DNA from: Chloroflexota bacterium
GTDB taxonomy: Bacteria; Chloroflexota; FW602-bin22; JACPRP01
Direction of reading: 5' to 3'
Assembly (NCBI GenBank): GCA_016210495.1
Contig: JACQUC010000129.1
Location: 1-64,000 of the forward strand
DNA: 64,000 nucleotides
Made by a program: the position numbers and the translations under genes
Notes under the pieces: generated by a model
What the model was told of the DNA's origin: nothing
Seen by the model: only the letters and a program-made list of their open reading frames with translations
Databases searched by the model: none
Part shown: positions 1 to 64,000 of the stretch, piece after piece
Layout: each line of letters opens with the position of its first letter
How positions within the stretch are numbered: position 1 is the stretch's first letter

Positions 1-1
1 C

Positions 2-1936
2 ATTCCTGCATCGCCCGATGATGAGGACACGCGAGATTACTTCCTGGGCAAGCGGCCCACCGGCGCGACCACCGACTCCAAGGTGGACTTAGGCATTATT
101 GTGCGCGACATCGAAGAACTGGTGGTGTTGAACGACGAGGCGCACCATATTCACGATCCGCGCATGGCGTGGTTCAAATCCATCGAGGACATCCACAACC
201 GCCTGAAACAAAAAGGAGCCGCGCTTTCGCTGCAAGTGGACGTGACGGCCACGCCCAAGCACAACAACGGCGCGATCTTCGTCCAGACCGTGGCCGACTA
301 TCCCCTGGTGGAAGCCATCTGGCAGAACGTGGTCAAGCACCCGGTGCTGCCCGACGCCCCCAGCCGCGCCAAGCTGGTGGAGCGTCAGAGCGCCAAGTAC
401 ACCGAGAAGTACGCCGACTACATCCACCTAGGCGTGGTCGAGTGGCGTAAAGCCTATGCCGAACACCAGAAGCTGGGCAAGAAAGCCATCCTGTTTGTGA
501 TGACCGACGATACCCGCAACTGCGACGATGTGGCCACGTATCTGGAAAGCAGCTACCCCGATCTGAAAGACGCGGTGCTGGTCATTCACACCAAGAGCAA
601 CGGCGAGATCTCCGAATCGACGTCGGGCAAAGGCAAGGAGGAGCTGGACTTGCTGCGCCGGCAAGCCAACGCGATCGACGGGCTGGACAGCCCTTTCAAG
701 GCCATCGTCTCCGTGATGGTGCTCAAAGAAGGCTGGGACGTGCGCAACGTCACCACCATCGTCGGCCTGCGCGCGTACTCGGCCCAGAGCAACATTCTAC
801 CTGAGCAGACCCTGGGGCGCGGCTTGCGCAAAATGTACCCCGGCGGCGTGGAAGAATACGTCAGCGTGGTCGGGACGAACGCCTTTATGGACTTCGTGGA
901 GTCCATTCAGGCCGAGGGCGTGGTGCTGGAACGCAAGCCGATGGGGCCGGGCACACAGCCCAAAACGCCGCTGGTGATCGAAATCGACAGGGAAAACGCC
1001 AAAAAAGACATCGAGGCGCTGGACATTGAAATCCCCGTACTGACGCCGCGCATTTACCGGGAGTACAAGAGCATCGCCGAGCTGGATATCACGGCGTTGG
1101 AGCATCAACGTGTCGCGTACCGGCAGTTCAGCGAGGAAGAGCAGAGAGAGATCGTCTTCAAAGACATCAGCACCGGCGAGGTGACGCACACCACGATTCT
1201 CGATACAGCCGGCATCGCCGATTACCGCAGTGTGATCGGCTACTTCGCGCAGATCATTATGAAAGATCTGCGGCTGGTCAGCGGCTACGACATCATGTAT
1301 GGCAAGATCAAAGCTTTTGTGCAAGAGCAGTTGTTCGACCGCAGGGTAGAGCTGGAAAGCCCGAACACCCTCCGCAACCTGTCGGAGCTGGCCGCCACGA
1401 GAACCTTGATCGAAACGTTCAAGAAGGCGATCAACGCCCTGACCGTGCAGGACAGAGGGGATGCCGCAATCCGCGACACCATCAAGCTGCGGCAGACGCG
1501 TCCCTTCGTCGCCAAAGACCAGGGCTACCTCGTCCCGAGCAAGAGCGTCTTCAACCGCATCATCGGCGACAGCCCCTTTGAGCTGCTGTTCGCCAGCTTC
1601 CTGGAAAGATGCGACGACGTGGTATCTTTTGCCAAGAACTATCTGGCCGTGCGTTTCAAGCTGGACTACCTGAACGCCGACGGCGAGATAGCCAGCTACT
1701 TCCCGGACTTCCTCGTCAAGCTATCCGACAAGCGGATTTTCATTATCGAAACCAAAGGCCGCGAAGACCTGGACGTGCCGCTGAAGATGCAACGCCTGCG
1801 GCAATGGTGTGAAGACGTCAATCAAGTGCAAACCGACGTAACGTACGACTTCGTTTACGTGGATCAGGAGAGCTTTGAGGAATACAGGCCCACGTCGTTC
1901 CGGGAATTGGCTGGCAGCTTCAGGGAGTATCAGTGA
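2..1936 (+). CDS. Type III restriction-like Res protein (helicase-nuclease), 5' end outside window
   Basis: The frame is open to the left edge, so the N-terminus, with the Walker A motif, lies outside. What remains is the second half of an SF2 helicase fused to a nuclease: motif II NDEAHH, a TAT-type motif III (DVTATPKH), motif VI QTLGRGLRK, and a C-terminal PD-(D/E)xK core (PDFLVKL then IIETKGRED). This order is that of the Res subunit of type III restriction systems, an ATP-dependent endonuclease working with a Mod methyltransferase. No Mod gene is visible downstream; it could be upstream of the window. The first GTG in the window (83) is only an internal codon. Downstream are fragments of other defence and TA genes. 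A stand-alone DEAD/DEAH nuclease of another defence family is possible. Confidence 0.85.
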   Translation: MPASPDDEDTRDYFLGKRPTGATTDSKVDLGIIVRDIEELVVLNDEAHHIHDPRMAWFKSIEDIHNRLKQKGAALSLQVDVTATPKHNNGAIFVQTVADYPLVEAIWQNVVKHPVLPDAPSRAKLVERQSAKYTEKYADYIHLGVVEWRKAYAEHQKLGKKAILFVMTDDTRNCDDVATYLESSYPDLKDAVLVIHTKSNGEISESTSGKGKEELDLLRRQANAIDGLDSPFKAIVSVMVLKEGWDVRNVTTIVGLRAYSAQSNILPEQTLGRGLRKMYPGGVEEYVSVVGTNAFMDFVESIQAEGVVLERKPMGPGTQPKTPLVIEIDRENAKKDIEALDIEIPVLTPRIYREYKSIAELDITALEHQRVAYRQFSEEEQREIVFKDISTGEVTHTTILDTAGIADYRSVIGYFAQIIMKDLRLVSGYDIMYGKIKAFVQEQLFDRRVELESPNTLRNLSELAATRTLIETFKKAINALTVQDRGDAAIRDTIKLRQTRPFVAKDQGYLVPSKSVFNRIIGDSPFELLFASFLERCDDVVSFAKNYLAVRFKLDYLNADGEIASYFPDFLVKLSDKRIFIIETKGREDLDVPLKMQRLRQWCEDVNQVQTDVTYDFVYVDQESFEEYRPTSFRELAGSFREYQ

Positions 1937-2318
1937 AGGTTTAGGTCGCCGCAGGAGGGCGCGCTATTTCGAGTTCCAGTGCCTGCTGCACCCTGCAGTT
2001 GCGGCCAAGTGGACGGTAGAGGGCATCGATGTCGACGCGAAGGGGGAAAAGATCGGTTGTATCCTGCTAACTCTTGGATCAAACCGGAACTAGACTGGTC
2101 TGCAGCCATCTCAGGCCAGATTGCGTTTCTAGCCTCAATCGGGCCTTTGATGACCTGGTGGAGGTCATCGCTAATGACGGCGTAACCGTGCCTGTGCTGC
2201 CGAAGATCTCAGCGGAAGCGTCCGATCGTTTTCTACGTAAGTTGGGAAGCGCCTGCTGTAAGGTTGCGTCGGTTCAGGCAGCGCCTGCGTTGACGGGTCA
2301 AACCAAGACTTTTCATTT
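1937..2318. other. Gap without a supportable gene
   Basis: Short open stretches exist on the plus strand in shifting frames (for example around 1960-2090 and 2120-2320). They may be the remains of one frameshifted gene running into the following small ORF, but I recognise no family and see no convincing ribosome-binding site. Confidence 0.3.
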
Positions 2319-2699
2319 GTGCGACCTCTTAAGGCAGCCAAGGATCAGTTTGTAGTAGTTCTTGCGGCGGAACCGTCGCCGTCTCACGGCCAAATGCACC
2401 CGGATCACAAACGCGTGGCTATGGAGCAGGTGCAACGTTACCAGGCCGAATGCGAGTCGGCGGCGAGGGCAGACGAAGACCTGAAGGCCCAAATGCCCGA
2501 TGGCTTCAAGGAAATGGTGAACTTCTGGACCCCTCACCCGCGGCCGCGCGCGCCACAGCTTTCTGACCTTGGGCTGCAACTTGAGGAAGTTGGGTTCGTG
2601 TCCTTCCTCCCGAAGTCCGAGAGGGGACGACTGCGCGCGTTGGTGAATGCGGTGACCTCATCCGGACGCGGCGGGTCACGAAATGGCCGCTACAACTGA
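2319..2699 (+). CDS. Hypothetical protein, weakly supported
   Basis: A 126-residue frame with a GTG start and no recognisable domain. It is rich in charged residues in the middle (RADEDLKAQMPDGFKEMV) and has a low-complexity tail. Its end overlaps the start of the HicA-like gene by 17 nt, a spacing seen in toxin-antitoxin pairs, but it does not resemble HicB. It may instead be the last part of a broken gene covering the preceding gap. Confidence 0.3.
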   Translation: MRPLKAAKDQFVVVLAAEPSPSHGQMHPDHKRVAMEQVQRYQAECESAARADEDLKAQMPDGFKEMVNFWTPHPRPRAPQLSDLGLQLEEVGFVSFLPKSERGRLRALVNAVTSSGRGGSRNGRYN

Positions 2700-3066
2700 A
2701 CTTGTATCATCAAGGCCGCAGCCGAAAGAGAATGCAAAGTCTTCGCTACCTCCCGAGAGGTTGCTTCGGTCGGAATCGGTGTTCGATCTTTGCCGAGCTG
2801 ATGTCCCCATCTTCTTCCACGGGAGGGGCGTGCTCGCCGACATCTACTACTCGGCGCCGTCACGCCGAGAGGTACTCAAAGTTCTACGTCGGCTTGACTA
2901 TTGCCCGGTACCCGGGCGGGGTAAGGGCAGCCACGAAGTTTGGCGGGGGCCTGACAACCGCGTGTTCACCGTGCCAGCCAGAGATCCGCTCAGCGTAGGC
3001 GTGTTCCGAGAGCTCTTGGCACACTTCGGGTGGACGAAGGAACAGTACCTTCGCGATATCCGCTAG
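2683..3066 (+). CDS. HicA-like mRNA interferase toxin with N-terminal extension
   Basis: The last ~75 residues have the HicA (YcfA) pattern: a helix (RREVLKVLRRLDYCPVPG), the catalytic-region signature RGKGSHEVWRG with the histidine, a strand (VFTVPARDPL) and a C-terminal helix ending in FGWTKEQYL. In canonical HicA the second strand reads VPxH; here it is VPAR. HicA proteins are usually 60-80 residues, so an internal GTG at 2830, just after GGGAGGGG, may be the true start (78 aa). No HicB-like antitoxin follows, so it is either orphaned or paired with the unidentified overlapping ORF upstream. Confidence 0.55.
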   Translation: MAATTELVSSRPQPKENAKSSLPPERLLRSESVFDLCRADVPIFFHGRGVLADIYYSAPSRREVLKVLRRLDYCPVPGRGKGSHEVWRGPDNRVFTVPARDPLSVGVFRELLAHFGWTKEQYLRDIR

Positions 3067-3081
3067 ATTTACTACGCAACT

Positions 3082-3231
3082 TGTCATCCTGAGGAGCGAG
3101 GGTGGCGGGGATAGGTTGGGCGGAAGCGACGAAGAATCTCAACGCTCGGTTGTCACGACAAAGCTGATTTGGCTGCCGGAATCGACAGTTGAGATTCTTC
3201 GCCTTCGCTCCGCTACGGCTCAGAATGACAG
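3082..3231. repeat. Imperfect inverted-repeat element (~150 bp), MITE-like
   Basis: The left end TGTCATCCTGAG is mirrored by CTCAGAATGACA at the right end. Further in, GCGACGAAGAATCTCAAC is mirrored by GTTGAGATTCTTCGC. The centre is not conserved. The layout (terminal and subterminal inverted arms, no coding capacity) resembles non-autonomous dispersed elements of bacteria. It lies exactly between the HicA-like gene and the hsdM remnant. Confidence 0.7.
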
Positions 3232-3261
3232 GATCCGCCGAAGTCTCGTAGTAATATTACG

Positions 3262-3438
3262 AGAAGCTCGGAAAAATGGGACAAGATCAGCCTGGACATC
3301 TTCTGGCTAAAGGACGAGGGCCTGGAAGACTCGGCAACGCTGCCCGACCCCGACGTGCTGGCCAGGGAGATTATGGAGAGCCTGGAGGCGGCGCTGGCGC
3401 AGTTCAGCAGCATCTACGAGGAATTGGGGGAGAAGTGA
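3262..3438 (+). pseudogene. hsdM: C-terminal remnant of type I restriction methylase HsdM
   Basis: The frame encodes WDKISLDIFWLKDEGLED, then LPDPDVLAREI and a helix ending EELGEK before TGA. This is the characteristic extreme C-terminus of type I N6-adenine methyltransferase subunits (SLDIFWLKD...LPDPDVLA). About 55 codons survive; the methylase core and any start are missing. The left boundary coincides with the inverted-repeat element, so the deletion or insertion breakpoint is probably there. No hsdS or hsdR is adjacent. Confidence 0.7.
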
Positions 3439-3788
3439 GGAGGCCCAAGTCTCCAGTGCGATCTTAATGACTTGGATTGGACGTGACCGAGGCAGGCTCG
3501 ACGGCGATATTCAAGTCGTGTGTACGTCCTGGAACGTCCTGCGCGCTATTGCCAACAAACGGACATGGTGATATATTCTTGCCTCGGCGGTATAATGATT
3601 ATGTTGATAGGCCAAAGGATGTTTCGACTAAGCGGGGCGACGCGACTTCTCCCGAATGCAAGAGGGGCAGGCCTTGCGGCATGTGGGTGTGAGCTTTGGC
3701 TGCCCAACGACGGCTGAATGAGGGGCATCGTGCCAGCCTGAAGATGTTGAAGTCGCATCTTTGCGGGATGGAGCAAAAGGTGAGTTAA
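3439..3788. other. Gap without a recognisable gene
   Basis: 350 nt between the hsdM remnant and the HEPN pair. Several short overlapping frames exist on both strands, none with a recognisable family or a clear ribosome-binding site. Confidence 0.3.
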
Positions 3789-4151
3789 GTGGGCGGCCGT
3801 GTTCCTGAATCACGACAAATCGTCATGAATGGGCTCTCCCAAGCCGGGGTTATCATTTCTAACGCCGAAGAGGTCCGCAATTACCTGATTATTCATCCGG
3901 GTCTTGCGAGCGTCTTGCCGGCGGTATGTGAGACGGCTCGGCGCCGACTTGGGGACGCCACTCAATTGTCTCTAGAGTTGTATCACGACCCCGAAATCGA
4001 CTACGAGTATCTTGCTCTATATGCCAGACGGAAGGACTACGACACAAGTCTACTGACAGAGCTTCGAAAGATTGCTAGCGAGCACCGAGACCAGATCGAT
4101 CATGCCGGCGGACGGTTGCTGGTGACCACCGACCTCCAGCCCCCGAGGTAG
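3789..4151 (+). CDS. Hypothetical protein paired with HEPN gene
   Basis: A 120-residue protein of unknown family, acidic in its second half (YHDPEIDYEYLALYARRKDYD), predicted cytosolic. The GTG start is preceded by AAAGGTGAG at suitable spacing; an internal ATG at 3825 has no such site. Its stop is 5 nt before the HEPN gene, so the two are probably co-transcribed and may form a toxin-antitoxin-like or nucleic-acid-binding pair. The conserved nucleotidyltransferase signature (GSx10DxD) expected of a MntA partner is absent. The function is inferred only from context. Confidence 0.5.
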   Translation: MGGRVPESRQIVMNGLSQAGVIISNAEEVRNYLIIHPGLASVLPAVCETARRRLGDATQLSLELYHDPEIDYEYLALYARRKDYDTSLLTELRKIASEHRDQIDHAGGRLLVTTDLQPPR

Positions 4152-4156
4152 CCAAC

Positions 4157-4513
4157 GTGTCCTTCAAGTGGAAAGAGTACCTCGATTTGGCGCGTTTCCT
4201 TCTGCAAGTTCAAGGTGACGTTTCCCATGAAGCTTCATGGCGCTGCGCTGTCAGCAGAGCCTACTATGCTGCCTTCTGTCACGCCCGCAACTACGCCCGC
4301 GATCGACTTGGTTACCAGCCAGCAGGTGGCGCGCAGGACCACAGTAGCTTAGTGGCGCATTACCGGAGCAACCAGTCAGAGATCGCCGATTGGCTGGATG
4401 AGCTGCGGAGTTGGAGAAATCTTTGCGACTATAGAGATAACGTGTATGGCATCGATCGGATGCCCCAACTCGCAATCTTTTCAGCCCAGCAGGTCTTTGA
4501 TGGGCTAGAATAG
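4157..4513 (+). CDS. HEPN domain protein
   Basis: 118 residues, nearly all helical. The segment SRAYYAAFCHARNYARD matches the first conserved helix of HEPN proteins (SRAYYAAFH), and a second helix carries RSWRNLCDYRD, the region where the RxxxxH/Y signature of HEPN nucleases or binding proteins lies. HEPN domains act as RNases or as substrate-binding partners in toxin-antitoxin and defence systems. It follows a small unidentified gene with no frame shift or deletion apparent. Start GTG; no strong alternative. Confidence 0.7.
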   Translation: MSFKWKEYLDLARFLLQVQGDVSHEASWRCAVSRAYYAAFCHARNYARDRLGYQPAGGAQDHSSLVAHYRSNQSEIADWLDELRSWRNLCDYRDNVYGIDRMPQLAIFSAQQVFDGLE

Positions 4514-4810
4514 TCGCGATTCCACCCGCATAGCAAGAAATCCCCCGAGTTTGATGGGGCGAAAGAGACGGCCCTCACTGTCACCCACAGGGCGATAGGA
4601 CTGAAGGATCGGCTGCTTTCCGAGCAACCCGCTTCGACACTACTGCATGTCTTCCAAGCAATCCCGATTCCGCCCCTTTCCCTATTCCCTCTACCCTCCT
4701 CCCCCACTTTGCGACTAAAGTTACAGAACTTCTCCTCTCCCGTCCATTACAATACTTTTAACTTTGCAAACTATGCACTCGCCGTCACTTGGACTAAAGG
4801 AGGCCCTACA

Positions 4811-5137
4811 GTGGCAAGTTATCTGCTCGTTAATAGTCGCGACCTGCACGAGTACGTGGGGGCCCGATCCGTGCTGGACCTCGCCGCGCAGCTTCGGGCC
4901 AGGGGAAACCCGGTTACTCTCTTTCTTGTCGAGAACGCGGTCTTCGCCGCCCGTCAGGGCTCTCGCCTGAACCAGGATCTCGAAGAGCTTACCGATAAGG
5001 GCGTACGCGTCGTCGCCGAGGATGTCGCGCTGCGGGCGCGCGGCATCACCACGTTGTCACCCGCCGTGGCCCAGTCCAACATCGACGAGCTGGCGGACCT
5101 GGTGGTCGACGGGTCCGACAAAGTCATCTGGTATTAG
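4811..5137 (+). CDS. DsrE-family sulfur-relay protein (1)
   Basis: 108 residues starting at a GTG preceded by AAAGGAGG at ideal spacing; the frame runs further upstream but no site supports an earlier start. The fold pattern is that of the DsrE/DsrF/TusBCD family: a first strand (SYLLVNSRDLHEY), a helix (LDLAAQLRARG), a strand (VTLFLVENAV), and a final strand SDKVIWY. This class carries persulfide or acts as a scaffold in cytoplasmic sulfur transfer. I see no cysteine at all, so this copy probably plays a structural or partner role (as TusB/TusC-type subunits do). It is the first gene of a six- to seven-gene sulfur-trafficking operon. Confidence 0.75.
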   Translation: MASYLLVNSRDLHEYVGARSVLDLAAQLRARGNPVTLFLVENAVFAARQGSRLNQDLEELTDKGVRVVAEDVALRARGITTLSPAVAQSNIDELADLVVDGSDKVIWY

Positions 5138-5148
5138 GAGGAAACCCA

Positions 5149-5574
5149 ATGCCTGACACGGTAACAACCAAACGCGTCGCCTTTGTCTTGCCCACGGGCA
5201 CTTATCAGCGCGAGGCGCCTACCACCGTCTTGCGTCTGACCGAACGACTGCTTCAGCGCGGCGTCGAGGTCAACGTCTGGACCTTCGAGGAGGGCACGTC
5301 GATCACCAACCGGGATCAGATCGAGCACGCCGAGCCCGCCTCGCTCAAAGAGATCATCGGCGACAAGCACCCTCCCACGGGCAAGTTCGTGGATGCACTG
5401 CTGCGTGCGGGCCTGCACGGCGCGAAGCTCGACTGGGTGTCGTGCGTCCTGTGTGTACAGGAGCGCGGCGTGCACAATCACCAGATGAACGGCGTGATCA
5501 TCGGCACCCTGGGCGACCTGTGGAAGTTCGTCAGGAACGCCGATAAGGTCATCGCCATTCCCGCCTACCGGTAG
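5149..5574 (+). CDS. DsrE-family sulfur-relay protein (2), with cysteines
   Basis: 141 residues, start ATG after AGGAGGAAACCC. N-terminal strand KRVAFVLPTGTYQ, helix with TTVLRLTERLLQRG, strand VEVNVWTFEEG, then a CxxC segment (WVSCVLCVQERG) in the position where DsrE proteins keep their persulfide-forming cysteine, and the ending ADKVIAIPAYR. It is the most likely catalytic (sulfur-carrying) DsrE subunit of the operon, 11 nt behind the cysteine-free paralogue. The family carries sulfane sulfur between TusA-type carriers and Dsr or related redox enzymes. No dsrAB is visible here, so the downstream target is unknown. Confidence 0.8.
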   Translation: MPDTVTTKRVAFVLPTGTYQREAPTTVLRLTERLLQRGVEVNVWTFEEGTSITNRDQIEHAEPASLKEIIGDKHPPTGKFVDALLRAGLHGAKLDWVSCVLCVQERGVHNHQMNGVIIGTLGDLWKFVRNADKVIAIPAYR

Positions 5575-5594
5575 AAAGGACAGGTGTTAACCCC

Positions 5595-5984
5595 ATGGCC
5601 GATAAGGTTCTGGTTATTCTGGAAAAACCGATCTATCTGAGCTTCGAGCCTGTCGATCCGCACCTCTTTGCCACGGCCTTCGGCGTCGCGGATACGCCTG
5701 TCGAGATCGGCGTTCTATTGCGAGACTCCGCCGTCAACTACGCCGTCAAAGACCAGGACACGCGGAACGTGCGCATCGCCGGGCTCGACGTCCTCGAGGT
5801 CGACGTGACGCCCGCTAAGATGATCGAGTTCATCCTGCGCCACGGCGCCTCGGTAGCTGCCAGCGGTGACGACCTGGCGGCGCGCGGCATCGATCCTTCC
5901 GACCTGGTGGATGGAGTAAAAGTGATCGGACGCGAGGACCTGGCGAGCCTGGTGGAAGAGAACGATGCCGTCGTCGTCTGGTAG
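5595..5984 (+). CDS. DsrE/TusC-like protein (3)
   Basis: 129 residues. The strand-helix pattern (KVLVILEKPIYLS, VEIGVLLRDSAVNYAV, KMIEFILRHGASVAASGDDLAARGI, final strand NDAVVVW) matches the DsrE/F fold, in particular the non-catalytic type. No cysteine is present. It lies 20 nt after the cysteine-bearing paralogue and overlaps the following TusA-like gene by 20 nt, which indicates translational coupling. It probably forms a hetero-oligomer with the two preceding paralogues, by analogy with TusBCD and DsrEFH; this is inference from gene order. Confidence 0.7.
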   Translation: MADKVLVILEKPIYLSFEPVDPHLFATAFGVADTPVEIGVLLRDSAVNYAVKDQDTRNVRIAGLDVLEVDVTPAKMIEFILRHGASVAASGDDLAARGIDPSDLVDGVKVIGREDLASLVEENDAVVVW

Positions 5985-6222
5985 GCCACCCGCCGCCGCG
6001 ACGCTCGACATCCGGCCTCTGTTCAATCCCATCGACTGCACCAGCCTGGGGGTGGTCAGGCTTCATCTGAAGAAGCTTGACCCGGGTGATGTGCTGGAGG
6101 TGCTGGCCAATCGCTTTCAGCAGCAGGAGGTCCGCGCCTGGGCCAGGAAATTCGGCCACCCTATTGTGGGCGAGCTCGACGAGTCCGGCCTGGTAACCAT
6201 CTATCTGAAGAGGGGTACCTGA
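5965..6222 (+). CDS. TusA-like sulfur carrier without CPxP prolines
   Basis: 85 residues with the SirA/TusA pattern: LDIRPLFNPIDC with the sulfur-carrying cysteine, then a helix, the conserved LDPGDVLEVLAN strand, a second helix (EVRAWARKFGH) and the final strand GLVTIYLKRG. Canonical TusA has CPxP after the strand; here it reads CTSLG, so both helix-capping prolines are gone while the cysteine is kept. Starts inside the previous gene. Expected to shuttle persulfide sulfur to or from the DsrE-like subunits encoded next to it. Confidence 0.75.
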   Translation: MPSSSGRPPAAATLDIRPLFNPIDCTSLGVVRLHLKKLDPGDVLEVLANRFQQQEVRAWARKFGHPIVGELDESGLVTIYLKRGT

Positions 6223-6224
6223 TA

Positions 6225-6644
6225 GTGCAGAAGATAGCTATCATCGTCGGCAACGGCAGCTTCAACAACATCGTACTGCTCTGCACGCTGATCGCCGGCC
6301 TCGTCTCGGCATTCGACACCAGGGTTCGCGTGTTCTTTCGGGATGAGGCGCTGCTGAAGCTGACCAAGGATCACATCGACGAGATCAACTTCTCCGAGGC
6401 CTTCAAGGGTCTGGAAGAGCAGGCCGTCGAGCGTCTCCAGAAGTCCGATTTCACCGATCTTCGCAGCTTCCTGCGCCACGCCAAAGAGCTCGGCGAGGAC
6501 GTCAAGTTCTACGGCTGCCGCTCTTCGCTTTACATAATCGGCGCCGACGAGGCCGACCTGATCCCTGAGATCGACGAGGTCACCAGCGTGTCCCGTTTCA
6601 TCCTGGAGGAGCTTGCCGACGCCGACAAAGTGCTTACGTTCTAG
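6225..6644 (+). CDS. DsrE2-like protein (4)
   Basis: 139 residues, GTG start. It begins KIAIIVGNGSFNNIVLLCTLIAGLVSA and has a second half with VKFYGCRSSLYIIGADEADLIP, resembling DsrE2 proteins, where a cysteine precedes a short helix (CxxSxxxxG) and helps carry sulfur. The end ADADKVLTF matches the other DsrE copies of the operon. DsrE2 proteins are usually associated with TusA and rhodanese in sulfur transfer and may be membrane-bound; the hydrophobic stretch at residues 13-28 is short and could instead be the buried first helix. The repeat-containing gap downstream may end this transcriptional unit. Confidence 0.7.
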   Translation: MQKIAIIVGNGSFNNIVLLCTLIAGLVSAFDTRVRVFFRDEALLKLTKDHIDEINFSEAFKGLEEQAVERLQKSDFTDLRSFLRHAKELGEDVKFYGCRSSLYIIGADEADLIPEIDEVTSVSRFILEELADADKVLTF

Positions 6645-6680
6645 CTCTAGGTAGGGGTGCGATTAATGGCGCCACCGGCA

Positions 6681-6899
6681 TCAACTTGAGGCCGATGCCC
6701 ATTTGAGGGATATCGGCTGGTGACGCAGTTAACGTAGGGCGAACGGCGTTCGCTCGCAACGTTGGCACGCAGATGTGAGAAACTAGCGTGCATACCGATG
6801 ACGGGGCAACGGGCCGACGTTTTGCTTTGGACAGGTGTCTCGGTCCGATCGAGGGACCGTACGGGCGAACGCCGTTCGCCCCTACATTATGACGGTCGG
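6681..6899. repeat. ~215-bp dispersed repeat, copy 1
   Basis: One of three copies (others at 28327 and 36667). Shared landmarks in order: GCCGATGCC; GTTAACGTAGGG; GCGAACGGCGTTCGC; a core with GTGAGAAA and ACCGATGACGGGGCAACGGG; GGGCGAACGCCGTTCGCCCC; CTACATTATGACGGTCG. The inner palindromes GCGAACGGCGTTCGC and GCGAACGCCGTTCGC are inverted relative to each other and bound a ~150-bp core. There is no coding potential. Here it separates the DsrE2-like gene from the CopD-like gene. Confidence 0.85.
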
Positions 6900-6909
6900 C
6901 CGCCCGTGC

Positions 6910-6937
6910 GTACGGGCGCCATCCTTCGCGCCCCTAC
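6910..6937. repeat. Short palindrome of the GTAGGGGC/GCCCCTAC type
   Basis: GTACGGGCGC and GCGCCCCTAC are separated by 8 nt, directly after copy 1 of the large repeat and 16 nt before the ATG of the next gene. It can form a hairpin at the 5' end of that mRNA but lacks a U-run. Confidence 0.55.
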
Positions 6938-6953
6938 CGAAGGAGGAAAGGCG

Positions 6954-7964
6954 ATGTCAAACCAAATAGCCACTCCGGTGCTCCTGCCCACCCGTGATAT
7001 CTCGCTGCTCAGTACGAAATTGCTGGACCGCTACGTGTTGCCCAAGGTCGCGATGGTGCTCATCACCGTCTCCGCCGCGGCGGGGGCCTGGCTGAGTCTG
7101 CGCGGCATCGGGGCTGCCCAGCCGGATCTCGTGGCGGCGAAATGGCTGTACTTTCTGGCCTTGTCCATCACCGCCGGCGGCTCAGTGTGGGGCGCCTTCT
7201 ACACGCGCTCGAGTTACGGCGAGCAAGACGTGGATGCGCCTCCTCTGTTCTTGCGCCGGGAATTCGAGGCGTTCGCGCGCCTGCTTGTGTACGCCTCGCT
7301 CGCCGCTCTGGCCACGGGCGCATACGCGCTCGCCCGCCACCCACTGCTCGCCGGTGGGCGTGGTGCGGCCTGGCTAAGCTGGCTGGTCGTCCTTGAGTTG
7401 ATGGTACTGCTTGGCATGGTGCTGGTGGGCCTGGCCGGTCGGCTGGAGCTGCACGCCGGTGGCATCGACTGGCTGCCGGGACTCCAGCGGTGGCTAAAGG
7501 CCGCCGCGACACTGTCGCTGCTCGGCCTGCTGGGTATGGCGGCGCTCGACGTCGTTCCGCGCGAGGGCACGGACGCAGCCGCCATCTTGACCCGCTGGGT
7601 GCACCTTGCCGCCTTCGGCGTGTGGTTCGGCGGGGCGGCCTGGAACGTGTTCGTTGCCGTGCCCGCGGCCCGCGCCGTTCTCAGCTTTGAAACGGTATTC
7701 TCCGCCGCCAGCCAGTTGGAGCAGTTTCGCAAAGTCGTGCGCATCGCCTTGCCCGCGGTCGTGCTCACCGGTACGTACCAGGCTTACCGGATGCTCGGCT
7801 TTGACCCGTCTGTTTTGCTGGCCTTGCCTCTGGGCGCCTTGATCTTGCTCAAGCTGGGCCTGATCGCCTCGCTCGCCGTTATTTTCATAACCTGTCCGAT
7901 GTGGCGGGCCTGCTCGCCCATCGCCGGCGTATGCGACATCACCGACATCGATGTGGGGCCTTGA
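6954..7964 (+). CDS. CopD-like multi-pass membrane protein
   Basis: 336 residues from an ATG with GGAGGAAAGGCG in front; the frame extends upstream only through repeat sequence. About eight hydrophobic segments. The segment LTRWVHLAAFGVWFGGAAWN is typical of CopD/YebZ-type proteins (helix with histidine), followed by a last pair of helices (VVLTGTYQAYRML; LGALILLKLGLIASLAVIF). These proteins are implicated in copper handling or in electron transfer in the membrane. The tail contains two cysteines (CPMWRAC) and ends inside a perfect 30-bp palindrome that supplies the stop codon, so the original C-terminus may have been replaced. Its position among DsrE and TusA genes suggests a sulfur or redox role. 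Confidence 0.65.
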   Translation: MSNQIATPVLLPTRDISLLSTKLLDRYVLPKVAMVLITVSAAAGAWLSLRGIGAAQPDLVAAKWLYFLALSITAGGSVWGAFYTRSSYGEQDVDAPPLFLRREFEAFARLLVYASLAALATGAYALARHPLLAGGRGAAWLSWLVVLELMVLLGMVLVGLAGRLELHAGGIDWLPGLQRWLKAAATLSLLGLLGMAALDVVPREGTDAAAILTRWVHLAAFGVWFGGAAWNVFVAVPAARAVLSFETVFSAASQLEQFRKVVRIALPAVVLTGTYQAYRMLGFDPSVLLALPLGALILLKLGLIASLAVIFITCPMWRACSPIAGVCDITDIDVGP

Positions 7965-7981
7965 TTAATCAAGGCCCCACA
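7952..7981. repeat. Perfect 30-bp palindrome over a stop codon
   Basis: Half-site TGTGGGGCCTTGATT is followed directly by its exact reverse complement. It contains the TGA stop of the CopD-like gene and lies just before the TusA-like gene. Could act as hairpin or terminator, or be an inserted palindrome. Confidence 0.85.
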
Positions 7982-7989
7982 GGGGCAAT

Positions 7990-8262
7990 ATGGCAGTGGA
8001 AACACTGAAAACCGATGAACTGGATATCGCGGCTACCGTCGATAATCGCGGCATTCCATGCGCGCTGGGGATTTTCAAGGTGATGCGCGAGATGGAGAGG
8101 ATTCCGTCCGGCCGCGTGCTCGAGATCATCAGCACCGACCGCGCCTCCAAGAGGGACCTGGCGAAATGGTGCGGTCGCGTCGGCCACCAGATCCTCTCTG
8201 TCCAGGAAGAGGGCAGTCTGCTGCGCCCGCTACTGCGGATTTGCATACGGAAAGGCGGATAA
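7990..8262 (+). CDS. TusA-like sulfur carrier (second copy)
   Basis: 90 residues: VDNRGIPCALGIFKVMREM with the carrier cysteine, PSGRVLEIISTD, KRDLAKWCGRVGH and the last strand LLRICIRKGG. This is the TusA/SirA beta-alpha-beta-alpha-beta-beta pattern. The motif after the strand is CALG instead of CPxP, so, as in the other copy, the prolines are lost. A second cysteine (KWCGR) sits where many TusA-like proteins have W followed by a small residue. The ATG follows AGGGGCAAT, derived from the tail of the adjacent palindrome. Last gene of the plus-strand sulfur cluster; convergent with nadE. Confidence 0.8.
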   Translation: MAVETLKTDELDIAATVDNRGIPCALGIFKVMREMERIPSGRVLEIISTDRASKRDLAKWCGRVGHQILSVQEEGSLLRPLLRICIRKGG

Positions 8263-8278
8263 GCGCGTCTGCCATCGC

Positions 8279-8376
8279 CACACCCTGCAGGGTGTGCGGG
8301 CCTGTTTGTGGTCTGAGCGCCTATGCATGGCAGGTATTCCTGCCTGCCGAACGGCCCCGCGCACCCTGAAGGGTGC
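8279..8376. terminator. Cluster of three short palindromes between convergent genes
   Basis: CACACCCTGCAGGGTGTG (8279-8296), GGCAGGtattCCTGCC (8329-8344) and GCACCCTgaAGGGTGC (8361-8376) lie between the ends of the TusA-like gene and nadE. They could serve as bidirectional terminators, although none has a T-run; they may also belong to the short palindrome families spread over this genome. Confidence 0.45.
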
Positions 8377-8411
8377 GGCTACGGGTCCCCCGGCCCCCAG
8401 CTCACGGTCCG

Positions 8412-10154
8412 TTACCACTGCCGATAACGATTGCTGATAGGCAGGCGGCGGTCGCGGCCGAAGGCGCGGACGGTGATCTTGATGCCCGGTGGCGCCTGCC
8501 TGCGCTTGTATTCGCTGCGGTCCACCATCTCGACAACCCGCTTGACCAGCCCCTCTTCGAACCCCATCGCTACCATCGCCTCGAAGCTGCGGTCCTCCTC
8601 GACATACGCACGCAGTACGTCGTCTAGAAGCGGATAGGGCGGCAACGTGTCCACGTCACGCTGGTCCGGCCTCAGCTCGGCGGTCGGCTCTCTTTCGAGC
8701 ACTCGCCCCGGAATGGGCGAGCCGGGCCCGCGCGCGTTTCGATAGTGTGCCAGCTCGTACACCTTTGTCTTGAGCACGTCTTTCAGCGCGTTGAAGCCCC
8801 CGGCCATATCGCCGTACAGTGTGGAATATCCGGTGGCCAGCTCGCTCTTGTTGCCCGTCGTGAGCACGAGATAACCGAGCTTGTTGGAGAGCGCCATCAA
8901 GATCATGCCCCGGATCCTGGCCTGCACGTTCTCCTCGGCGATCCCGAACGGCGTGCCGCGAAACGGCTCGCTCAGCATCTCCAGCATCGCCCGGAACGCG
9001 GGCTCGATGGAGATGGTGCGCAGGGAAATGCCGAGATTCGCCGCCAGCTCCACGGCATCCTCGGTCGACGCGTCCGCCGAGAAGCGGGACGGCATGGCGA
9101 CGCCAAAGACGTTCTCGGCTCCCAGCGCGTCGACGGCGATGGTTGCCGTCAGCGAGGAATCGATGCCGCCGGAGAGGCCGATCAGCACCTGCTTGAAGCT
9201 GTTCTTCCGGACATAATCCCGCGTGCCCAGCACCAGCGCGGTGTACACCTCCGCCGCCGAGCCTGGCGGCTCGTAGATGGTGGGCGCTCGGGCTGGCAAC
9301 GGCGGCTTCGGTCGAGATGGCAGCGCCGGTCGCTGGACGGTCGCCGGTACCCCTGCCTCCTCCCACCGACGGCGCTCCTTGCGCCGCCGAGGATCGTGCA
9401 ACCGCGTTCGGAAGACGCTTTCGAGCTCGAGGTCCGCCACGACCAGGTCCTCTTCGAACTGGCTGCCTCGCGCCACCAGATTGCCCTGCTGATCGATGAT
9501 CACGCTCCCGCCGTCGAAAACAAGCTCGTCCTGTCCGCCAACCATATTGACGTAGGCGATGACGACCAGCTCGTCGGATGCTCTTGTGGCCAGCATCCGC
9601 TCCCGGAAGGCGCGCTTGCCGGCGTGGTACGGCGAGCCGTTTATGTTCACGAGGACCTGTGCCCCCGCCGCGGCCTGCGCAGCGATGGGTCCGCCGGGGT
9701 ACCACATGTCTTCGCAAACGTTGACGCCGACGACCACGTCCCCCAGCGCGAACACCGGGCTCTCGTTGCCGGCCTGGAAGTACCTGTCCTCGTCGAATAC
9801 TCCATAGGTCGGCAGGTACATCTTGTGGTAGATGCGCAGCAGCTCTCCGTCCCAAATCACAGCCGCCGCGTTGTAAAGGTCCTCGCCCGCGTCGACGAAG
9901 CCCACGATCACGCCGATGCCTTTGGACTGCTCCACGATTCGCTCGAGGCGCCGTATGTTTTCTGCGATGAAGCTCGGCTTGAGCAGCAGGTCCTCGGGCG
10001 GATAGCCGGTTATCGCCAGCTCGGGAAACGCGATGATGTCCACGCCGAGGCCTTTGGCGCGCCCAATGTACTCCAAAACCTTGGCCGTGTTGCCGTCCAG
10101 GTCCCCGACGGTCATATTGACCTGAGCCAATGCCAGCCTTAGCGCACGCAACAC
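8412..10154 (-). CDS. nadE: Glutamine-dependent NAD+ synthetase
   Basis: 580 residues, the normal length of two-domain NadE. It catalyses the last step of NAD synthesis: ATP-dependent amidation of nicotinic acid adenine dinucleotide with ammonia from glutamine. The N-terminal nitrilase-type glutaminase has its Glu-Lys-Cys triad in FPELAITGYPPEDLLL, YHKMYLPTYGVFDE and GVNVCEDMWYPG; the C-terminal synthetase has the PP-loop SGGIDSS and TGNKSELATGYSTLYGD. Cytosolic. Transcribed alone; the gene upstream on the same strand ends 54 nt before it. A long open frame on the same strand in another register is only a shadow. Confidence 0.97.
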   Translation of the reverse strand: MLRALRLALAQVNMTVGDLDGNTAKVLEYIGRAKGLGVDIIAFPELAITGYPPEDLLLKPSFIAENIRRLERIVEQSKGIGVIVGFVDAGEDLYNAAAVIWDGELLRIYHKMYLPTYGVFDEDRYFQAGNESPVFALGDVVVGVNVCEDMWYPGGPIAAQAAAGAQVLVNINGSPYHAGKRAFRERMLATRASDELVVIAYVNMVGGQDELVFDGGSVIIDQQGNLVARGSQFEEDLVVADLELESVFRTRLHDPRRRKERRRWEEAGVPATVQRPALPSRPKPPLPARAPTIYEPPGSAAEVYTALVLGTRDYVRKNSFKQVLIGLSGGIDSSLTATIAVDALGAENVFGVAMPSRFSADASTEDAVELAANLGISLRTISIEPAFRAMLEMLSEPFRGTPFGIAEENVQARIRGMILMALSNKLGYLVLTTGNKSELATGYSTLYGDMAGGFNALKDVLKTKVYELAHYRNARGPGSPIPGRVLEREPTAELRPDQRDVDTLPPYPLLDDVLRAYVEEDRSFEAMVAMGFEEGLVKRVVEMVDRSEYKRRQAPPGIKITVRAFGRDRRLPISNRYRQW

Positions 10155-10208
10155 ACCCCTCGATCACCAACCGGAGTCTCGTATGTACATTGTATCGAAT
10201 CTGGTCGG

Positions 10209-12047
10209 CTATTCGCAAAGAACCTGGCACTCCATGGTCGAGGTCGCTCTCTGGTCCTGTAGCTCGTATACCCCGATGGTCGGTCCCCGACGGCTCGCCG
10301 ATGGCTCGAACTGTGCGAGCAGGGTTGCCTCGGCAAGCAGCCTTTTGTAGAAGACGACCTCGAAGGGATACCGGCTCGCCTCCGCCTGGTACATCGAGAA
10401 CATGCTGGCGCTGATGACCAGATACCGGTAGCCCTCGCGATAGTAATCGTCGAGGGTTCGATCGATGCCCAGCGAATACTGCTCGTACGAGTCGAAGCCG
10501 GTACCATCGAGTGGAGCCGTTTCCCAGTCCTTGGCGATCCGACTGCCGGCCGGCAGGTTCCGTACGATCCATTCCCGCGCAGCCACTCTCGTGCTCGGGC
10601 TTGACTGCCGAATGTCGTGCCGCACCAGCTCGTAGGCGGGCACCGCCGATAGCAGCAGCACCAGGGCAATGGTCACGGCTCTTTCGATCGGTGGCTTCCA
10701 ATCCAGGCGACTCCCCAGCCGCCAAATGATGGCGGTTAGCCCGGCTGCTGCAAACAGCGCAACCACCGGCAATACCTGTATCACCCACCGCTGCCAATGG
10801 ATAAGCGATAGGCTGATTCCCACTAGAAAGGTTACGATGAATCCCGCCAGCAGGACCTGCTCGACGCGATGCCTCCAGGCGGCCAGCACAATGCCGGCCG
10901 CGGCCAGAGCGGCCTGCGCCCAGGTGATATTCTCCGGTATCACGTACGTGACGTACCACAGGAAATTCCTTTGCCGCGAAAAGCCAACCGCGCCCAGGTA
11001 GGTCCCTGCCGCCTCGCGGCCCAGATCGGCCATTACCTTCGAGAAGTCCAGAAAGAAATAGGGCGTCGACAACGCGAAGGCCGCCAAGATCGCGAGCAAG
11101 CCCACGCCAATGCCGGGCCAAATAGGAAGACCTTCCCCCTCACTCGAGCGTAGGGGCGAACGGCCCCATCCACCCAGGCGTAGGGGCGGACGGCCCCGTC
11201 CATCCAGGCGTAGGGGCGGACGGCCCTGTCCGCCCTGAGGAGGCGGGGGATTCGTGCCCGCACGGAGTCGGGCATCCGCCAGGCGCAGTACATAATTCCG
11301 GTACAATATCGCCCCATCCACTGCCACGAACACCGGAATCAACGCGACCATGAAATAGCGCGACGCAATGGCCAGCCCGATTGCCAGGCCAGCCAAAACC
11401 TGATTCCGTGGGGTCAGTCGATCGTATAGGATTAGACACCGCCACAGGCCCAGCAACCCGAAGAACGTAGCAGCGGTGTCCGTCCGCACCACCTGACCGT
11501 ACTGGACCAGTATTGGGTAGAAGACCGTGAGTGAGGCCCCGATGAGTCCGACTCGCTCGCCAAATGCCCGGCGACCCACCAGGTAAACCACGGGAAGGCT
11601 CATCACTCCGTAGAGGACTGTCAGGAGCCGACCCAGCAGGTAGAACTCGCTCGGCCAGGCCTCAAACGTAGTCTGGATGCCTGTATCCGGGCCAAGCCAG
11701 CGCCCACCGTGCGCCAGCGCGTTCCAGATACGATAGACAGGTACAAGCGGATAGATGATCGTGGAGCCAGGGTGGCCGAACCAGCCGGGATTGAGGTCGC
11801 CCGTGGCGGCAATGCGCACGGCCGGTGGCACGAAGTAAGCCTCGTCTACCTCGGGCGCAAACGGAAGATCCTTTTGGATTCCCCAGACGTAGAAGACTAG
11901 CGCGACCACGACGATGCACCCGATTATCCAGCGGCTTGCCGTACTGTGATGCCTTTCTCTGTCGCTTGATGGGAATGAAGACAGTTGTATCGCAGTAGCC
12001 GTTCGCATCAGTCGCTCGACTTTCTCTCCCGTGATCGAACGCCCCAT
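10209..12047 (-). CDS. GT39-like membrane glycosyltransferase with inserted 30-bp repeats
   Basis: 612 residues, about ten to twelve membrane helices. After the first helix the loop has APEVDEAYFVPPAVRI, the acidic DE-type loop of ArnT/PMT (GT39/GT-C) transferases, which use polyprenyl-phosphate sugars outside the membrane. A soluble tail of ~130 residues (RVAAREWIVRNLPAGSRIAKDWE, then ...ISASMFSMYQ) resembles the C-terminal part common in bacterial GT39-like proteins. A cytoplasmic or external loop near residues 270-305 is a Gly/Arg/Pro-rich stretch encoded by three 30-bp repeats, probably a neutral insertion. Alternative start: Met14. The acceptor is unknown. Confidence 0.75.
   Translation of the reverse strand: MGRSITGEKVERLMRTATAIQLSSFPSSDRERHHSTASRWIIGCIVVVALVFYVWGIQKDLPFAPEVDEAYFVPPAVRIAATGDLNPGWFGHPGSTIIYPLVPVYRIWNALAHGGRWLGPDTGIQTTFEAWPSEFYLLGRLLTVLYGVMSLPVVYLVGRRAFGERVGLIGASLTVFYPILVQYGQVVRTDTAATFFGLLGLWRCLILYDRLTPRNQVLAGLAIGLAIASRYFMVALIPVFVAVDGAILYRNYVLRLADARLRAGTNPPPPQGGQGRPPLRLDGRGRPPLRLGGWGRSPLRSSEGEGLPIWPGIGVGLLAILAAFALSTPYFFLDFSKVMADLGREAAGTYLGAVGFSRQRNFLWYVTYVIPENITWAQAALAAAGIVLAAWRHRVEQVLLAGFIVTFLVGISLSLIHWQRWVIQVLPVVALFAAAGLTAIIWRLGSRLDWKPPIERAVTIALVLLLSAVPAYELVRHDIRQSSPSTRVAAREWIVRNLPAGSRIAKDWETAPLDGTGFDSYEQYSLGIDRTLDDYYREGYRYLVISASMFSMYQAEASRYPFEVVFYKRLLAEATLLAQFEPSASRRGPTIGVYELQDQRATSTMECQVLCE
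11148..11236. repeat. Three tandem 30-bp units inside a coding region
   Basis: Units start at 11148, 11178 and 11208 and read GCGTAGGGGCGRACGGCCCC followed by ATCCACCCAG-like ends. The period is a multiple of three, so the frame of the minus-strand membrane protein is kept and a ten-residue repeat (GRPPLRLDGR type) is encoded. The core GTAGGGGCGGACGG is shared with intergenic palindromes of this genome. Confidence 0.85.
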
Positions 12048-12296
12048 CGTACCCGCCTGCCCGCATGGCTGTCATATCTCATCCCATATACTACCTGGCC
12101 AATCCTGAAAGCAAGATTAACGGCGAATGGCAGTTCCATCTCAAAAATGCTAGCCTCTAAGGTTTCTGTGCTCGCAGATGTCTTTGCTCAGTGAATAAAT
12201 GTTGGAGTTGACGACCTGGGGGTATTGATTCTGGCGAATGTTGTTGTACACTACGAAGGGCTCAACCAACGCTGCCAAAGGCTTCGGCTAGGGGAG

Positions 12297-13193
12297 ATGG
12301 CTTCGTTGCACGCGGTAGTAGACTATCTTGATCGGCAACGCAAGTGGATGCTGGTGGTTCTCGGACTGACCTTGGTCGTTCTTATGGGGATCGTCGACGC
12401 CTGGTCAGGCCCGATTCTGTACGTTTCATCGCCGATCCTCTATTTGTTCCCGATTTTCCTCGTCACTTGGTTTGCCGGCCGGCGTGCTGGCATCTCGGTG
12501 TCTGTGGCCTGCGCCGTCGCAGCGGCGTCGGCAGAGTTTTGGGTCGGGAGCCCGTTTTCTCTTCCCTTCATACCGTACTGGAACGCGGTTGCTAGGTTGG
12601 TGCTCTTCTTGGCGGCAACGTTCATAATATCCGAGCTTCGAGCAGCACTGGACAAACAGCGACAGTTGGCGTGGACGGACTATTTGACGGGGGCTGTAAA
12701 TGCGCGGTACTTTTTCGAGCTCTCCAACGTGGAAATGGACAGAGTGCGGAGATACAGGCATCCCTTCACGATCTTCTACATGGACGTGGACAATTTCAAG
12801 ACCGTCAACGATCGCTTTGGCCATCGCACGGGCGACAGCCTTCTGCGATGGGTCGCCAAAACGCTGAAGAGCCACGTTCGTGCCAGCGATATCGTGGCCA
12901 GAATCGGAGGCGACGAATTCGCCGTTTTGCTGCCGGAAACCGGCTATGAGCAGGCCAAAGCAGTCGCTCCCAGGGTCAACAGCGGCCTGTTAGACGCGAT
13001 GGAAAGAAATCAGTGGCCCGCCACGTTTAGCATTGGCGCGGCCACCTTTATCACAGCCCCGGCATCCGTCGACGAAATGATGGAGAAAGTCGACGCATTG
13101 ATGTACGCCGCGAAGCAAAGCGGCAAGAACATGATCGTGCACGGCGTGTTCGGCGAGACGGCGACGGACGCGGCTAGCGCGACCAGTCGCTGA
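12297..13193 (+). CDS. Membrane-anchored diguanylate cyclase (GGDEF)
   Basis: About 298 residues. Four hydrophobic segments in the first ~130 residues (for example WMLVVLGLTLVVLMGIV and LVLFLAATFIISEL) precede a GGDEF domain: WTDYLTGAVNARYF, FYMDVDNFKTVNDRFGH, and the active-site motif RIGGDEFAVLLPE. The allosteric product-inhibition site RxxD (RASD) is present five residues ahead of the motif. It should make cyclic di-GMP from two GTP at the inner membrane. The start is uncertain: an upstream TTG at 12225 keeps the frame but adds an unlikely leader. The last 20 nt overlap the end of the convergent nifU-like gene. Confidence 0.88.
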   Translation: MASLHAVVDYLDRQRKWMLVVLGLTLVVLMGIVDAWSGPILYVSSPILYLFPIFLVTWFAGRRAGISVSVACAVAAASAEFWVGSPFSLPFIPYWNAVARLVLFLAATFIISELRAALDKQRQLAWTDYLTGAVNARYFFELSNVEMDRVRRYRHPFTIFYMDVDNFKTVNDRFGHRTGDSLLRWVAKTLKSHVRASDIVARIGGDEFAVLLPETGYEQAKAVAPRVNSGLLDAMERNQWPATFSIGAATFITAPASVDEMMEKVDALMYAAKQSGKNMIVHGVFGETATDAASATSR

Positions 13194-13419
13194 CCGCTTC
13201 TACCCTTTTGACCTCTGGAATCTGGTCTCTCAGCGCCGCCTCGACCCCGTTGGCCAGGGTCATTTGCGACATGGGGCAGCCGCCGCACGCGCCCGTCAGC
13301 ATCACGCGCACCACCCCTTCCTCGTCCACGTCCACCAGCTCGACGTCACCGCCGTCGGCCTGAAGGTACGGCCGAATCTCGTCCAGTGCTTTCTCGACTC
13401 GCTGCAACTCGATCATCAC
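13174..13419 (-). CDS. NifU C-terminal domain (Nfu-type Fe-S carrier)
   Basis: 81 residues: the Nfu domain with ALDEIRPYLQADGGDVELVDV and the cluster-binding CxxC in GACGGCPMSQMTL. Such proteins receive and deliver [4Fe-4S] clusters to apoproteins in the cytosol. Preceded by GAGGAGGGA. It is the last gene of a minus-strand operon of Fe-S/nitric-oxide-related genes, which fits a cluster-repair role alongside Mrp and the ScdA_N-like protein. Confidence 0.92.
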   Translation of the reverse strand: MMIELQRVEKALDEIRPYLQADGGDVELVDVDEEGVVRVMLTGACGGCPMSQMTLANGVEAALRDQIPEVKRVEAVSDWSR

Positions 13420-13440
13420 ATTCCCTCCTCGCCTGTTAAG

Positions 13441-13728
13441 CTACCGTTTTGGCTTGTGTCTATCCGCGTCTTTCGCCTCACCGGCGATGTATTCTCCCTG
13501 ATATTTTACCGGATGCATCGCAACCCTGTAGATCCTATCGGCGACCTCCGCCAGCGAGATGCTCTCGTCATAAATGGTCACCTTCGCCGGGCACGGCTCG
13601 AAGTCGCCCTTGTAGTCGAAGCTTATGCTGAACCTCTTGTCGTCTCCCAGACGATAAACTATCGTCTCCGGTCAGCCACTGCATCACATTCCTTCGACGA
13701 CAAGTTGGAACTTGCGGTCGTCGGGCAT
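13441..13728 (-). CDS. Candidate selenoprotein: HMA-like small protein with two in-frame UGA codons
   Basis: ATG preceded by AGGAGGTGTTGGC, 14 nt after the DUF2249 stop; the frame then runs 95 codons to a TAG, 21 nt before the nifU-like gene. It is interrupted only by UGA at codons 15 (13684-13686) and 19 (13672-13674). Around them the protein reads QLVVEGM-UGA-CSG-UGA-PETIVYRLG. This is the HMA metal-binding motif GMxCxxC with UGA at x and at the second cysteine. The remainder (FDYKGDFEPCPAKVTIYD, SLAEVADRIYR) keeps coding-like third-position GC and a strand/helix order compatible with HMA. A strong hairpin follows the second UGA. Selenocysteine insertion is my inference; a pseudogene, or recoding to another residue, is the alternative. 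UGA is a normal stop in neighbouring genes. Confidence 0.5.
13649..13667 (-). promoter_or_regulatory. SECIS-like hairpin after UGA codons
   Basis: On the minus strand AGACGATA-GTT-TATCGTCT forms an 8-bp perfect stem with a G-first three-base loop. The loop lies 24 nt after the first UGA and 12 nt after the second. Flanking CC/GG can extend the stem past a small internal loop. Bacterial selenocysteine insertion elements are stem-loops just downstream of UGA, with a G early in a small apical loop; the first UGA fits the usual spacing, the second is rather close. Confidence 0.4.
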
Positions 13729-13742
13729 GCCAACACCTCCTA

Positions 13743-13982
13743 TTAGGCTACCCTCTTGATGGTCGCCACCCATTCGCGGGGGCCGACTTCGTGGGACTCC
13801 CACTCGAACTGGCCCGCCCGCTCCGCCAAAAACTGATAGTGTAGCGGTCTGGGATCGTGATCGTTGACCAGGCGTATGGCATCGCCCACGCCAAGGCTAT
13901 CGAAGGTATCGAAAATCTTCGGGTGGCGCTCCCAGGGCGGCATTTCTCGCACGTCAAGGGTTATTTCTTTCGGCTCGGTCAT
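13743..13982 (-). CDS. DUF2249 domain protein
   Basis: 79 residues: LDVREMPPWERHPKIFDTFD, LGVGDAIRLVNDHDPRPLHYQF and EWVATIKRVA, the DUF2249 signature. These small proteins are related in fold to TusA-like domains and are found next to nitric-oxide, denitrification and hemerythrin genes; the biochemical function is not established. AAAGGAGTCC precedes the start. It lies between the NnrS-like gene and the UGA-containing gene in the operon. Confidence 0.88.
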   Translation of the reverse strand: MTEPKEITLDVREMPPWERHPKIFDTFDSLGVGDAIRLVNDHDPRPLHYQFLAERAGQFEWESHEVGPREWVATIKRVA

Positions 13983-13998
13983 TTCTTAGGACTCCTTT

Positions 13999-16011
13999 CT
14001 AGTTCTTGCAAGCGTTGTTGAGGTCCGCCAGGAACTCGTCTACGTTTATCGAATGTATGCGACACGCCATTTCGACAGTGACGGTCTTGGCCACCGTCGT
14101 CCGCAGCGTTTCGTCTTTCAGGTGCTCGAACCCGTACCGGACGAATACGTCCAGCGTTTCGGGGTGCTGCTCCACGATTTCGCCGACGATGTGGTTCGCG
14201 ACAATGGGCAATCCGTCGCGAATTTGAGCGGCGGCGCCGTGATGAGAAGCCACCACGTCGGCGATAGCGTTAAGATGGGTAAGCAATGCGTCGAGATCGA
14301 TCTTCTGAATGTTCGCGGCCTGCTCAATGGTCACCGTCTTGGCCAGCACCTCTCGCGCGACCGGATTTCTGAGCTGGCTGAATCCATTCTCGACAAAGAC
14401 TCCCAGCGTCTGGGGGTAGCGTTCGAGCACGTCGGCTACGACCATTCCCTTGGTGATTCTCTTAGGCTCAGGCACGTTGTTCTCCTCCTCGACTTCGGTC
14501 TTGCCCATGGTTTTCCAGATGTTGTAGGCGAAAAGCGCCAGCGCCGTGACCTCGATGAACCCCGAGACACCCATTGTCGCCAGGAACACGCCACCGAAAA
14601 AGTGCGCTAGCGGCTGCGAGGCCACTCTGAGAACGTTGCCGACGTTTATCAAGACGAAGCTCACGAGCAGTATCTGCGAGCTGTGCAGCCTGACGCCGGA
14701 AAAGACCGGGATCACTCGCGAGGCCATGCCCATTATCATCATCGAGATGAAGCCCACGGTCAGCGCGTGTCTGTAGGCACCGACGAAGGCGTGGTCGATC
14801 TCCTGGCCGACTACGACCTCATATATAGCGTACCAGAAGGTCATCGTCGCCGCCACCGCCAGCCACAGGTAGGCAGCCCTTATGAACTTCTCGTACCCTC
14901 GGTCGGCGCCCGTTTCCGCGATATTCACCTCCGGCTTCCGGAAAATGTTCAGGAAATAGATGAAGGCAATAATGGCTGCGTATTCCAGGAGCGATGCTAA
15001 CGGCACCAGTTGCCCGGCCGACTGGACGCCATAGGCGGCAAGCCCGCTCGTGGCCACCTTGGCCACTATGCCCGCGTTCAAGGCCCAGAAGACCCAGGTG
15101 AAAGCCTTCTTGTTCGGGCTTCTCAGTCCCAAGAAGAGCGGGATGGTGCGCAGGCTAATGCCGAAGATCATCATTCCGACGAAGCCGTAGAGGGCGATGT
15201 GCAGATAGGGGTTTTCCAGATCGCCGGGGATGACGTCCAGGGATCTTGTGGCCGCGTAGACCGCGATGCCCAGGGTTGCGGCTGCCAGCACCAGGAACCA
15301 ACCGGCGCTGGCCAGTATGTATTTATCGTAGAAGTCCCTGGGCTGGGCGCTGCTGCCCAGGGTCCGCAGCGTCACATAGACGAAGAAGGACGCTCCTACA
15401 ACCTCCAGGATCGCCGAGAGCACGACGAGCTCGCCGAACGGGTAGATACTGGCCCAAGGCTGCGATACCGTGCGCAGCACCAGGCCGACCAACACCAGCC
15501 AGAACGATGCCTGGGCCAGGGTTTTGCTCTGTAGCTCGGTAGCCTTGAGCCTGGGCAGGACGTGGTAGGCCACGCCCATTATGAACAAGCCTACCCAGCC
15601 GAAAATCTGGGCGTGTCCGTGGGCCTGGGTAATGGCGCCCCACGTGGTGCCGACCGATCCTGCCAGAGCCATATATGCCAGGTTAACGGCTCCGAGGGTG
15701 CAGCCGGCTGTCAGCGCGACTATGATCGCGGTCTTCACGAACGCTCGGTACACCTCGGTTTGCGGCCCGCCGCCCTGCGGCGTGGCGCCGGTCCGGGATG
15801 CACCTGCCCTGGCGACCTCGTTCAGCTCCTGCAACAACGCTTCGGCGTCGACGTTGTGTACAGTTGCAAAAAACGAGATGGGCTCCATCGGTCCCTTTGG
15901 CCCCCCGCACCCCGTGAGGCCGTGTTTGTTGAAGACCATCTGAGCTTCCGGATATCTGGTTATTACTTCACGCACTGTCATCGTGCTGTTGATTACTCCG
16001 TTATCAGCCAT
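13999..16011 (-). CDS. NnrS-like membrane protein fused to three DUF1858 domains
   Basis: 670 residues. Residues ~8-65 are a DUF1858 domain (MTVREVITRYPEAQMVFNKH, with the redox-type cysteine in GLTGCGGPKG). Then about a dozen membrane helices with NnrS-like histidines (TQAHGHAQIFGWVGLFIMG; YHVLPRL; YRHALTVGFISMMIMGMASR), followed by two more DUF1858-like repeats (VVADVLERYPQTLGVFVENG; IVGEIVEQHPETLDVFVRYG) that lack the cysteine. NnrS proteins are heme- and copper-containing and protect against nitric-oxide stress. The start follows TTAGGAGGTCG. Triple DUF1858 plus NnrS is an unusual domain combination; it fits the surrounding Fe-S/NO genes. Confidence 0.85.
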   Translation of the reverse strand: MADNGVINSTMTVREVITRYPEAQMVFNKHGLTGCGGPKGPMEPISFFATVHNVDAEALLQELNEVARAGASRTGATPQGGGPQTEVYRAFVKTAIIVALTAGCTLGAVNLAYMALAGSVGTTWGAITQAHGHAQIFGWVGLFIMGVAYHVLPRLKATELQSKTLAQASFWLVLVGLVLRTVSQPWASIYPFGELVVLSAILEVVGASFFVYVTLRTLGSSAQPRDFYDKYILASAGWFLVLAAATLGIAVYAATRSLDVIPGDLENPYLHIALYGFVGMMIFGISLRTIPLFLGLRSPNKKAFTWVFWALNAGIVAKVATSGLAAYGVQSAGQLVPLASLLEYAAIIAFIYFLNIFRKPEVNIAETGADRGYEKFIRAAYLWLAVAATMTFWYAIYEVVVGQEIDHAFVGAYRHALTVGFISMMIMGMASRVIPVFSGVRLHSSQILLVSFVLINVGNVLRVASQPLAHFFGGVFLATMGVSGFIEVTALALFAYNIWKTMGKTEVEEENNVPEPKRITKGMVVADVLERYPQTLGVFVENGFSQLRNPVAREVLAKTVTIEQAANIQKIDLDALLTHLNAIADVVASHHGAAAQIRDGLPIVANHIVGEIVEQHPETLDVFVRYGFEHLKDETLRTTVAKTVTVEMACRIHSINVDEFLADLNNACKN

Positions 16012-16023
16012 CGTATCGACCTC

Positions 16024-17109
16024 CTAAGAAGCGCTGGCCGCCGACGCAGCAGGTTCGTGATTCAATTCGTGTAGCAGGCTCACCCGTGCCGCCACCGTTT
16101 CGGCTAGTTGCACAAACGCCTGGGCCTGGGCGGATTCGGGAGCCGCGTCGACTACCGGCTCTCCCTCGTCGCCGCCCAATCTAATGCTCTTGTGTAGCGG
16201 AACGCGTCCGAGGAACGCAACCCCGAGCCGTCTGCTGGCGTCCTCGCCGCCGCCGTCGCCAAAGATATCGGCGTGATCCCCGCAGTTAGGACACACGTAG
16301 TAGGCCATGTTCTCGACGATGCCCAGGATGGACACCGAAAGCTTCTTGAACGTTATGAGGGACTTCCTGGCATCCAAGAGGGCCACGTCCTGTGGCGTTG
16401 TGACTATTACCGCGCCCGTGAGCGGTATGGTCTGCGCCAGCGTCAGAGACGCGTCGCCCGTCCCCGGTGGCAGATCGACGATCAGGTAGTCCAGGTAGCC
16501 CCAGGCCACCTCGCTCAAGAACTGCTGAATGGCCCTGGTGACCATCGTCCCTCGCCATATCACGGGCGTATCGTTGTCGGCGAAGAAGCCGATGGACATC
16601 AGTTTCACGCCATAGCTCGTGACCGGCAACATCTTCCCCTGGTTCGCGCCCGGCTTTTCGGATGTTCCCATCATCAGCGGGATGTTCGGCCCAGTGATGT
16701 CGGCATCCAGGAGGCCGACCTGGGCTCCGGTTCGGGCGAGGGCCACGGCGACGTTCACGGCGACGGTGGATTTGCCGACGCCCCCCTTGCCGCTGGCAAT
16801 GGCGATGATGTTGCGAATGCCTTCGACAGGCAGATTCGTCTGGCCCAGGCTGCCTTTGACCTGGGCGACGACGTCGATGTCCACGTGGTCGACCCCCGGA
16901 ATCGCTTGTACTGCGGATCTGGCCGCCTCGGTGATCTGGTGCTTCAGCGGGCAAGCCGGAGTCGTCAGCACCAGCTTGAAACTCACCTTGGAGTTTTGCA
17001 CCTGTAGCTCGCGTATCATATCCAGCGAAACGAGGTCCCGCCCGATCTCCGGATCGATGACCGTTCGCAGTTTACCCAGAACCTGTTCCTCGGTTGGCAG
17101 CGAATTCAT
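16024..17109 (-). CDS. Mrp/ApbC-family Fe-S carrier ATPase
   Basis: 361 residues from ATG (AAGGAG upstream); a longer frame exists but has no support. The N-terminal MIP18/DUF59 domain (VLGKLRTVIDPEIGRDLVSL) is followed by a P-loop ATPase of the MinD/NBP35 group: ASGKGGVGKSTVAVNVAVAL, DADITGPNIPLMMG, YLIVDLPPGTGDASLTLAQT, and the C-terminal cysteine pair YVCPNCGDHADIFGDGGGE that binds a bridging [4Fe-4S] cluster in dimers. It assembles or transfers Fe-S clusters in the cytosol. It sits between ferredoxin and NnrS-like genes, 12 nt before the latter. Confidence 0.93.
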   Translation of the reverse strand: MNSLPTEEQVLGKLRTVIDPEIGRDLVSLDMIRELQVQNSKVSFKLVLTTPACPLKHQITEAARSAVQAIPGVDHVDIDVVAQVKGSLGQTNLPVEGIRNIIAIASGKGGVGKSTVAVNVAVALARTGAQVGLLDADITGPNIPLMMGTSEKPGANQGKMLPVTSYGVKLMSIGFFADNDTPVIWRGTMVTRAIQQFLSEVAWGYLDYLIVDLPPGTGDASLTLAQTIPLTGAVIVTTPQDVALLDARKSLITFKKLSVSILGIVENMAYYVCPNCGDHADIFGDGGGEDASRRLGVAFLGRVPLHKSIRLGGDEGEPVVDAAPESAQAQAFVQLAETVAARVSLLHELNHEPAASAASAS

Positions 17110-17155
17110 TTGCACACGAAAACTCCTTGGAGTAGCCCGACGCGATGGGAACGAG

Positions 17156-17365
17156 CTATCCCTCGACCAATATGTCGTATGGGCAGGTGATGGCCCCCGT
17201 TGGGCAGGCTGCTTCGCATTCCCCACAGTAGTCGCACTCCACCGACTTGGTGATGGCGACCAGGTTGTCCACCATCGTAAGGGCGTCAACCGGGCACGCG
17301 GGAATGCAACTGGCACAGCCGGTGCAATCCTCTTCCACGATCACGGGAGTTAGATTTGCGTACAT
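17156..17365 (-). CDS. 2[4Fe-4S] ferredoxin
   Basis: 69 residues with two CxxCxxCxxxCP motifs: DCTGCASCIPACPVDAL and ECDYCGECEAACPTGAI. A small electron carrier, cytosolic. Start chosen at MYANLTP, which has GGAAGGAAG in front; an ATG twelve codons upstream is less likely. It lies between the ScdA_N-like gene and mrp and could supply electrons to the NO-related membrane protein or to Fe-S repair. Confidence 0.9.
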   Translation of the reverse strand: MYANLTPVIVEEDCTGCASCIPACPVDALTMVDNLVAITKSVECDYCGECEAACPTGAITCPYDILVEG

Positions 17366-17432
17366 CTCGATACTTCCTTCCAGGCACACAGACCAAAGCA
17401 AGGTCGCTGTTCCTGCGACATTGAACAGCGTA

Positions 17433-17453
17433 GGGGCGAGGTTTCCTCGCCCT
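17433..17453. repeat. Short palindrome within operon
   Basis: GGGCGAGG-TTT-CCTCGCCC, preceded by GCGTAG, between the ScdA_N-like gene and the ferredoxin gene. The outer sequence GTAGGGGC matches the dispersed palindrome family. It could attenuate transcription of the downstream genes. Confidence 0.65.
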
Positions 17454-17496
17454 GGCTGGCGTGGCGCGAGGCGTCGCAGCCATTCTGCACCAGAAG

Positions 17497-17694
17497 CTAG
17501 CTTGCTGCTGTGGTGAGCTCGGTGAGCAGTTTCTCCAGCTCGACCCCGGCGATGCGAGCTCCATCGCGAATCTTTCGGAAGCCACCGCAGCAGGTATCCA
17601 CTCCATATCTGACGAACACGGTCTGGGCCTTGGGATACTTACGCAGCGTCTCGTCCACGGTCATATCGGGATTGATATCGATGGTGTTGACCAT
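17497..17694 (-). CDS. ScdA_N/DUF1858-like protein
   Basis: 65 residues: MTVDETLRKYPKAQTVFVRYGVDTCCGGFRK region (CCGG motif), then GVELEKLLTEL. This is the N-terminal domain of RIC/ScdA (YtfE) di-iron proteins, which repair Fe-S clusters damaged by nitric oxide, here as a stand-alone unit without the hemerythrin-like domain. Related in sequence to the DUF1858 domains fused to the NnrS-like protein of the same operon. Starts after AGGAGGTTAGAT; probably the first gene of the operon. Confidence 0.85.
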   Translation of the reverse strand: MVNTIDINPDMTVDETLRKYPKAQTVFVRYGVDTCCGGFRKIRDGARIAGVELEKLLTELTTAAS

Positions 17695-17726
17695 ATCTAA
17701 CCTCCTACACTGGCTTTACGATGGTA

Positions 17727-17749
17727 AGTATACGGAATTTGCCCATTCC
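17727..17749 (-). promoter_or_regulatory. Possible promoter/operator of the Fe-S/NO operon
   Basis: On the minus strand TATACT (17732-17727) could be a -10 box 33 nt before the start codon. Directly upstream lies an inverted repeat GGAAT-N6-ATTCC (17734-17749), a possible operator covering the spacer. No clear -35 box; the regulator is unknown. Confidence 0.3.
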
Positions 17750-17864
17750 TTTTCTGCGACTTATGTCTCAATAGTCCGAGATGATGGCACGGAGCTTTCG
17801 TGGCAGCGCGCAAGAATGGTGGCGGGCTGAGGTGGCGAGGAAAGGCGTGGTAGAGGGCTCGTGA

Positions 17865-18041
17865 TCAGTCGAGGTCGTCTTCTCCAAACGTCCCTATGTG
17901 GAACCGGATAGCAGACTTGACGTCTGCCAAAGCTTCTTCGTAGGAGTCTCCCTCGCCAGCAACTACACCCTTAAGACCAAGAGGATAAGCTACGTAGCCA
18001 TCGGGATGCTTTTCGACTATCACTTTGACTTGCTTCACCAT
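17865..18041 (-). CDS. HicB-like antitoxin
   Basis: 58 residues: KVIVEKHPDGYVAYPLGLKG, EGDSYEEALADVKSAIRFHI, the partial RNase H-like fold of HicB antitoxins. There is no C-terminal DNA-binding domain and no adjacent HicA; instead DUF2283 and DUF4258 genes precede it with overlaps. Start chosen at the ATG with AAGG in front; an upstream ATG (18065) would overlap the previous gene and has no site. Confidence 0.65.
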   Translation of the reverse strand: MVKQVKVIVEKHPDGYVAYPLGLKGVVAGEGDSYEEALADVKSAIRFHIGTFGEDDLD

Positions 18042-18048
18042 CGACTTC

Positions 18049-18276
18049 TTACCTTCGGGCTTCATAACGAATGGGTAGCAGGCTATCGAGATTCAGGCGC
18101 TGCGAAGCATCCAGGATCTCAATCCCGACTATCTTGTCCTCGTTGCCGATGTCGAGCACGATGTCCTCGGCCACCCTCCTGTTCACAACTTCCTGTGTCC
18201 GCTCGTCGAGCCTAATGTAAAGCAAATCGCTCTTGTCGTCGTAGTAGACCTGCATACTTACGCTTAGCTCTCCCAT
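18049..18276 (-). CDS. DUF2283 family protein
   Basis: 75 residues with the DUF2283 pattern MQVYYDDKSDLLYIRL, followed by DIVLDIGNEDKIVGIEILDAS. A small beta-rich protein widely found next to DUF4258, thought to be the antitoxin of the DUF4258/DUF2283 pair. Overlaps the preceding gene by 13 nt. An internal ATG seven codons in (18255), after GGGAGAG, may be the true start. Confidence 0.7.
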   Translation of the reverse strand: MGELSVSMQVYYDDKSDLLYIRLDERTQEVVNRRVAEDIVLDIGNEDKIVGIEILDASQRLNLDSLLPIRYEARR

Positions 18277-18527
18277 TTCCCATAGAATACGTAGACCGTG
18301 ATAGTTACGATGGTGTCACCCTCTACAGTATAGATCACTTCGACTCGCTTTTGCTCGTAAAACCGTCCAGCTCGTGCTTGCCCGAACGCAAAGACCTTCG
18401 CGCGCCCCAGTCGACCGTGCTTCGCCTTCGTGACAACACCGGTTGTTAGGACGTCACTGATCTCGTTCTCGTCGGCGCCGCGCTCCATCGCCCGCTCTAG
18501 CGTGTGAGCGTTAATGCGAATCTCCAA
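18264..18527 (-). CDS. DUF4258 domain protein, putative toxin
   Basis: 87 residues: INAHTLERAMERGADENEI (the H..eRm.eRgi pattern of DUF4258), then GRAKVFAFGQARAGRFYEQ, VEVIYTVEGDTIVTITVYVFYG. DUF4258 proteins share features with RelE/HigB-type small RNases and are usually followed by a DUF2283 partner, as here. Overlapping start and stop codons suggest coupled translation of the three small genes. Confidence 0.7.
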   Translation of the reverse strand: MEIRINAHTLERAMERGADENEISDVLTTGVVTKAKHGRLGRAKVFAFGQARAGRFYEQKRVEVIYTVEGDTIVTITVYVFYGKWES

Positions 18528-18564
18528 CTCAGACCTGCTCTCGATACCTGCCGCTAGCTATGTG

Positions 18565-19143
18565 TCACATAATCCGCCCCAGCTTCCGCAAAATAGTTCC
18601 ACGGTCCATCGCCCCGATGTGCACCTCGCGCACCACACCCTCGCGATCGACAAAGAACGAGGTGGGGATGGGCCGGACGCGGTAGAGGTAGGACACTTGC
18701 TTGTCGGTGTCCAGGAGCACCGGGAACGTGAAGCCGTTCTCGCGGATGAAGTCGGCTGCCGCGGCGACCGAGTCGTCGATGCTTACTGCCAGAATCACGA
18801 GCCCCTTGTCTCGCCGCTCGCGATAAACGGCCTCGAGCTCGGGCATTTCGTATCGACAGGGCGGGCACCAGGAGGCCCAGAAGTTGATTAGCACCGGCTT
18901 GCCCTGCAGATCGCTCAGGGTCACGGGCTGGCCGTCCAGGTCCAGCAGCGTGAAATCGGGCGCGGTCTTGCCCACGCTGGGCCCGACTCCTGTTGGATGG
19001 CCGGAGCTTTGGGCAATGCCGATAGGGATCTCTATCATTCCCTGGTCAGCTAGATACCAAACTACGAGAAAGATCGCCGCGACTATCGCCGACCTCACGA
19101 GCCATTTGGAGTTCATTTTGCCAGTGGTCGCCGGATCTCTCAT
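18565..19143 (-). CDS. TlpA/ResA-type thioredoxin-like protein, membrane-anchored
   Basis: 192 residues. One N-terminal membrane segment (AIVAAIFLVVWYLAD) and an AhpC/Redoxin-type thioredoxin fold outside: GKTAPDFTLLDLDGQPVTL, active site FWASWCPPCRYEMPEL, cis-proline region VRPIPTSFFVDREG. It should reduce disulfides in apocytochrome c or other exported proteins, taking electrons from CcdA. The start overlaps the ccdA stop as ATGA, showing coupling. A longer frame upstream exists but lacks a binding site. Confidence 0.9.
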   Translation of the reverse strand: MRDPATTGKMNSKWLVRSAIVAAIFLVVWYLADQGMIEIPIGIAQSSGHPTGVGPSVGKTAPDFTLLDLDGQPVTLSDLQGKPVLINFWASWCPPCRYEMPELEAVYRERRDKGLVILAVSIDDSVAAAADFIRENGFTFPVLLDTDKQVSYLYRVRPIPTSFFVDREGVVREVHIGAMDRGTILRKLGRIM

Positions 19144-19859
19144 AGACCACCCACCGTCCAGTAGAAATAAGTCGATAGCCGAGACAGCCAATCGGCATAG
19201 ACGGCAATACCCATACCGATGAGCAGAGCTCCGCTGATGGCGGAAATCACGTTCATATGCCGGTTCACTGTGGCCAGCACACCTCTAATGCGGGTGAGCG
19301 CCAGGCCCGCAGCGAGAAAAGGCATCCCCAGTCCGGCCGAATAGGCCGCGAGCAGGTACGCTCCTTGCCAGGCCGTTTCCGTGGTGCTCGCCAATACCAG
19401 TATAGTCCCCAGTATCGTGCCGACGCAAGGGGTCCACCCGATGGCAAATGTCAGCCCCACGACGAAAGAGGCGCCATAGCCGAGCCTGGCAGACGGGCCA
19501 AGGTGCAGCCGCTTCTCGCGATACAAGAACTTGAGACGAAGCACCCCAGCCACGTGGAGGCCAAGTATGATCAGTATCAGGCCGCCCACCTGCCTCAGAA
19601 ATGGCAGGTTAGCGTAGACCAGCCCTCCCAGCAACCCCACCGAGGCGCCCATCACCACGAAGATTACGGAGAACCCCAGAACGAACGCCAGCGCGTGGAA
19701 GAACGTCTGCGAGCGTCCCGTCGAACCGTTCGCCATCGTGGCCGACTGCCCGGCGAGGTGGCCCAGGTAGGCCGGTACGAGTGGCAGGATGCAGGGTGAT
19801 ACGAAGGACAGCATTCCGCCGCCAAACGCGATCAGCAGAGATAGGCCCTGAGCGTCCAC
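19140..19859 (-). CDS. ccdA: Cytochrome c biogenesis protein CcdA
   Basis: 239 residues, six membrane helices, with the two conserved cysteine motifs SFVSPCILPLVPAYLGHL in helix 1 and AIGWTPCVGTILGTIL in helix 4. It passes electrons from cytoplasmic thioredoxin to exported thioredoxin-like proteins, here most likely the TlpA-like product encoded directly downstream. Confidence 0.93.
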   Translation of the reverse strand: MDAQGLSLLIAFGGGMLSFVSPCILPLVPAYLGHLAGQSATMANGSTGRSQTFFHALAFVLGFSVIFVVMGASVGLLGGLVYANLPFLRQVGGLILIILGLHVAGVLRLKFLYREKRLHLGPSARLGYGASFVVGLTFAIGWTPCVGTILGTILVLASTTETAWQGAYLLAAYSAGLGMPFLAAGLALTRIRGVLATVNRHMNVISAISGALLIGMGIAVYADWLSRLSTYFYWTVGGL

Positions 19860-19862
19860 GGT

Positions 19863-20441
19863 CTATCTCCCCAGGCTTCTCGCGGAAGCCAGCGTGCCAC
19901 GGAGCTCTCGCATCGCCTTCTCCATGTGCGGATAGGCGAGCCATACCGTGGAAGCGCCGAACAAGCCGCCGGTCAACGTCCGGAGGGTCCAATCGCTCTC
20001 GCGCAGGCCGAACAACTGTGTGAAGCCGTCGATAGCCATAGGCGTTATGAGCACGAGGTACGCCTGCCAGGGCAGTGGCCTCAGTCTCGTTCTGACGAGC
20101 CCGAACGCGAGCCCGGCCAGGCCCATCGAGGCGTAAATGGCCACGTTTCTCTGGCACATGGCCACCTGAAACCCCAGTATGAAATCAGACCGGTAAGGCA
20201 ACTGGTGGCAGACGAGGCTGTACGCCGAGAAGAGGGGCCCGGCCAGCCAATTCAATCCCAGGTACATCATAACTGGGATGATCGCGGCAAGGCCCGCAAA
20301 AGCGAAGTTTATGAGATTCAGCACAGACAGCCAGTTGCTGGCAAAGAAGCGAAGATAGCCCTCGATCGCCCTGACGATATGAGCGTCGAGCGCCCGCCGA
20401 CGGGTCGATATGCCATCAGTCCCGTGCGCGAGCTCGCTCAT
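19863..20441 (-). CDS. DUF2085 membrane protein
   Basis: 192 residues, four to five membrane helices. The diagnostic segment is SLVCHQLPYRSDFILGFQVAMCQRNVAIY, with conserved CHQ and CQR, typical of DUF2085. The function is not known; the conserved cysteines and histidine suggest metal or redox binding. Starts as ATGA over the lgt stop and is followed 3 nt later by ccdA. Confidence 0.85.
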   Translation of the reverse strand: MSELAHGTDGISTRRRALDAHIVRAIEGYLRFFASNWLSVLNLINFAFAGLAAIIPVMMYLGLNWLAGPLFSAYSLVCHQLPYRSDFILGFQVAMCQRNVAIYASMGLAGLAFGLVRTRLRPLPWQAYLVLITPMAIDGFTQLFGLRESDWTLRTLTGGLFGASTVWLAYPHMEKAMRELRGTLASARSLGR

Positions 20442-21241
20442 AGCCGCTGTCGTGCTGCCGACTGTCCAGCCTGCTGTTGTGACCGAACCAGGTAGATGGC
20501 CATCCAGATGGCGACGAACACAGACGCGAGCGATATGAGCTGTGCTTGTGTCAACCCCGCCATGATAATCTGGTCCTCGCGGAAGAAAGTGATGACGAAT
20601 CTGCCAATGGAATAGAGCCCCAAATAAGCAAAGAACAGCGTCCCACTTGGCACAGCACGCTTGCGGGTTGTCCACAGAACGCCGAAGACCACGAGGTCCC
20701 ACAACAGCTCGTAGGCTGCCGCGGGATGACCCGGCACCCCAAGCTGCGGGGCCAGGGAATTGGGATGCGTGTAGGCCACGCCCCAGGGCAAGTCGGTCGG
20801 CGTTCCGAAAACGTCGCCGTTGATCATGCAGCCGACACGGCCGATGGCCTGGCCAATGATAAGCGCAGGAGCTGCCGCGTCGGCCAGTGCGCCAACAGCG
20901 ATCTTGCGGTACTTGCAGAAGCCGACACCAGCCAAGGCGCCACCGACAATCGCGCCAAAGATCGCGAGCCCGCCTTCCTGAAAGGCTACGATTGCCAACG
21001 GATTCTGCAAATAATAGTCGAGCTTGTCGACGACGTGGAACAGTCTGGCGCCCACGATGCCGGCAATAATGGCCCACGTCAGGAACGAGTACACGTCGTC
21101 GTCGGCTATCCCTCGCCGGCGAGATTCTCGCAGTCCCACCCACGTGGCCACCACGATAGCCACGGCGATCATAACGCTGTAATAACGGATACTGTAATGT
21201 CCGATGGAAACGATGACCGGGTCCATCCCAATCGTTATCAT
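20438..21241 (-). CDS. lgt: Prolipoprotein diacylglyceryl transferase
   Basis: 267 residues. Seven helices with Lgt motifs: YYSVMIAVAIVVATWVGLRE, GARLFHVVDKLDYYL, FQEGGLAIFGAIVGG, and the signature IGRVGCMINGDVFGTPTDLPW. It attaches diacylglycerol to the lipobox cysteine of lipoproteins (for example the binding protein encoded at 58775). Start chosen at MITIGMDP with GGGAGGA upstream; an upstream extension is unsupported. First gene of the lgt-DUF2085-ccdA-tlpA operon. Confidence 0.93.
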   Translation of the reverse strand: MITIGMDPVIVSIGHYSIRYYSVMIAVAIVVATWVGLRESRRRGIADDDVYSFLTWAIIAGIVGARLFHVVDKLDYYLQNPLAIVAFQEGGLAIFGAIVGGALAGVGFCKYRKIAVGALADAAAPALIIGQAIGRVGCMINGDVFGTPTDLPWGVAYTHPNSLAPQLGVPGHPAAAYELLWDLVVFGVLWTTRKRAVPSGTLFFAYLGLYSIGRFVITFFREDQIIMAGLTQAQLISLASVFVAIWMAIYLVRSQQQAGQSAARQRL

Positions 21242-21328
21242 CTGGTCCTCCCAATTGCCTGCTGTCGGAAGCCTCTGCGTGTTATGATACAGCAGTGTCT
21301 CCCCGAAAGGCAAGTGCGGACCATAGCG

Positions 21329-21402
21329 TTCACCACAAAGGCACAAAGTTCACAAAGAACCTTTACCAGATCTCTATGTGATCTCTGTGTGTTTGTGGTG
21401 AA
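21329..21402. repeat. Inverted repeat with CACAAAG motifs
   Basis: TTCACCACAAA is mirrored by TTTGTGGTGAA 52 nt later. Inside is a direct series AAAGGCACAAAGTTCACAAAG. A related triplet (CGCAAAGGTCGCAAAG type) occurs at about 26950. Lies upstream of lgt and downstream of the M56 gene. Confidence 0.65.
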
Positions 21403-21460
21403 TTCAGGGATAGGGCATTGTCAGAAAGTCTGAATAGTTGCCCCACTTAATGGTGCGGGC

Positions 21461-22492
21461 TTATCGCTCGAGGCTGGGCAACTCGACCTTATCGGCGTGG
21501 ATACAGGTTAGCGAGGCGGGCCTGGCGAAGGTAGGCCTTTGCGTCGGGGACTTGTACGCGCTTGGCACCGGCCTGCAATCGTGGCCTTTTGCGGCCCAAT
21601 AACCGGATGCTTCTGCAAACCCGACGGTGGCCACGAAAAGGGCGGCGGCGACGAAGGCGCTGGCTAACAGGTTACGGCGGGATACAGGGGGAACCTGCGA
21701 GTGCTGCCTACTTTCGGCCAGATGCCTGATGCGCTCCCTCGTCACGTTGAGCGTGCCAACGGGAACATAGCCAACCTCGCGGTACTGGCCGCTGCTGAAG
21801 ACCTTCAACAGCGCGCTTGCCAGGTCGGTGACGGGCACACGGGCCAATGCCGAACGGTCCGCGGCTATCTCGCGACCCAAATAGTATCTTTCACGTAGCT
21901 CGGCGGCAATCGGCAACAGGGCAAGAGCGCTTGCAACCACTCGACTCACCAGAATTCTGAGGGGGTCGCGGCCATGAAGATGGGACATCTCGTGCAGCAG
22001 AACGGCACGCAACTCGGATCGAGACAGTCGATAGATAAGACCGGTTGAAATGCAGATTCTGGGCGAGAGGAACCCGTAGCAAAAGGCGTAGAGCCCGGCA
22101 TCCTGCACGCACAGCGTCCTGTCGAGGATGTCGAGAGACGAGAACACACTGCTGGCCCTGTACGGCACGGGACACGCGCGTGACTCCAGCTCTTCCACCA
22201 ATCTTCTGGTGCTTTGGAGTTGTCTGTAAAGACTGAGCGCCGCGGCAAACGCGGCCAGCAGGAGAAGTATGCCTAGAAACAAAGGTAGAAGCGGCAGCAC
22301 GTGGCTCGACCAGCCCAGCAGATCAGGGTTGTCCGCACACGCCTGCTGATATGCGACCGCAACCAACGAAAGACTCGTCGGCCACAGCCAAACCATTGCC
22401 CCGAGCGATGCCAGGCTGGCGGCAAAAGCAAGCGCCATAAGCATCCCCCGAGATTCTCGACCCAGAATGTCGAAATCGAGTCGGTCCGTCAT
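21461..22492 (-). CDS. M56-family membrane metallopeptidase
   Basis: 343 residues: three N-terminal helices, a cytoplasmic zinc-peptidase domain with LLHEMSHLHGRDPL (HExxH) and the downstream glutamate-containing AADRSALARV region, and one C-terminal helix. This is the BlaR1/MecR1 protease half (M56), which normally cleaves a BlaI/MecI repressor; no repressor gene and no penicillin-binding sensor domain are present here. Function is open: signalling protease or Ste24/HtpX-like housekeeping. ATG chosen (GTG five codons earlier possible). Confidence 0.75.
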   Translation of the reverse strand: MTDRLDFDILGRESRGMLMALAFAASLASLGAMVWLWPTSLSLVAVAYQQACADNPDLLGWSSHVLPLLPLFLGILLLLAAFAAALSLYRQLQSTRRLVEELESRACPVPYRASSVFSSLDILDRTLCVQDAGLYAFCYGFLSPRICISTGLIYRLSRSELRAVLLHEMSHLHGRDPLRILVSRVVASALALLPIAAELRERYYLGREIAADRSALARVPVTDLASALLKVFSSGQYREVGYVPVGTLNVTRERIRHLAESRQHSQVPPVSRRNLLASAFVAAALFVATVGFAEASGYWAAKGHDCRPVPSAYKSPTQRPTFARPASLTCIHADKVELPSLER

Positions 22493-22645
22493 CGCACCCA
22501 CCGACACATTCTAAGCATACGCGAGATAAAAGTCAATACTTTCAGGGAGCCAAGTGGTCGCGGTTTTGCAGCCAGTTTTGGATTTGTGGGCGTCAGGTGC
22601 GGTATATTCAATGAAGGTTTGTCTTTGGCAGGAAGGTCACTGAGG

Positions 22646-23005
22646 ATGGAAGATATCGATCGCGCTATTGCCAGGCTGGCGGAAGCGAAGATTCTGGAGG
22701 CTATCGAGAACGGGGCCTTCGAGGACCTCCCCGGGCGCGGCAAGCCCCTGGCCGTCGAGGACCTGTCGCTGGTTGCCGAGGACCTGCGGGTAGGCTACAT
22801 TCTACTCAAGAACGCCGGGTACCTGCCGGAGGAGCTCGAACTGCACAAGGAAATCGCCTCCCTCGAAAGACTAATGGATTGCTGCGCCCGCGACGAGGAG
22901 AAGAAGTACCTGCGGTCCAAGCTGCTCACCAAGACGCTCCGCTACGGCATCCTGATGGAGCGGCGAAAGCGGCGGCAGGGACCGCCTTTCTCGTTCATTA
23001 CATAA
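22646..23005 (+). CDS. DUF1992 protein (DnaJ C28-like)
   Basis: 119 residues: MEDIDRAIARLAEAKILEAI, ENGAFEDLPGRGKPL, NAGYLPEELELHKEI and a basic tail. This is the DUF1992 domain, known from bacterial YhdN-like proteins and the eukaryotic DNAJC28; the function is unknown. Earlier in-frame codons overlap the divergent peptidase gene and are unlikely to be used. Confidence 0.85.
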   Translation: MEDIDRAIARLAEAKILEAIENGAFEDLPGRGKPLAVEDLSLVAEDLRVGYILLKNAGYLPEELELHKEIASLERLMDCCARDEEKKYLRSKLLTKTLRYGILMERRKRRQGPPFSFIT

Positions 23006-23070
23006 CATTGCCTGCTAGGCGGGTTAGCTCATGCCGAATGCCTTTGGATGCACCCCATATGCCGGCGCCG

Positions 23071-23199
23071 CGGTGGGGTAGGCATCGCGGCCCTGAAGGG
23101 ACCGCTTCAGGCCGCTGGGCAGGCGATGTTGCCAGTTTGCGGCCTGATGCGGTTGCTTTAGCGCCGCGACGCCAGCATTGCCGAGGTACTTCCCCACCG
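23071..23199. other. Highly structured intergenic element, possible small RNA
   Basis: CGGTGGGG and CCCCACCG close a 129-bp unit. Inside, TCGCGGC pairs with GCCGCGA, and CCTGAAG...CTTCAGG and GGCA...TGCC form further hairpins. A promoter-like sequence faces it on the minus strand. I could not match it to tmRNA, SRP, RNase P, 6S or a known riboswitch by eye. A repeat element is equally possible. Confidence 0.35.
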
Positions 23200-23237
23200 G
23201 TGCAATTCAGGATGTATCCATACACAACTGGTATTAC

Positions 23238-23266
23238 TATATGTCATAATCATCGAATACTGTCAA
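23238..23266 (-). promoter_or_regulatory. Putative minus-strand promoter
   Basis: TTGACA (23266-23261), 17-bp spacer, CATATA (23243-23238) on the minus strand, directed into the structured element; no protein-coding gene follows closely. Confidence 0.45.
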
Positions 23267-23347
23267 GATGCTTGTTGGCAAGCAAGGTTGCTGCACGATA
23301 GCCGCGGCTTTCTGCCTTTGCCGAGGGTCTTCAACACCGGCTGTCCT

Positions 23348-23749
23348 TCAAGCTGCTGCAGGTGAGGCTGGGTGATCTGGCGAGCCTCGGAGACGCGCGC
23401 CCACGGTTTCAGAGAGCAGCCGGATCAGGCGCTCGTCACCTTCCCCCTGGCGGTTCGTTCTCACCGCTCGACAAAGGAGCCCGACCTCCACAGGCGTGAG
23501 GTAAGGGACAGTGGTCGAGGCCCGGGTGCGGGTGCTCTGCCACTGGATCAAAGCCTGGTTGACGCTCACTGTGCGTCTATCGCCCTCCGTAAACTTGGAC
23601 AGTTGCCAGTATTGTCCAGTCATGGCAGGCAAAAAGCACTCTGTCAAGGGGTAGACACGAGGCTGTACGCAAAGAGCCGAGCCGGCGAAAGCAGTTAAGC
23701 TAACAACTAACATTGGACAGAAGTGGTTATTTTGTCTAGCAACGGGCAA
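23348..23749 (-). CDS. Unrecognised ORF, possibly a gene remnant
   Basis: A 133-codon frame with the segment TGQYWQLSKFTEGDRRTVSV and a later charged helix (LIRLLSETVGARLRG). No family recognised, no clear ribosome-binding site, and the tail is low-complexity. It ends upstream of the structured element and follows HicA in the same orientation. Could be the degraded end of a mobile-element gene; I would not rely on it. Confidence 0.2.
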   Translation of the reverse strand: MPVARQNNHFCPMLVVSLTAFAGSALCVQPRVYPLTECFLPAMTGQYWQLSKFTEGDRRTVSVNQALIQWQSTRTRASTTVPYLTPVEVGLLCRAVRTNRQGEGDERLIRLLSETVGARLRGSPDHPASPAAA

Positions 23750-23752
23750 GCC

Positions 23753-23986
23753 CTAGCTATCGGGATCTTGTTCACCCAGCCACTCTTCACGGGACACGCC
23801 GGCTTGTCGCAGGATACGGCTTAAGAGCCCTACGCCGATAGTGGGTTCGTGTGGATTAGGGATGATTACCGTCAAGTCGCCCCGAGCCATCTGAGGGTGA
23901 CGTCCTCCGGCGTAGGGGCCTTCAAATCCGAGCTCGCGCAGCCGGCGCACGAGCTCGCACCAGGAGACCGGTGCTAACTTGGGCAT
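23753..23986 (-). CDS. HicA-family toxin
   Basis: 77 residues: SWCELVRRLRELGFEGPYAG, GGRHPQMARGDLTVIIPNPH and GVGLLSRILRQAGVSREEWL. This is the HicA/YcfA double-stranded-RNA-binding-like fold; the catalytic histidine is in GGRHPQM, and the canonical second-strand VPxH is replaced by IPNPH. Expected to be an mRNA interferase. The HicB-like gene precedes it by 9 nt, giving the order antitoxin-toxin. Confidence 0.85.
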   Translation of the reverse strand: MPKLAPVSWCELVRRLRELGFEGPYAGGRHPQMARGDLTVIIPNPHEPTIGVGLLSRILRQAGVSREEWLGEQDPDS

Positions 23987-23995
23987 GAGTCGCGC

Positions 23996-24241
23996 CTAGA
24001 CCGCCTGGGTGAGCTTGTTCAAATCGATACCGGCAACGGTCGGAATCGGCAAGTGTAACCGCAAACGCAGCGCAATCCAATCGCTCAGCGCCTCACGGAG
24101 TTCACGTCGACAGCCTTCCAGCGCGGTATGACGTGCCCACACGCCCTGAAGACCGGGGATTTCTCCCCAGTAAGTCCCCTCGTCCTCGATAATATCATAG
24201 ATGGCCTGTTCCATTGCCTTGTCCAAATATTCAGCTAGCAC
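23996..24241 (-). CDS. HicB-family antitoxin
   Basis: 81 residues: YDIIEDEGTYWGEIPGLQGVWARHTALEGCRRELREALSDWI region, the HicB pattern of a strand pair followed by a helix, then IPTVAGIDLNKL. It should bind and neutralise the HicA encoded downstream. No DNA-binding domain, so autoregulation may need the complex or another factor. Confidence 0.85.
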   Translation of the reverse strand: MLAEYLDKAMEQAIYDIIEDEGTYWGEIPGLQGVWARHTALEGCRRELREALSDWIALRLRLHLPIPTVAGIDLNKLTQAV

Positions 24242-24304
24242 GACATCTCCTCAAAGGAATCGCAACCCTCAAATGCTGAACCGTGCCACTCAGCAGCCAC
24301 GCCA

Positions 24305-24433
24305 TTAACCACTGCAAGAACCTGGCCCAACACTCCGCCCACCAATGCACCCATTATAGCCCGCGGGCTCCCATAAGTAAACGGTTGAGTCGAGGAATAC
24401 GCTAGTCTCCTTGCTTTTCTTCAGGAATGCCAT
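24305..24433 (-). pseudogene. Fragment resembling PIN-domain N-terminus
   Basis: 43 codons starting MAFLKKSKETSVFLDSTVYLWEP, which matches the first strand of PIN nucleases (FLDSxVxL with the first catalytic aspartate), and then running into non-homologous sequence before TAA. If correct it is the stub of a VapC-like toxin. No antitoxin is visible. The surrounding gap (24242-24569) shows nothing else. Confidence 0.3.
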
Positions 24434-24569
24434 AGAATCCGCAATAGTTGAATGGCCATTACGATTGTACCTTCCAAAGCATACCGCCAGGGCACAGCTA
24501 GGTCAAGACGCAACCAATCAAGTGATCAACTCTTCTTGACGAAAGGGAATCGCCCGCTACGATTGTCCC

Positions 24570-25319
24570 CTACGCCGTCAGATATCCGCCGTTCACGCTT
24601 ATCGCCTGCCCCGTGATGAACTCGGACAGGTCGGAGCAGAGGAACACGACGGCGTTGGCGACGTCCTCGGGCTTGCCGAGCCGACCCATCGGGTACATCT
24701 TGATCATCGGGCCTCGGTCCTCCGGCAGCACTGACGCCGAGAGCGGCGTTTCGATGGTCCCAGGCGAGATGCTGTTGACGTTGATGTGGTACCTGCCCAC
24801 CTCGCGGGCCAGGCTCTTCGTGAAGGCGATGACCCCCGCCTTGGCCGCGGCGTAGGAAGTGTACTTCTGCTCTCCCGTCTTCCCCGCGTCGGAGGCGATG
24901 TTCACGATCTTCCCGTACCTCCGGTCGATCATATGCTGGATCGCTGCCTTGCAGCAGTTCATCGCGCCGTACAGGTTGACGTGGATGTCGATATCCCAGT
25001 CCCGCCGATCGCTCTCGACGAAGAGCTTGCGAAAGGCGACGCCGGCGTTGTTCACCAGAATGTCTAGCTGGCCGTACTCGGCCAGAGCTGCCTCCACCAT
25101 CTCGCGGGCCTTTTCCGCATCGGAAACGTCCACGGGCACAGCTATGGCGCTGCCTCCCAGACGCCGAATCTCGTCGGCGGTCGCGCGGGCGCCGTCGATA
25201 TTCCTATCTGCCACAACCAGATTCGCCCCTTCCCGAGCGAGCGTCAAAGCCGTGGCCTGGCCAATCCCGCTGCCACCCCCCGTGACCACGGCGACCTTGC
25301 CGCCTAACAAAAGGTCCAC
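24570..25319 (-). CDS. Short-chain dehydrogenase/reductase
   Basis: 249 residues of a classical SDR: cofactor motif VTGGGSGIGQATA, DVSD and NNAG (ILVNNAGVAF), catalytic Ser-Tyr-Lys in NIASDAGKTGEQKYTSYAAAK, and C-terminal ITGQAISVNGGYLTA. NAD(P)-dependent oxidoreductase of FabG type; substrate unknown. GTG start chosen because GGAGGTAGCTCA precedes it; a longer frame is possible. It stands alone between TA-like genes. Confidence 0.9.
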   Translation of the reverse strand: MDLLLGGKVAVVTGGGSGIGQATALTLAREGANLVVADRNIDGARATADEIRRLGGSAIAVPVDVSDAEKAREMVEAALAEYGQLDILVNNAGVAFRKLFVESDRRDWDIDIHVNLYGAMNCCKAAIQHMIDRRYGKIVNIASDAGKTGEQKYTSYAAAKAGVIAFTKSLAREVGRYHINVNSISPGTIETPLSASVLPEDRGPMIKMYPMGRLGKPEDVANAVVFLCSDLSEFITGQAISVNGGYLTA

Positions 25320-25468
25320 TGAGCTACCTCCGCATTCTTGGATACTCGCCAAGAGTACACGAAACGTATGGCAAAGGCAAGCGCGGGACTATGTGGATTC
25401 GCTATCCAAGTTGCGGGAAAACGGGAGAGAGTGATATACTACTAACCAGACAAGGAGGCATGATTGGT

Positions 25469-25765
25469 ATGGGGGAAACACCCATTGATCGCGCAAGAAT
25501 AGCTGACATCTGTGAAAGGAACGACGTGAGTTTTCTGGGTCTATTTGGCTCTTATGCGCGAGACGACTACACGCGGGAAAGCGACATCGACCTTCTTGTT
25601 CGATTCTCAAAACCCAAGAGTCTCCTGGATCTGGTGAGAATTCAACGGGAGATGACCGAAAGGCTGGGTAAGCCAGTCGACCTTGTGACCGAGGCCTCCT
25701 TGAGCCCCTATTTGCGGGATCGCATTATCGCTAGCTTGAGGACTCTTTATGAGCGAAAGGGATGA
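25469..25765 (+). CDS. MntA-type nucleotidyltransferase antitoxin
   Basis: 98 residues with the minimal nucleotidyltransferase motif GLFGSYARDDYTRESDIDLL (GSx10DxD) and KPVDLVTEASL. In MntA-HepT systems it adds AMP to the HEPN toxin HepT and so inactivates it. Start ATG at 25469 has AAGGAGG at normal distance; the ATG nine nt earlier is too close. The partner gene overlapping its end is truncated (see next entry). Confidence 0.88.
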   Translation: MGETPIDRARIADICERNDVSFLGLFGSYARDDYTRESDIDLLVRFSKPKSLLDLVRIQREMTERLGKPVDLVTEASLSPYLRDRIIASLRTLYERKG

Positions 25766-25844
25766 TACAGTCTATCTACGTCACATCCAAGACGCCATTG
25801 CTAGATTAGAAAGAATCCTCCGCGAGCTGCCGGACCTGGATTAG
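25749..25844 (+). pseudogene. Truncated HepT-like (HEPN/DUF86) toxin
   Basis: ATG inside the end of the MntA-like gene, frame MSERDDTVYLRHIQDAIARL then ERILRELPDLD and TAG after 31 codons. The start corresponds to the beginning of DUF86/HepT (YLxxIxxAIxxIE). The rest, including the RxxxxH active site, is missing, so the toxin is inactive and the antitoxin is orphaned. Overlap with the antitoxin gene is normal for this system. Confidence 0.6.
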
Positions 25845-25955
25845 CGCACGCTTATCCCTGTCTTCTCCCCTTCACTTCCTTTTGCGCATTCGGGTCGATC
25901 ATCGATTGTATCACCACGGCCAATGCAGCTATAATAGGCCATCGCATCTCACGGG

Positions 25956-26936
25956 GTGGTCGAGCGACCTGTGGAACTATCCATCGTCATCGTCAGTTGG
26001 AACGTCAAGGATCTGCTGCGCGCCTGCCTGGAGTCGCTTCGGGCCCAGTGGCCGTTCGGCGAGCCGGATGCCGCCGGTAGAGCGGAGGTGTTCGTGGTGG
26101 ACAACGCGTCCGGCGACTCCACCTCCACGATGCTCGCGCTGGAATTCCCGTGGGCGAAGCTCATCGCCAACCCCCAGAACGTCGGATTCACCAAAGCCAA
26201 CAACCAGGCCATAATACAGTCAAGTGGTCGCTATGTCTTGCTGCTAAACCCCGATACCGAGGTGCTGCCGGGCGGGCTGGAGCGCATGGCAGGTTTCATG
26301 GACCTTCACCCTGACGTCGGGATGCTCGGCCCGCAACTGCTTTTCCCGGACGGAACGGTGCAATCATCCCGCCGCCGCTTTCCCACGATGGTCACGGCTT
26401 TGATAGAAAGCACGGTGCTACAACGCTGGTTGCCCAACCATCCATCCCTCAACGCGTACTATGTGGCCGACCGCTCCAACGACGAGGTGCAGGAAGTGGA
26501 TTGGGTAGTGGGGGCGTGCTTGCTCGTACGCCGTGAGGTCATCGAGCAGGTGGGCATCTTGGACCAGCGATTCTTCATGTACTCCGAGGAGCTGGACTGG
26601 TGCTACAGGGCCAAACGGGCGAGTTGGAAGGTGATGTACCTGCCGGAGGCCAAGGTCGTCCACCACGAGGCCAGGAGCAGCGATCAGAACGTGTTGACGC
26701 GCAATATCCACTTTCACAACAGCAAGTGCGAGTTCTTTGCCAAGCATCACGGGCCATGGCAGGGGCTTGCGCTACGTGTCTTTATTCTCCTGACGTTCGT
26801 TTTCCTGATCGCCGAGGACACGGCTAAGCTCTTGTTGATTTCCCGCAACAGGAGCATGCGCAGACAAAGGATCGCTGTGCTGGCCGCCGCGGCTCGCTGG
26901 CACCTGTTCAGGATTCTGGGACGCGAGGGCGCTTGA
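25956..26936 (+). CDS. Family 2 glycosyltransferase (rhamnosyltransferase-like)
   Basis: 326 residues. GT-A fold: VELSIVIVSWNVKDLL, FVVDNASGD (nucleotide-binding acidic residues), NVGFTKANNQAI, LLNPDTEVLPGGL (DxD-like), WVVGACLLVRREV and the acceptor-side MYSEELDWCYRAKRASW. A hydrophobic C-terminal helix (LRVFILLTFVFLIAE) anchors it. It probably transfers a sugar from a nucleotide donor to lipid-linked glycan. It opens the exopolysaccharide cluster; GTG start without obvious site. Confidence 0.88.
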   Translation: MVERPVELSIVIVSWNVKDLLRACLESLRAQWPFGEPDAAGRAEVFVVDNASGDSTSTMLALEFPWAKLIANPQNVGFTKANNQAIIQSSGRYVLLLNPDTEVLPGGLERMAGFMDLHPDVGMLGPQLLFPDGTVQSSRRRFPTMVTALIESTVLQRWLPNHPSLNAYYVADRSNDEVQEVDWVVGACLLVRREVIEQVGILDQRFFMYSEELDWCYRAKRASWKVMYLPEAKVVHHEARSSDQNVLTRNIHFHNSKCEFFAKHHGPWQGLALRVFILLTFVFLIAEDTAKLLLISRNRSMRRQRIAVLAAAARWHLFRILGREGA

Positions 26937-27048
26937 CGAGGTGACTTAACCGCAAAGGTCGCAAAGCGCGCAAAGTAAGTGAAGGGCCCCCAGTAAGCGT
27001 AGATCTTAGCGCATTGGGGCGCTACAGAGGGGCATTGACGGCGACTGT

Positions 27049-28299
27049 ATGAGAGTTTGTTTGGTTAGTGCGGAGTACCCGCCTATGCAGGGCGGCGTCG
27101 GCGATTACACGAGCTGGCTTGCCGCCGCTCTGTCACGGCAAGGGGCCGAGGTGTCCGTGATAACGTCGGCGGGCGTCGCCGCCGGCGTTCAAACGATGGC
27201 AGACATCTCCTGGAAAGCAAACGTCTTCGCTGTCGTGCCTCGATGGAGCTTCGCGTGCTGGAAATGGGTGCGAAATATAGTCCGAGAGCAAAGGCCGGAT
27301 ATCTTGCACATCCAGTACCAGACCGCCGGCTATGGGATGCACCCGGCCATCAACCTCCTGCCCCTGCGGTTGCGTCTGCTGTCGCGGCGCCCCAAGCTCG
27401 TGGTTACCTTCCACGATCTCAAGGTGCCCTTTCTATTCCCCAAGGCAGGACGCGCTCGGGGCATTCCCGGGGCATTGCTGGCGATGTTCTCCGATGCCGT
27501 CGTGGTCACTAACGAAGAAGACCTGGCGCGAGTGGTGTGGCTCAGAGACGCGTCTTCGCCACGACTCCGCTCGCGCTATGGCGATCGTCCCCTGCACTGC
27601 ATCCCTATCGGCAGCAACATACCTGTCAGGGTGCCCGATGCCTACAATAGGACAGCCTGGCGCGACAAGCTCGGCGTCGCCAGCGATGAGATACTGCTAG
27701 CCTACTTCGGATTCTTGAACGAAAGCAAGGGCGTCGACGTTCTTCTTGGCGCGTTCGGAACCCTGGTAGACAGGAGGCGCAAGGTCAAGCTGCTGATGAT
27801 CGGCGGCAACTACGGAGACAGCGATCCGACAAACGTCGCCTACGGCCAGAAGATCAGGTCGGCTGTGGCGCGTTCGCCCTATGGCGACCGCGTCTTGTGG
27901 ACGGGCTTCACGAATCGGGAGCAGGTGTCGGCGAACCTGCTGGCCGCCGACTTTTGCGTGCTGCCTTTCGACGAGGGCGCCTCGCTGCGCCACGGCTCGC
28001 TGATGGCAACCATCGTCCACGGCCTGCCGATTATCACGACTCGTGGCCAGGAGACGAGCCACGCTTCAACACGTGGCCGTGTTGAGGCTCAGCAAATGCC
28101 CGGCCTAGAAAATCGGGTGGTGCTGGTGCCCCCCAAAGACGTCGGTGCGCTGGTGGAGGCCATCGAGCAGGTCGCCGGCTCGCCCGCGTTGCGCGAGACC
28201 TTAAGCGAGCGGGTTCTGGAGATCGCCCCCGAGTTCGATTGGGACCGCATCGCGGAGGCGACCCTACGAGTTTATCGGGAGATTGCCCCGGTTCGGTAG
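27049..28299 (+). CDS. Family 4 glycosyltransferase
   Basis: 416 residues with the GT-B pattern: VCLVSAEYPPMQGGVGDYTSWL at the N-terminus (glycine-rich acceptor loop), LHIQYQTAGYGMHP, and in the second domain LAYFGFLNESKGVDVLLGAF and VLPFDEGASLRHGSLMATIVHGLPII, where the last part corresponds to the donor-binding E-x7-E region. Retaining transferase using nucleotide sugars, cytosolic face. Between this gene and the next lies repeat copy 2. Confidence 0.9.
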   Translation: MRVCLVSAEYPPMQGGVGDYTSWLAAALSRQGAEVSVITSAGVAAGVQTMADISWKANVFAVVPRWSFACWKWVRNIVREQRPDILHIQYQTAGYGMHPAINLLPLRLRLLSRRPKLVVTFHDLKVPFLFPKAGRARGIPGALLAMFSDAVVVTNEEDLARVVWLRDASSPRLRSRYGDRPLHCIPIGSNIPVRVPDAYNRTAWRDKLGVASDEILLAYFGFLNESKGVDVLLGAFGTLVDRRRKVKLLMIGGNYGDSDPTNVAYGQKIRSAVARSPYGDRVLWTGFTNREQVSANLLAADFCVLPFDEGASLRHGSLMATIVHGLPIITTRGQETSHASTRGRVEAQQMPGLENRVVLVPPKDVGALVEAIEQVAGSPALRETLSERVLEIAPEFDWDRIAEATLRVYREIAPVR

Positions 28300-28321
28300 A
28301 GACGACCCGACGGGTCGTCTC
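28299..28321. repeat. 23-bp palindrome, left of repeat copy 2
   Basis: GAGACGACCCG-A-CGGGTCGTCTC, 11-bp arms, overlapping the stop of the GT4 gene region. A near-identical copy is at 28581. Confidence 0.8.
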
Positions 28322-28326
28322 ACGCG

Positions 28327-28540
28327 TCAATTGAAGGTCGATGCCGATCTGAACGCCATCTGCTGGGGACGCGGTTAACGTAGGGGCGAACGGCGTTCGC
28401 CCTCTGCGTTGGTACGCAGGTGTGAGAAATCGGCCTACGCGCAGATGAGGGGGCATCGGGCCAGCGTTTTCGAGACCGGACTCGGTCGGATCGAAGGGCG
28501 CTATGGGCGAACGCCGTTCGCCCCTACATTATGATGGTCG
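28327..28540. repeat. ~215-bp dispersed repeat, copy 2
   Basis: Same order of landmarks as copy 1: GTCGATGCCGATC, GCGGTTAACGTAGGGGCG, AACGGCGTTCGCC, GTGAGAAATCGG, GAGGGGGCATCGGGCC, GGTCGGATCGA, GGGCGAACGCCGTTCGCCC, CTACATTATGATGGTCG. It is framed by two copies of the AGACGACCCG palindrome. Confidence 0.9.
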
Positions 28541-28580
28541 AGCGTGTATGGACTTGGCGGTTGGTTGGGTTGATACGCGT

Positions 28581-28602
28581 GAGACGACCCGCCGGGTCGT
28601 CT
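28581..28602. repeat. Palindrome, right of repeat copy 2
   Basis: AGACGACCCgccGGGTCGTCT, the second copy of the palindrome at 28299, 12 nt before the weak ribosome-binding site of the next gene. Confidence 0.8.
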
Positions 28603-28633
28603 GTACTGACCACCTTAGGAGTGATGTTTTCCG

Positions 28634-30901
28634 TTGCGCGCTCGTGAGCACATCCCAATCATCCTGATCGTCTTTGCGAACATCGCCCTCGCCATAGCTT
28701 ACGGCGTGGCGAACCCGATTTTTGAATCACCGGATGAGCTACGCCATTTCGACTTTGTGCGACATCTGGCCACGGGCAAGGGACTCCCGATTCAGTCCGA
28801 AGCTGCTGGGTTTACAGAATACCACCAGCCACCGCTTTACTACCTTATCGGCGCCGCCGCCACATTCTGGATCGACACAGACGATGTCGTCCACTTCCAG
28901 CGCAGGAATCCCTTCTGGGGCGAGGACATTGGGCTTGTCGGCAGGGACAACAAGAACCAGTTCATCCATACCGACCGCGAGAGCTGCCCCTATCGCGGCA
29001 CTGTTTTGGCCGTGCACCTGCTCCGGCTCGTCTCCACGGCGTTCGGCGCTGCCACCGTGATACTGACGTATCTGATCGCTTCGCGGGCGTTCCCGCGGCG
29101 CCGCGCGATCGCCATCGGCTCCGCCGGCTTCGTCGCCTTCAACCCACAGTTCATCTTCATTAGTTCTGCGGTCTCCAACGACAGCCTGGTAACGGCTCTC
29201 AGTACGGCGGTGCTATACGCGCTAGTTCGCTGGCCCGCGGGCAGAGCAGGCACGTTCAGTTACGGTCTGGCGCTTGGCCTGCTGCTGGCCGGAGCTATTC
29301 TGGCCAAGCTCACGGCCGTTTTGCTCATTCCGGTATTGCTTCTTGCGGCGGCTATGGTGGCTGTGGAGAAGGGGGCTGCCGGCCGCGCGTTGCGGGTGAA
29401 TGGGGTCTCGATGGCGGTTGTGCTGGTACTCGCGGGATGGTGGTTTGCCAGAAACCTGCTGCTCTACGGGGAATGGTCGGGGATGGATACGATGCACCGT
29501 ATCTGGGGCATTTCCAGATCGCGCCCCTTGGAGGCGAGCGGTCTGGTTGAGGGCTTCTCCACCGTGTGGCGCTCGTACTGGGCCAATTTTGGGTCGGGAA
29601 ACGTGCCGGTCGACGAGATCTTCTACCAGTCCTTGCTTGGGCTGATCCTGATTGCTGGACTGGGGATAGCGGTTGCAGGCATCGAGTTCGTGGCGCCCAG
29701 GCGTGCGGGAAACGAGGCGACGCTTCCACGCCGTCTAACAGGCCGCCCCGCTTACGCCGTTGCCATCCTGGCGTGGTGGCTGGTGCTGGTGTTAGCTGCT
29801 CTTGTCGGGTACAGTCAGACCTCCGTCTACGGTGAGTTCGGCCGCTACCTCTTCCCGGCGGTGTCTTCCATCAGCCTACTTACCTCGCTCGGCCTATTGC
29901 GTCTGGTACCGGCTAGGCGTGCCGTTCACTTTGCTGGCATCGCGGCCGCTGCGCTCTTCGGCTTTTCGCTCGTGGCCCTGACAGGCTATCTCATCCCCGC
30001 CTACAGCCGACCGAGCGTGGTTGAAGAAGGCGAGATCAGATACCCCACCAATAGGACGTCCGCCAGATTCGCCGATCTGGTCGAGCTAGTTGCCTACCGG
30101 TTGAAGCAGGAAGCGATCAGTCCGGGGCAGACGCTGGAGGTCGATCTCTATTGGCGGGCGCTGCGCAAAATCGACGTCGACTACGTCGCCTTCATCCATC
30201 TTCTTACGGTCGGCGACAATAGGCTCGTGGCGCAGAAAGACACCTATCCCGGCGGCGGAACGTTTCCCACCAGCGCCTGGCGGCCGGGCGAGCTATTCCG
30301 CGACACCTATCGCGTCAAGATGCCTGCGTCGATTGATGGCCCCGTTCTCCTGCGCGTCGACGCAGGCCTGTACCTGCTCGATTCGATGATGCGGTTGCCT
30401 CTGATTTCGGGCCCGCCGGGGTTCGGCCAGCACGCCGTGGACCTCGGCGTCGTGCGCGTTCCCTCTACGTGGACCGTAGCGTCATCGAACCGCGAGACGC
30501 TTTTCGAGGGCGGTGTCGCCCTGATGGGGTACGAGATCGAGACTGGAGACGCCCGCGCAGGCAGGGAGGGGACGCTTGCGCTTACCCTTTGGTGGAAGGC
30601 CCTTCAAGTGGTGAAGGGCGACTACACAGTCTTCGTTCACCTGTTGAACGGCGACGGAAAGCTGGTGGCCCAGCACGATGCCAGGCCCAGATACGGCAAC
30701 TATCCCACCTGGGCCTGGAGGACAAACGACGTCATAAGGGACACCCATCTGCTCCGCCTGACGTCAGATATGTCTGCCGGCGACTACCAGATCTTGGTTG
30801 GCACGTATGATCTGCAAACGATGGCGCGCCTAAAGCTCCAGTCTGAGGGCAAAGGCGGCGGCGATTCGGCCGTGCCGCTGGGCAAGGTAACGCTGCGATA
30901 A
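28634..30901 (+). CDS. Large membrane glycosyltransferase-like protein with two C-terminal repeat domains
   Basis: 755 residues. About ten helices; first loop ANPIFESPDELRHFDFVRHL and EYHQPPLYYLIGAAA are typical of DUF2142/GT39 (ArnT-like) GT-C proteins, with the acidic catalytic loop. Residues from about 480 form two copies of a soluble ~100-residue domain (LYWRALRKIDVDYVAFIHLL...; LWWKALQVVKGDYTVFVHLL..., each ending with a GLY/GTYD-type strand). The same domain ends two other proteins of the cluster. Probably transfers sugars from polyprenyl phosphate outside the membrane. TTG start after TAGGAG. Confidence 0.75.
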   Translation: MRAREHIPIILIVFANIALAIAYGVANPIFESPDELRHFDFVRHLATGKGLPIQSEAAGFTEYHQPPLYYLIGAAATFWIDTDDVVHFQRRNPFWGEDIGLVGRDNKNQFIHTDRESCPYRGTVLAVHLLRLVSTAFGAATVILTYLIASRAFPRRRAIAIGSAGFVAFNPQFIFISSAVSNDSLVTALSTAVLYALVRWPAGRAGTFSYGLALGLLLAGAILAKLTAVLLIPVLLLAAAMVAVEKGAAGRALRVNGVSMAVVLVLAGWWFARNLLLYGEWSGMDTMHRIWGISRSRPLEASGLVEGFSTVWRSYWANFGSGNVPVDEIFYQSLLGLILIAGLGIAVAGIEFVAPRRAGNEATLPRRLTGRPAYAVAILAWWLVLVLAALVGYSQTSVYGEFGRYLFPAVSSISLLTSLGLLRLVPARRAVHFAGIAAAALFGFSLVALTGYLIPAYSRPSVVEEGEIRYPTNRTSARFADLVELVAYRLKQEAISPGQTLEVDLYWRALRKIDVDYVAFIHLLTVGDNRLVAQKDTYPGGGTFPTSAWRPGELFRDTYRVKMPASIDGPVLLRVDAGLYLLDSMMRLPLISGPPGFGQHAVDLGVVRVPSTWTVASSNRETLFEGGVALMGYEIETGDARAGREGTLALTLWWKALQVVKGDYTVFVHLLNGDGKLVAQHDARPRYGNYPTWAWRTNDVIRDTHLLRLTSDMSAGDYQILVGTYDLQTMARLKLQSEGKGGGDSAVPLGKVTLR

Positions 30902-31093
30902 GAAACATTCCCATTTTACAAATTACTTTTAGGCTGTAGCACGCTCCCCAGCACGACGAATACTCTGAGAATACCTAGGGCTAGGCCGTGTCGGCACATC
31001 GTCCGCCTCACCGCTGTTCTCGAATGAGGGTAATGGGCCTGTTCCTCAGCGACCGCCACAGGCGGCTCGTGGTTGATTGGTTTGCGTCGCCAA

Positions 31094-33994
31094 TCATTCC
31101 TGAATCAGCCCACCCAGATGCACAAAATCCCCTCCATCAGGAAGCCGTAGCCTGCGCCCGGATGCCTCTTCGTACAGCCCTACGATCAGTGGGTATTCTC
31201 CTGGGGCCAGCTTGTTCAGGCCCTGGATGTTGTGCTTATCGGCCACGACCTCACCGGAGACCCAACCCGTAGTTGGTCGGCTCCCCCCCTGTGGGAACCC
31301 ATCGTGCTGAGCCACGAGCTTGCCGTGGCCGTCGATCAGTTGAACAAACACCTTGAAGCTCGTTTCGGTAGGCGCCACACTTTGCCACAAGAGCTCAATC
31401 CCCAACGAGTCAGCACCTTCATTGCCCACACGCCGGATCCGGAGCGTGTCGCCACTGCCGTCTACCGTCCAGGGGCTGGATATGTTGTAACCAAGCAGCA
31501 AGGCGGTGTTCTCCAGTCTCGAGTCGATGGCTTTCTGTAGTGAGGGCGCCGAGAACAAGCGCGGCACATCTTTGATGAACATCCTGGCGAGGCTCGCCGA
31601 CTCTTTCTGAAACACCCCAAGCTGCGTGGAGGGTATTGCGGCATCATCGTCCTCACGCTTCAAGCTGAGCGCGAGATCGTAGTACCCCCCCTCAACCTGC
31701 GGCACGACCAGGCGATAATGCGCGCCGACGAGGTCTCCCGGCTGCCAGGCGTCAGAAGAGTAGCGGGTGCTGACGGGAAGCGACGTGGTCGCCCGAACGA
31801 CGCCATACTTATCGATCCAGCGCATCTCCGCGCGCAAGCGCTCTTTGACCTTGCCAAGAGCTCGCCAGAAGAGTCGGAAGCCGATCTCTTCCCCAGGTGT
31901 CTTGTCGGCCGTCTGGACGTCCGTTCCTACCAGCTCGACTGCGTCCAGGAATACGGCGTCGAACCTTCTCGATACCACAAGCTCATTCCGGCGGCTGGCC
32001 CACGTAGAACTCGCCAGGTTGACCTCGGCCACCGAGGCAAAATCGGACGTGCCACCGGTCCCCTCACTCCTGATTTTCAGCGGCCTGCGTGAATCGACTT
32101 CGCGAATCCCGATCTGCAGCGTGTACCTGCCGGGCGGCGCGCCGGGCATCGTCAAGATGGTCCGCTCGTCGCGCACGATGTCGCCCGTCTTCCAGCGAAA
32201 AGTGGGGTAAATGCCTTTGTATGGCTCGCCGTCCTGCGCCCCCCAGGTCTGTCCCTCGTCGTCGACCAGACGTGCGAGTACTGCGTATCTTACTGGCAAC
32301 GGCTCCTCGGGCTGCCAGTAGAGCACAAGGTTCATGCGAGATTCGAGAGCATTAGGATCTCTGTGCAGCTCGTAGCCCAGCAGCCTGAGTTTTCCGTCGA
32401 AGCTTACATCGGCTTTCACCGCCTCGACCGGCACCTGTTTCACGGCATAAGGCTTGGCCGAAAACAGTTGCAGCCCAATGCCGTAAGTGCTCCCCACGAA
32501 GACTTTCTCATCTACTTTGGAATAGTCTCTCTCCAAGGTCTTCGCCGTCATTCCGACGGGGTCGACTTTGTCCGACATGGAGACGACAAGCCAGATGCGG
32601 TCGTGCTGCCTAGCGATTTGCCGGACCTCCCGGTCGACGACGTCGAAGTTGGCCAAGCCACTGCCGGCGGGAATACTGTACCACGGCAGGACGCCGCGGG
32701 TATAGTATTCCAGCGCCGGCGAGACCGCTTTGTTATTAATGACCAGGGCGTCGCCAGGCTTCAGCCGGTCAAGCATATACTCGACCACCGCGCGATAGTC
32801 CTGCTTCACCGTGTTGTGGACGAAGAAGTAGTCATAGATGCCAAATAGGGAAACGCCCGCAAAGTAGACGTAGAACAGGGCGCCCAACAGGCGGTTTCTA
32901 TGACACACATACGATATGCCTATTCCCAACAGGAGGTAATACGGTGGGGCGAGAAAGGCTGTGTATCGGGTGTTGTAAATGCCCTTGTACTGGGAAATGA
33001 TATATAGGATGACCGGAGGCACACACAGCAAAGCCGGAACAACGGCGAGCGTACGCTTGCGACTGGCCATCACGAGCGAGAAAATGGCGACCGCGATGGT
33101 TAGGGCGATTCCAGCGGCATAGGGAGCTACCAGAAATTGATCGACGGTGATGCCGAAGCTAAAGCTGACGGCCAGGTCCCGTGCAACCTGCTCTATTCCA
33201 GCCTCCAGTTTTCCGCCACCCTCCAATAAGTATCGTTCGAAAAAGTAGCGCTCGATGGGTAGGCCGATCACGAGTATCACCAATGCGCTCGTGAAAAAGA
33301 AAGCTATCCTCCGCCACGAAAGAATGCCAACGCTTACGGCCAACGCCGCTACTTCGATGGAAACCAAGAAAATTGTCAGGTAGTGGGTGGTGACCAAAGC
33401 CAGACAACTGGCCCCGAAGGCTAGATAGGCCCACATCTTGCCGCCTCGCGCTATGACCAAAAGGAGGTAGATCGAAAGCGTGGTCAACATTATGACGAGG
33501 GCGTAGGGCCGCGCTTCTTGAGCGTAATACAGGTAATAGGGGGAGGTGGACGCCACAAAAGCCGTGGCGATGCCCGTGCCCCGGCCGACCAGTTTGGTGC
33601 CAAGCGCATACGACAGTGCAACGGCTAGAACGATGAAGGCCATCGAGGGAAAGCGCAGCGCCAACTCGCTATCTCCGAAAGCCGTGAGCGCACCGTGCAG
33701 CAGCAGGAAATACAGCGGCGGGTGCTGGTCGGTGGTCACCTCACCCCGAAAATCGATTCTTCCGACCAAGATGGTGCCGACGTCCGAGCTGGCGCGGTAA
33801 AACGATAGTCCCTCGTCCAGCCACAAGCTCTGAGCCTCGATCCCGGCCACGCGCAGCGAGTAGGCCGCCAGCAACAAGAATAGAAGAGCTAACGTGGGCC
33901 AAAAGGGAATCGGCCGCGCCTTGCTCTCAAGCTCTCTGGCGGACTCTTCCGTTGTGCTTGTGATCAACCCAGACACCTGGCCACTGAATGACAA
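31094..33994 (-). CDS. GT39-family membrane protein with three C-terminal repeat domains
   Basis: 966 residues, unusually long. The N-terminal half is a clear GT39: SLWLDEGLSFYRASSD (acidic loop), TTDQHPPLYFLLLHGAL, STSPYYLYYAQEARPYALVI. Then follow three repeats of a ~100-residue beta-rich domain, each with an LYWQ/LFWRA/LLWQS start, a PT-W-G-D/E core and a P-G-x-Y end. It is the only minus-strand gene of the exopolysaccharide cluster, convergent with the preceding gene and divergent from yfhO-like. Topology places the repeats outside the cell. Donor and acceptor unknown. Confidence 0.8.
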   Translation of the reverse strand: MSFSGQVSGLITSTTEESARELESKARPIPFWPTLALLFLLLAAYSLRVAGIEAQSLWLDEGLSFYRASSDVGTILVGRIDFRGEVTTDQHPPLYFLLLHGALTAFGDSELALRFPSMAFIVLAVALSYALGTKLVGRGTGIATAFVASTSPYYLYYAQEARPYALVIMLTTLSIYLLLVIARGGKMWAYLAFGASCLALVTTHYLTIFLVSIEVAALAVSVGILSWRRIAFFFTSALVILVIGLPIERYFFERYLLEGGGKLEAGIEQVARDLAVSFSFGITVDQFLVAPYAAGIALTIAVAIFSLVMASRKRTLAVVPALLCVPPVILYIISQYKGIYNTRYTAFLAPPYYLLLGIGISYVCHRNRLLGALFYVYFAGVSLFGIYDYFFVHNTVKQDYRAVVEYMLDRLKPGDALVINNKAVSPALEYYTRGVLPWYSIPAGSGLANFDVVDREVRQIARQHDRIWLVVSMSDKVDPVGMTAKTLERDYSKVDEKVFVGSTYGIGLQLFSAKPYAVKQVPVEAVKADVSFDGKLRLLGYELHRDPNALESRMNLVLYWQPEEPLPVRYAVLARLVDDEGQTWGAQDGEPYKGIYPTFRWKTGDIVRDERTILTMPGAPPGRYTLQIGIREVDSRRPLKIRSEGTGGTSDFASVAEVNLASSTWASRRNELVVSRRFDAVFLDAVELVGTDVQTADKTPGEEIGFRLFWRALGKVKERLRAEMRWIDKYGVVRATTSLPVSTRYSSDAWQPGDLVGAHYRLVVPQVEGGYYDLALSLKREDDDAAIPSTQLGVFQKESASLARMFIKDVPRLFSAPSLQKAIDSRLENTALLLGYNISSPWTVDGSGDTLRIRRVGNEGADSLGIELLWQSVAPTETSFKVFVQLIDGHGKLVAQHDGFPQGGSRPTTGWVSGEVVADKHNIQGLNKLAPGEYPLIVGLYEEASGRRLRLPDGGDFVHLGGLIQE

Positions 33995-34132
33995 CGCTTC
34001 TAGCCTCTGCGCGATTCACCTAAGCGCCTCCCTATTATAATGTCCGGACGAACGCGATACAAGAAGGCCCGCCGCGAGTTGCGCTGTCTTGGCTTGCCAC
34101 ACACCGCTCGCTGTGCTAGGATACGCGCTGTA

Positions 34133-34156
34133 GGGGCAACCCTATGTGGTTGCCCC
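34133..34156. repeat. Short palindrome
   Basis: GGGGCAACC-ctatgt-GGTTGCCCC, preceded by TGTA, in the divergent promoter region between the GT39 and YfhO-like genes; a member of the GTAGGGGC family with an AACC core. Confidence 0.7.
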
Positions 34157-34184
34157 ATCACTGGCAGCCCGGCAACATCGTCAG

Positions 34185-36620
34185 ATGATGCCGTCGGTAG
34201 GCGCACTGGGAGAAAGGCGTTTGATCGGGGTTTATGCAGCAACTGCTCTGATATGGCTGATTGGGATTGCGGCCGCTTCGTACCGGAGGCGCACGGACGA
34301 CGGCCGCCTGCTTTACGATCTGCTACTGGTGCTCGCCTATCTCCCCATCCTGCTTGGTTTCTTCTGGCAGCCGATATTTCTGGAAGGCATAAGCGTCCCC
34401 AGGGGTGGCGGCGATCTCGCCTCGTTCATTTACCCGCTCTACAGCTTTGCGGCCAGAAGTGTACAGGACGGCATCATTCCCCTCTGGAACCCGCATCTCT
34501 ACGCCGGCAGTCCCTTTGCCGCCGACATGCAGACGGGCTTGTTTTACCCGATCAATTTCCTGGCGTTCCTGCTCGCCAGGCCGTTCTCTTACGGCACGCT
34601 CCAGGAGCTTGCCTTCTTTCATTACTTTCTTGCGGCAGTCTTCACGTTCTTCTACTTGAGAAACCTCGGGGCGCAACGCCTGAGCGCATTTGCGGGCGGA
34701 GTAGTGTTTGCCTTCGGAGGCTTCGCCGTGGCGCATCTGGGCCACTTGAACATGCTCGAGGCGGCCGTTTGGTTGCCGCTGGTTCTGCTGTTCTTCGACC
34801 TCGCCCTTGGAAGGGCGCAGCTTTGGGCCGCCGTCGTCGCTGGCGCCATTTTCGGCATCTCCATTCTGCCGGGACACACCCAGATAACCCTTTTCTATGG
34901 GTTGACCCTGGCCCTGTACTGGCTCTGGCATCTGCTGGCCGCCGCACGAATCGAGAAACGTCCCGAGCTATCGTCGCGCTTTCCGAAGCTGAAACGGGCA
35001 GCGACTCTGCCTGTTTGCTTGGCGGTAGCCCTGGGAGCCGCTGCGCTGCAACTGCTACCCAGCTACGAGCTAACGCGAATGTCTCTCAGAGCGGATATCA
35101 CCTACGCCAAGGCCGCCGAATACGCGGCGTCGCCGGTCGGGCTGATAACGCTGGCCGTTCCTCATTTCTTTGGCGACAACCCGGCCGCGTTCTGGGGATT
35201 GAGCTGGAATCTCACCGAGGTCTACGGTTACGTTGGCATACTGCCGCTCCTGCTGGCTCCCGTGGCCTTGCTGGTAGCGCGGCAGCGTCGGTCCGCCGCC
35301 TTGTTCTTCGCCGGCTTTGCCGCGCTCTCTTTGATGCTGGCCGTGGGCGAGTACTCTATCCTGCACGGCTGGCTGTATAAGTTCGTGCCAGGCTTCGACA
35401 AAGTGCGCTCCGCCGGCCGTTTCCTGCTGCTCTTCGATTTTTCCATCGCCGTTCTGGCGACCTTCGCCATCGATTCTTTTGCACAAAAGCTGCGAGCCAG
35501 GGAGCGCCCAACTTATCGCATCGTCTTGCTCGTGGCATCCGTCCTGCTGGGCGGCGCGGCCCTGGTGGCAGGACCGTATTTCTACACCGCGCTGCTGACC
35601 AGCCAGGATAAGGACCCTGCTATTTTCGATAGGGTGAGAACGTCGGTAAACAGCGTGAACATGTCGATTCTCTTCCTGGGCGCAGGAGTCGTGCTGCTCT
35701 ATCTTCACAGGTACCTGCGACGTGGGAGAGCGGCTATCGCCTATCTCGCGCTGGCGCTAATTGTGGTGGACCTATTCTCGGCCAACGGCCGCTACAACCC
35801 TACGACAGACGACGTAACAGCCGCCTATCGCCATCCGGAGATAGTCGACTTCTTGCGCAACCAGCCGGTGCGAGGACGGGTCGACACAGTTACCGGAATA
35901 TGGGACATCTGGCAACCGGATACGTCCCTGTTGGGGGGCATCGACGACGTGATGGGTATCTATAACCCTATGCTATTGGCCGACTTCAATCGCTACTGGG
36001 AGAATCTTGGCAGCCGAAGTGTTCCGGGTTACGATATGCTCAACGCAAGGTACGTCATCGCTCGCAAGGACGTAACCCTTGATTGGGCCAAGTTCAAGCC
36101 GGCTCTTATGGACGTATCGCAGTTGAACGTCTACGAGAACACCACGGCGCTTCCCCGTGCGATGCTCGTACCATCGGCCGAAGTCACGAGCCGCGAGAAG
36201 ATGCTGGAGCGCCTGAGGTCAGCCGACTTTGACCCTCGGCACACCGTGTTGCTCGATGAAGGGAGCAAATCTGCTGCCGAGGCGAGCAGCCTGACTTTCC
36301 AGGGGAACGTTGGTACAATCGAGTATCCGTCGGTCAACGAGGTGGCTATCCGAGCCACAGGTAACCGCTCGGCGTACCTGGTGCTCAATGAGGTTTGGTA
36401 CCCTGGCTGGCGCGTGTTTGTCGATGGCCAGGAGGCCCAACTCTTGCGTGCCAATTACGTTTTCCGCGCGGTCGCCTTCCCGGCCGGCGATCATGAGGTG
36501 CGGTTTGCCTTCAGTCCGCGCATCTGGCAGATAGGCCTGGCGATCACCGCCGTCACCTGGCTAATCGTCATAGTCGTTGGAGGCCTAAGACTGCAGCCAA
36601 TGCTGCATCGTCGCTCGTAG
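34185..36620 (+). CDS. YfhO-family membrane protein
   Basis: About 811 residues, twelve or more helices, then a soluble C-terminal domain. YfhO-type motifs: GGDLASFIYPLYSFAARSVQ, PLWNPHLYAGSPFAADMQTG, FYPINFLAFLLARP and the end WYPGWRVFVDGQEAQLLRANY with FSPRIW. YfhO proteins are GT-C-like and, in Gram-positives, glycosylate lipoteichoic acid or other lipid-linked glycans. Start set at the ATG pair at 34185; a GTG at 34146 is within the palindromic region. Another long frame over 34040-35380 is a shadow. Confidence 0.88.
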   Translation: MMPSVGALGERRLIGVYAATALIWLIGIAAASYRRRTDDGRLLYDLLLVLAYLPILLGFFWQPIFLEGISVPRGGGDLASFIYPLYSFAARSVQDGIIPLWNPHLYAGSPFAADMQTGLFYPINFLAFLLARPFSYGTLQELAFFHYFLAAVFTFFYLRNLGAQRLSAFAGGVVFAFGGFAVAHLGHLNMLEAAVWLPLVLLFFDLALGRAQLWAAVVAGAIFGISILPGHTQITLFYGLTLALYWLWHLLAAARIEKRPELSSRFPKLKRAATLPVCLAVALGAAALQLLPSYELTRMSLRADITYAKAAEYAASPVGLITLAVPHFFGDNPAAFWGLSWNLTEVYGYVGILPLLLAPVALLVARQRRSAALFFAGFAALSLMLAVGEYSILHGWLYKFVPGFDKVRSAGRFLLLFDFSIAVLATFAIDSFAQKLRARERPTYRIVLLVASVLLGGAALVAGPYFYTALLTSQDKDPAIFDRVRTSVNSVNMSILFLGAGVVLLYLHRYLRRGRAAIAYLALALIVVDLFSANGRYNPTTDDVTAAYRHPEIVDFLRNQPVRGRVDTVTGIWDIWQPDTSLLGGIDDVMGIYNPMLLADFNRYWENLGSRSVPGYDMLNARYVIARKDVTLDWAKFKPALMDVSQLNVYENTTALPRAMLVPSAEVTSREKMLERLRSADFDPRHTVLLDEGSKSAAEASSLTFQGNVGTIEYPSVNEVAIRATGNRSAYLVLNEVWYPGWRVFVDGQEAQLLRANYVFRAVAFPAGDHEVRFAFSPRIWQIGLAITAVTWLIVIVVGGLRLQPMLHRRS

Positions 36621-36666
36621 TCGCTGGTAGGGGCGGGTTTCAAACCTGCACCTGCGCACCAACCAA

Positions 36667-36881
36667 AGGTCAATGCCGATTCGCGGGATATCGGCTGGAG
36701 ACATAGTTGTTAACGTAGGGGCGAACGGCGTTCGCCCGCAACGTCAGTACGCAATGTGAGAAATCGGCATGCACACCGATAAGGGGGCATCGGGCGACCT
36801 TCTGCACACTGGACAGGCGTCTCGGTCGGATCGAGAGACCGTACGGGCGAACGCCGTTCGCCCCTACACTATGATGGTCGA
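36667..36881. repeat. ~215-bp dispersed repeat, copy 3
   Basis: Closest to copy 1: GATATCGGCTGG, TTAACGTAGGGGCG, AACGGCGTTCGCCC, GTGAGAAATCGG, CATGCACACCGATAAGG, CTCGGTCGGATCGA, GGGCGAACGCCGTTCGCCCC, CTACACTATGATGGTCG. Occupies most of the 467-nt gap between the YfhO-like and O-antigen ligase-like genes. Confidence 0.9.
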
Positions 36882-36923
36882 ACTCCTGCGGGCATGAGGG
36901 TTGCCTGAGTTGGAGCCTACGGA

Positions 36924-36939
36924 GCAGGTTGCAACCTGC
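36924..36939. repeat. 16-bp perfect palindrome
   Basis: GCAGGTTGCAACCTGC. A related imperfect one (GCGGGTTTCAAACCTGC) lies at about 36633, on the other side of repeat copy 3. Confidence 0.7.
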
Positions 36940-37014
36940 CCACGCAGATTAGGCTAAGGCTGAGAACGCATCGGATGGTCTCAGAGCATGCGTGAGGCGC
37001 GCGTTCAGTTCCCG

Positions 37015-37060
37015 CTCCCTCTGGGAGAGGGTTAGGGTGAGGGTCGTACCCTAGGAAGCT
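37015..37060. repeat. Dispersed element with GGGAGAGGGTTAGGG core, copy 1
   Basis: CTCCCTCTGGGAG hairpin followed by AGGGTTAGGGTGAGGGTCG and TACCCTAGG. A second copy lies at 45216, also in front of a glycosyltransferase cluster gene. Confidence 0.75.
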
Positions 37061-37087
37061 ATTGGGGAAACAACGGGGAAGCAAACT

Positions 37088-38533
37088 GTGTATGACCAGC
37101 CTCGTTTGCTAGGAACCTGGACCATCCGCGAGCGGTGGGCAAAGCCAGGGCTTGTCCTTCTGGCTCTGGTCTTTGGCATAGCCTTCGGAGCCTTCGCCAC
37201 GGCCCTGAATCCATTATACCTTGCCGCCGGCTTTGTGGGCCTGGCTGTGGGCGCGGTGATCCTGATGCGCACGCAGATCGGCCTGCTCGGCTTCATTGCG
37301 GTGGCCTACTTGCTGCCCTATGCCGTGATACCCCTGCCTATCGGCAGCGTCAAGCTCACCTTTCTGGATGCAACGCTCACCGTCTTGTTGCTGATATGGG
37401 TGGCCAGACTCCTGACGAATCCGAAAGAGCAATTACGGGTGTCCCGGCCGGGTGTGATCGTCCTCCTCTTCATCTTGCTGGCGGTGGTTTCGTTCACGGC
37501 CGGCACCGCCTATTACGTGTCGCCGGAGACGACTCGTCTGTACTTAAAGCTGCTCAACAGCATCCTCTTCTTCTTTACGATTCTCAACTGCGTACGAAGC
37601 AGTAAACAGCTCGAGCAGTTGGTATGTGGCGTGGTTTTGGCCGGCGCCGTCGCCGCCGCCATTGGCCTCGCCCTGTATGTCCTGCCGGCGGGCCTGGCCA
37701 CACAGGCGCTCACCAGTCTGCGTCCTCTCGGCTACTATCCCGGCTCGTCAGACGTGATACGCTATATCGCCGACACCAAGACGCTGCGCGCGATTTCTAC
37801 CTCCGTCGACCCCAACGTGCTTGGCGCCATCCTGATGGTCTCGGCCACCCTGTCCGCAAGCCAACTGCTCTCCCCCATGCCTCTGGTGGCCAGGAAGTGG
37901 CTGGTGCCGGCGTTTGGGATCACATTCGTCTGTCTGTTGGTTACCTTTTCACGGGGATCGTGGATGGGGTTCATCGTGGCTATGCTGTTCGTCGCCACGG
38001 TGAAGTACCGCAAGCTCTGGCTCGTTTTCGCCCTGATAGGCATCGTCCTCTACCTTGGCATAGCGCCGGTCGACCTGCCGTTTATCGGGCATCTAGAATC
38101 CGGCTTCGCCGCTCGTGACAAGGCCGCCGCCATGCGATTGGGGGAGTACAAGGATGCCTGGCGGCTCATCAGCGAGTTCCCCTGGTTCGGTGTGGGCTTC
38201 GGCAGCGCCCCTGCCGTCGATCTTTACGTCGGCGTATCGAGCATCTATCTTCTCATGGCGGAGCAAATGGGTTTGGTAGGCGCTGCTGTCTTCATCCTCG
38301 CAATGGTATTTCTCTTCTGGCAGGGGCTCGGAACCCTTATGCGAGCACAGAACCCCGCTTACCAGGCCACTCTTCTTGGACTACTGGCAGCGGTTGTTGC
38401 CGCTCTGGTGGCGGGTATCTTCGATCACCACTTCTTCAACCTGCGATTCCCACACGTCGTGGCCCTTTTGTGGATGCTCGCCGGCATGGTGACCGTAGGT
38501 GGCTGGCTGGTCGAGAAGGGAGAAGTGTCTTGA
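37088..38533 (+). CDS. O-antigen ligase/polymerase family protein
   Basis: 481 residues with about ten to twelve helices and the large Wzy_C-type external loop: LVTFSRGSWMGFIVAMLF followed by YKDAWRLISEFPWFGVGFGS, the arginine-containing and GxG region used in glycan transfer. Joins or transfers lipid-linked glycan chains at the outer face of the membrane. GTG start. The stop overlaps the ATG of the next gene (TGATG), so the two are translationally coupled. Confidence 0.85.
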   Translation: MYDQPRLLGTWTIRERWAKPGLVLLALVFGIAFGAFATALNPLYLAAGFVGLAVGAVILMRTQIGLLGFIAVAYLLPYAVIPLPIGSVKLTFLDATLTVLLLIWVARLLTNPKEQLRVSRPGVIVLLFILLAVVSFTAGTAYYVSPETTRLYLKLLNSILFFFTILNCVRSSKQLEQLVCGVVLAGAVAAAIGLALYVLPAGLATQALTSLRPLGYYPGSSDVIRYIADTKTLRAISTSVDPNVLGAILMVSATLSASQLLSPMPLVARKWLVPAFGITFVCLLVTFSRGSWMGFIVAMLFVATVKYRKLWLVFALIGIVLYLGIAPVDLPFIGHLESGFAARDKAAAMRLGEYKDAWRLISEFPWFGVGFGSAPAVDLYVGVSSIYLLMAEQMGLVGAAVFILAMVFLFWQGLGTLMRAQNPAYQATLLGLLAAVVAALVAGIFDHHFFNLRFPHVVALLWMLAGMVTVGGWLVEKGEVS

Positions 38534-39669
38534 TGCGCGTGGGCATCGACGCCAGATTGGTCTACTATCAGCGGGCTGGTATCAGCTCGTATGTGACGGG
38601 GTTGCTCCACGGTCTCGCCAGGGTCGGACAGGGTGTCGAGTATGTGGTCCTTCAGAGTCGCAAGCAACATGAAGACCTGGTGTCCGACCCCAACTTCCAC
38701 AGAATCCCGTTGTGGACTCCCAGCCACCACCCTTTCGAGCAGTTTGCTCTGCCCGTGGAGCTTATGCTCAGGCGCCTGGACGTGCTGCACAGCCCGGACT
38801 TCATTCCCCCGTTCGTCCGTACCTCCCGGTCGGTGATCACCGTTCACGATCTGGCCTTCCTGGCTATGCCCGAGATCCTAACGGATCAAAGCGCTAGCTA
38901 CTACCGCCAGGTGGAAAAGGCCGTTCTGAGCGCCGATGCCATCATCGCTGTGTCTTCGAGCACGAAGAAGGACATCGTCGACCGGTTGGGGGCGCCGGAG
39001 GGCAAGATCGTCGTGATCCCGGAGGCGGCCGCGCCCCACTTCAGGCCCGTGGACAATCCCGGTTGGGCTAGAGAGGCAGTCGGCAAGTATGGTCTGGCCA
39101 GTGGATTCGTCCTTTTCGTCGGCACGATCGAGCCGCGCAAGAACCTGCCGACACTGTTCAATGCCTTCGACCTGCTCCTAAAGGAGCTGGACGGTATTGC
39201 GGACGCTCTGTCGTTCGACCAACCCGTCAAGCTGGTCATATGTGGGCACCGGGGATGGTTGTGCGACGACGTCTTCAGGGCACTAAGGGCGATGGACCAG
39301 CCTGGGCGCGTGGTGCTTACCGGGCCCGTGAGCACTAGAGAGCTGATTGCCTTATATAACCAGGCAGCTATGCTGGTCCTGCCGTCGCTTTACGAAGGCT
39401 TTGGCCTGCCCGCGCTGGAGGCCATGGCCTGCGGCACACCCGTGGTGGCATCCAATGTGTCCTCTTTGCCGGAGGTAGTGGGGGACGCAGGCTTGCTCGT
39501 AAGCCCGCGCGATGCCCCAGAGATAGCCAGAGCGATGCTGAGATTGCTAACGAACAGGGCGCTGCGCGACGATCTGACTCGACGGGGACTGCAGCGTGCT
39601 CGTTCCTTCTCGTGGGAGCGCACGGCATCCGAGACCCTTGCGGTCTACCGGCGGGTCGCGGAGTCCTAG
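38533..39669 (+). CDS. Family 4 glycosyltransferase (mannosyltransferase-like)
   Basis: 378 residues, start MRVGIDARLVYYQRAGISSY with the typical D-A-R and glycine-rich loop, HSPDFIPP, SRSVITVHDLAFL, SSSTKKDIV, LFVGTIEPRKNLPTLFNAFD, and the donor site PSLYEGFGLPALEAMACGTP (EGFGLPALE is the E-x7-E motif). Transfers hexose from a nucleotide donor to the growing repeat unit. An upstream start inside the previous gene is not used; the overlapping ATG is preferred. Confidence 0.94.
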   Translation: MRVGIDARLVYYQRAGISSYVTGLLHGLARVGQGVEYVVLQSRKQHEDLVSDPNFHRIPLWTPSHHPFEQFALPVELMLRRLDVLHSPDFIPPFVRTSRSVITVHDLAFLAMPEILTDQSASYYRQVEKAVLSADAIIAVSSSTKKDIVDRLGAPEGKIVVIPEAAAPHFRPVDNPGWAREAVGKYGLASGFVLFVGTIEPRKNLPTLFNAFDLLLKELDGIADALSFDQPVKLVICGHRGWLCDDVFRALRAMDQPGRVVLTGPVSTRELIALYNQAAMLVLPSLYEGFGLPALEAMACGTPVVASNVSSLPEVVGDAGLLVSPRDAPEIARAMLRLLTNRALRDDLTRRGLQRARSFSWERTASETLAVYRRVAES

Positions 39670-39672
39670 GCG

Positions 39673-40902
39673 ATGCGCATCTTGATGTTGGCGCCCAGTG
39701 TGCCCTACCCGCCGAACAAAGGGACGGCTACCAGGAACTACAACATCCTGAAGAACCTGGCCCTCAGGCACGACGTCGGCCTCCTCACCTTCGGCGACGA
39801 GGCGGAACTGGCGGGCGCGGAGGCTCTGCGGCAATACTGCTATCAAGTGGATGTGATACCTAGGCCCACCAGATCCGGGGCCAGGCGAGTCTGGAGCCTG
39901 GCTTCCACGCCGGTGCCGGACCTTGTCTTGAGGCTCTGGTCTGCCGAATTCGTCAGCCGGTTGGCGTCTCTCTTGCGGCAACATCGCTTCGACTTCGTCC
40001 AGATCGAAGCCCTCGAGATGAGCCATCTATGGAAGAAGGCGACGGATTTGCTGGAACCCAACGTCCATCGAACGCCGAGAGTTGTCCTCGATGCACACAA
40101 TGCCGAGCACGTACTTCAGCGGCGGGCCTGGCAAATCGACAGCCGAAAGCCCGGGAAGTGGCACGGCGCGCTCTACTCTTTCATCCAGTGGCAGAAACTC
40201 AGGCGTTACGAAGCCAGGTGCTGCGCCCGGGTAGATGGCGTGGCCGTCGTATCTGAGGCCGATCGCCGCGCGCTCGGGGCTGTGGCCGGCCCGCTGCGGA
40301 CGACGGTGGTTCCAAATGGGGTCGACGTCGATCATTTCCGGGCGGTCTCGCGCAGCGATTCGTCTGCGCCTCCGACCATGGTGTTCGCGGGCACGATGGA
40401 TTTCAGACCCAACGTCGACGCCGTCGTGTGGTTCTGCGAACAAATCTTGCCGCGGGTGCGGCGCCGTGTTCAGGACGCGCGCCTGCTGATCGTGGGACCG
40501 GCTCCAAATGGCGAGGTAAGACGCCTGGCCTCGCGACCGGGCGTGGAAGTGGTCGGGTTCGTCGACGACGTTCGCCCCGTCGTCGGCCAGGCACACGCCT
40601 ACGTGGTGCCGTTGCGCTTTGGCGGAGGAACGCGCTTCAAGGTCCTCGAGGCGATGGCTATGGGGGTGCCGGTAGTCAGCACCTCCCTGGGGTGCGAAGG
40701 TATACTGGTGACGCCGGGTGAGGACGTGCTCGTGGCCGATGCACCGGACGACTTCGCCGAGAAAACCATCAGGTTGTTGACCGATGCATCGCTTAGGAAG
40801 GGGCTCGCGCAACGGTCACGCCATGTGGCCGAGCGCCTGTATGATTGGCATCGCATAGTGCCCGTCCTGGAAGAGTTCTACCGGCAACTGGAAAGCACTT
40901 GA
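39673..40902 (+). CDS. Family 4 glycosyltransferase (Stp1/EpsH1-associated type)
   Basis: 409 residues: MRILMLAPSVPYPPNKGTAT at the N-terminus, a motif of the PEP-CTERM/EpsH1-associated GT4 group; VLDAHNAEHVLQRR, VVPNGVDVDHF, VFAGTMDFRPNVDAV, and the donor site PLRFGGGTRFKVLEAMAMG. Four nt after the previous stop. A cytosolic retaining glycosyltransferase of the same unit. Confidence 0.92.
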   Translation: MRILMLAPSVPYPPNKGTATRNYNILKNLALRHDVGLLTFGDEAELAGAEALRQYCYQVDVIPRPTRSGARRVWSLASTPVPDLVLRLWSAEFVSRLASLLRQHRFDFVQIEALEMSHLWKKATDLLEPNVHRTPRVVLDAHNAEHVLQRRAWQIDSRKPGKWHGALYSFIQWQKLRRYEARCCARVDGVAVVSEADRRALGAVAGPLRTTVVPNGVDVDHFRAVSRSDSSAPPTMVFAGTMDFRPNVDAVVWFCEQILPRVRRRVQDARLLIVGPAPNGEVRRLASRPGVEVVGFVDDVRPVVGQAHAYVVPLRFGGGTRFKVLEAMAMGVPVVSTSLGCEGILVTPGEDVLVADAPDDFAEKTIRLLTDASLRKGLAQRSRHVAERLYDWHRIVPVLEEFYRQLEST

Positions 40903-40906
40903 CATA

Positions 40907-42694
40907 ATGATGCGCAGAATAGGAACGGCTTTTCTTGCAATTGTGATCTTGATGGGAGTGGCCCTTGGCTACACCTACCGCGAGTCCGCGAAAGACGCGC
41001 TCGTCGACCTTATTGGCGTCGAGGCGCGCGACCAGCTCGTCGGCATCTACCTGGGACTGACAAGCCGAACACCCAACACGGCGGACCTGGCTCCAATGGA
41101 TAACACGGGTTTGAATCCCTTCGGGGTGAACGTGTTTCTGGAACAGGAAGTGGAGGAGATCCAGATCAGGCGCACGCTGCAGATGATCAAGGACGCCGGG
41201 TTCGGATGGATCAAGCAGCAGGTGCTGTGGGACGAGATCGAGATTCCGGAGAAGGGCGAGTACTACGATGAGAAGAACGATGTGGATGACACGTGGGCGA
41301 AGTGGGATCGCATTGTAAACCTGGCCGACGAATATGGCTTGCGGATCATTGCCAGACTGGATGGCACGCCGCAATGGGCCCGTCCGGGAAATCCCAAACT
41401 GGAAACGCCTCCCGACGATTTCGCGGACTACGGCGATTTCGTCTACGCCTTTGTCGGCAGATACCGGGGCAAGGTCAAGCACTATCAAATCTGGAACGAG
41501 CCGAACCGTTCTTTCGAGTGGGGCAACAGGCCGGTGAGCGCGCCAGAGTACGTGCGGCTGTTGCAGATCGCCTACATCAGGGCCAAGCAGGCCGATCCCG
41601 ACGCCGTGATCCTCAGCGCGGCATTGGCGCCCACCATCGAGGTTAGCGAACGCGCTGTCAACGACGTTATCTTCTTGCAGCAAATGTACGATGCTGGCGC
41701 CAAGAACTACTTCGACGTGATGAGCACTAATCCCTACGGCCTGCGTTCAGGGCCGTACGACCGTCGACTCGACGAAGAAAAGGACGTAAATTTCTCGCGT
41801 TCCATGCTGATTCGAGAAGTAATGGTGCGCAATGGGGACGAGAACAAGCCCATCTGGGCCTCCGAAATGGGCTGGAATGCCCTGCCACTCGATTTCCCCG
41901 AGGAACCTCTTTTCGGAAGGGTGACGCCACAGGAGCAGGCGCGCTACACGGTGCAGGGCTTCCGGAGGATTCTCGAGGAATGGCCCTGGATGGGCGTCGT
42001 GAATCTGTGGCACTTCCGGCGCGTGCATGCCGTGAACCAGAACGAGCAGATGTACTACTTCAGTCTGGTGGACCGAAACTTCAATCCCTACCCAGTATAC
42101 GAGGCGGTGAGAAGTCTGGCCACTTCATCGCCGGTGGCCTACCGGGGCTTCCACCAGGAAGACCACTGGGCCGTCAAATATGGCGGAGCCTGGGAGGTGC
42201 GCAGCGATCCCAACGCCGCTTTGGGCGAGTACAGGCGCTCGCGCACGTCAGGAGATGCTCTGAGCTTCACGTTCAAAGGTACGGAGCTCGAGCTGGTTGT
42301 GCGCCTCCAGGAGACATCCGGGCGCTTTTTGGTTACCGTCGATGGATCCCCGGCGAACAAGCTGCCGCGGGACGACCGGGGAAGGGCATACCTGGATCTG
42401 CAATCTTTTGACGACGAGTGGCAAAGCATCGTTCCGGTGGCTGGCGGTCTGAGCAACGGCCTGCACGAGGCCGTACTGATGACCGCACCCGGTGACTATA
42501 CGAGCGGCGGTGATCTCGTTTGGGACTTCGATGGCTTCGTCGTCGACGTTCAGCCGCCGATTGTCAATCTGCTTCTGGCGCCTGTACTGTCGACTTTGCT
42601 CGGCATTGCCGTTGGCTGGACCGGCGGCCATCTGGTCGGGCGAAGAGCTCGAACCACAGCCGGAAAGGACCGCGCGCGTGGCAAAACAAGATGA
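40907..42694 (+). CDS. GH39-like glycoside hydrolase, membrane-anchored
   Basis: 595 residues. N-terminal membrane segment (GTAFLAIVILMGVALGYTY), a TIM-barrel of ~400 residues with the acid/base in YQIWNEPNRSFEWGN and the probable nucleophile in IWASEMGWNALP, a beta-sandwich-like part and a C-terminal helix (LLLAPVLSTLLGIAVGW). This is the PslG/GH39-like clan GH-A type that trims or releases exopolysaccharide. Its place among the glycosyltransferases suggests it acts on the polymer made here. The last 17 nt overlap the next gene. Confidence 0.85.
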   Translation: MMRRIGTAFLAIVILMGVALGYTYRESAKDALVDLIGVEARDQLVGIYLGLTSRTPNTADLAPMDNTGLNPFGVNVFLEQEVEEIQIRRTLQMIKDAGFGWIKQQVLWDEIEIPEKGEYYDEKNDVDDTWAKWDRIVNLADEYGLRIIARLDGTPQWARPGNPKLETPPDDFADYGDFVYAFVGRYRGKVKHYQIWNEPNRSFEWGNRPVSAPEYVRLLQIAYIRAKQADPDAVILSAALAPTIEVSERAVNDVIFLQQMYDAGAKNYFDVMSTNPYGLRSGPYDRRLDEEKDVNFSRSMLIREVMVRNGDENKPIWASEMGWNALPLDFPEEPLFGRVTPQEQARYTVQGFRRILEEWPWMGVVNLWHFRRVHAVNQNEQMYYFSLVDRNFNPYPVYEAVRSLATSSPVAYRGFHQEDHWAVKYGGAWEVRSDPNAALGEYRRSRTSGDALSFTFKGTELELVVRLQETSGRFLVTVDGSPANKLPRDDRGRAYLDLQSFDDEWQSIVPVAGGLSNGLHEAVLMTAPGDYTSGGDLVWDFDGFVVDVQPPIVNLLLAPVLSTLLGIAVGWTGGHLVGRRARTTAGKDRARGKTR

Positions 42695-45191
42695 TCTGCA
42701 GAGGTCAGGCAGGCCTTCGGTCCTGGTGCTGGCGCTGCTCACCGCCATAGTGCTCCTCGCCTTCGCCCTCCGAGCGTATCGCATCGACGGACAAAGCTTC
42801 TGGTACGACGAGGGCATCAGCGCTACCCTGGCACCCAGAAGCCTCGCCACCATCACCCTGAGCGCGGCGGCCGACATCCATCCGCCGCTGTACTACTACC
42901 TGCTTCATTTCTGGTCTTCGCTGGTGGGCACAGGTGAGCTGGCCCTGCGCTGGCTCTCGCTCATCTTCGGCGTTCTGCTCGTCGTCCTGGTCTTCAAAAT
43001 AGGAACCGTTGCGTGTAGGGACGTTGCATGCAACGTCCCTACACACAACCGGCCCGCTAGCGCACCGGCCCTCATAGCCTGCTTTTTCGCCGCAACCTCG
43101 CCTCTTCTGATCTACTACTCCCAGGAAGCCCGTATGTACATTCAAACCGCCTTTCTGGGCGCCCTGTCGACCTACCTGTTTCTCCGTATCCTGAGACCGC
43201 TCAGGGTGCCAAGCGTCGCAACGTCTCAGCCCAGAGTCGTCGGCCACTGGATCGCCTATGCCGTCGTCACCATCGCCTTCCTGTACTCGCACTATTTCGC
43301 CTTCAGCCTCCTCCTCGCCCAGAACCTGTACTTCCTGGCATTGTGGGGGCCTCTGGCATTCGCGCGAGCGCGTCGTAGCACCCCTGGCCCCCTGTCCCTT
43401 GCCCCTTGCCCCTGGCTCCCCATCCAGGCCCTTATCCTGCTCTCTTTCCTTCCTTGGCTGCTGATGACGTACGCAGGCGCCAGCGGCTGGCCCAGCATCA
43501 GCGAGCCCTTCGACTTGCCGACGCTGCTGCGGCGGGTGTTCCTTGTTTTTAGCTTCGGGTTGTCCTGGGATGCCTCGGCCACTCCCAATCGTGAGCTGGT
43601 TTTTCTGCTGTCACTGGGTGGGCTGGTTTTGTACGCGCTCGTCGTCGGACGCGCGAGCCTGGGAAGGATACTGTGGCCGGTCCTGTATCTGCTTGTGCCC
43701 GTGCTGGTCATGTACGCGCTTTCGCTCCGTCGACCTATGTATAATCCAAAATTCCTCCTCCTTGCCGCGCCGGGCTACTATCTGCTGCTGGGCATCGGAC
43801 TAATCGGTTTCGCCGAAGCTGCGTCGAGGGTGGTGCGCCGCCCGGCGTTCGCTCGCGGCATCCTGCCTGCCACCATCATCGCGGCGTTCCTGTTTGGCGC
43901 GACATACGGCACCTGGAGCTCCACGTATGCTTACTACCACGATGCAAAGTATGCCAGGGACGATTATCGCGGCCTCGCCGCCTACGTCGAGTCGTTGGCC
44001 GAGCCCGGCGATGCTATCGTTCTCAACGCACCCGGACAGGTAGAGGTTTTCGAGTACTACTACAAGGGAGACCTGCCGAGATTTCCCCTGCCGCAAGAGC
44101 GGCCGATCGACGAGGGCAACGCCGAGAGACAGCTCAGGACACTGGCCGAAAGCTACAGTCGCCTGTGGCTTGTCCTTTGGGCAGTACCCGAAAGCGATCC
44201 GCGAGGCTTCATCGAAGGCTGGCTCGTCGAAAACGCTTTCAAAGCGGATAGCCGGTGGTTTGGGAACATCCGGCTCGTGCTCTTCTCCCTGCCAACCTCG
44301 ACGGATGCCGATTACCGGCAAACCAACGTGAATTTCGGTAACAAAGCGCGACTCACGGGCTATCGCATCGGCAAGGAATCCTTGCGACCGGGCGACGTGG
44401 TCGACCTGGTCCTCTACTGGCAGGCAATCGGCCCGATCTCGGAGCGCTACACGGTATTTGTCCACGTCATCGACCAGCACGAATACCTGTGGGGCCAGCG
44501 CGACGGCGAGCCTGGCGGAGGAGCAAAGATCACGAGCATCTGGAAGCCCGGCGAGACCGTAGAGGACAGGCACGGCGTACCAGTGCTGTTAGGCACACCG
44601 CCGGGCGACTACAAGCTCGAGCTAGGCCTGTACGACGCCGGCGACGGGCGCCGCCTGCCGATACTGGACGAGGGCGGTACAGTTGTGGGAGATCGATTCC
44701 TTTTCGGAACGTTGCGGGTTTCGAAACCGGGCGCGCCTCCCGGTCTCCGCTCACTAATGATGCAGCATCAGGTCTCGTCCGGGTTCGGTAAGGACGTGCT
44801 CCTCTTGGGTTACGACTTCCATAAACTCGGTTTTGGCCGTGACAACGTCGAGATCCGGCCGGGGGACATCGCTTTACTCACGCTCTACTGGCAGGCGGCT
44901 GCGGGAAAGCCAGCCGACTACGACATTTCATTGGCCGTCCTGGACAAGGCCGGCCGCACGGTGCTAGGGCGAGACATTGGCCCGGCAGAAGGCGCGTACC
45001 GAACTGATAAGTGGGAGTCGGACGAGATAGTTCGTGACCAACACAAGCTTCTACTGCGCGATCTGAGCCCAGGCGAGTACGTGCTGACCCTGGGATTGAC
45101 CGACGCCGCCACCGGCCAGCCAGTCCCGGCCGCCGAGCGGATCGGCAACATCCCAGGTAGAATCGAGCTAACAAAGTTCGCCGTCAGGTAA
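42678..45191 (+). CDS. GT39-family membrane protein with palindrome insertion and two C-terminal repeat domains
   Basis: 837 residues from a GTG with GGAAAGGA upstream; the frame continues into the previous gene but is not needed. GT39 motifs: QSFWYDEGISATLAPRS, AADIHPPLYYYLLHFWS, ATSPLLIYYSQEARMYIQTA. About eleven helices, then two copies of the ~100-residue domain (LYWQAIGPISERYTVFVHVI; LYWQAAAGKPADYDISLAVL). A 32-bp perfect palindrome in the coding region adds CRDVACNVPT-like residues in the loop near residue 120, and a C-rich stretch near 43385 adds TPGPLSLAPCPWLP. Frame is intact. Sugar specificity unknown. Confidence 0.85.
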   Translation: MAKQDDLQRSGRPSVLVLALLTAIVLLAFALRAYRIDGQSFWYDEGISATLAPRSLATITLSAAADIHPPLYYYLLHFWSSLVGTGELALRWLSLIFGVLLVVLVFKIGTVACRDVACNVPTHNRPASAPALIACFFAATSPLLIYYSQEARMYIQTAFLGALSTYLFLRILRPLRVPSVATSQPRVVGHWIAYAVVTIAFLYSHYFAFSLLLAQNLYFLALWGPLAFARARRSTPGPLSLAPCPWLPIQALILLSFLPWLLMTYAGASGWPSISEPFDLPTLLRRVFLVFSFGLSWDASATPNRELVFLLSLGGLVLYALVVGRASLGRILWPVLYLLVPVLVMYALSLRRPMYNPKFLLLAAPGYYLLLGIGLIGFAEAASRVVRRPAFARGILPATIIAAFLFGATYGTWSSTYAYYHDAKYARDDYRGLAAYVESLAEPGDAIVLNAPGQVEVFEYYYKGDLPRFPLPQERPIDEGNAERQLRTLAESYSRLWLVLWAVPESDPRGFIEGWLVENAFKADSRWFGNIRLVLFSLPTSTDADYRQTNVNFGNKARLTGYRIGKESLRPGDVVDLVLYWQAIGPISERYTVFVHVIDQHEYLWGQRDGEPGGGAKITSIWKPGETVEDRHGVPVLLGTPPGDYKLELGLYDAGDGRRLPILDEGGTVVGDRFLFGTLRVSKPGAPPGLRSLMMQHQVSSGFGKDVLLLGYDFHKLGFGRDNVEIRPGDIALLTLYWQAAAGKPADYDISLAVLDKAGRTVLGRDIGPAEGAYRTDKWESDEIVRDQHKLLLRDLSPGEYVLTLGLTDAATGQPVPAAERIGNIPGRIELTKFAVR
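43013..43044. repeat. 32-bp perfect palindrome inside a coding region
   Basis: Half-site GTGTAGGGACGTTGCA followed by its exact reverse complement. With the added flank the insertion keeps the frame of the GT39-like protein. The ends match the GTAGGG palindrome family. Confidence 0.92.
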
Positions 45192-45215
45192 GACGACCAG
45201 CGATCGTCCTGTCTC

Positions 45216-45263
45216 CTCTCCCTTTCAGGGAGAGGGTTAGGGTGAGGGTCGTTCCCTAGGCAG
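45216..45263. repeat. Dispersed element with GGGAGAGGGTTAGGG core, copy 2
   Basis: CTCTCCCTttcAGGGAGAG hairpin followed by GGTTAGGGTGAGGGTCGTTC and CCTAGG; same order as at 37015. The hairpin could end transcription of the preceding GT39-like gene. Confidence 0.75.
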
Positions 45264-45290
45264 CGATGATGGAAACCAAAGCCCAAGTAC

Positions 45291-46253
45291 ATGAAAGTAT
45301 CAGTCATAACCACCGTAAAAAACGAAAGAGACACGATTCACTCGTTGCTGCAATCGCTGCTGGCTCAGACCAGGCCGGCCGACGAGATCGTCATCGTGGA
45401 CGGGGGATCAACCGACGGAACGGCCGATATCGTCCGAGAGTTCGTTCGACAGGGTGCGCCCATCAAGCTCATCGTCAGCGCGGGGAGCAACATCGCGCAA
45501 GGCCGCAACATCGCCATTCGGGCAGCCGAGGGCGACATCATCGTCTCGACCGATGCGGGCGTGCGGCTGGCCCGGAACTGGCTGGAGAATCTCCTGGCGG
45601 GTTTCGAAGCGTCGGCCGGGGGCGAAGACGTCGACGTCGTCGCCGGTTTCTTCGTGCCCGATCCCCAGACCGCGTTCGAGACGTCGATGGGAGCGACTGT
45701 GCTGCCCGCCGTGCGAGACGTCAAGCCGCAGAACTTCCTACCCTCCAGCCGCTCTATAGCTTTTTCCAAGAAGGCCTGGGCCGCCGTGGGCGGGTATCCG
45801 GAGTGGCTGGACTATTGCGAGGATGTCGTCTTCGATCTGATGCTACGAGACGCCGGCTTCCGTTTTGCCTTCGCGCCGGATGCGGTTGCCTACTTTAGGC
45901 CCCGGCGCGACCTTCTGGAGTTTTTCAAGCAATACTACATGTATGCGCGCGGTGATGGCAAGGCCAATCTCTGGCCTCGGCGCCACCTCATCCGATATCT
46001 CACCTACACCGGTGCGCCTATTGCTTTGGTCGCGGGTTTTTGGTATAAACTGATTTGGCTACTGGTCGCCTTTGCGGCGGGTCTCTATCTGTGGGGACCC
46101 TATCGCAGACTCTGGCATTGCAGCAAGCTCCACCACCCTGGCGACCGGTTGAGGGCTCTATTATGGGTTCCGGTCATCCGGCTGACGGGAGATGTTGCCA
46201 AGATGATTGGCTATCCCGCCGGGGTTTGGTGGAGGCTAAGGAACAGAGGGTGA
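45291..46253 (+). CDS. Family 2 glycosyltransferase
   Basis: 320 residues, KVSVITTVKNERDTIHSLLQ, EIVIVDGGSTDGTADIV, NIAQGRNIAIRAAEGDIIVS and TDAGVRLARNW (DxD-like), plus GGYPEWLDYCEDVVFDLMLRDAG, typical of processive-type or wall GT2 enzymes. Two C-terminal hydrophobic helices (APIALVAGFWYKLIWLLVAF). Start ATG; an overlapping shadow frame exists. Two nt before the next GT2 gene. Confidence 0.9.
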   Translation: MKVSVITTVKNERDTIHSLLQSLLAQTRPADEIVIVDGGSTDGTADIVREFVRQGAPIKLIVSAGSNIAQGRNIAIRAAEGDIIVSTDAGVRLARNWLENLLAGFEASAGGEDVDVVAGFFVPDPQTAFETSMGATVLPAVRDVKPQNFLPSSRSIAFSKKAWAAVGGYPEWLDYCEDVVFDLMLRDAGFRFAFAPDAVAYFRPRRDLLEFFKQYYMYARGDGKANLWPRRHLIRYLTYTGAPIALVAGFWYKLIWLLVAFAAGLYLWGPYRRLWHCSKLHHPGDRLRALLWVPVIRLTGDVAKMIGYPAGVWWRLRNRG

Positions 46254-46254
46254 A

Positions 46255-47187
46255 ATGCCCGATCTGTCGATCGTAATTGTCAGCTTCAACGTCCGCGATC
46301 TACTGAAATCTTGTCTCGAATCCGTTTTCAACAGCCGAGGAGATATCACCCTTGAAGTGTTGGTGGTAGACAACTCGTCCACTGACGGTAGCGCTCTTAT
46401 GGTACGAGAGTTGTTCCCCCAGGTGAGGCTCCTCGAAAGCGCCGTCAACGGTGGCTACGCTTTCGGCAACAACATCGCCCTGCGTGAGATACTGCGCTAT
46501 CCGGAATCGGAGCAGCCAAAATACGTACTGCTGCTCAATCCTGACACTACTCTGCCCCCCAGTGCCCTAACGGACATGGCGGCGTTTATGGAGAGCCATC
46601 AGGAGGCGGGCGCTGCCGGCCCCCGTCTCATCCGGCCCGACGGTCGCCTCGATCTCGCCTGTCGGCGAAGCTTCCCCAGCCCCGAGGTCTCGTTTTATCG
46701 ATTGCTGGGCCTGAGCAAGCTGTTTCCCAAGAGTCGGCTTCTGGCGCGGTATAACCTCACTTACCTCGACCCCCGCGATGTCGTGGAGGTCGACTCGGTC
46801 GTAGGCGCCTTTATGATGGTGAGAAGGGACGTGCTTGCCAGGGTTGGCCTGCTCGATGAGAGCTTCTTCATGTACGGGGAGGACCTGGACTGGGCGTATC
46901 GCATCAAGGAATGCGGCTGGAAAGTGCTGTACAACGGGCGAGTAGAAGTGGTCCATCACAAGGGGGAGAGCAGCAAGCAGAAAAGCAATAGGTCGACGGT
47001 CGAGTTTTATCGCGCGATGCTTGTCTTCTACCGCAAACATTACGCGCGTACCACGGCGTTCCCTATGAGCTGCCTCATCGTGGGCGCAATATACTGCCGC
47101 GCTGCGCTGGCTCTGGCCGGCAACAACCTCCGCTTGTGGTTTGCTAAGCCCGCCATCGCGGGGGCAAGGAGGATCGACCGGGCGTGA
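46255..47187 (+). CDS. Family 2 glycosyltransferase (rhamnosyltransferase-like)
   Basis: 310 residues: LSIVIVSFNVRDLLKSCLES, LVVDNSSTDGSALM, GGYAFGNNIALREIL, LLLNPDTTLPPSALT, SVVGAFMMVRRDVLARVGL, MYGEDLDWAYRIKECGWKVL and the HHKGESS motif, the same subfamily as the gene at 25956. GTG of the next gene overlaps its stop (GTGA). Confidence 0.9.
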   Translation: MPDLSIVIVSFNVRDLLKSCLESVFNSRGDITLEVLVVDNSSTDGSALMVRELFPQVRLLESAVNGGYAFGNNIALREILRYPESEQPKYVLLLNPDTTLPPSALTDMAAFMESHQEAGAAGPRLIRPDGRLDLACRRSFPSPEVSFYRLLGLSKLFPKSRLLARYNLTYLDPRDVVEVDSVVGAFMMVRRDVLARVGLLDESFFMYGEDLDWAYRIKECGWKVLYNGRVEVVHHKGESSKQKSNRSTVEFYRAMLVFYRKHYARTTAFPMSCLIVGAIYCRAALALAGNNLRLWFAKPAIAGARRIDRA

Positions 47188-48584
47188 GGAAGTCGGCCAA
47201 CGTGTACTTTGTGATCGCCCTGATACTTAGCGATGCCTTCGTGACGGCCTTTTCATACCTGGCGAGCTACGAGCTCCGGTTTCGCTCGAACCTGTTCTCT
47301 GTCCAGGAATTGCACCCGCAGTCGGTCTACCTGGGCCCTATGATTCTACAGATGTTCGTCGGCCCCATCGTCCTGTCGCTGCAAGGGCTCTACAGGCCCA
47401 GGAGAGCCGCGTCGGGCATCGACGAGTTCTACAGCATCTTCAGCGGCGTTTCGGTGGCCACGGTGATGGTGATGGCGGCCAGCGCCGTCGCCTCCCGCGA
47501 CTTCGGCTATTCGCGATTGATGCTTGCATTGGTGTGGCTGCTGTCGATCGTGTTCGTGACGCTGGGCCGTGCGCTTCTCAGCCGCATTCAATCCGTACTT
47601 CGGGCGCAAGGCCTGGGCATAGACAGAGTGCTGATAATTGGCACTGGCGATATCGCCGGACTCGTCCTGAACAAGATCAGGAACTCGCCTGGGCTCGGTT
47701 ACCGTGCCATCGGGTTCGTGACCGAGGAGCCAGGTCTGGCGAGTGTCCACGGCCTGCGTGTGCTCGGGTGCATGAAGGACGTCGACGGGCTAATTCGTGA
47801 GCACCGGGTAACCGAGGTCATCGTCGCCTTGCCGACTCTGTCCCATCGGCAGCTCCTGGAGATCGTCTCTCATTGCCAGCGACATCACGTCAGCATCAAG
47901 TGCTTTCCGGACCTCTTCCAGATTATGGCCTCCGAGGTCAACATAGACGACCTGGACGGCATGCCGCTCGTCACGATACGCGACGTCGCCTTGAAAGGCT
48001 GGAATCTGGTGGTCAAGCGCTTGATGGACCTTGTCATCAGCGCTGCAACCCTCGTCGCGCTCTCTCCCTTCCTGTTGCTCGTCGCCTTGTTAGTCAAAGT
48101 CACGTCCCCCGGTGGGCCTGTATTCTATGTACAGGAGCGCGTGGGCCTGGATGGCAAGCCATTTCCGACCATAAAGTTCAGGACCATGAAGCCACATGCC
48201 GAGCAGGAAACAGGCCCAGTCTGGGCCACCGAGGGAGACCCGCGAACGACGTGGCTAGGCAGGGTTCTGCGTCGCTATTCCATCGACGAGATGCCACAGT
48301 TCATTAACGTGCTGGCCGGCGAGATGAGCCTGGTCGGGCCACGCCCGGAGCGACCCTACTTTGTCGAGCAGTTTAAGCAGACGGTACCCCGCTATTTCGA
48401 CCGCCATAACGAGAAGGCCGGCATAACCGGCTGGGCGCAGGTAAATGGGCTGCGCGGCAACACCTCCATCGAGCAGCGCACCGCGTACGACTTGTGGTAC
48501 GTCGAGAACTGGACACTTTGGCTGGATTTTAAGATCCTTATCCGCACGCTTTTTGTCATCTTCCGCGACAAGAACGCTTACTGA
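47184..48584 (+). CDS. Polyprenyl-phosphate sugar-1-phosphate transferase (WcaJ-like)
   Basis: 466 residues: four N-terminal helices, a CoA-binding-like Rossmann domain (VLIIGTGDIAGLVLNKI), one reentrant helix, and the catalytic PglC-like domain: KRLMDLVISAATLVALSPFL, GPVFYVQERVGLDGKPF, KFRTMKPHAE, SIDEMPQFINVLAGEMSLVG, PRPERPYF and KAGITGWAQVNGLRGNTS. It starts glycan assembly by moving a sugar phosphate from UDP-sugar to undecaprenyl phosphate. Last gene of the exopolysaccharide cluster, overlapping pth by one base. Confidence 0.95.
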   Translation: MRKSANVYFVIALILSDAFVTAFSYLASYELRFRSNLFSVQELHPQSVYLGPMILQMFVGPIVLSLQGLYRPRRAASGIDEFYSIFSGVSVATVMVMAASAVASRDFGYSRLMLALVWLLSIVFVTLGRALLSRIQSVLRAQGLGIDRVLIIGTGDIAGLVLNKIRNSPGLGYRAIGFVTEEPGLASVHGLRVLGCMKDVDGLIREHRVTEVIVALPTLSHRQLLEIVSHCQRHHVSIKCFPDLFQIMASEVNIDDLDGMPLVTIRDVALKGWNLVVKRLMDLVISAATLVALSPFLLLVALLVKVTSPGGPVFYVQERVGLDGKPFPTIKFRTMKPHAEQETGPVWATEGDPRTTWLGRVLRRYSIDEMPQFINVLAGEMSLVGPRPERPYFVEQFKQTVPRYFDRHNEKAGITGWAQVNGLRGNTSIEQRTAYDLWYVENWTLWLDFKILIRTLFVIFRDKNAY

Positions 48585-49147
48585 TGGCCTCGAAGCTCAT
48601 CGCCGGTCTCGGCAACCCCGGCAGCCAGTACGCTCGCACCCGCCACAACCTGGGCTTCCTGTGCATCGACACCTTTGCCGAGCGCCACGGGCTCAAATTC
48701 ACCAAGAAGCGGGCTCGGGCGCTCGTCGCCGAGGGCACGCTGGACCAGGCCAAGCTCATTCTGGCCAAGCCCCAAACGTACATGAACCTAAGCGGAGAAT
48801 CGGTCAAAGGATTGCTATCGTGGTACAGGCTGGGCCCACCAGACCTTCTAGTCGTCTACGACGATCTGGACCTGCCGCTGGGCAAGATTCGCATCCGTGA
48901 AAAAGGCAGTGCCGGTGGCCACAAAGGCATTCAGTCCCTGACTAACTGGCTGAAAACCGATGATTTTGCCCGCATTCGAGTCGGCATAGGCCGCCCGACC
49001 GTGGGCGACGAGATCGATTACGTATTGACCGGGTTTCGGCAGGAGGAGTGGCCCATCATCGATGAGACCCGCCGTCGTGTTACCGAAGCCGTCGAGGCCA
49101 TCATCAAAGAAGGTATCGTGGCGGCGATGAACGTGTACAATAGGTAG
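48584..49147 (+). CDS. pth: Peptidyl-tRNA hydrolase
   Basis: 187 residues, normal length. LIAGLGNPGSQYARTRHNLGF contains the catalytic asparagine and histidine; KPQTYMNLSGESV, LVVYDDLDLPLGKIRIREKG and GSAGGHKGIQSL with FARIRVGIGRP complete the family. It frees tRNA from peptidyl-tRNA. Its start overlaps the previous stop. In many bacteria pth is followed closely by mfd; here a block of TA genes lies between them. Confidence 0.97.
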   Translation: MASKLIAGLGNPGSQYARTRHNLGFLCIDTFAERHGLKFTKKRARALVAEGTLDQAKLILAKPQTYMNLSGESVKGLLSWYRLGPPDLLVVYDDLDLPLGKIRIREKGSAGGHKGIQSLTNWLKTDDFARIRVGIGRPTVGDEIDYVLTGFRQEEWPIIDETRRRVTEAVEAIIKEGIVAAMNVYNR

Positions 49148-49238
49148 GATAAGATACGCCGCCGATCTGACGCACCTCGTCACAAATTGGACAAATCGAG
49201 ACACTTATGATAAGATCAGGATGATTGGAGGTGCTAAT

Positions 49239-49571
49239 ATGTCGCAGCCCGAGCCTGTCCAAGAATTGCTTTCGTTGAAACAGGTGGAGCAGCGATACGG
49301 CGTCAAACGCAGCACGCTTTACCGCTACATACAAAAGGGTGATATCTCGACCTACCGCCGCGCGATGGATAAGCGAGTATACGTTCGCAAGAAGGATATC
49401 GAGGAACTTCGACGCTTTCGAGCGGCCGAGCGCCAGGGCAAACTGACGCTCGCTGCCGTCGAGCGCGCTCGCGCCTTCCAACTTCGTGTCTTCGGCGAGC
49501 GTCGGCTCACCACTTCTTCTGCCGACTTGGTCGAGGAAACTAGACGCGAGCGCACTGAAGAGCTACCGTGA
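49239..49571 (+). CDS. HTH DNA-binding protein, antitoxin of PIN pair
   Basis: 110 residues; ATG preceded by GGAGGTGCTAAT. An excisionase/MerR-type winged helix (LSLKQVEQRYGVKRSTLYRY, IQKGDISTYRRAMDKRVYVR, KKDIEEL) is followed by a charged helical tail which probably wraps the toxin. Its stop overlaps the start of the PIN gene (GTGA). Likely represses the pair. Confidence 0.8.
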   Translation: MSQPEPVQELLSLKQVEQRYGVKRSTLYRYIQKGDISTYRRAMDKRVYVRKKDIEELRRFRAAERQGKLTLAAVERARAFQLRVFGERRLTTSSADLVEETRRERTEELP

Positions 49572-50059
49572 ACAGAGAAACGCTGGCGAAAGTCGTGGTC
49601 GTTGACGCCAGCCTGGCGGCAATGTGGGTGTTGCCCGAGCAGTATGCTGACACGGCTCTCTTGCTAGCGGACGATTGGGGGTGGGCCGGAGTCGAGATCA
49701 TCGCGCCGAACCTTATGCTCGCTGAAGTGGACAGCGCGCTTTTCAAGCGCGTGCGGCGGCGTGAGATGAGCATCGAGCAGGCGCAGGACGCCCTGGATGT
49801 TGTGCTCGGCTTCGGCGTGCGGTTTGAGGACGAACCCGGTTTGCACCATCGAGCACTGGCAATCGCCCATCGTCTCGACCGCCCGACGCCGTACGACGCA
49901 CTCTACCTGGCGCTTGCCGAGCTTCGAGGCTGCGAGGTCTGGACGGGCGATGAGCGGCTCTACAACGCCGCCAGGTCGCAGCTACCCTGGGTACGCTGGA
50001 TTGGCGAATACTGTAAGTCGTCTCGCGGGCATTGTCACGACCCACGCACGTGCTTATGA
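49568..50059 (+). CDS. PIN-domain toxin (VapC-like)
   Basis: 163 residues. The four acidic PIN residues are visible: VVVVDASLAAMWVLPE, LMLAEVDSALFKR, PTPYDALYLALAE and EVWTGDERLYNAA. PIN toxins are Mg-dependent RNases that cut tRNA or rRNA. The unusual length comes from a C-terminal extension with two cysteines (GHCHDPRTCL), possibly read through from an old stop. Translationally coupled to the HTH antitoxin gene. Confidence 0.85.
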   Translation: MNRETLAKVVVVDASLAAMWVLPEQYADTALLLADDWGWAGVEIIAPNLMLAEVDSALFKRVRRREMSIEQAQDALDVVLGFGVRFEDEPGLHHRALAIAHRLDRPTPYDALYLALAELRGCEVWTGDERLYNAARSQLPWVRWIGEYCKSSRGHCHDPRTCL

Positions 50060-50092
50060 TGTAATTACCCTTTTTAATCTCGAGACTATCAC

Positions 50093-50341
50093 ATGAGAAC
50101 TCGTCTGGTTCGCACAGGAAACTCGCGTGGCGTCCGATTACCAAAACCCCTCATCGCCCAAGCCGGCCTGACCGACGAAGTGGAGTTACGTGTAGAAGAG
50201 GGAGCCATAGTGATTCAGCGTGCAGCCACGCCTCGGGCAGGTTGGGCTGAGGCGGCGAAACAGATGCGCGAGCGCGATGGGGACCTGCCGCTAGACGCGC
50301 CCACTCCTACTCACTTCGACGAACAGGAATGGCAATGGTAG
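50093..50341 (+). CDS. MazE/AbrB-type antitoxin, toxin partner missing
   Basis: 82 residues: LVRTGNSRGVRLPKPLIAQAGLTDEVEL region, the swapped-hairpin AbrB/MazE fold, VEEGAIVIQRAAT, and an acidic C-terminal tail (MRERDGDLPLDAPTPTHFDEQEWQW, split) of the type that binds MazF. The expected mazF is absent: within 11 nt of the stop begins the tail of a different toxin gene (hicA remnant), pointing to a deletion. Confidence 0.82.
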   Translation: MRTRLVRTGNSRGVRLPKPLIAQAGLTDEVELRVEEGAIVIQRAATPRAGWAEAAKQMRERDGDLPLDAPTPTHFDEQEWQW

Positions 50342-50351
50342 CGGCCCTGAC

Positions 50352-50468
50352 AGACCGGGCACAGTCGTCGTCCCGGTGCACGCGAGGACTATTGTCAAAC
50401 CCAAGACATTGCAGAGCAACCTCGAGCAGGCGGGGCTGAGCGCCGGCGAGCTGGCGGCCTTACTGTAG
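50352..50468 (+). pseudogene. hicA remnant (C-terminal part)
   Basis: The frame reads RPGTVVVPVHARTIVKPKTL, then QSNLEQAGLSAGELAALL and TAG. This is the second half of HicA (TVVVPVH, TLxxxLxxAGL), without start and catalytic histidine region. It abuts the MazE-like gene and precedes the hicB gene by 8 nt, so a deletion removed mazF and the first half of hicA. Confidence 0.65.
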
Positions 50469-50476
50469 GGGGAACT

Positions 50477-50710
50477 ATGAGGAAGCGAGACTACACCATC
50501 GTTTTGATACCGGAGCCCGAAGAAGGCGGGTACTCTGTGATCGTGCCGACTCTGCCGGGCTGTGTCACACAGGGGGAGACTGTCGAAGAAGCTATTGCGA
50601 TGGCCCAAGACGCCATAGCTGGCTGGATTGCTGTCGCTGAGGAACTGGGCGAGCCCGTACCGGAAGAGGATCAGCACCCGATATCGATCACCATCAGCAT
50701 GGCGGCCTAA
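50477..50710 (+). CDS. HicB-family antitoxin, orphaned
   Basis: 77 residues: DYTIVLIPEPEEGGYSVIVP, LPGCVTQGETVEEAIAMAQD, AIAGWIAVAEELGEPVPEED. A typical short HicB, preceded by GTAGGGGGAACT. Its hicA partner is a remnant, so it may be kept as a regulator, or by chance. Confidence 0.9.
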   Translation: MRKRDYTIVLIPEPEEGGYSVIVPTLPGCVTQGETVEEAIAMAQDAIAGWIAVAEELGEPVPEEDQHPISITISMAA

Positions 50711-50811
50711 CTATTCTCCACATTGCGAAGGGAGGGACGGTCTCTCCTGCACCATTTGAGCTTCGCTCCCCCAATCCCTGCCCCCCAATCCCAGCCGTGT
50801 TATAATTCCCA

Positions 50812-53800
50812 TTGGAAGTGAACCTGAATCTATCGAGCCTGCTTTCGCAAATTGAATACCAACCTGGCTACAAGAGCCTGTTGGAGCGATTGGCCCGGCG
50901 GCCCACTGACGCGGAGCCGTTGCGCCTGTCGTTGCTGGACGCCGCCAAACCGTACCTGATCGCTTGCCTGCGGCGCGACCTCGCGCACCAGATGCTTGTC
51001 GTCACGCCCACCTGGCAAAGAGCTCGACAGTTGCACGAGCAGCTCGTCGCCTGGTTGGGGTCAGAAGCGGACGTCCTCCTCTATCCCGAGCCGGACGCCC
51101 TTTTCTACGAGCGTATGCCCGCCGATAGCGCGTCGCGGCGCGATCGGCTGAGCGTGCTCGCGCGAGTTGTCTCGCCAGGCGACCGCCAGACAACTTCCAT
51201 CGTGGTAGCGTCGGCTAGAAGTCTTATGCACAGGCTAGCGCCTCACGAGCGCTTTGCCGCCGAGGCACAGGAGGTGCGGCGCGGCCAGGAGGTCGACATC
51301 AACACCCTGCTCCTTGGCTGGCTGGCGAGAGGCTACTGGCCCGAAGCCATGGTGGAAGAGCCCGGAGCTTTCAGCCGGCGCGGGGGCATAGTCGACGTGT
51401 TTCCTCCCACGCGTGATCGCCCGGTTCGTCTGGAGTTCTTTGGTGATGAGATAGACACGATCCGCGAGTTCGATCCCGAAACCCAGCGGTCGGGCCAGGC
51501 GGTGGATAGCGTCTGCGTCACGCGGGCACGAGAGGTCGTCCACCCAGAGTACGCGACAATTTTGGAAGCCCTCGGGTCCATCGACCTTTTCGCCCTGCGC
51601 CCCGAGGTCCGGGAGCAGTTCTTGCGCGATCTCGAGCGATTTTCGCAAGGAGAGGTGTTCGACGGCTCGGAGTTCTACGGCGCGTTTTGCTGCGACGAGA
51701 CGCTGGTCGATTACCTGTCAACCGAGGCGCTGGTGGTTTTCGACGACGTCGATCAGGCGCAGGCCGAGGCGATCGACCTCGCCGAGCAGGCCGAGCAACT
51801 GCGCGGGCAGTTGGTGGAATCCGGGGAGCTGCCGCCTAGCTTCCCCCGGCCTTACTGGGACTGGAGCGATCTGAAGGCCCGCTTGCACGCGAAGAACAGA
51901 CTGCACCTGTCCTGGAACCTGGACCACGCCGACAAAGCCAGGTCTGGCTACGGGGCGATTTCGACGTCTTTCCAGGCCGCCTCCACCTATGGCGGTCGGC
52001 TCAAGCATGTGTTGGACGACCTCGTCAAGCTCCGCGCCCAAGGCGGACGAGCCATCGTCGTCAGCCAGCAATCTATCAGACTGGGTGAACTCCTCGAGGA
52101 GTACGGAGTCGTTGTTGCCGGCGCAGAGGCTCTTGGGTCTGAATCCCTCCCTTGGACAACCCTCATCCATGGCTCCCTCGACGAGGGCTTCTCGCTCGTT
52201 GTGCCCGAGGGCTCACGCAGCTTCACCCTGCTCACGGATCGAGAGATCTTTGGCTGGTCGAAGCCGCACCGACGGGCGCGCTCCAGGACCACCTCCCGCG
52301 AGGCTTTCCTTGCCGATCTGGTGGCTGGCGATTTTGTGGTCCACGTCGAGCATGGCATCGCGCGTTGCCGCGGTCTCGTGCATATGCGCGACGACGGTAC
52401 CGAGCGAGAGTTCCTGTTACTGGAGTACGCGGAGGTCGATCGGCTGTACGTCCCGACTGACCAGCTCGACCGCGTGAGCAAGTACATCGGCGTGGGCGAC
52501 CATACCCCTACGCTGCACCGGCTGGGCTCGGGCGATTGGGCTCGCGCAAAGGAGCGGGTCAGGGCGGCGGTAAGGGACATAGCCCGAGACCTGCTGGAGA
52601 TATACGCGGCGCGGGAAGTTAAGACCGGACGCTCTTTCTCCCCGGACAGCCCCTGGCAGCGCGAGCTGGAGGACTCCTTCCCGTACGTGGAAACGCTCGA
52701 TCAGCTAACGGCCATCGCCGAGGTCAAGTCCGACATGGAAAAGCCCAAGCCGATGGATCGCCTGGTTTGTGGCGACGTCGGCTATGGCAAGACCGAGGTG
52801 GCGCTGCGCGCGGCCTTCAAGGCGGTTATGGACGGGCAGCAGGTCGTCATTCTGGTTCCCACCACGGTGCTGGCCCAGCAGCACCTCAGCACCTTCAAGG
52901 AGCGCATGCAGGCTTTCCCGATCCACGTCGAGGTTCTTTCGCGCTTCAGAACCGACAAGGAGCAAAAACAGGTGATCGAGGCTCTGCGCGACGGCGCGGT
53001 GGACATCTGCATTGGCACGCACCGCCTATTGCAGAAGGACGTCCAGGTCAGGAATCTCGGCCTGGTCATCATCGACGAGGAGCAGCGCTTCGGCGTGGCC
53101 CACAAAGAGCACCTGAAGCAACTGCGCAAGGAAGTGGACGTTCTAACGCTGACGGCGACGCCCATACCGAGGACGCTGCACATGGCTCTCTCGGGAATTC
53201 GCGACCTGAGCACGATGGAAACGCCCCCGGAAGAGCGCTTGCCGATCAGTACCTACGTAACAGAGTACGACTCGCGCCTGATCCGCGAGGCCATCTTGCG
53301 GGAGCTGGACCGGGGTGGACAGGTGTACTTCGTCCACAATCGGGTGCAGAGCATCGATTACACCGCGCAGCGACTGGCACAACTGGTGCCCGAGGCGCTG
53401 ATCGCCGTCGGCCATGGCCAGATGCCGGAGGAACAGCTCGAAAAGACGATGCTGGATTTCGCCGCCGGTAAGTACGACGTCCTGGTTTGCACCACGATCA
53501 TCGAATCGGGCCTGGACATTCCCAACGTCAACACCCTTATTGTCAATCAGTCCGATAGGTTTGGCCTGGCGCAAATGTACCAGTTGCGCGGCCGGGTGGG
53601 GCGCGGCGCCGAACGGGCCTACGCCTATTTCCTCTTCAGCAAGGACAAGCGATTGGCGCCCAACGCCGAGAAGCGACTGCGGGCGATTCTAGAGGCCAGC
53701 GAGCTGGGCGCCGGCTTCAAGCTGGCCATGAAAGACCTGGAGATCCGGGGCGCCGGCAACCTGCTGGGCACCGAGCAGCACGGCCACGTAGCGGCGGTGG

Positions 53801-54333
53801 GCTTCGACCTCTACTGCCGGCTGCTGGCCGAAGCGGTCAAAGAGCTGCAGGGACAGAAACCGCCGGCCCACCTCCAGGTGAGCCTCGACCTTCCCGTCAC
53901 CGCCTACATTCCGCGAGACTATATCGAAAACGAGGCTCTACGTCTCAATCTCTACCAGCGACTGGCCGAGGCCACGTCGCCTGAGCAGGTGGACGATCTG
54001 GCATCGGAGATGCGGGATCGTTTCGGCCCCCTGCCTGAGCCCGCCGTCCATCTCGGGCGCCTGGTGCAACTCAAGACACTTGCCGCCCAGGCCGGCGTCT
54101 CGAAAATCTCGTCTGATGACGGAGAAATCGTGGTCTTCCTCCCCGGCGATGGCCGCGCCAGACTCGACACCCTGCGTCGCCAGCTCGGTCCCGCGGGCAA
54201 GATCGGCCACACCCAGTTGCGCCTCTACCGCCAGTTCCTCGGCAACGATTGGATCGACTTCTTAGAGCAAGTGCTGCGTGAGATGGCGGCGGTCGTTTCT
54301 CCCGATCACACACCAACGCAACTTCCGCAGTGA
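50812..54333 (+). CDS. mfd: Transcription-repair coupling factor Mfd
   Basis: 1173 residues, full length. N-terminal UvrB-like part (YKSLLERLARRP; VLLYPEPDALFYERMPADSA; GAFSRRGGIVDVFPP), CarD-like RNA polymerase-interacting domain (DFVVHVEHGIARCRGLV; YADVDRLYVPTDQLD-like), SF2 translocase (CGDVGYGKTEVALRAAFKAV, IIDEEQRFGV, TATPIPRTLHMAL, GRVGRGAERAYAYFLF) and C-terminal TRCF domain (PVTAYIPRDYIENE). It removes stalled RNA polymerase and recruits UvrA. TTG start with no obvious ribosome-binding site; a GTG two codons later is possible. Confidence 0.97.
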   Translation: MEVNLNLSSLLSQIEYQPGYKSLLERLARRPTDAEPLRLSLLDAAKPYLIACLRRDLAHQMLVVTPTWQRARQLHEQLVAWLGSEADVLLYPEPDALFYERMPADSASRRDRLSVLARVVSPGDRQTTSIVVASARSLMHRLAPHERFAAEAQEVRRGQEVDINTLLLGWLARGYWPEAMVEEPGAFSRRGGIVDVFPPTRDRPVRLEFFGDEIDTIREFDPETQRSGQAVDSVCVTRAREVVHPEYATILEALGSIDLFALRPEVREQFLRDLERFSQGEVFDGSEFYGAFCCDETLVDYLSTEALVVFDDVDQAQAEAIDLAEQAEQLRGQLVESGELPPSFPRPYWDWSDLKARLHAKNRLHLSWNLDHADKARSGYGAISTSFQAASTYGGRLKHVLDDLVKLRAQGGRAIVVSQQSIRLGELLEEYGVVVAGAEALGSESLPWTTLIHGSLDEGFSLVVPEGSRSFTLLTDREIFGWSKPHRRARSRTTSREAFLADLVAGDFVVHVEHGIARCRGLVHMRDDGTEREFLLLEYAEVDRLYVPTDQLDRVSKYIGVGDHTPTLHRLGSGDWARAKERVRAAVRDIARDLLEIYAAREVKTGRSFSPDSPWQRELEDSFPYVETLDQLTAIAEVKSDMEKPKPMDRLVCGDVGYGKTEVALRAAFKAVMDGQQVVILVPTTVLAQQHLSTFKERMQAFPIHVEVLSRFRTDKEQKQVIEALRDGAVDICIGTHRLLQKDVQVRNLGLVIIDEEQRFGVAHKEHLKQLRKEVDVLTLTATPIPRTLHMALSGIRDLSTMETPPEERLPISTYVTEYDSRLIREAILRELDRGGQVYFVHNRVQSIDYTAQRLAQLVPEALIAVGHGQMPEEQLEKTMLDFAAGKYDVLVCTTIIESGLDIPNVNTLIVNQSDRFGLAQMYQLRGRVGRGAERAYAYFLFSKDKRLAPNAEKRLRAILEASELGAGFKLAMKDLEIRGAGNLLGTEQHGHVAAVGFDLYCRLLAEAVKELQGQKPPAHLQVSLDLPVTAYIPRDYIENEALRLNLYQRLAEATSPEQVDDLASEMRDRFGPLPEPAVHLGRLVQLKTLAAQAGVSKISSDDGEIVVFLPGDGRARLDTLRRQLGPAGKIGHTQLRLYRQFLGNDWIDFLEQVLREMAAVVSPDHTPTQLPQ

Positions 54334-54404
54334 AAACGAGTAGTCGAGCATGATAGGAGGTGAGGGGTATGATGCAAAGGGGGTTGGGGCTCGTTCGTGT
54401 GATC

Positions 54405-55292
54405 CTACAAGACGACCTCGTCAATTGATCGGAGAAAAGCCTGCACCACCTGCCCCAGATCCAATCCTTTGCGATAGATGGCGTATACCAGCCGCTTCAC
54501 CGCTGGTGCGTCGGACATCGGCACCTCTTTGAGCGTGCCCCATTCCAGCTCCCGCCGCACCACAAGACGTGGTAGGAGCGAAATACCTATCCCTTCCTCG
54601 ACCATCTTCTTGGCTGCTTCCACGGTGTCGAGCTCCATAGTAGAGCTAGCTGATGTCCCTGCGCTCACGAGCACTGACTGGGTGAGCTCGTAATAAGGCA
54701 AACCGCTGCTGAAAAGGACCATCTCCTCACCCCTCAGCTCCTCGATACTGACCGCGCTTCGTGAGGCGAAACGGTGGCTAGGGTGAACGACCAGCGCCAG
54801 CTCATCTTCGTGCAGTTTTATTGCCTCGATGCCAGGATGCCTTGCCCGTGCCACAAGACCCACTTGAACCACCTCGGTGAGAACGGCCTCGAGCACCTCT
54901 TCTGAGTGGGCTGTACGCACTGCTATATGGACTCTTGGATACTCCTTTCTGAAGCTCTTCAGCAAGATCGGCATCAGGTAGGTGCTGATGAAAGGGGTCG
55001 CGCCTATCGTTATCTTGCCACCATCAACATCGCGCAAGTGCTTCAGAGCCTCCTGGCCCTGACGCATACTCTGCAGCGACCGTTGAGCGTACGGAAGCAG
55101 CGTTCTTCCCGCTTCGGTGAGACTCAACCTGCGCTTCGTCCTCGTAAACAGTTGGTGACCGATTTCACGTTCCAATTGCTGAATGCGAGCTGTCACCGTG
55201 GGTTGCGATAGGCACATCGAGTCCGCTGCACGGGTAAGATTGCTCTGCGCCGCAACCTCAATGAAGGCCTCGATCTGCCCGAACTGTACCAC
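54405..55292 (-). CDS. LysR-family transcriptional regulator
   Basis: 295 residues. Winged HTH at the N-terminus (QIEAFIEVAAQSNLTRAADS, CLSQPTVTARIQQLEREIG, LFTRTKRRLSLTEAG), then the periplasmic-binding-like effector domain (KITIGATPFISTYLMPILLK, VQVGLVARARHPGIEA). GTG start chosen because TGGAGGTCGGGCC precedes it; longer frames are unlikely. Probably regulates the catabolic cluster upstream of it on the same strand; the effector may be one of its aromatic or organic-acid substrates (inference). Confidence 0.92.
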   Translation of the reverse strand: MVQFGQIEAFIEVAAQSNLTRAADSMCLSQPTVTARIQQLEREIGHQLFTRTKRRLSLTEAGRTLLPYAQRSLQSMRQGQEALKHLRDVDGGKITIGATPFISTYLMPILLKSFRKEYPRVHIAVRTAHSEEVLEAVLTEVVQVGLVARARHPGIEAIKLHEDELALVVHPSHRFASRSAVSIEELRGEEMVLFSSGLPYYELTQSVLVSAGTSASSTMELDTVEAAKKMVEEGIGISLLPRLVVRRELEWGTLKEVPMSDAPAVKRLVYAIYRKGLDLGQVVQAFLRSIDEVVL

Positions 55293-55488
55293 GGCCCGAC
55301 CTCCAGCCATAGCAGACTTTAGATAGACGGATTCTATCAAAATAATATGAGAAATCGATTTGATTATATGCATTTCGGCGCTGAAGTCAACATGGCCACT
55401 GAGAGCGAAGAGCCCTGAAAGACCACAGAATCCATCTCTAGAAGCGCTTCCAGTGGCATCCTGCCACCCGCCTTTGAACGCCTTCGCG

Positions 55489-56652
55489 CTAGGGGCTTAC
55501 GAGCAGGTGCTGAGGGACGAGGACGTACCCTTCCATCAATCGGCGGGCGGTACGCGTGGACGACACGGCACAAACATTCCAGCTCTCACCATCGCAGACG
55601 ATGTGCGCGGTGAGATCGATCACTCCCGAGGGGTGGCCAATCCGAATCAGACCTGTCTCCCGCGATGGCGCCGAAACCACCTCGTTGACGATCGAGCCCG
55701 AGACCGAACTGGCCACAGTTGTGCAAATCGCACCGGTCAGGGCATATGCCCGGTGTACTTTCCCCATCGTCATAATCTTGGCCACAAGATCGACCTCCTC
55801 TTTACGGCACATCACGGCGCTGGTCCGCCGGTAATCCCGCGGCGAGCCGACGAAGGCTATCTTCGGTACCGAGGGAACGCGGCTCGCCATCTCTTCGAGC
55901 GATGTCGCCAGCCCGATGGCAACACCGGCTGCGCCGCGAATGGCCTCGATACGGCGGAGCAACTCGGGGTTGGCATCTATCTCCTCCGGCTGCTCCGTCC
56001 CGTCAAGTCCGAAATCCTCGAACCGGCAGAAAACGCAGGGGTTGCCCGCGTCGACTATCGACACTTCGATCTGCCCTACTCCGGAAACGTCCAGAACGTC
56101 GCGGACGTTGCCCGTCGGCAGCAATTTGCCGGTCACGGCCCCGCCCGGGTCCAGATACTCCAAAACTATCTTCGAGGCGGTGCCAGGAATGCCGTCGATG
56201 ACGAAGTCGCCTTCTTCGTCGAACCGGCCGTTACGCGTTGGAACGTGAGCTACGATCACCTTGTTGGTATTCGTGTTGAGGAAACGCACGTGGGTAAAGG
56301 GGTCAGTAGGCTCGACGAGCCCCTCGTCGACCGCGTAGGGGCCGACGGCAGAGGAGATGTTCCCGCAATTGCCGCGCCCATCGATTAAGGGCCTGGTAAT
56401 GTCTACTTGGCCAAAGGTGTAGTTCACGTCGATACCCGGCACGGTTGCCTGGCTGATGATCGCTACTTTGCTGGTTGTCGAGGTACCGCCCCCAATGCCA
56501 TCGATCTGGCGGCCGAACGGATCAGGGCTGCCATAAGCCGCCAGAATCACGCGGGCGCGAACATCAGGCTCGGATGGGAGATCCTCCTCACGAAAGAACA
56601 GGGCTCGGCTGGTCCCACCGCGCATAAACACTGTTCTGATCCTGTGCTGCAT
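55489..56652 (-). CDS. PrpF-family isomerase
   Basis: 387 residues from ATG after GGAAGGTGACC. Diaminopimelate-epimerase-like fold with the PrpF signatures FMRGGTSRALFF, IDGIGGGTSTTSKVAII and RGNCGNISSAVGPYAVDEGL, where the cysteine is catalytic, plus VDAGNPCVFC. Family members isomerise double bonds in unsaturated di- or tricarboxylates (2-methylaconitate, 4-oxalomesaconate). In this cluster it may process a ring-cleavage product; the exact substrate is unknown. Confidence 0.92.
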   Translation of the reverse strand: MQHRIRTVFMRGGTSRALFFREEDLPSEPDVRARVILAAYGSPDPFGRQIDGIGGGTSTTSKVAIISQATVPGIDVNYTFGQVDITRPLIDGRGNCGNISSAVGPYAVDEGLVEPTDPFTHVRFLNTNTNKVIVAHVPTRNGRFDEEGDFVIDGIPGTASKIVLEYLDPGGAVTGKLLPTGNVRDVLDVSGVGQIEVSIVDAGNPCVFCRFEDFGLDGTEQPEEIDANPELLRRIEAIRGAAGVAIGLATSLEEMASRVPSVPKIAFVGSPRDYRRTSAVMCRKEEVDLVAKIMTMGKVHRAYALTGAICTTVASSVSGSIVNEVVSAPSRETGLIRIGHPSGVIDLTAHIVCDGESWNVCAVSSTRTARRLMEGYVLVPQHLLVSP

Positions 56653-56804
56653 GGTCACCTTCCGTCGTCAGACTGGGATTAGCAGGCAAAGCTCTGGCCA
56701 CAGCATTGCATACACGCTTTCCTCGACCTCCACCAGATCCTGCGGTCGCACCTTCGCGGTCAGAATCTAGATTCACTCACGGCGAAGCAAAGTCTTCGGT
56801 GGGT

Positions 56805-58583
56805 CTAGATCTGCTCCTGTTGGACTCCGGTCCACTTGGCTATCAAGAAGCTCAAAGCCATGGACGCCACTGCCAAACATACGGCCAGAGCTGAAGCTTT
56901 CGGGAAGTTAACATCCGAAAACCAGATGGTCCAGAGCCTGACACCGATCAAATCATTGGTAACACTAAAGAGCATCAGCGCCAGCGTCGTGTCGCGCATG
57001 GCATAGACGAAAACCAGTAGCCACCCTCTGGCAAAAGACGGCCAAACAAGGGGCAACACTATGTGTCTCATCGTCAGTGGCCAGGTGACACCACTCACTT
57101 GCGACGCCTCCTCCAGATCCTTGTGAATCTGTAGGTACGCTGCCCCCATGAGTCGCGTGGTGTAGGCCAGATATCGTGTTGTCATTGCAATCACGATGAT
57201 CCAGATTGTTGCATAAATCGGAAGCGGCACCCAAAGGTAAAAGAATGCCAGGGCAAGCGCGATGACTATGTTGGGCGTCGCCACGACCAGAATGGTCAGC
57301 CGGTCCGGGAGGGCTGCCCAGCGAAGATTGGAGCGTGTCGACATCCACGATATGACGGAGGCCAGTACCATAGTGGTCGTGGCAGCAACAGTAGCTACGA
57401 TGGCCGTGTTTGTGACCGCCCGCACGGTCGTCGGAGCCTGTATTAACTCACGATACTCATTCAGACTGGCAAAGGCTAAGGATGATATCTCCACTGTCTT
57501 GTACGCGAGGCCGAGACTTGTCCACACGAGCATGCTAAGAGGCATTAAAACGGCAAGGGCAAAAACCACGACGATCAGCGCGATGAACGCGTATTTCCAC
57601 AGTCCGTATTCGATCAACTTGGGCCGGTAACCCTTTCCAGTCACCACGGCGAACGCTTCCTTACGGCGAATCGCCAAGCCATAGAGGTATATGAGGACCC
57701 CTGAAATGACCAGAGCGACTATGGCATAGGTGCTGGCCATGCCGTAATTCGGTAGTCCTCGGGGAGGATGGACGGCATCGAATATGAGCGTGCTGAATAC
57801 GAAGATGCCGTGAGGCATTCCAAGCAGGGCTGCAACCTCGAAAATCTCCAGGACCAGAACGAAAAAGTAGAGGACCGTGGCAAGCACCGCGGGCCGCAAT
57901 AGGGGAAATGTGATTCGGCGAAATATGGTTAGCGGTGAAACCCCGCTCGTGAAACCGGCCTCTTCCAAAGAGGGGTCCAAACGCCCGATGGGGCCGGACA
58001 ACATGATGTAGGCGGCGGGAACCAGGTGGAAGCCAGTTACCAGAACCATTCCTGGGATAGAGTAGATATTCAGGGGGCCCTGCCCGGCCATGCCGAATAT
58101 CGAGCGGAGCAAAGTGTTGATGGGCCCAGTGGAGGGATTGGCTAACTGAGCCCAGCCCATTGCGCCAACCAAGGGTGGCGTTGCCATGGGTGCCAGAACA
58201 AGCATTACCAATAAAGGGCGCAATGGAGTGCGCCCTCGCTCCAAGAACCAGGCAAAAAGCATTGCGAGCCCGACACTGACGACCAGGGCGCCCAGGGCAT
58301 ACCAAAGCGTGTTAAGGAATAGGCGATACGTGACCTCGGAGGTCAGCATCTTCCCGTAGTTTGCCAGAGTGAATTCCGTCGCCTCAAAAGGGAGCGTCGA
58401 CTCGGTACTCCGCACGCTGCTAAAAAGGAGCATCGACAGGGGAACGGCGATCAGAAATAGCACCACTATCGCTGCGGAGGCGCCAACCAGCTTCTCCCAC
58501 GACACGCTTGGGCACGGATTCTGCCACCGCAGGCTCAGGCGAGGATATTTACCTCCACTAATTGGCGCGGACACCTTTGCCAA
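56805..58583 (-). CDS. ABC transporter permease, two fused domains (FbpB-like)
   Basis: 592 residues, twelve helices in two homologous halves. The two EAA motifs are EEAGFTSGVSPLTIFRRITF and EEASQVSGVTWPLTMRHIVL. This fused arrangement is that of iron/thiamine/2-aminoethylphosphonate importers. TTG start with AGGTGG in front. It pairs with the binding lipoprotein upstream; no ATPase gene is visible in the window, so it may be encoded elsewhere. Confidence 0.92.
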   Translation of the reverse strand: MAKVSAPISGGKYPRLSLRWQNPCPSVSWEKLVGASAAIVVLFLIAVPLSMLLFSSVRSTESTLPFEATEFTLANYGKMLTSEVTYRLFLNTLWYALGALVVSVGLAMLFAWFLERGRTPLRPLLVMLVLAPMATPPLVGAMGWAQLANPSTGPINTLLRSIFGMAGQGPLNIYSIPGMVLVTGFHLVPAAYIMLSGPIGRLDPSLEEAGFTSGVSPLTIFRRITFPLLRPAVLATVLYFFVLVLEIFEVAALLGMPHGIFVFSTLIFDAVHPPRGLPNYGMASTYAIVALVISGVLIYLYGLAIRRKEAFAVVTGKGYRPKLIEYGLWKYAFIALIVVVFALAVLMPLSMLVWTSLGLAYKTVEISSLAFASLNEYRELIQAPTTVRAVTNTAIVATVAATTTMVLASVISWMSTRSNLRWAALPDRLTILVVATPNIVIALALAFFYLWVPLPIYATIWIIVIAMTTRYLAYTTRLMGAAYLQIHKDLEEASQVSGVTWPLTMRHIVLPLVWPSFARGWLLVFVYAMRDTTLALMLFSVTNDLIGVRLWTIWFSDVNFPKASALAVCLAVASMALSFLIAKWTGVQQEQI

Positions 58584-58625
58584 TCATACCACCTGAAAGA
58601 AATGCGGTCACGGACGGCCACTCAC

Positions 58626-58679
58626 CGTCCTAGCCAGGGCTACTCGACTGCAATTTATTGGTAAGCCCTGGCTAGGACG
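58626..58679. terminator. 16-bp inverted repeat between binding-protein and permease genes
   Basis: CGTCCTAGCCAGGGCT and AGCCCTGGCTAGGACG, perfect arms with a 22-nt loop. It could attenuate read-through so that the binding protein is made in excess, as is usual in ABC operons; there is no T-run. Confidence 0.55.
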
Positions 58680-58774
58680 ATTCCACCTCCGGCGAGGCAG
58701 AGCACGCTATCCCAGTATGGTCACCAGCCCGGCGGTGGCTTCAGCTACTTGCAACGCCAGGCTATGAAGCTTAC

Positions 58775-59842
58775 TCACTGCGCCGCTGTGAAGCCGAGGG
58801 TGTCGGCAACGAGTTTGCGAATCTTGGCCGTGCTCTGTGCTTTCTCGAAGCTGTCTTCGTACAGGATCTGATATTCCTTGCCACACATAAACTTGTCTAG
58901 CACAAGCGGACCATCACAGGGCTTGAGAGGACCCCAGTTGGCCTTGATCCAACCTGGCGTCGCTTCAGCCGTGGCCGCCCACGCGCTGAAAAGCTTCGCA
59001 GCGTTGGGGTTGGGACCATCCTTAATGACGGACACGAGCTGCGGCTGCGAGAGATTTGGGCCTACAGGAGCCAACCCCAAGGGCGCTCCCTTTGCCTGCT
59101 CCTCGGCAACCACGGTCAAGACCACAATGCCGATAAGTAGCTCGCCGCTGGCAACGCGCGGGATGATATCTTCCGATCTCCCCCAGGCTGCGGGCTTCTG
59201 CTTCTTGAGCTCCGTCAAGAACGACATCAGCTTGGCTTCGTCCCAGATGGAAGCGGCCCCCTCCCAGCCGGCACCAGTTCTCTGCGTGCCGATTCTGCCC
59301 TGGAATTTCGGGTTAAGGAGGTCCTCCCATTTCTTGGGCACATCGTTCGCCGCCACCTGATTGGTGTTGTAGATTACCCCCCACGGCATGTCACGCACGA
59401 CCGACCCCTTGCTATCAAGCACGATGCGCTTCGGGTCCACCCCCGCGCCAGCATAGTCGTGGGCTACCAGAAGGTTCCTTTGATACAGTGGCTCAAAAGC
59501 TGCCACGCTGCCGGTGCCAACGTCGGTGGAGACTCGCCCGGCTTGCTGCTCAGTGATGATCCGCGGTGCCAGTTGTGGCGCCAACAGGGGGTACCCTTCC
59601 ACTTTGATGCCGGCGAACTTCTTCTGAAATGTGTCAATCAAAAGATCAAAAAGGTCAGGGCTTACGGCCGAATGCCAGACTACCCCGCCTTCTTTCTTGG
59701 CGGCATCGTACAACGAGTCGAGATAGCTCGTCTTCGCTGGAGCAGACTTGGGCGCAGCAGGGACGGGGGCCGCGGGCGCGCACGCTGCCAGCAGGAAAGA
59801 CACCACAAAAAAGCACCCCAGGATAACTTTCGGTTTCCTCAT
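58775..59842 (-). CDS. ABC-type substrate-binding lipoprotein
   Basis: 355 residues with a lipoprotein signal peptide (GCFFVVSFLLAACAPA, lipobox LAAC) and an Ala/Pro-rich linker. The mature part is of the FbpA/PotD-like type II binding-protein class: YDAAKKEGGVVWHSAVSPDL, GIKVEGYPLLAPQL, DMPWGVIYNTNQV, KWEDLLNPKFQGRI. Ligands of such proteins include iron, organic acids and phosphonates; none can be assigned from sequence. AAAGGAGTCTG precedes the start. Anchored outside, delivers substrate to the permease encoded downstream. Confidence 0.92.
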   Translation of the reverse strand: MRKPKVILGCFFVVSFLLAACAPAAPVPAAPKSAPAKTSYLDSLYDAAKKEGGVVWHSAVSPDLFDLLIDTFQKKFAGIKVEGYPLLAPQLAPRIITEQQAGRVSTDVGTGSVAAFEPLYQRNLLVAHDYAGAGVDPKRIVLDSKGSVVRDMPWGVIYNTNQVAANDVPKKWEDLLNPKFQGRIGTQRTGAGWEGAASIWDEAKLMSFLTELKKQKPAAWGRSEDIIPRVASGELLIGIVVLTVVAEEQAKGAPLGLAPVGPNLSQPQLVSVIKDGPNPNAAKLFSAWAATAEATPGWIKANWGPLKPCDGPLVLDKFMCGKEYQILYEDSFEKAQSTAKIRKLVADTLGFTAAQ

Positions 59843-59976
59843 GGTATCAGACTCCTTTCGTAGGTATTCGGATTACGGGCACAAATAGTACTTTGCTGGA
59901 CGACCGGCTACCTCCTTCCCCATAATATGAGGTCTATCCGACCGATCTATTGACCACTGTCAAGGGTGTCCGGATT

Positions 59977-61488
59977 CTATACCGCTGTGTCCCCCTCTCC
60001 TGGAACAAAGAGGGCAGTGGTAACATATGGCCCTGGCTTCTCCCCTTCAGGAAACATCGCCTGGCCGTACTTCTCGTTGACGCGGCGAATAAGTGAATCG
60101 CTCGGTTTCACCATGCGGTGCCAACGTCGGTCCAGCTCCACGGGACGGCAGGCGTCGACGACTACGGCCGATCGATAGGTCGCCTTGTGGGGATGCACGG
60201 GATACTCGGCTCTGGTAAAGGCCCGAGTGGGATCGAGGAGCGACAGGTGACTGGCCCAGCAATAGTCCAGAATCTGGATCGCTCTGCTGCCATCCGTGGC
60301 AGTCGAAACCCGCCACATAACCTCAGTAAGATTGGACGGGTCAATATCCTCGTCCACTACGATCACCCAGTTGCCCAGGTAGGCTCCACGATGGCACTGT
60401 GACGCGATGATTCCAGCCTGTCGAGAATGTCCGGCGTAAGAGTTCCTGATCGCTATAACAATGATGTGCACATCGAAATAGCACGCCACCCCTTTGATCT
60501 CCCGGACGCCCGCTCGTTCCAATTGGTCCCAAACAGTGGCTGCACTGTTCACGTCTTGCCCAGACGCTGTTTTCCCCGGGGGGTGATATATGGGCATGCG
60601 TCCGGTCAGCATCGGATTGTCCCGATGATAAACAGCCTTGACTCTGACCACGGGCAGCATTCTAGGCTCGCTATACCCTGAGGCCTCCCCAAAAGGCCCC
60701 TCCATCATTTCGTCGCCCGGCACGATCTCCCCCTCGACTGCGATCTCAGCTCGGGCCGGAATGGGGAGACCTGTCACAGGCCCACGCACTACCTCTTCCG
60801 GCACTCCCTTGAGCCACCCGGAGAAAGAGAGCTCACTGGCTATGTCGACGTGGGTGATGTGTCCACCTGAAGCGAGCAACTGAGCGGGATCAACGGCGAA
60901 TACCGCCACGATTGGACACGGCTTCTCCTGGGCAAGATACTTCTCCCTGATTAGGTAGCCGTCTTTGCCCTCTGAGATGTGTATGCCCAAGGTCGCCCGG
61001 TCGTGGACCTGCATTCGATAGCTGCCACAGTTTAATCTTCCAGTCTCAGGATCCTGTGTGATTACCATGTCCATGGTTCCAATGTATCGGCCACCGTCCT
61101 CCTCGTGCCACTTAGGCACTGGAAACTTAAGAAGGTCTACGTCCTCGCCTGTGAGCACGTTCTCCAGAATGGGACCCTCGTTCACCTCAATAGATGGCGT
61201 AGGACTGAATGAGCGGAGGTGCTCTTTCCACTCCCTGGTTAGAGCAATCCCTCGGCTTTCAGTCGACCAGTTGGTAGCCAGGAAGAATTGACGCAGGTCC
61301 CGACCCAGGATGTTGGCTAGGATCCTGTGCCCGGTGGGATACCCCGGTATATTGTCTATTAGTACCGCTTTGGGGGACAGGTAGCTTATCGCCCCAACCT
61401 CTTCCTCCCAATGGGCTCCGTGCAGATGGAGCAGTTGCCCATCCCTATCCAACAGATCCACGTACTCCCTTAAGTCTCTGTATGCCAT
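59977..61488 (-). CDS. UbiD-family decarboxylase
   Basis: 503 residues from ATG with TAGGAGC in front. UbiD motifs: FPVPKWHEEDGGRYIG, GLHIS-like TLGIHISEGKDGY, EGPFGEASGYSEPRMLPVVR with the conserved acidic residues, and IVVDEDIDPSNLTEVMWRV. It uses prenylated FMN for reversible (de)carboxylation of aromatic or unsaturated acids; UbiX, which makes the cofactor, is not in the window. It lies between the transporter genes and the M24-fold gene, whose stop is 23 nt upstream. Confidence 0.93.
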   Translation of the reverse strand: MAYRDLREYVDLLDRDGQLLHLHGAHWEEEVGAISYLSPKAVLIDNIPGYPTGHRILANILGRDLRQFFLATNWSTESRGIALTREWKEHLRSFSPTPSIEVNEGPILENVLTGEDVDLLKFPVPKWHEEDGGRYIGTMDMVITQDPETGRLNCGSYRMQVHDRATLGIHISEGKDGYLIREKYLAQEKPCPIVAVFAVDPAQLLASGGHITHVDIASELSFSGWLKGVPEEVVRGPVTGLPIPARAEIAVEGEIVPGDEMMEGPFGEASGYSEPRMLPVVRVKAVYHRDNPMLTGRMPIYHPPGKTASGQDVNSAATVWDQLERAGVREIKGVACYFDVHIIVIAIRNSYAGHSRQAGIIASQCHRGAYLGNWVIVVDEDIDPSNLTEVMWRVSTATDGSRAIQILDYCWASHLSLLDPTRAFTRAEYPVHPHKATYRSAVVVDACRPVELDRRWHRMVKPSDSLIRRVNEKYGQAMFPEGEKPGPYVTTALFVPGEGDTAV

Positions 61489-61511
61489 TTCAGCTCCTAC
61501 CCGGCGTTCTG

Positions 61512-62663
61512 CTAGCGGCGCATTATCGAATCGTAGGGCAACTGTGAAAGCCTCCGGCACCCATCTTCGGTGACGACGATGGTATCCCCGAGGGTGTGTC
61601 CGCCGTATCCGCCTTCGTGTTCAGTGTAGGGGTGATTCACGAACGTCATCCCTGCCTGCAATCGCGTATCCGGCGGAATCACGTCGGTATTCAACAAACC
61701 TATGTGCTGCAGCGACCAAGCTGCGCCCGATAGGCCTGCCGAGGCAGCCATCTCCTTCACCTCAGACTCGACATCTTGCACCGTCAGGCCCGGCCGCGCT
61801 CGACTCACGACTGCCTCGTACATCCGGACGTGCAGTTTGAAGATGCGGTCGAACTCGGGCTCCACCCGGCCCAGCGCGATAGGGCGGACTATCTGGGTGT
61901 AATACCCGCAGTAGGATGGACCGATTTCGTTGACGATGAGGTCATTTGGCCGCATAACGCGATCAGATGGGCCGTAGGGTATGCTTTGGCCCTTTTCGGA
62001 ATAGCGGCTGAAGGATGTCATCAGGAAGAAGCTTGGAGGCAGCGCCCCAAGCGAAGTCATTCGGGAATCAGTCGCTACCCAGGCCTCGCGGTCGGTAATG
62101 CCGGGGCGGGCTACCTCCAGAAGCGCCTTTACCCCCTGGTCGGCGATCCACGCGCTACGTTCCATGCAATCAAGCTCGAATGGCGTCTTGACCATTCGCA
62201 GCTTGGAGAACATGTCATAGCTGTCCACAAACATCGCCGCGGGCAAGCGTTCGACAAGCCCGCGATAGATGTAGGACGGAGTGCATCGGAAGTCCATCCC
62301 AATCACTCCGCCCGGGCATCCAAGCTTGTTGACTCGGTTTGCCAGATAGTCAACGTACTGCGCCTTACCGACCGCCACGACGGGCAACCAAGAAACCCTC
62401 ATTGCCCAGCTAGCGTGTCCGAGGGTCCAGGCGCATAGAACCGGTTCCCCTTCGCGCGGGAACACAATGTACTCGTCGTCGAACCACGGCCCGTAGTTGC
62501 AGACCCAGCGGAAAACCCCGGAGCGATCCCCATAGTTGCCGTTCAGGCCGGCGATTACCAGACAATCGATGCCACGATCGGCCATTTCGCTGCGGATTCG
62601 TCGATGACGCTCCGCGCCCTCTTCTGCCGGAGCGCTTGGTACTTGCCAGGGCATCAGAGCCAT
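61512..62663 (-). CDS. M24 peptidase-fold (pita-bread) protein with altered metal site
   Basis: 383 residues. N-terminal creatinase-like domain (MADRGIDCLVIAGLNGNYGD) and a C-terminal pita-bread domain. The places for the five metal ligands read NDLIVNEIGPSYCGYYTQIV (usually D and D), SLQHIGLL (usually GH), NHPYTEHEG and TIVVTEDGC; the first two aspartates are Glu and Gln. The protein is therefore probably not a dinuclear aminopeptidase; it may be a creatinase-like hydrolase of C-N bonds. Start ATG with AAGGAAAGGGG. Part of the UbiD/corrinoid cluster. Confidence 0.82.
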   Translation of the reverse strand: MALMPWQVPSAPAEEGAERHRRIRSEMADRGIDCLVIAGLNGNYGDRSGVFRWVCNYGPWFDDEYIVFPREGEPVLCAWTLGHASWAMRVSWLPVVAVGKAQYVDYLANRVNKLGCPGGVIGMDFRCTPSYIYRGLVERLPAAMFVDSYDMFSKLRMVKTPFELDCMERSAWIADQGVKALLEVARPGITDREAWVATDSRMTSLGALPPSFFLMTSFSRYSEKGQSIPYGPSDRVMRPNDLIVNEIGPSYCGYYTQIVRPIALGRVEPEFDRIFKLHVRMYEAVVSRARPGLTVQDVESEVKEMAASAGLSGAAWSLQHIGLLNTDVIPPDTRLQAGMTFVNHPYTEHEGGYGGHTLGDTIVVTEDGCRRLSQLPYDSIMRR

Positions 62664-62698
62664 TTCGTTTGTACCCCTTTCCTTCCAATAATCAGGTA

Positions 62699-63781
62699 TT
62701 ATTGGTAGACCCCATATTGGTGTGCCGCATCAACCATCGCTACAAAGTTCTCGGCCTTGCAGTAGTCGTGCAAGGAATTCGACGAACAAAGGATATATCC
62801 GCCCCCCGGTGCCGCTTTGGCGATAGTATCCTTTACGCTCTCGACCACCTCATCCGGACTGCCAAAGGGCAGCAGGAATCGGCAATCTATGTTGCCGATA
62901 ACGCACAACCTCCCGGCAAGACGTTGCTTAACCTCACCAATGTCCATACATTGCGGCTGGACCGGGTGAAACCCGTCGAAGCCCACCTCTACGAAGTCGT
63001 CGAGTATTGTCGACACATTGCCATCTGTGTGCTTCATAACCTTTAGCCCGAGACCGTGCACGAGCTCCACGATTTCCTTTTGGTAGGGTTTCACGAATTG
63101 CCGATAGTGCCGAGGAGACATCAAAGTGGTTCGCTCATCGGCTATGTCACCGGCCATATTGAAGAACTCGACGTTCATAGCGGCCGTCATTGTGATAACC
63201 GCCTTGATGTAATCCGTGGCAACTCGCATAAGACCGTGCACCAGAGATGGATTCAAAACGAAATCTGCCATCAAATTGCTCATGCCCCCGCGCAGAGTCC
63301 AGCCCAAGTGGACCGGGTCGTTCAGCCGCAGAAAGAGGGCCTTTTCTTTCCCTACCCTGTCAACAATGTAGCCGATTTCGTCGTAATCTTCTGCCTTGAT
63401 TTTGGACGCCATCTCGTAGCCATCGAGGTCCGCCTCGGTCTTGATCGGACCCGCTGTTTGCCACAGGCGCCCGTCTTTCCTCACAAAGGTGCGGCCATAC
63501 CTGTCCTGCCTGGCTTCGCCCGGAAGCATCTGGGCGAAGGCGGGGTCAGAGTTGGTGATCCGCAGGCCATCTAGCTCCATCTTTTCGGCCACCAGACATA
63601 GCAGCTCTGCGTTCTCGAAGGATCTCGCAGCATGCGAGCCTGGTTCTACGCTACGCGGGACATCGATCTGGAGAAGCCTGGCCAGTTTCTTGAGAGCCGG
63701 CAGATCGATGGCCTCGATGACGGGCACCCGATCGGGCTGCTGGCAACTCAGAGCGCGGAGAATCCTCTCTTTTCCATTCAC
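62699..63781 (-). CDS. Uroporphyrinogen decarboxylase-like methyltransferase
   Basis: 360 residues of the UroD/MtaA superfamily: MNGKERILRALSCQQPDRVP, RLNDPVHLGWTLRGG, DIADERTTLMSPRHYRQFVK, KVMKHTDGNVSTILDDFV, VIGNIDCRFLLPFGSPDEVV and GGGYILCSSNSLHDY. Members next to a corrinoid protein move methyl groups between a methylated donor, the cobalamin and a carrier (zinc-type thiol activation). It starts 12 nt after the stop of a corrinoid protein, which supports that role. The typical HxCxnC zinc pattern is not evident (HTDGN at that place). Confidence 0.85.
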   Translation of the reverse strand: MNGKERILRALSCQQPDRVPVIEAIDLPALKKLARLLQIDVPRSVEPGSHAARSFENAELLCLVAEKMELDGLRITNSDPAFAQMLPGEARQDRYGRTFVRKDGRLWQTAGPIKTEADLDGYEMASKIKAEDYDEIGYIVDRVGKEKALFLRLNDPVHLGWTLRGGMSNLMADFVLNPSLVHGLMRVATDYIKAVITMTAAMNVEFFNMAGDIADERTTLMSPRHYRQFVKPYQKEIVELVHGLGLKVMKHTDGNVSTILDDFVEVGFDGFHPVQPQCMDIGEVKQRLAGRLCVIGNIDCRFLLPFGSPDEVVESVKDTIAKAAPGGGYILCSSNSLHDYCKAENFVAMVDAAHQYGVYQ

Positions 63782-63793
63782 TTCAGCAACTCC

Positions 63794-64000
63794 CTACCCG
63801 CGAAATTGAATCAGCTCTTTGCTCCTACGCGCAGCCGAGCTAGCATCCGGCGCGTAGCCATCTGCGCCTATTGAGTCAGCAAACGCCTGAGTCACGGGAG
63901 CTCCGCCCACCAGGACCTTAACGCGTTCGCGCAGGCCCGCCGCTTCCAGAGCTTGGATTGTGGCTCTCATCTCTAGCATCGTGCTGCTAAGTAGGGCCGA
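63794..64000 (-). CDS. Corrinoid (B12-binding) methyltransferase protein, C-terminal part
   Basis: The frame is open to the right window edge, so the N-terminus with the cobalamin-binding DxHxxG motif is outside. The visible part reads SALLSSTMLEMRATIQALEA, AGLRERVKVLVGGAPVTQAF and ADSIGADGYAPDASSA. This is the end of the B12-binding domain of MtbC/MttC-like proteins (S-x-L, VKVMVGGAPVT, GADGYAPDA). It is the methyl carrier for the adjacent UroD-like methyltransferase. Confidence 0.92.
   Translation of the reverse strand, partial: SALLSSTMLEMRATIQALEAAGLRERVKVLVGGAPVTQAFADSIGADGYAPDASSAARRSKELIQFRG

Follow-up and report, generated by a model that had tools for sequence, protein, structure and literature searches.

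Two in-frame UGA codons in a putative HMA-fold selenoprotein gene of Chloroflexota and two overlapping conserved hairpins downstream of them

In bacteria, the selenocysteine insertion element (SECIS) that serves a UGA has to lie a short way 3' of it. According to the available part of a 2026 review (PMC13188914), most bacterial SECIS (bSECIS) elements have an apical loop lying 16-37 nt from the UGA, and loop position 1 or 2 is occupied by a G that often precedes G or U. Table 1 of that review comprises 119 prokaryotic selenoprotein families/subfamilies. In the part available, these include a metal-binding protein, putative mercuric reductase, with the motif UxxU and two selenocysteines (Sec) (NF041115, UxxU_metal_bind); the metal-binding double selenoprotein MbdU, with the motif CU and likewise two Sec (NF045648); a Sec-containing cation-transporting ATPase E1-E2 (UxxC); and a putative mercuric transport protein (C/SxxU).

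The locus described here lies in a 64-kb stretch of Chloroflexota DNA, the whole of which was analysed and is referred to as the window (Table 1). A minus-strand frame in it is very probably a single intact gene encoding a 95-residue selenoprotein of the HMA (heavy-metal-associated; ferredoxin-like) fold, in which both UGAs would be read as Sec. This reading is based on the conservation of both UGAs, on purifying selection past them, on the Sec machinery of relatives and on two overlapping conserved hairpins. Two Sec insertions would give the loop G-(M/L)-Sec-Cys-x-Gly-Sec.

As a small protein of metal-binding type whose motif region holds two Sec, the predicted product resembles NF041115, and the four copies of the gene read as DNA weakly match the first 20-40 positions of that model. 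However, they score only 15.3, 13.8, 12.3 and 11.7 bits against a cut-off of 95, the protein has 95 residues against 74 model positions, and all four copies read UCxGU rather than UxxU, retaining the first Cys and placing Sec at x and in the second Cys position. MbdU is also of metal-binding type with two Sec, but its motif is CU, not U-C-x-G-U; no match to NF045648 was listed for the four copies at E <= 10, a search in which the HMMER filters drop most weak matches. The E1-E2 ATPase and the mercuric transport protein, as the review describes them, share Sec in a CxxC-type motif of metal-handling proteins, but are transporters with one Sec each. Given 12-15 bits against 95 for NF041115 and no listed match to NF045648, the gene appears to represent a new family, a variant of the double-Sec metal-binding/HMA-like proteins. 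The motif U-C-x-G-U is absent from the available Table 1 of PMC13188914, some rows of which carry no motif, and a survey of selenoproteins from groundwater MAGs lies outside this comparison. The first-pass annotation had regarded a double-Sec HMA-like protein in such an operon as new. NF041115 already provides a double-Sec metal-binding family, and it is the U-C-x-G-U placement and the operon that are new relative to the entries compared.

Table 1. Positions of the putative selenoprotein gene, its proposed signals and its neighbours in the window
Feature	Position	Strand	Basis or remark
Putative selenoprotein gene, 95 codons + TAG, two in-frame UGA	13441..13728	(-)	sequence; both UGAs in homologues L001, L107/L119, L108/L120
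Ribosome-binding site AGGAGG	13736..13741	(-)	sequence
UGA1, codon 15, x of GMxCxxC	13684..13686	(-)	4/4 DNA copies
Cys16, first Cys of the HMA motif, still Cys	13681..13683	(-)	4/4 DNA copies
UGA2, codon 19, in place of the HMA motif's second Cys	13672..13674	(-)	4/4 DNA copies
Hairpin 1, core GACGAU / AUCGUC, apical GUU; proposed SECIS for UGA1	13650..13666	(-)	
Hairpin 2, UCGUCU-GGG-AGACGA; proposed SECIS for UGA2	13640..13654	(-)	
DUF2249 protein, immediate upstream neighbour	13743..13982	(-)	also directly upstream in L001, L120
NifU-like domain protein (Fe-S carrier type), next gene downstream	13174..13419	(-)	
NnrS/COX1-like membrane protein with ScdA_N + DUF1858 (hybrid-cluster-protein-associated) domains	13999..16011	(-)	
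Mrp/ApbC-type Fe-S carrier ATPase	16024..17316	(-)	ORF as listed, true start probably downstream
4Fe-4S dicluster ferredoxin	17156..17401	(-)	
DUF542/ScdA_N small protein	17497..17694	(-)	

Translation of 13728->13441 on the minus strand gives MPDDRKFQLVVEGM*CSG*PETIVYRLGDDKRF...HKPKR* (asterisks, stop codons). The main sequence features reported for this frame in the first-pass annotation hold on re-reading: the 288-nt frame follows its own AGGAGG site and has the two TGAs as its only internal stops, and it is separated by 14 nt from the upstream DUF2249 ORF (end 13743) and by 21 nt from the downstream NifU-domain ORF (GTG at 13419). The same applies to the coding-like character of the 76 residues beyond the second TGA, where the log-likelihood per codon (residues 20-95) is 0.124, the mean of 13 window ORFs being 0.114. 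In the window copy the earliest in-frame ATG, GTG or TTG past UGA2 is a GTG at codon 50, so that, again as first noted, there is no good internal start. The codon-bias scan excludes no second UGA-interrupted gene in the window, since its thresholds would miss even the present one (the 14-codon head scores 2.4, the limit being 4); the sole TGA that it listed with coding-like sequence on both sides, near 5057 on the minus strand, is weak. No tRNA was called in the 64-kb window and no Rfam family reached its gathering score there. Elsewhere in the window, a glycosyltransferase-like ORF (PMT_2; 10209-12047, minus strand) contains the in-frame low-complexity repeat RPPLRLDGRGRPPLRLGGWGRSPLR, as if a repeat had entered coding sequence, and three small plus-strand ORFs (5965-6222, 6225-6644 and 7990-8262) read like what we take to be TusA/DsrE sulfur-relay proteins.

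The AlphaFold2 model, built with Cys for Sec, has an HMA fold at pLDDT 92. With the HMA domain (PF00403; CopZ, Atx1, MerP, ATP7A/B) the predicted structure has in common the beta-alpha-beta-beta-alpha-beta fold and the position of the GMxCxxC loop; it differs in its two Sec sites and in an additional C-terminal strand and helix. The Pfam HMA model PF00403, with its cut-off at 24.8 bits, scores the L119 copy at 10.7 bits and gives no match for the three other copies. The HMA likeness proposed at the outset is thus borne out by the predicted fold and not by the Pfam model, which stays below its cut-off. As described there too, the frame reads GM-UGA-C-x-G-UGA, with one UGA at x and the other in the second Cys position; in all four copies the motif G-(M/L)-U-C-x-G-U keeps the HMA loop position and has UGA in place of the second Cys, UGA2 standing at what is presumably the place of the second Cys in HMA domains generally. 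Structure matches to aIF2 alpha, PII and others were set aside as reflecting the common ferredoxin-like arrangement, HMA chains ranking higher in the VIA lists.

A query with Cys at both sites found no match among 5.8 billion proteins. The same locus was sought elsewhere via the NnrS-like neighbour protein, for which the best locus match, L001, is from a Chloroflexi groundwater MAG (NnrS-like protein 59% identical). Gene order in the L001 operon is the same as in the window, and between DUF2249 and NifU the frame recurs, 66% identical and with the two TGAs in it. Among 80 of 146 neighbour-gene loci, covering up to 6 kb on either side, the gene was present in L001 only. In the protein database, a two-row profile retrieved four relatives and then a six-row profile 16, the latter search scoring the 7996 candidates that share most words. 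Among the 16 are the fragment of the window copy itself (P0013), that of L001 (P0010) and a sequence match to L107/L119 (P0006). All 16 are annotated as fragments of 46-72 residues starting past the second UGA, half of them at the codon immediately before YRL/NRL/HRL; P0008 is marked partial. The NRL/HRL variants include P0008, P0012, P0014 and P0015, in which the codons of the 3' arm of hairpin 1 (below) must differ. Apart from the window's P0013, the fragments (P0001-P0012 and P0014-P0016) have 48-72 residues; examples are EPO21_00650 and Q7O66_18780. No full-length homologue with Cys at the UGA sites appeared in three protein searches, one of them limited to the 7996 candidates.

In a second Chloroflexota class, 393 genomes searched with a profile yielded two further copies, in G422 and G428, which read LIVEGM*CHG*VETIVYRL and LIVDGL*CLG*TTTIGYRL in the DNA. 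Both UGAs are therefore kept in all four copies read as DNA, namely the window and three Chloroflexota homologues 60-68% identical to it, DNA having been read for three of the 16 database relatives. The copy at L120:3888-4175 (minus strand) has GL rather than GM ahead of UGA1 and starts with GTG rather than ATG. Over codons 20-95 the window and L001 differ at 14 first, 11 second and 34 third codon positions, with dN 0.18 and dS 1.38 by NG86 and 0.19 and 1.03 by YN00. The resulting dN/dS of 0.13-0.18 indicates purifying selection at the protein level downstream of both UGAs. The initial argument that random decay would hardly hit just these two positions gains from these data, and the comparison with homologues that it called for turned up both UGAs in each of the three seen at the DNA level.

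Distribution of the gene in Chloroflexota is sparse. It was found in one of 400 genomes across the phylum (a chance match in G114 aside), in one of 13 genomes of the order (plus two chance matches) and in one of 29 genomes of the class of L001, the carrier being G001 each time. It was found in none of three genomes of a third class and none of 16 genomes of other loci, and no relative was found in viral contigs. The weak match in G114 (E 0.0076, 18.4 bits, residues 42-90) was judged to be chance because a three-frame reading of its surroundings contains no such gene and the profile has no match in that genome; G122 (E 0.08) was judged likewise.

Selenocysteine machinery is present in the gene-carrying genomes, with selB above the NCBI cut-off in all three that were tested (385 bits in G001, 355 in G422 and 327, or 348 with neighbours in frame, in G428). 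In G001, the closest relative and the one genome that the selA and selD results cover, selA (587 bits, above cut-off) lies one ORF from selB, and selD (L104, G001:C41:1465-2388) scores 381 bits, also above cut-off. That selD has an in-frame TGA of its own, in ALSHGAG*ACKLGP, followed by a predicted hairpin of 8 bp with a 3-nt loop; the sequence fits UxxK, which the available part of PMC13188914 gives as the Sec motif of selenophosphate synthetase. At L122 the ORF beside selB is not selA. A covariance search for tRNA-Sec in G001, with 150 of 448 candidates scored, gave 13 matches, none above cut-off; the best four, when checked, proved to be two serine tRNAs, a tyrosine tRNA and a threonine tRNA. 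A tRNA-Sec pattern search returned three matches, none a tRNA; ARAGORN called 15 tRNAs, none for Sec, in 1.56 of the approximately 3.5 Mb of G001 (a MAG) together with L099, L001 and L104; and no tRNA-Sec was found next to selB. The search for Sec genes suggested in the first-pass annotation has thus found selB in three of three relatives and selA and selD in G001, and has not found tRNA-Sec in G001.

A stem, AGACGAUA/UAUCGUCU, follows directly on UGA2 and has GUU at its apex (hairpin 1); its core is invariant in all four copies. Its apical loop starts 24 nt past UGA1 in three copies and about 12 nt past UGA2; in L107 the closing pair is lost, leaving a 5-nt loop with G as its second base that starts 23 nt past UGA1. 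Hairpin 2 has the consensus UCGUCU-GNN-AGRCGA, with the loops GGG, GGA, GUC and GGC, and in each of the four copies its loop starts 23 nt past UGA2 with a G. Its 5' arm is the 3' arm of hairpin 1, so the two are mutually exclusive. Against the 16-37 nt given for most bSECIS in the part of PMC13188914 used here, hairpin 1, at 24 versus about 12 nt, fits UGA1 and not UGA2, and each hairpin has G within its first two loop positions at 16-37 nt past its own UGA. Both are like a bSECIS, as that source describes it, in being a coding-sequence stem-loop with a G opening a small apical loop at this distance; unlike the usual bSECIS, there are two hairpins with a common arm, one per UGA. The overlapping pair is a new observation beyond the first-pass annotation, and a narrow search of the open-access literature found no description of two overlapping bacterial SECIS.

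In the 291-column alignment the two hairpins are the only 6-bp stems with 3-8-nt loops that are paired in all four copies, stems touching gaps being left out of the scan; at 5 bp, two additional conserved stems occur elsewhere in the alignment. With codons resampled and amino acids kept, both stems arose in 0.25-0.86% per sequence and hairpin 2 alone in 1.4-9.0%, and none of 3000 resampled alignments had a conserved 6-bp stem. A harsher control, in which identical residues were forced to the same codon as under extreme relatedness, produced at least one stem in 173 of 3000 alignments and at least two in 14. Sliding controls had 17-71% of cells paired for hairpin 1 and 25-72% for hairpin 2, versus 100%. 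Identical codons encode four of the five invariant residues in 22-27, within hairpin 1, versus five of 30 further on (Fisher p 0.010, tested after the hairpin had been seen). The stems of the four copies show no compensatory double change and one change from U-A to U-G, in hairpin 2, and with four DNA copies only, the column-shuffle control is uninformative. Stability of hairpin 1 is mildly unusual only, with 201, 155, 461 and 540 of 5000 synonymous versions equally stable, and RNAfold energies against dinucleotide shuffles of the region are unremarkable (z -0.5 to -1.3).

The arrangement points, tentatively and with a little under an even chance of being right, to a translocation-driven three-arm switch in which each UGA has its own SECIS, the two overlapping and excluding each other. 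SelB would bind hairpin 1, formed by arms A and B, while UGA1 is in the A site. As the ribosome moves four codons on to UGA2, arm A would enter the mRNA channel and arm B would be freed; the freed arm B could then pair with arm C as hairpin 2, which would serve UGA2. Folding was modelled on the assumption that the ribosome holds 9 nt past the UGA in the A site. Mean pair probabilities in the window, L001, L107 and L108 copies are then 0.97, 0.99, 0.12 and 0.90 for hairpin 1 at UGA1 and 0.75, 0.26, 0.89 and 0.87 for hairpin 2 at UGA2, and folding fits the switch in three of four copies per state, the exceptions being L107 for hairpin 1 and L001 for hairpin 2. If the ribosome is instead taken to cover 6 nt at UGA2, the values for hairpin 2 in these copies are 0.80, 0.07, 0.11 and 0.27, and this hairpin wins in the window copy only. 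In these models the switch is plausibly compatible with folding, depending on the length of mRNA that the ribosome covers; SelB binding may shift the balance between the hairpins.

The surroundings of the gene in other genomes vary around a common theme. A DUF2249 gene is near it in all four loci and adjacent in three. At L119 the gene lies directly past a hemerythrin whose best NCBIfam matches, far below their cut-offs, are to YtfE/RIC (Fe-S repair), and the stretch L119:9861-18602 encodes DUF542, NnrS-DUF1858 and DUF2249 proteins, a cytochrome c, a COX1-family subunit and a FixG-like protein. At L120, tblastn with 12 window proteins showed only DUF2249 adjoining the gene, and the other 10 tested were not found. 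At L001 the operon faces a convergent gene for a hybrid-cluster (Prismane) protein (L001:10718-12601), some 0.7 kb past the NifU gene. From these neighbours (NnrS, DUF1858/DUF542, DUF2249, Mrp, ferredoxin and NifU, with hemerythrin or the hybrid-cluster protein in relatives), protection or rebuilding of Fe-S/metal centres under nitrosative stress is put forward as a candidate role, a suggestion about as likely to fail as to hold and perhaps a shade more so. Less surely, the Cys16/Sec19 pair together with Sec15 might bind a soft metal or act as a redox pair.

Several other explanations of the interrupted frame can be weighed against these observations. A short frame with two stops is what a pseudogene or a sequencing error would look like, and the first reading had named both as possible refutations; since four different genomes share these stops and dN/dS beyond them is 0.13-0.18, the chance of either is close to nil. 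Gene callers treat all 16 relatives as if translation ended at UGA1 or UGA2 and resumed downstream, the annotated 46-72-residue proteins then being real products. Such termination and reinitiation is highly improbable, as no start codon is conserved just past UGA2 (codon 24 is GTT, GGT, GTG and GGT in the four copies) and the residues ahead of the UGAs, which are conserved (K6, L9, V11 and G13), make up strand 1 in the modelled fold. The failure of the G001 searches to locate tRNA-Sec would suit a UGA read as an amino acid other than Sec, through genome-wide reassignment or a special suppressor. Global reassignment was rejected on the ground that UGA is the ordinary stop of six of the 13 window ORFs, and G001 has selA, selB and a UGA-containing selD, while UGA2 falls at what is presumably the second-Cys position of HMA domains; a different amino acid is accordingly a very unlikely reading. 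Insertion of Sec at both UGAs is preferred over all of these.

For the hairpins, the competing account is that both UGAs, 24 and 12 nt away, rely on hairpin 1 alone and that the pairing of arm C is incidental. This is a real possibility, if a somewhat doubtful one: the minimum-energy folds of all four 50-nt stretches from UGA1 contain hairpin 1, which also dominates three of four 45-nt stretches, and arm C resembles arm A, so that B-C pairing could stem from a repeated motif. Against it, 12 nt is below the 16-37 nt of most bSECIS in the available part of PMC13188914, and arm A, starting about 4 nt past UGA2, should be melted by the ribosome. Arm C (AGRCGA) is moreover kept while the encoded residues change, codon 28 being Gly, Glu, Ser or Ala with a third base that is always A, as the arm requires, and the loop of hairpin 2 begins G-G or G-U in four of four copies. 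On function, the main rival to the nitrosative-stress role is an ordinary protein for chaperoning or detoxifying a soft metal (Cu or Hg), like MerP or the NF041115 proteins, that merely happens to be sited in a nitrosative-stress operon. The predicted metallochaperone fold, the motif and weak matches to MerTP and CopZ models speak for such a protein, which is conceivable but on the whole doubtful; no mer gene or metal transporter was seen among the scanned proteins near the gene, a scan that took in part of the ORFs (seven operon or adjacent and 10 other proteins in the window, 10 at L119, six at L120 and three at L001). A window protein near 7 kb has a CopD match just under cut-off (31.3 v 32.1 bits).

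If both UGAs are read as proposed, the placement of Sec beside and at metal-binding cysteines would be added to the HMA fold, and selenium would be linked to Fe-S/nitric-oxide genes in Chloroflexota. In the databases searched the family appears only as headless fragments and is thereby invisible as a protein family. The overlapping hairpins offer a testable answer to how two UGAs 12 nt apart may be decoded. If true, the three-arm SECIS switch would explain the decoding of closely spaced Sec codons in bacteria.
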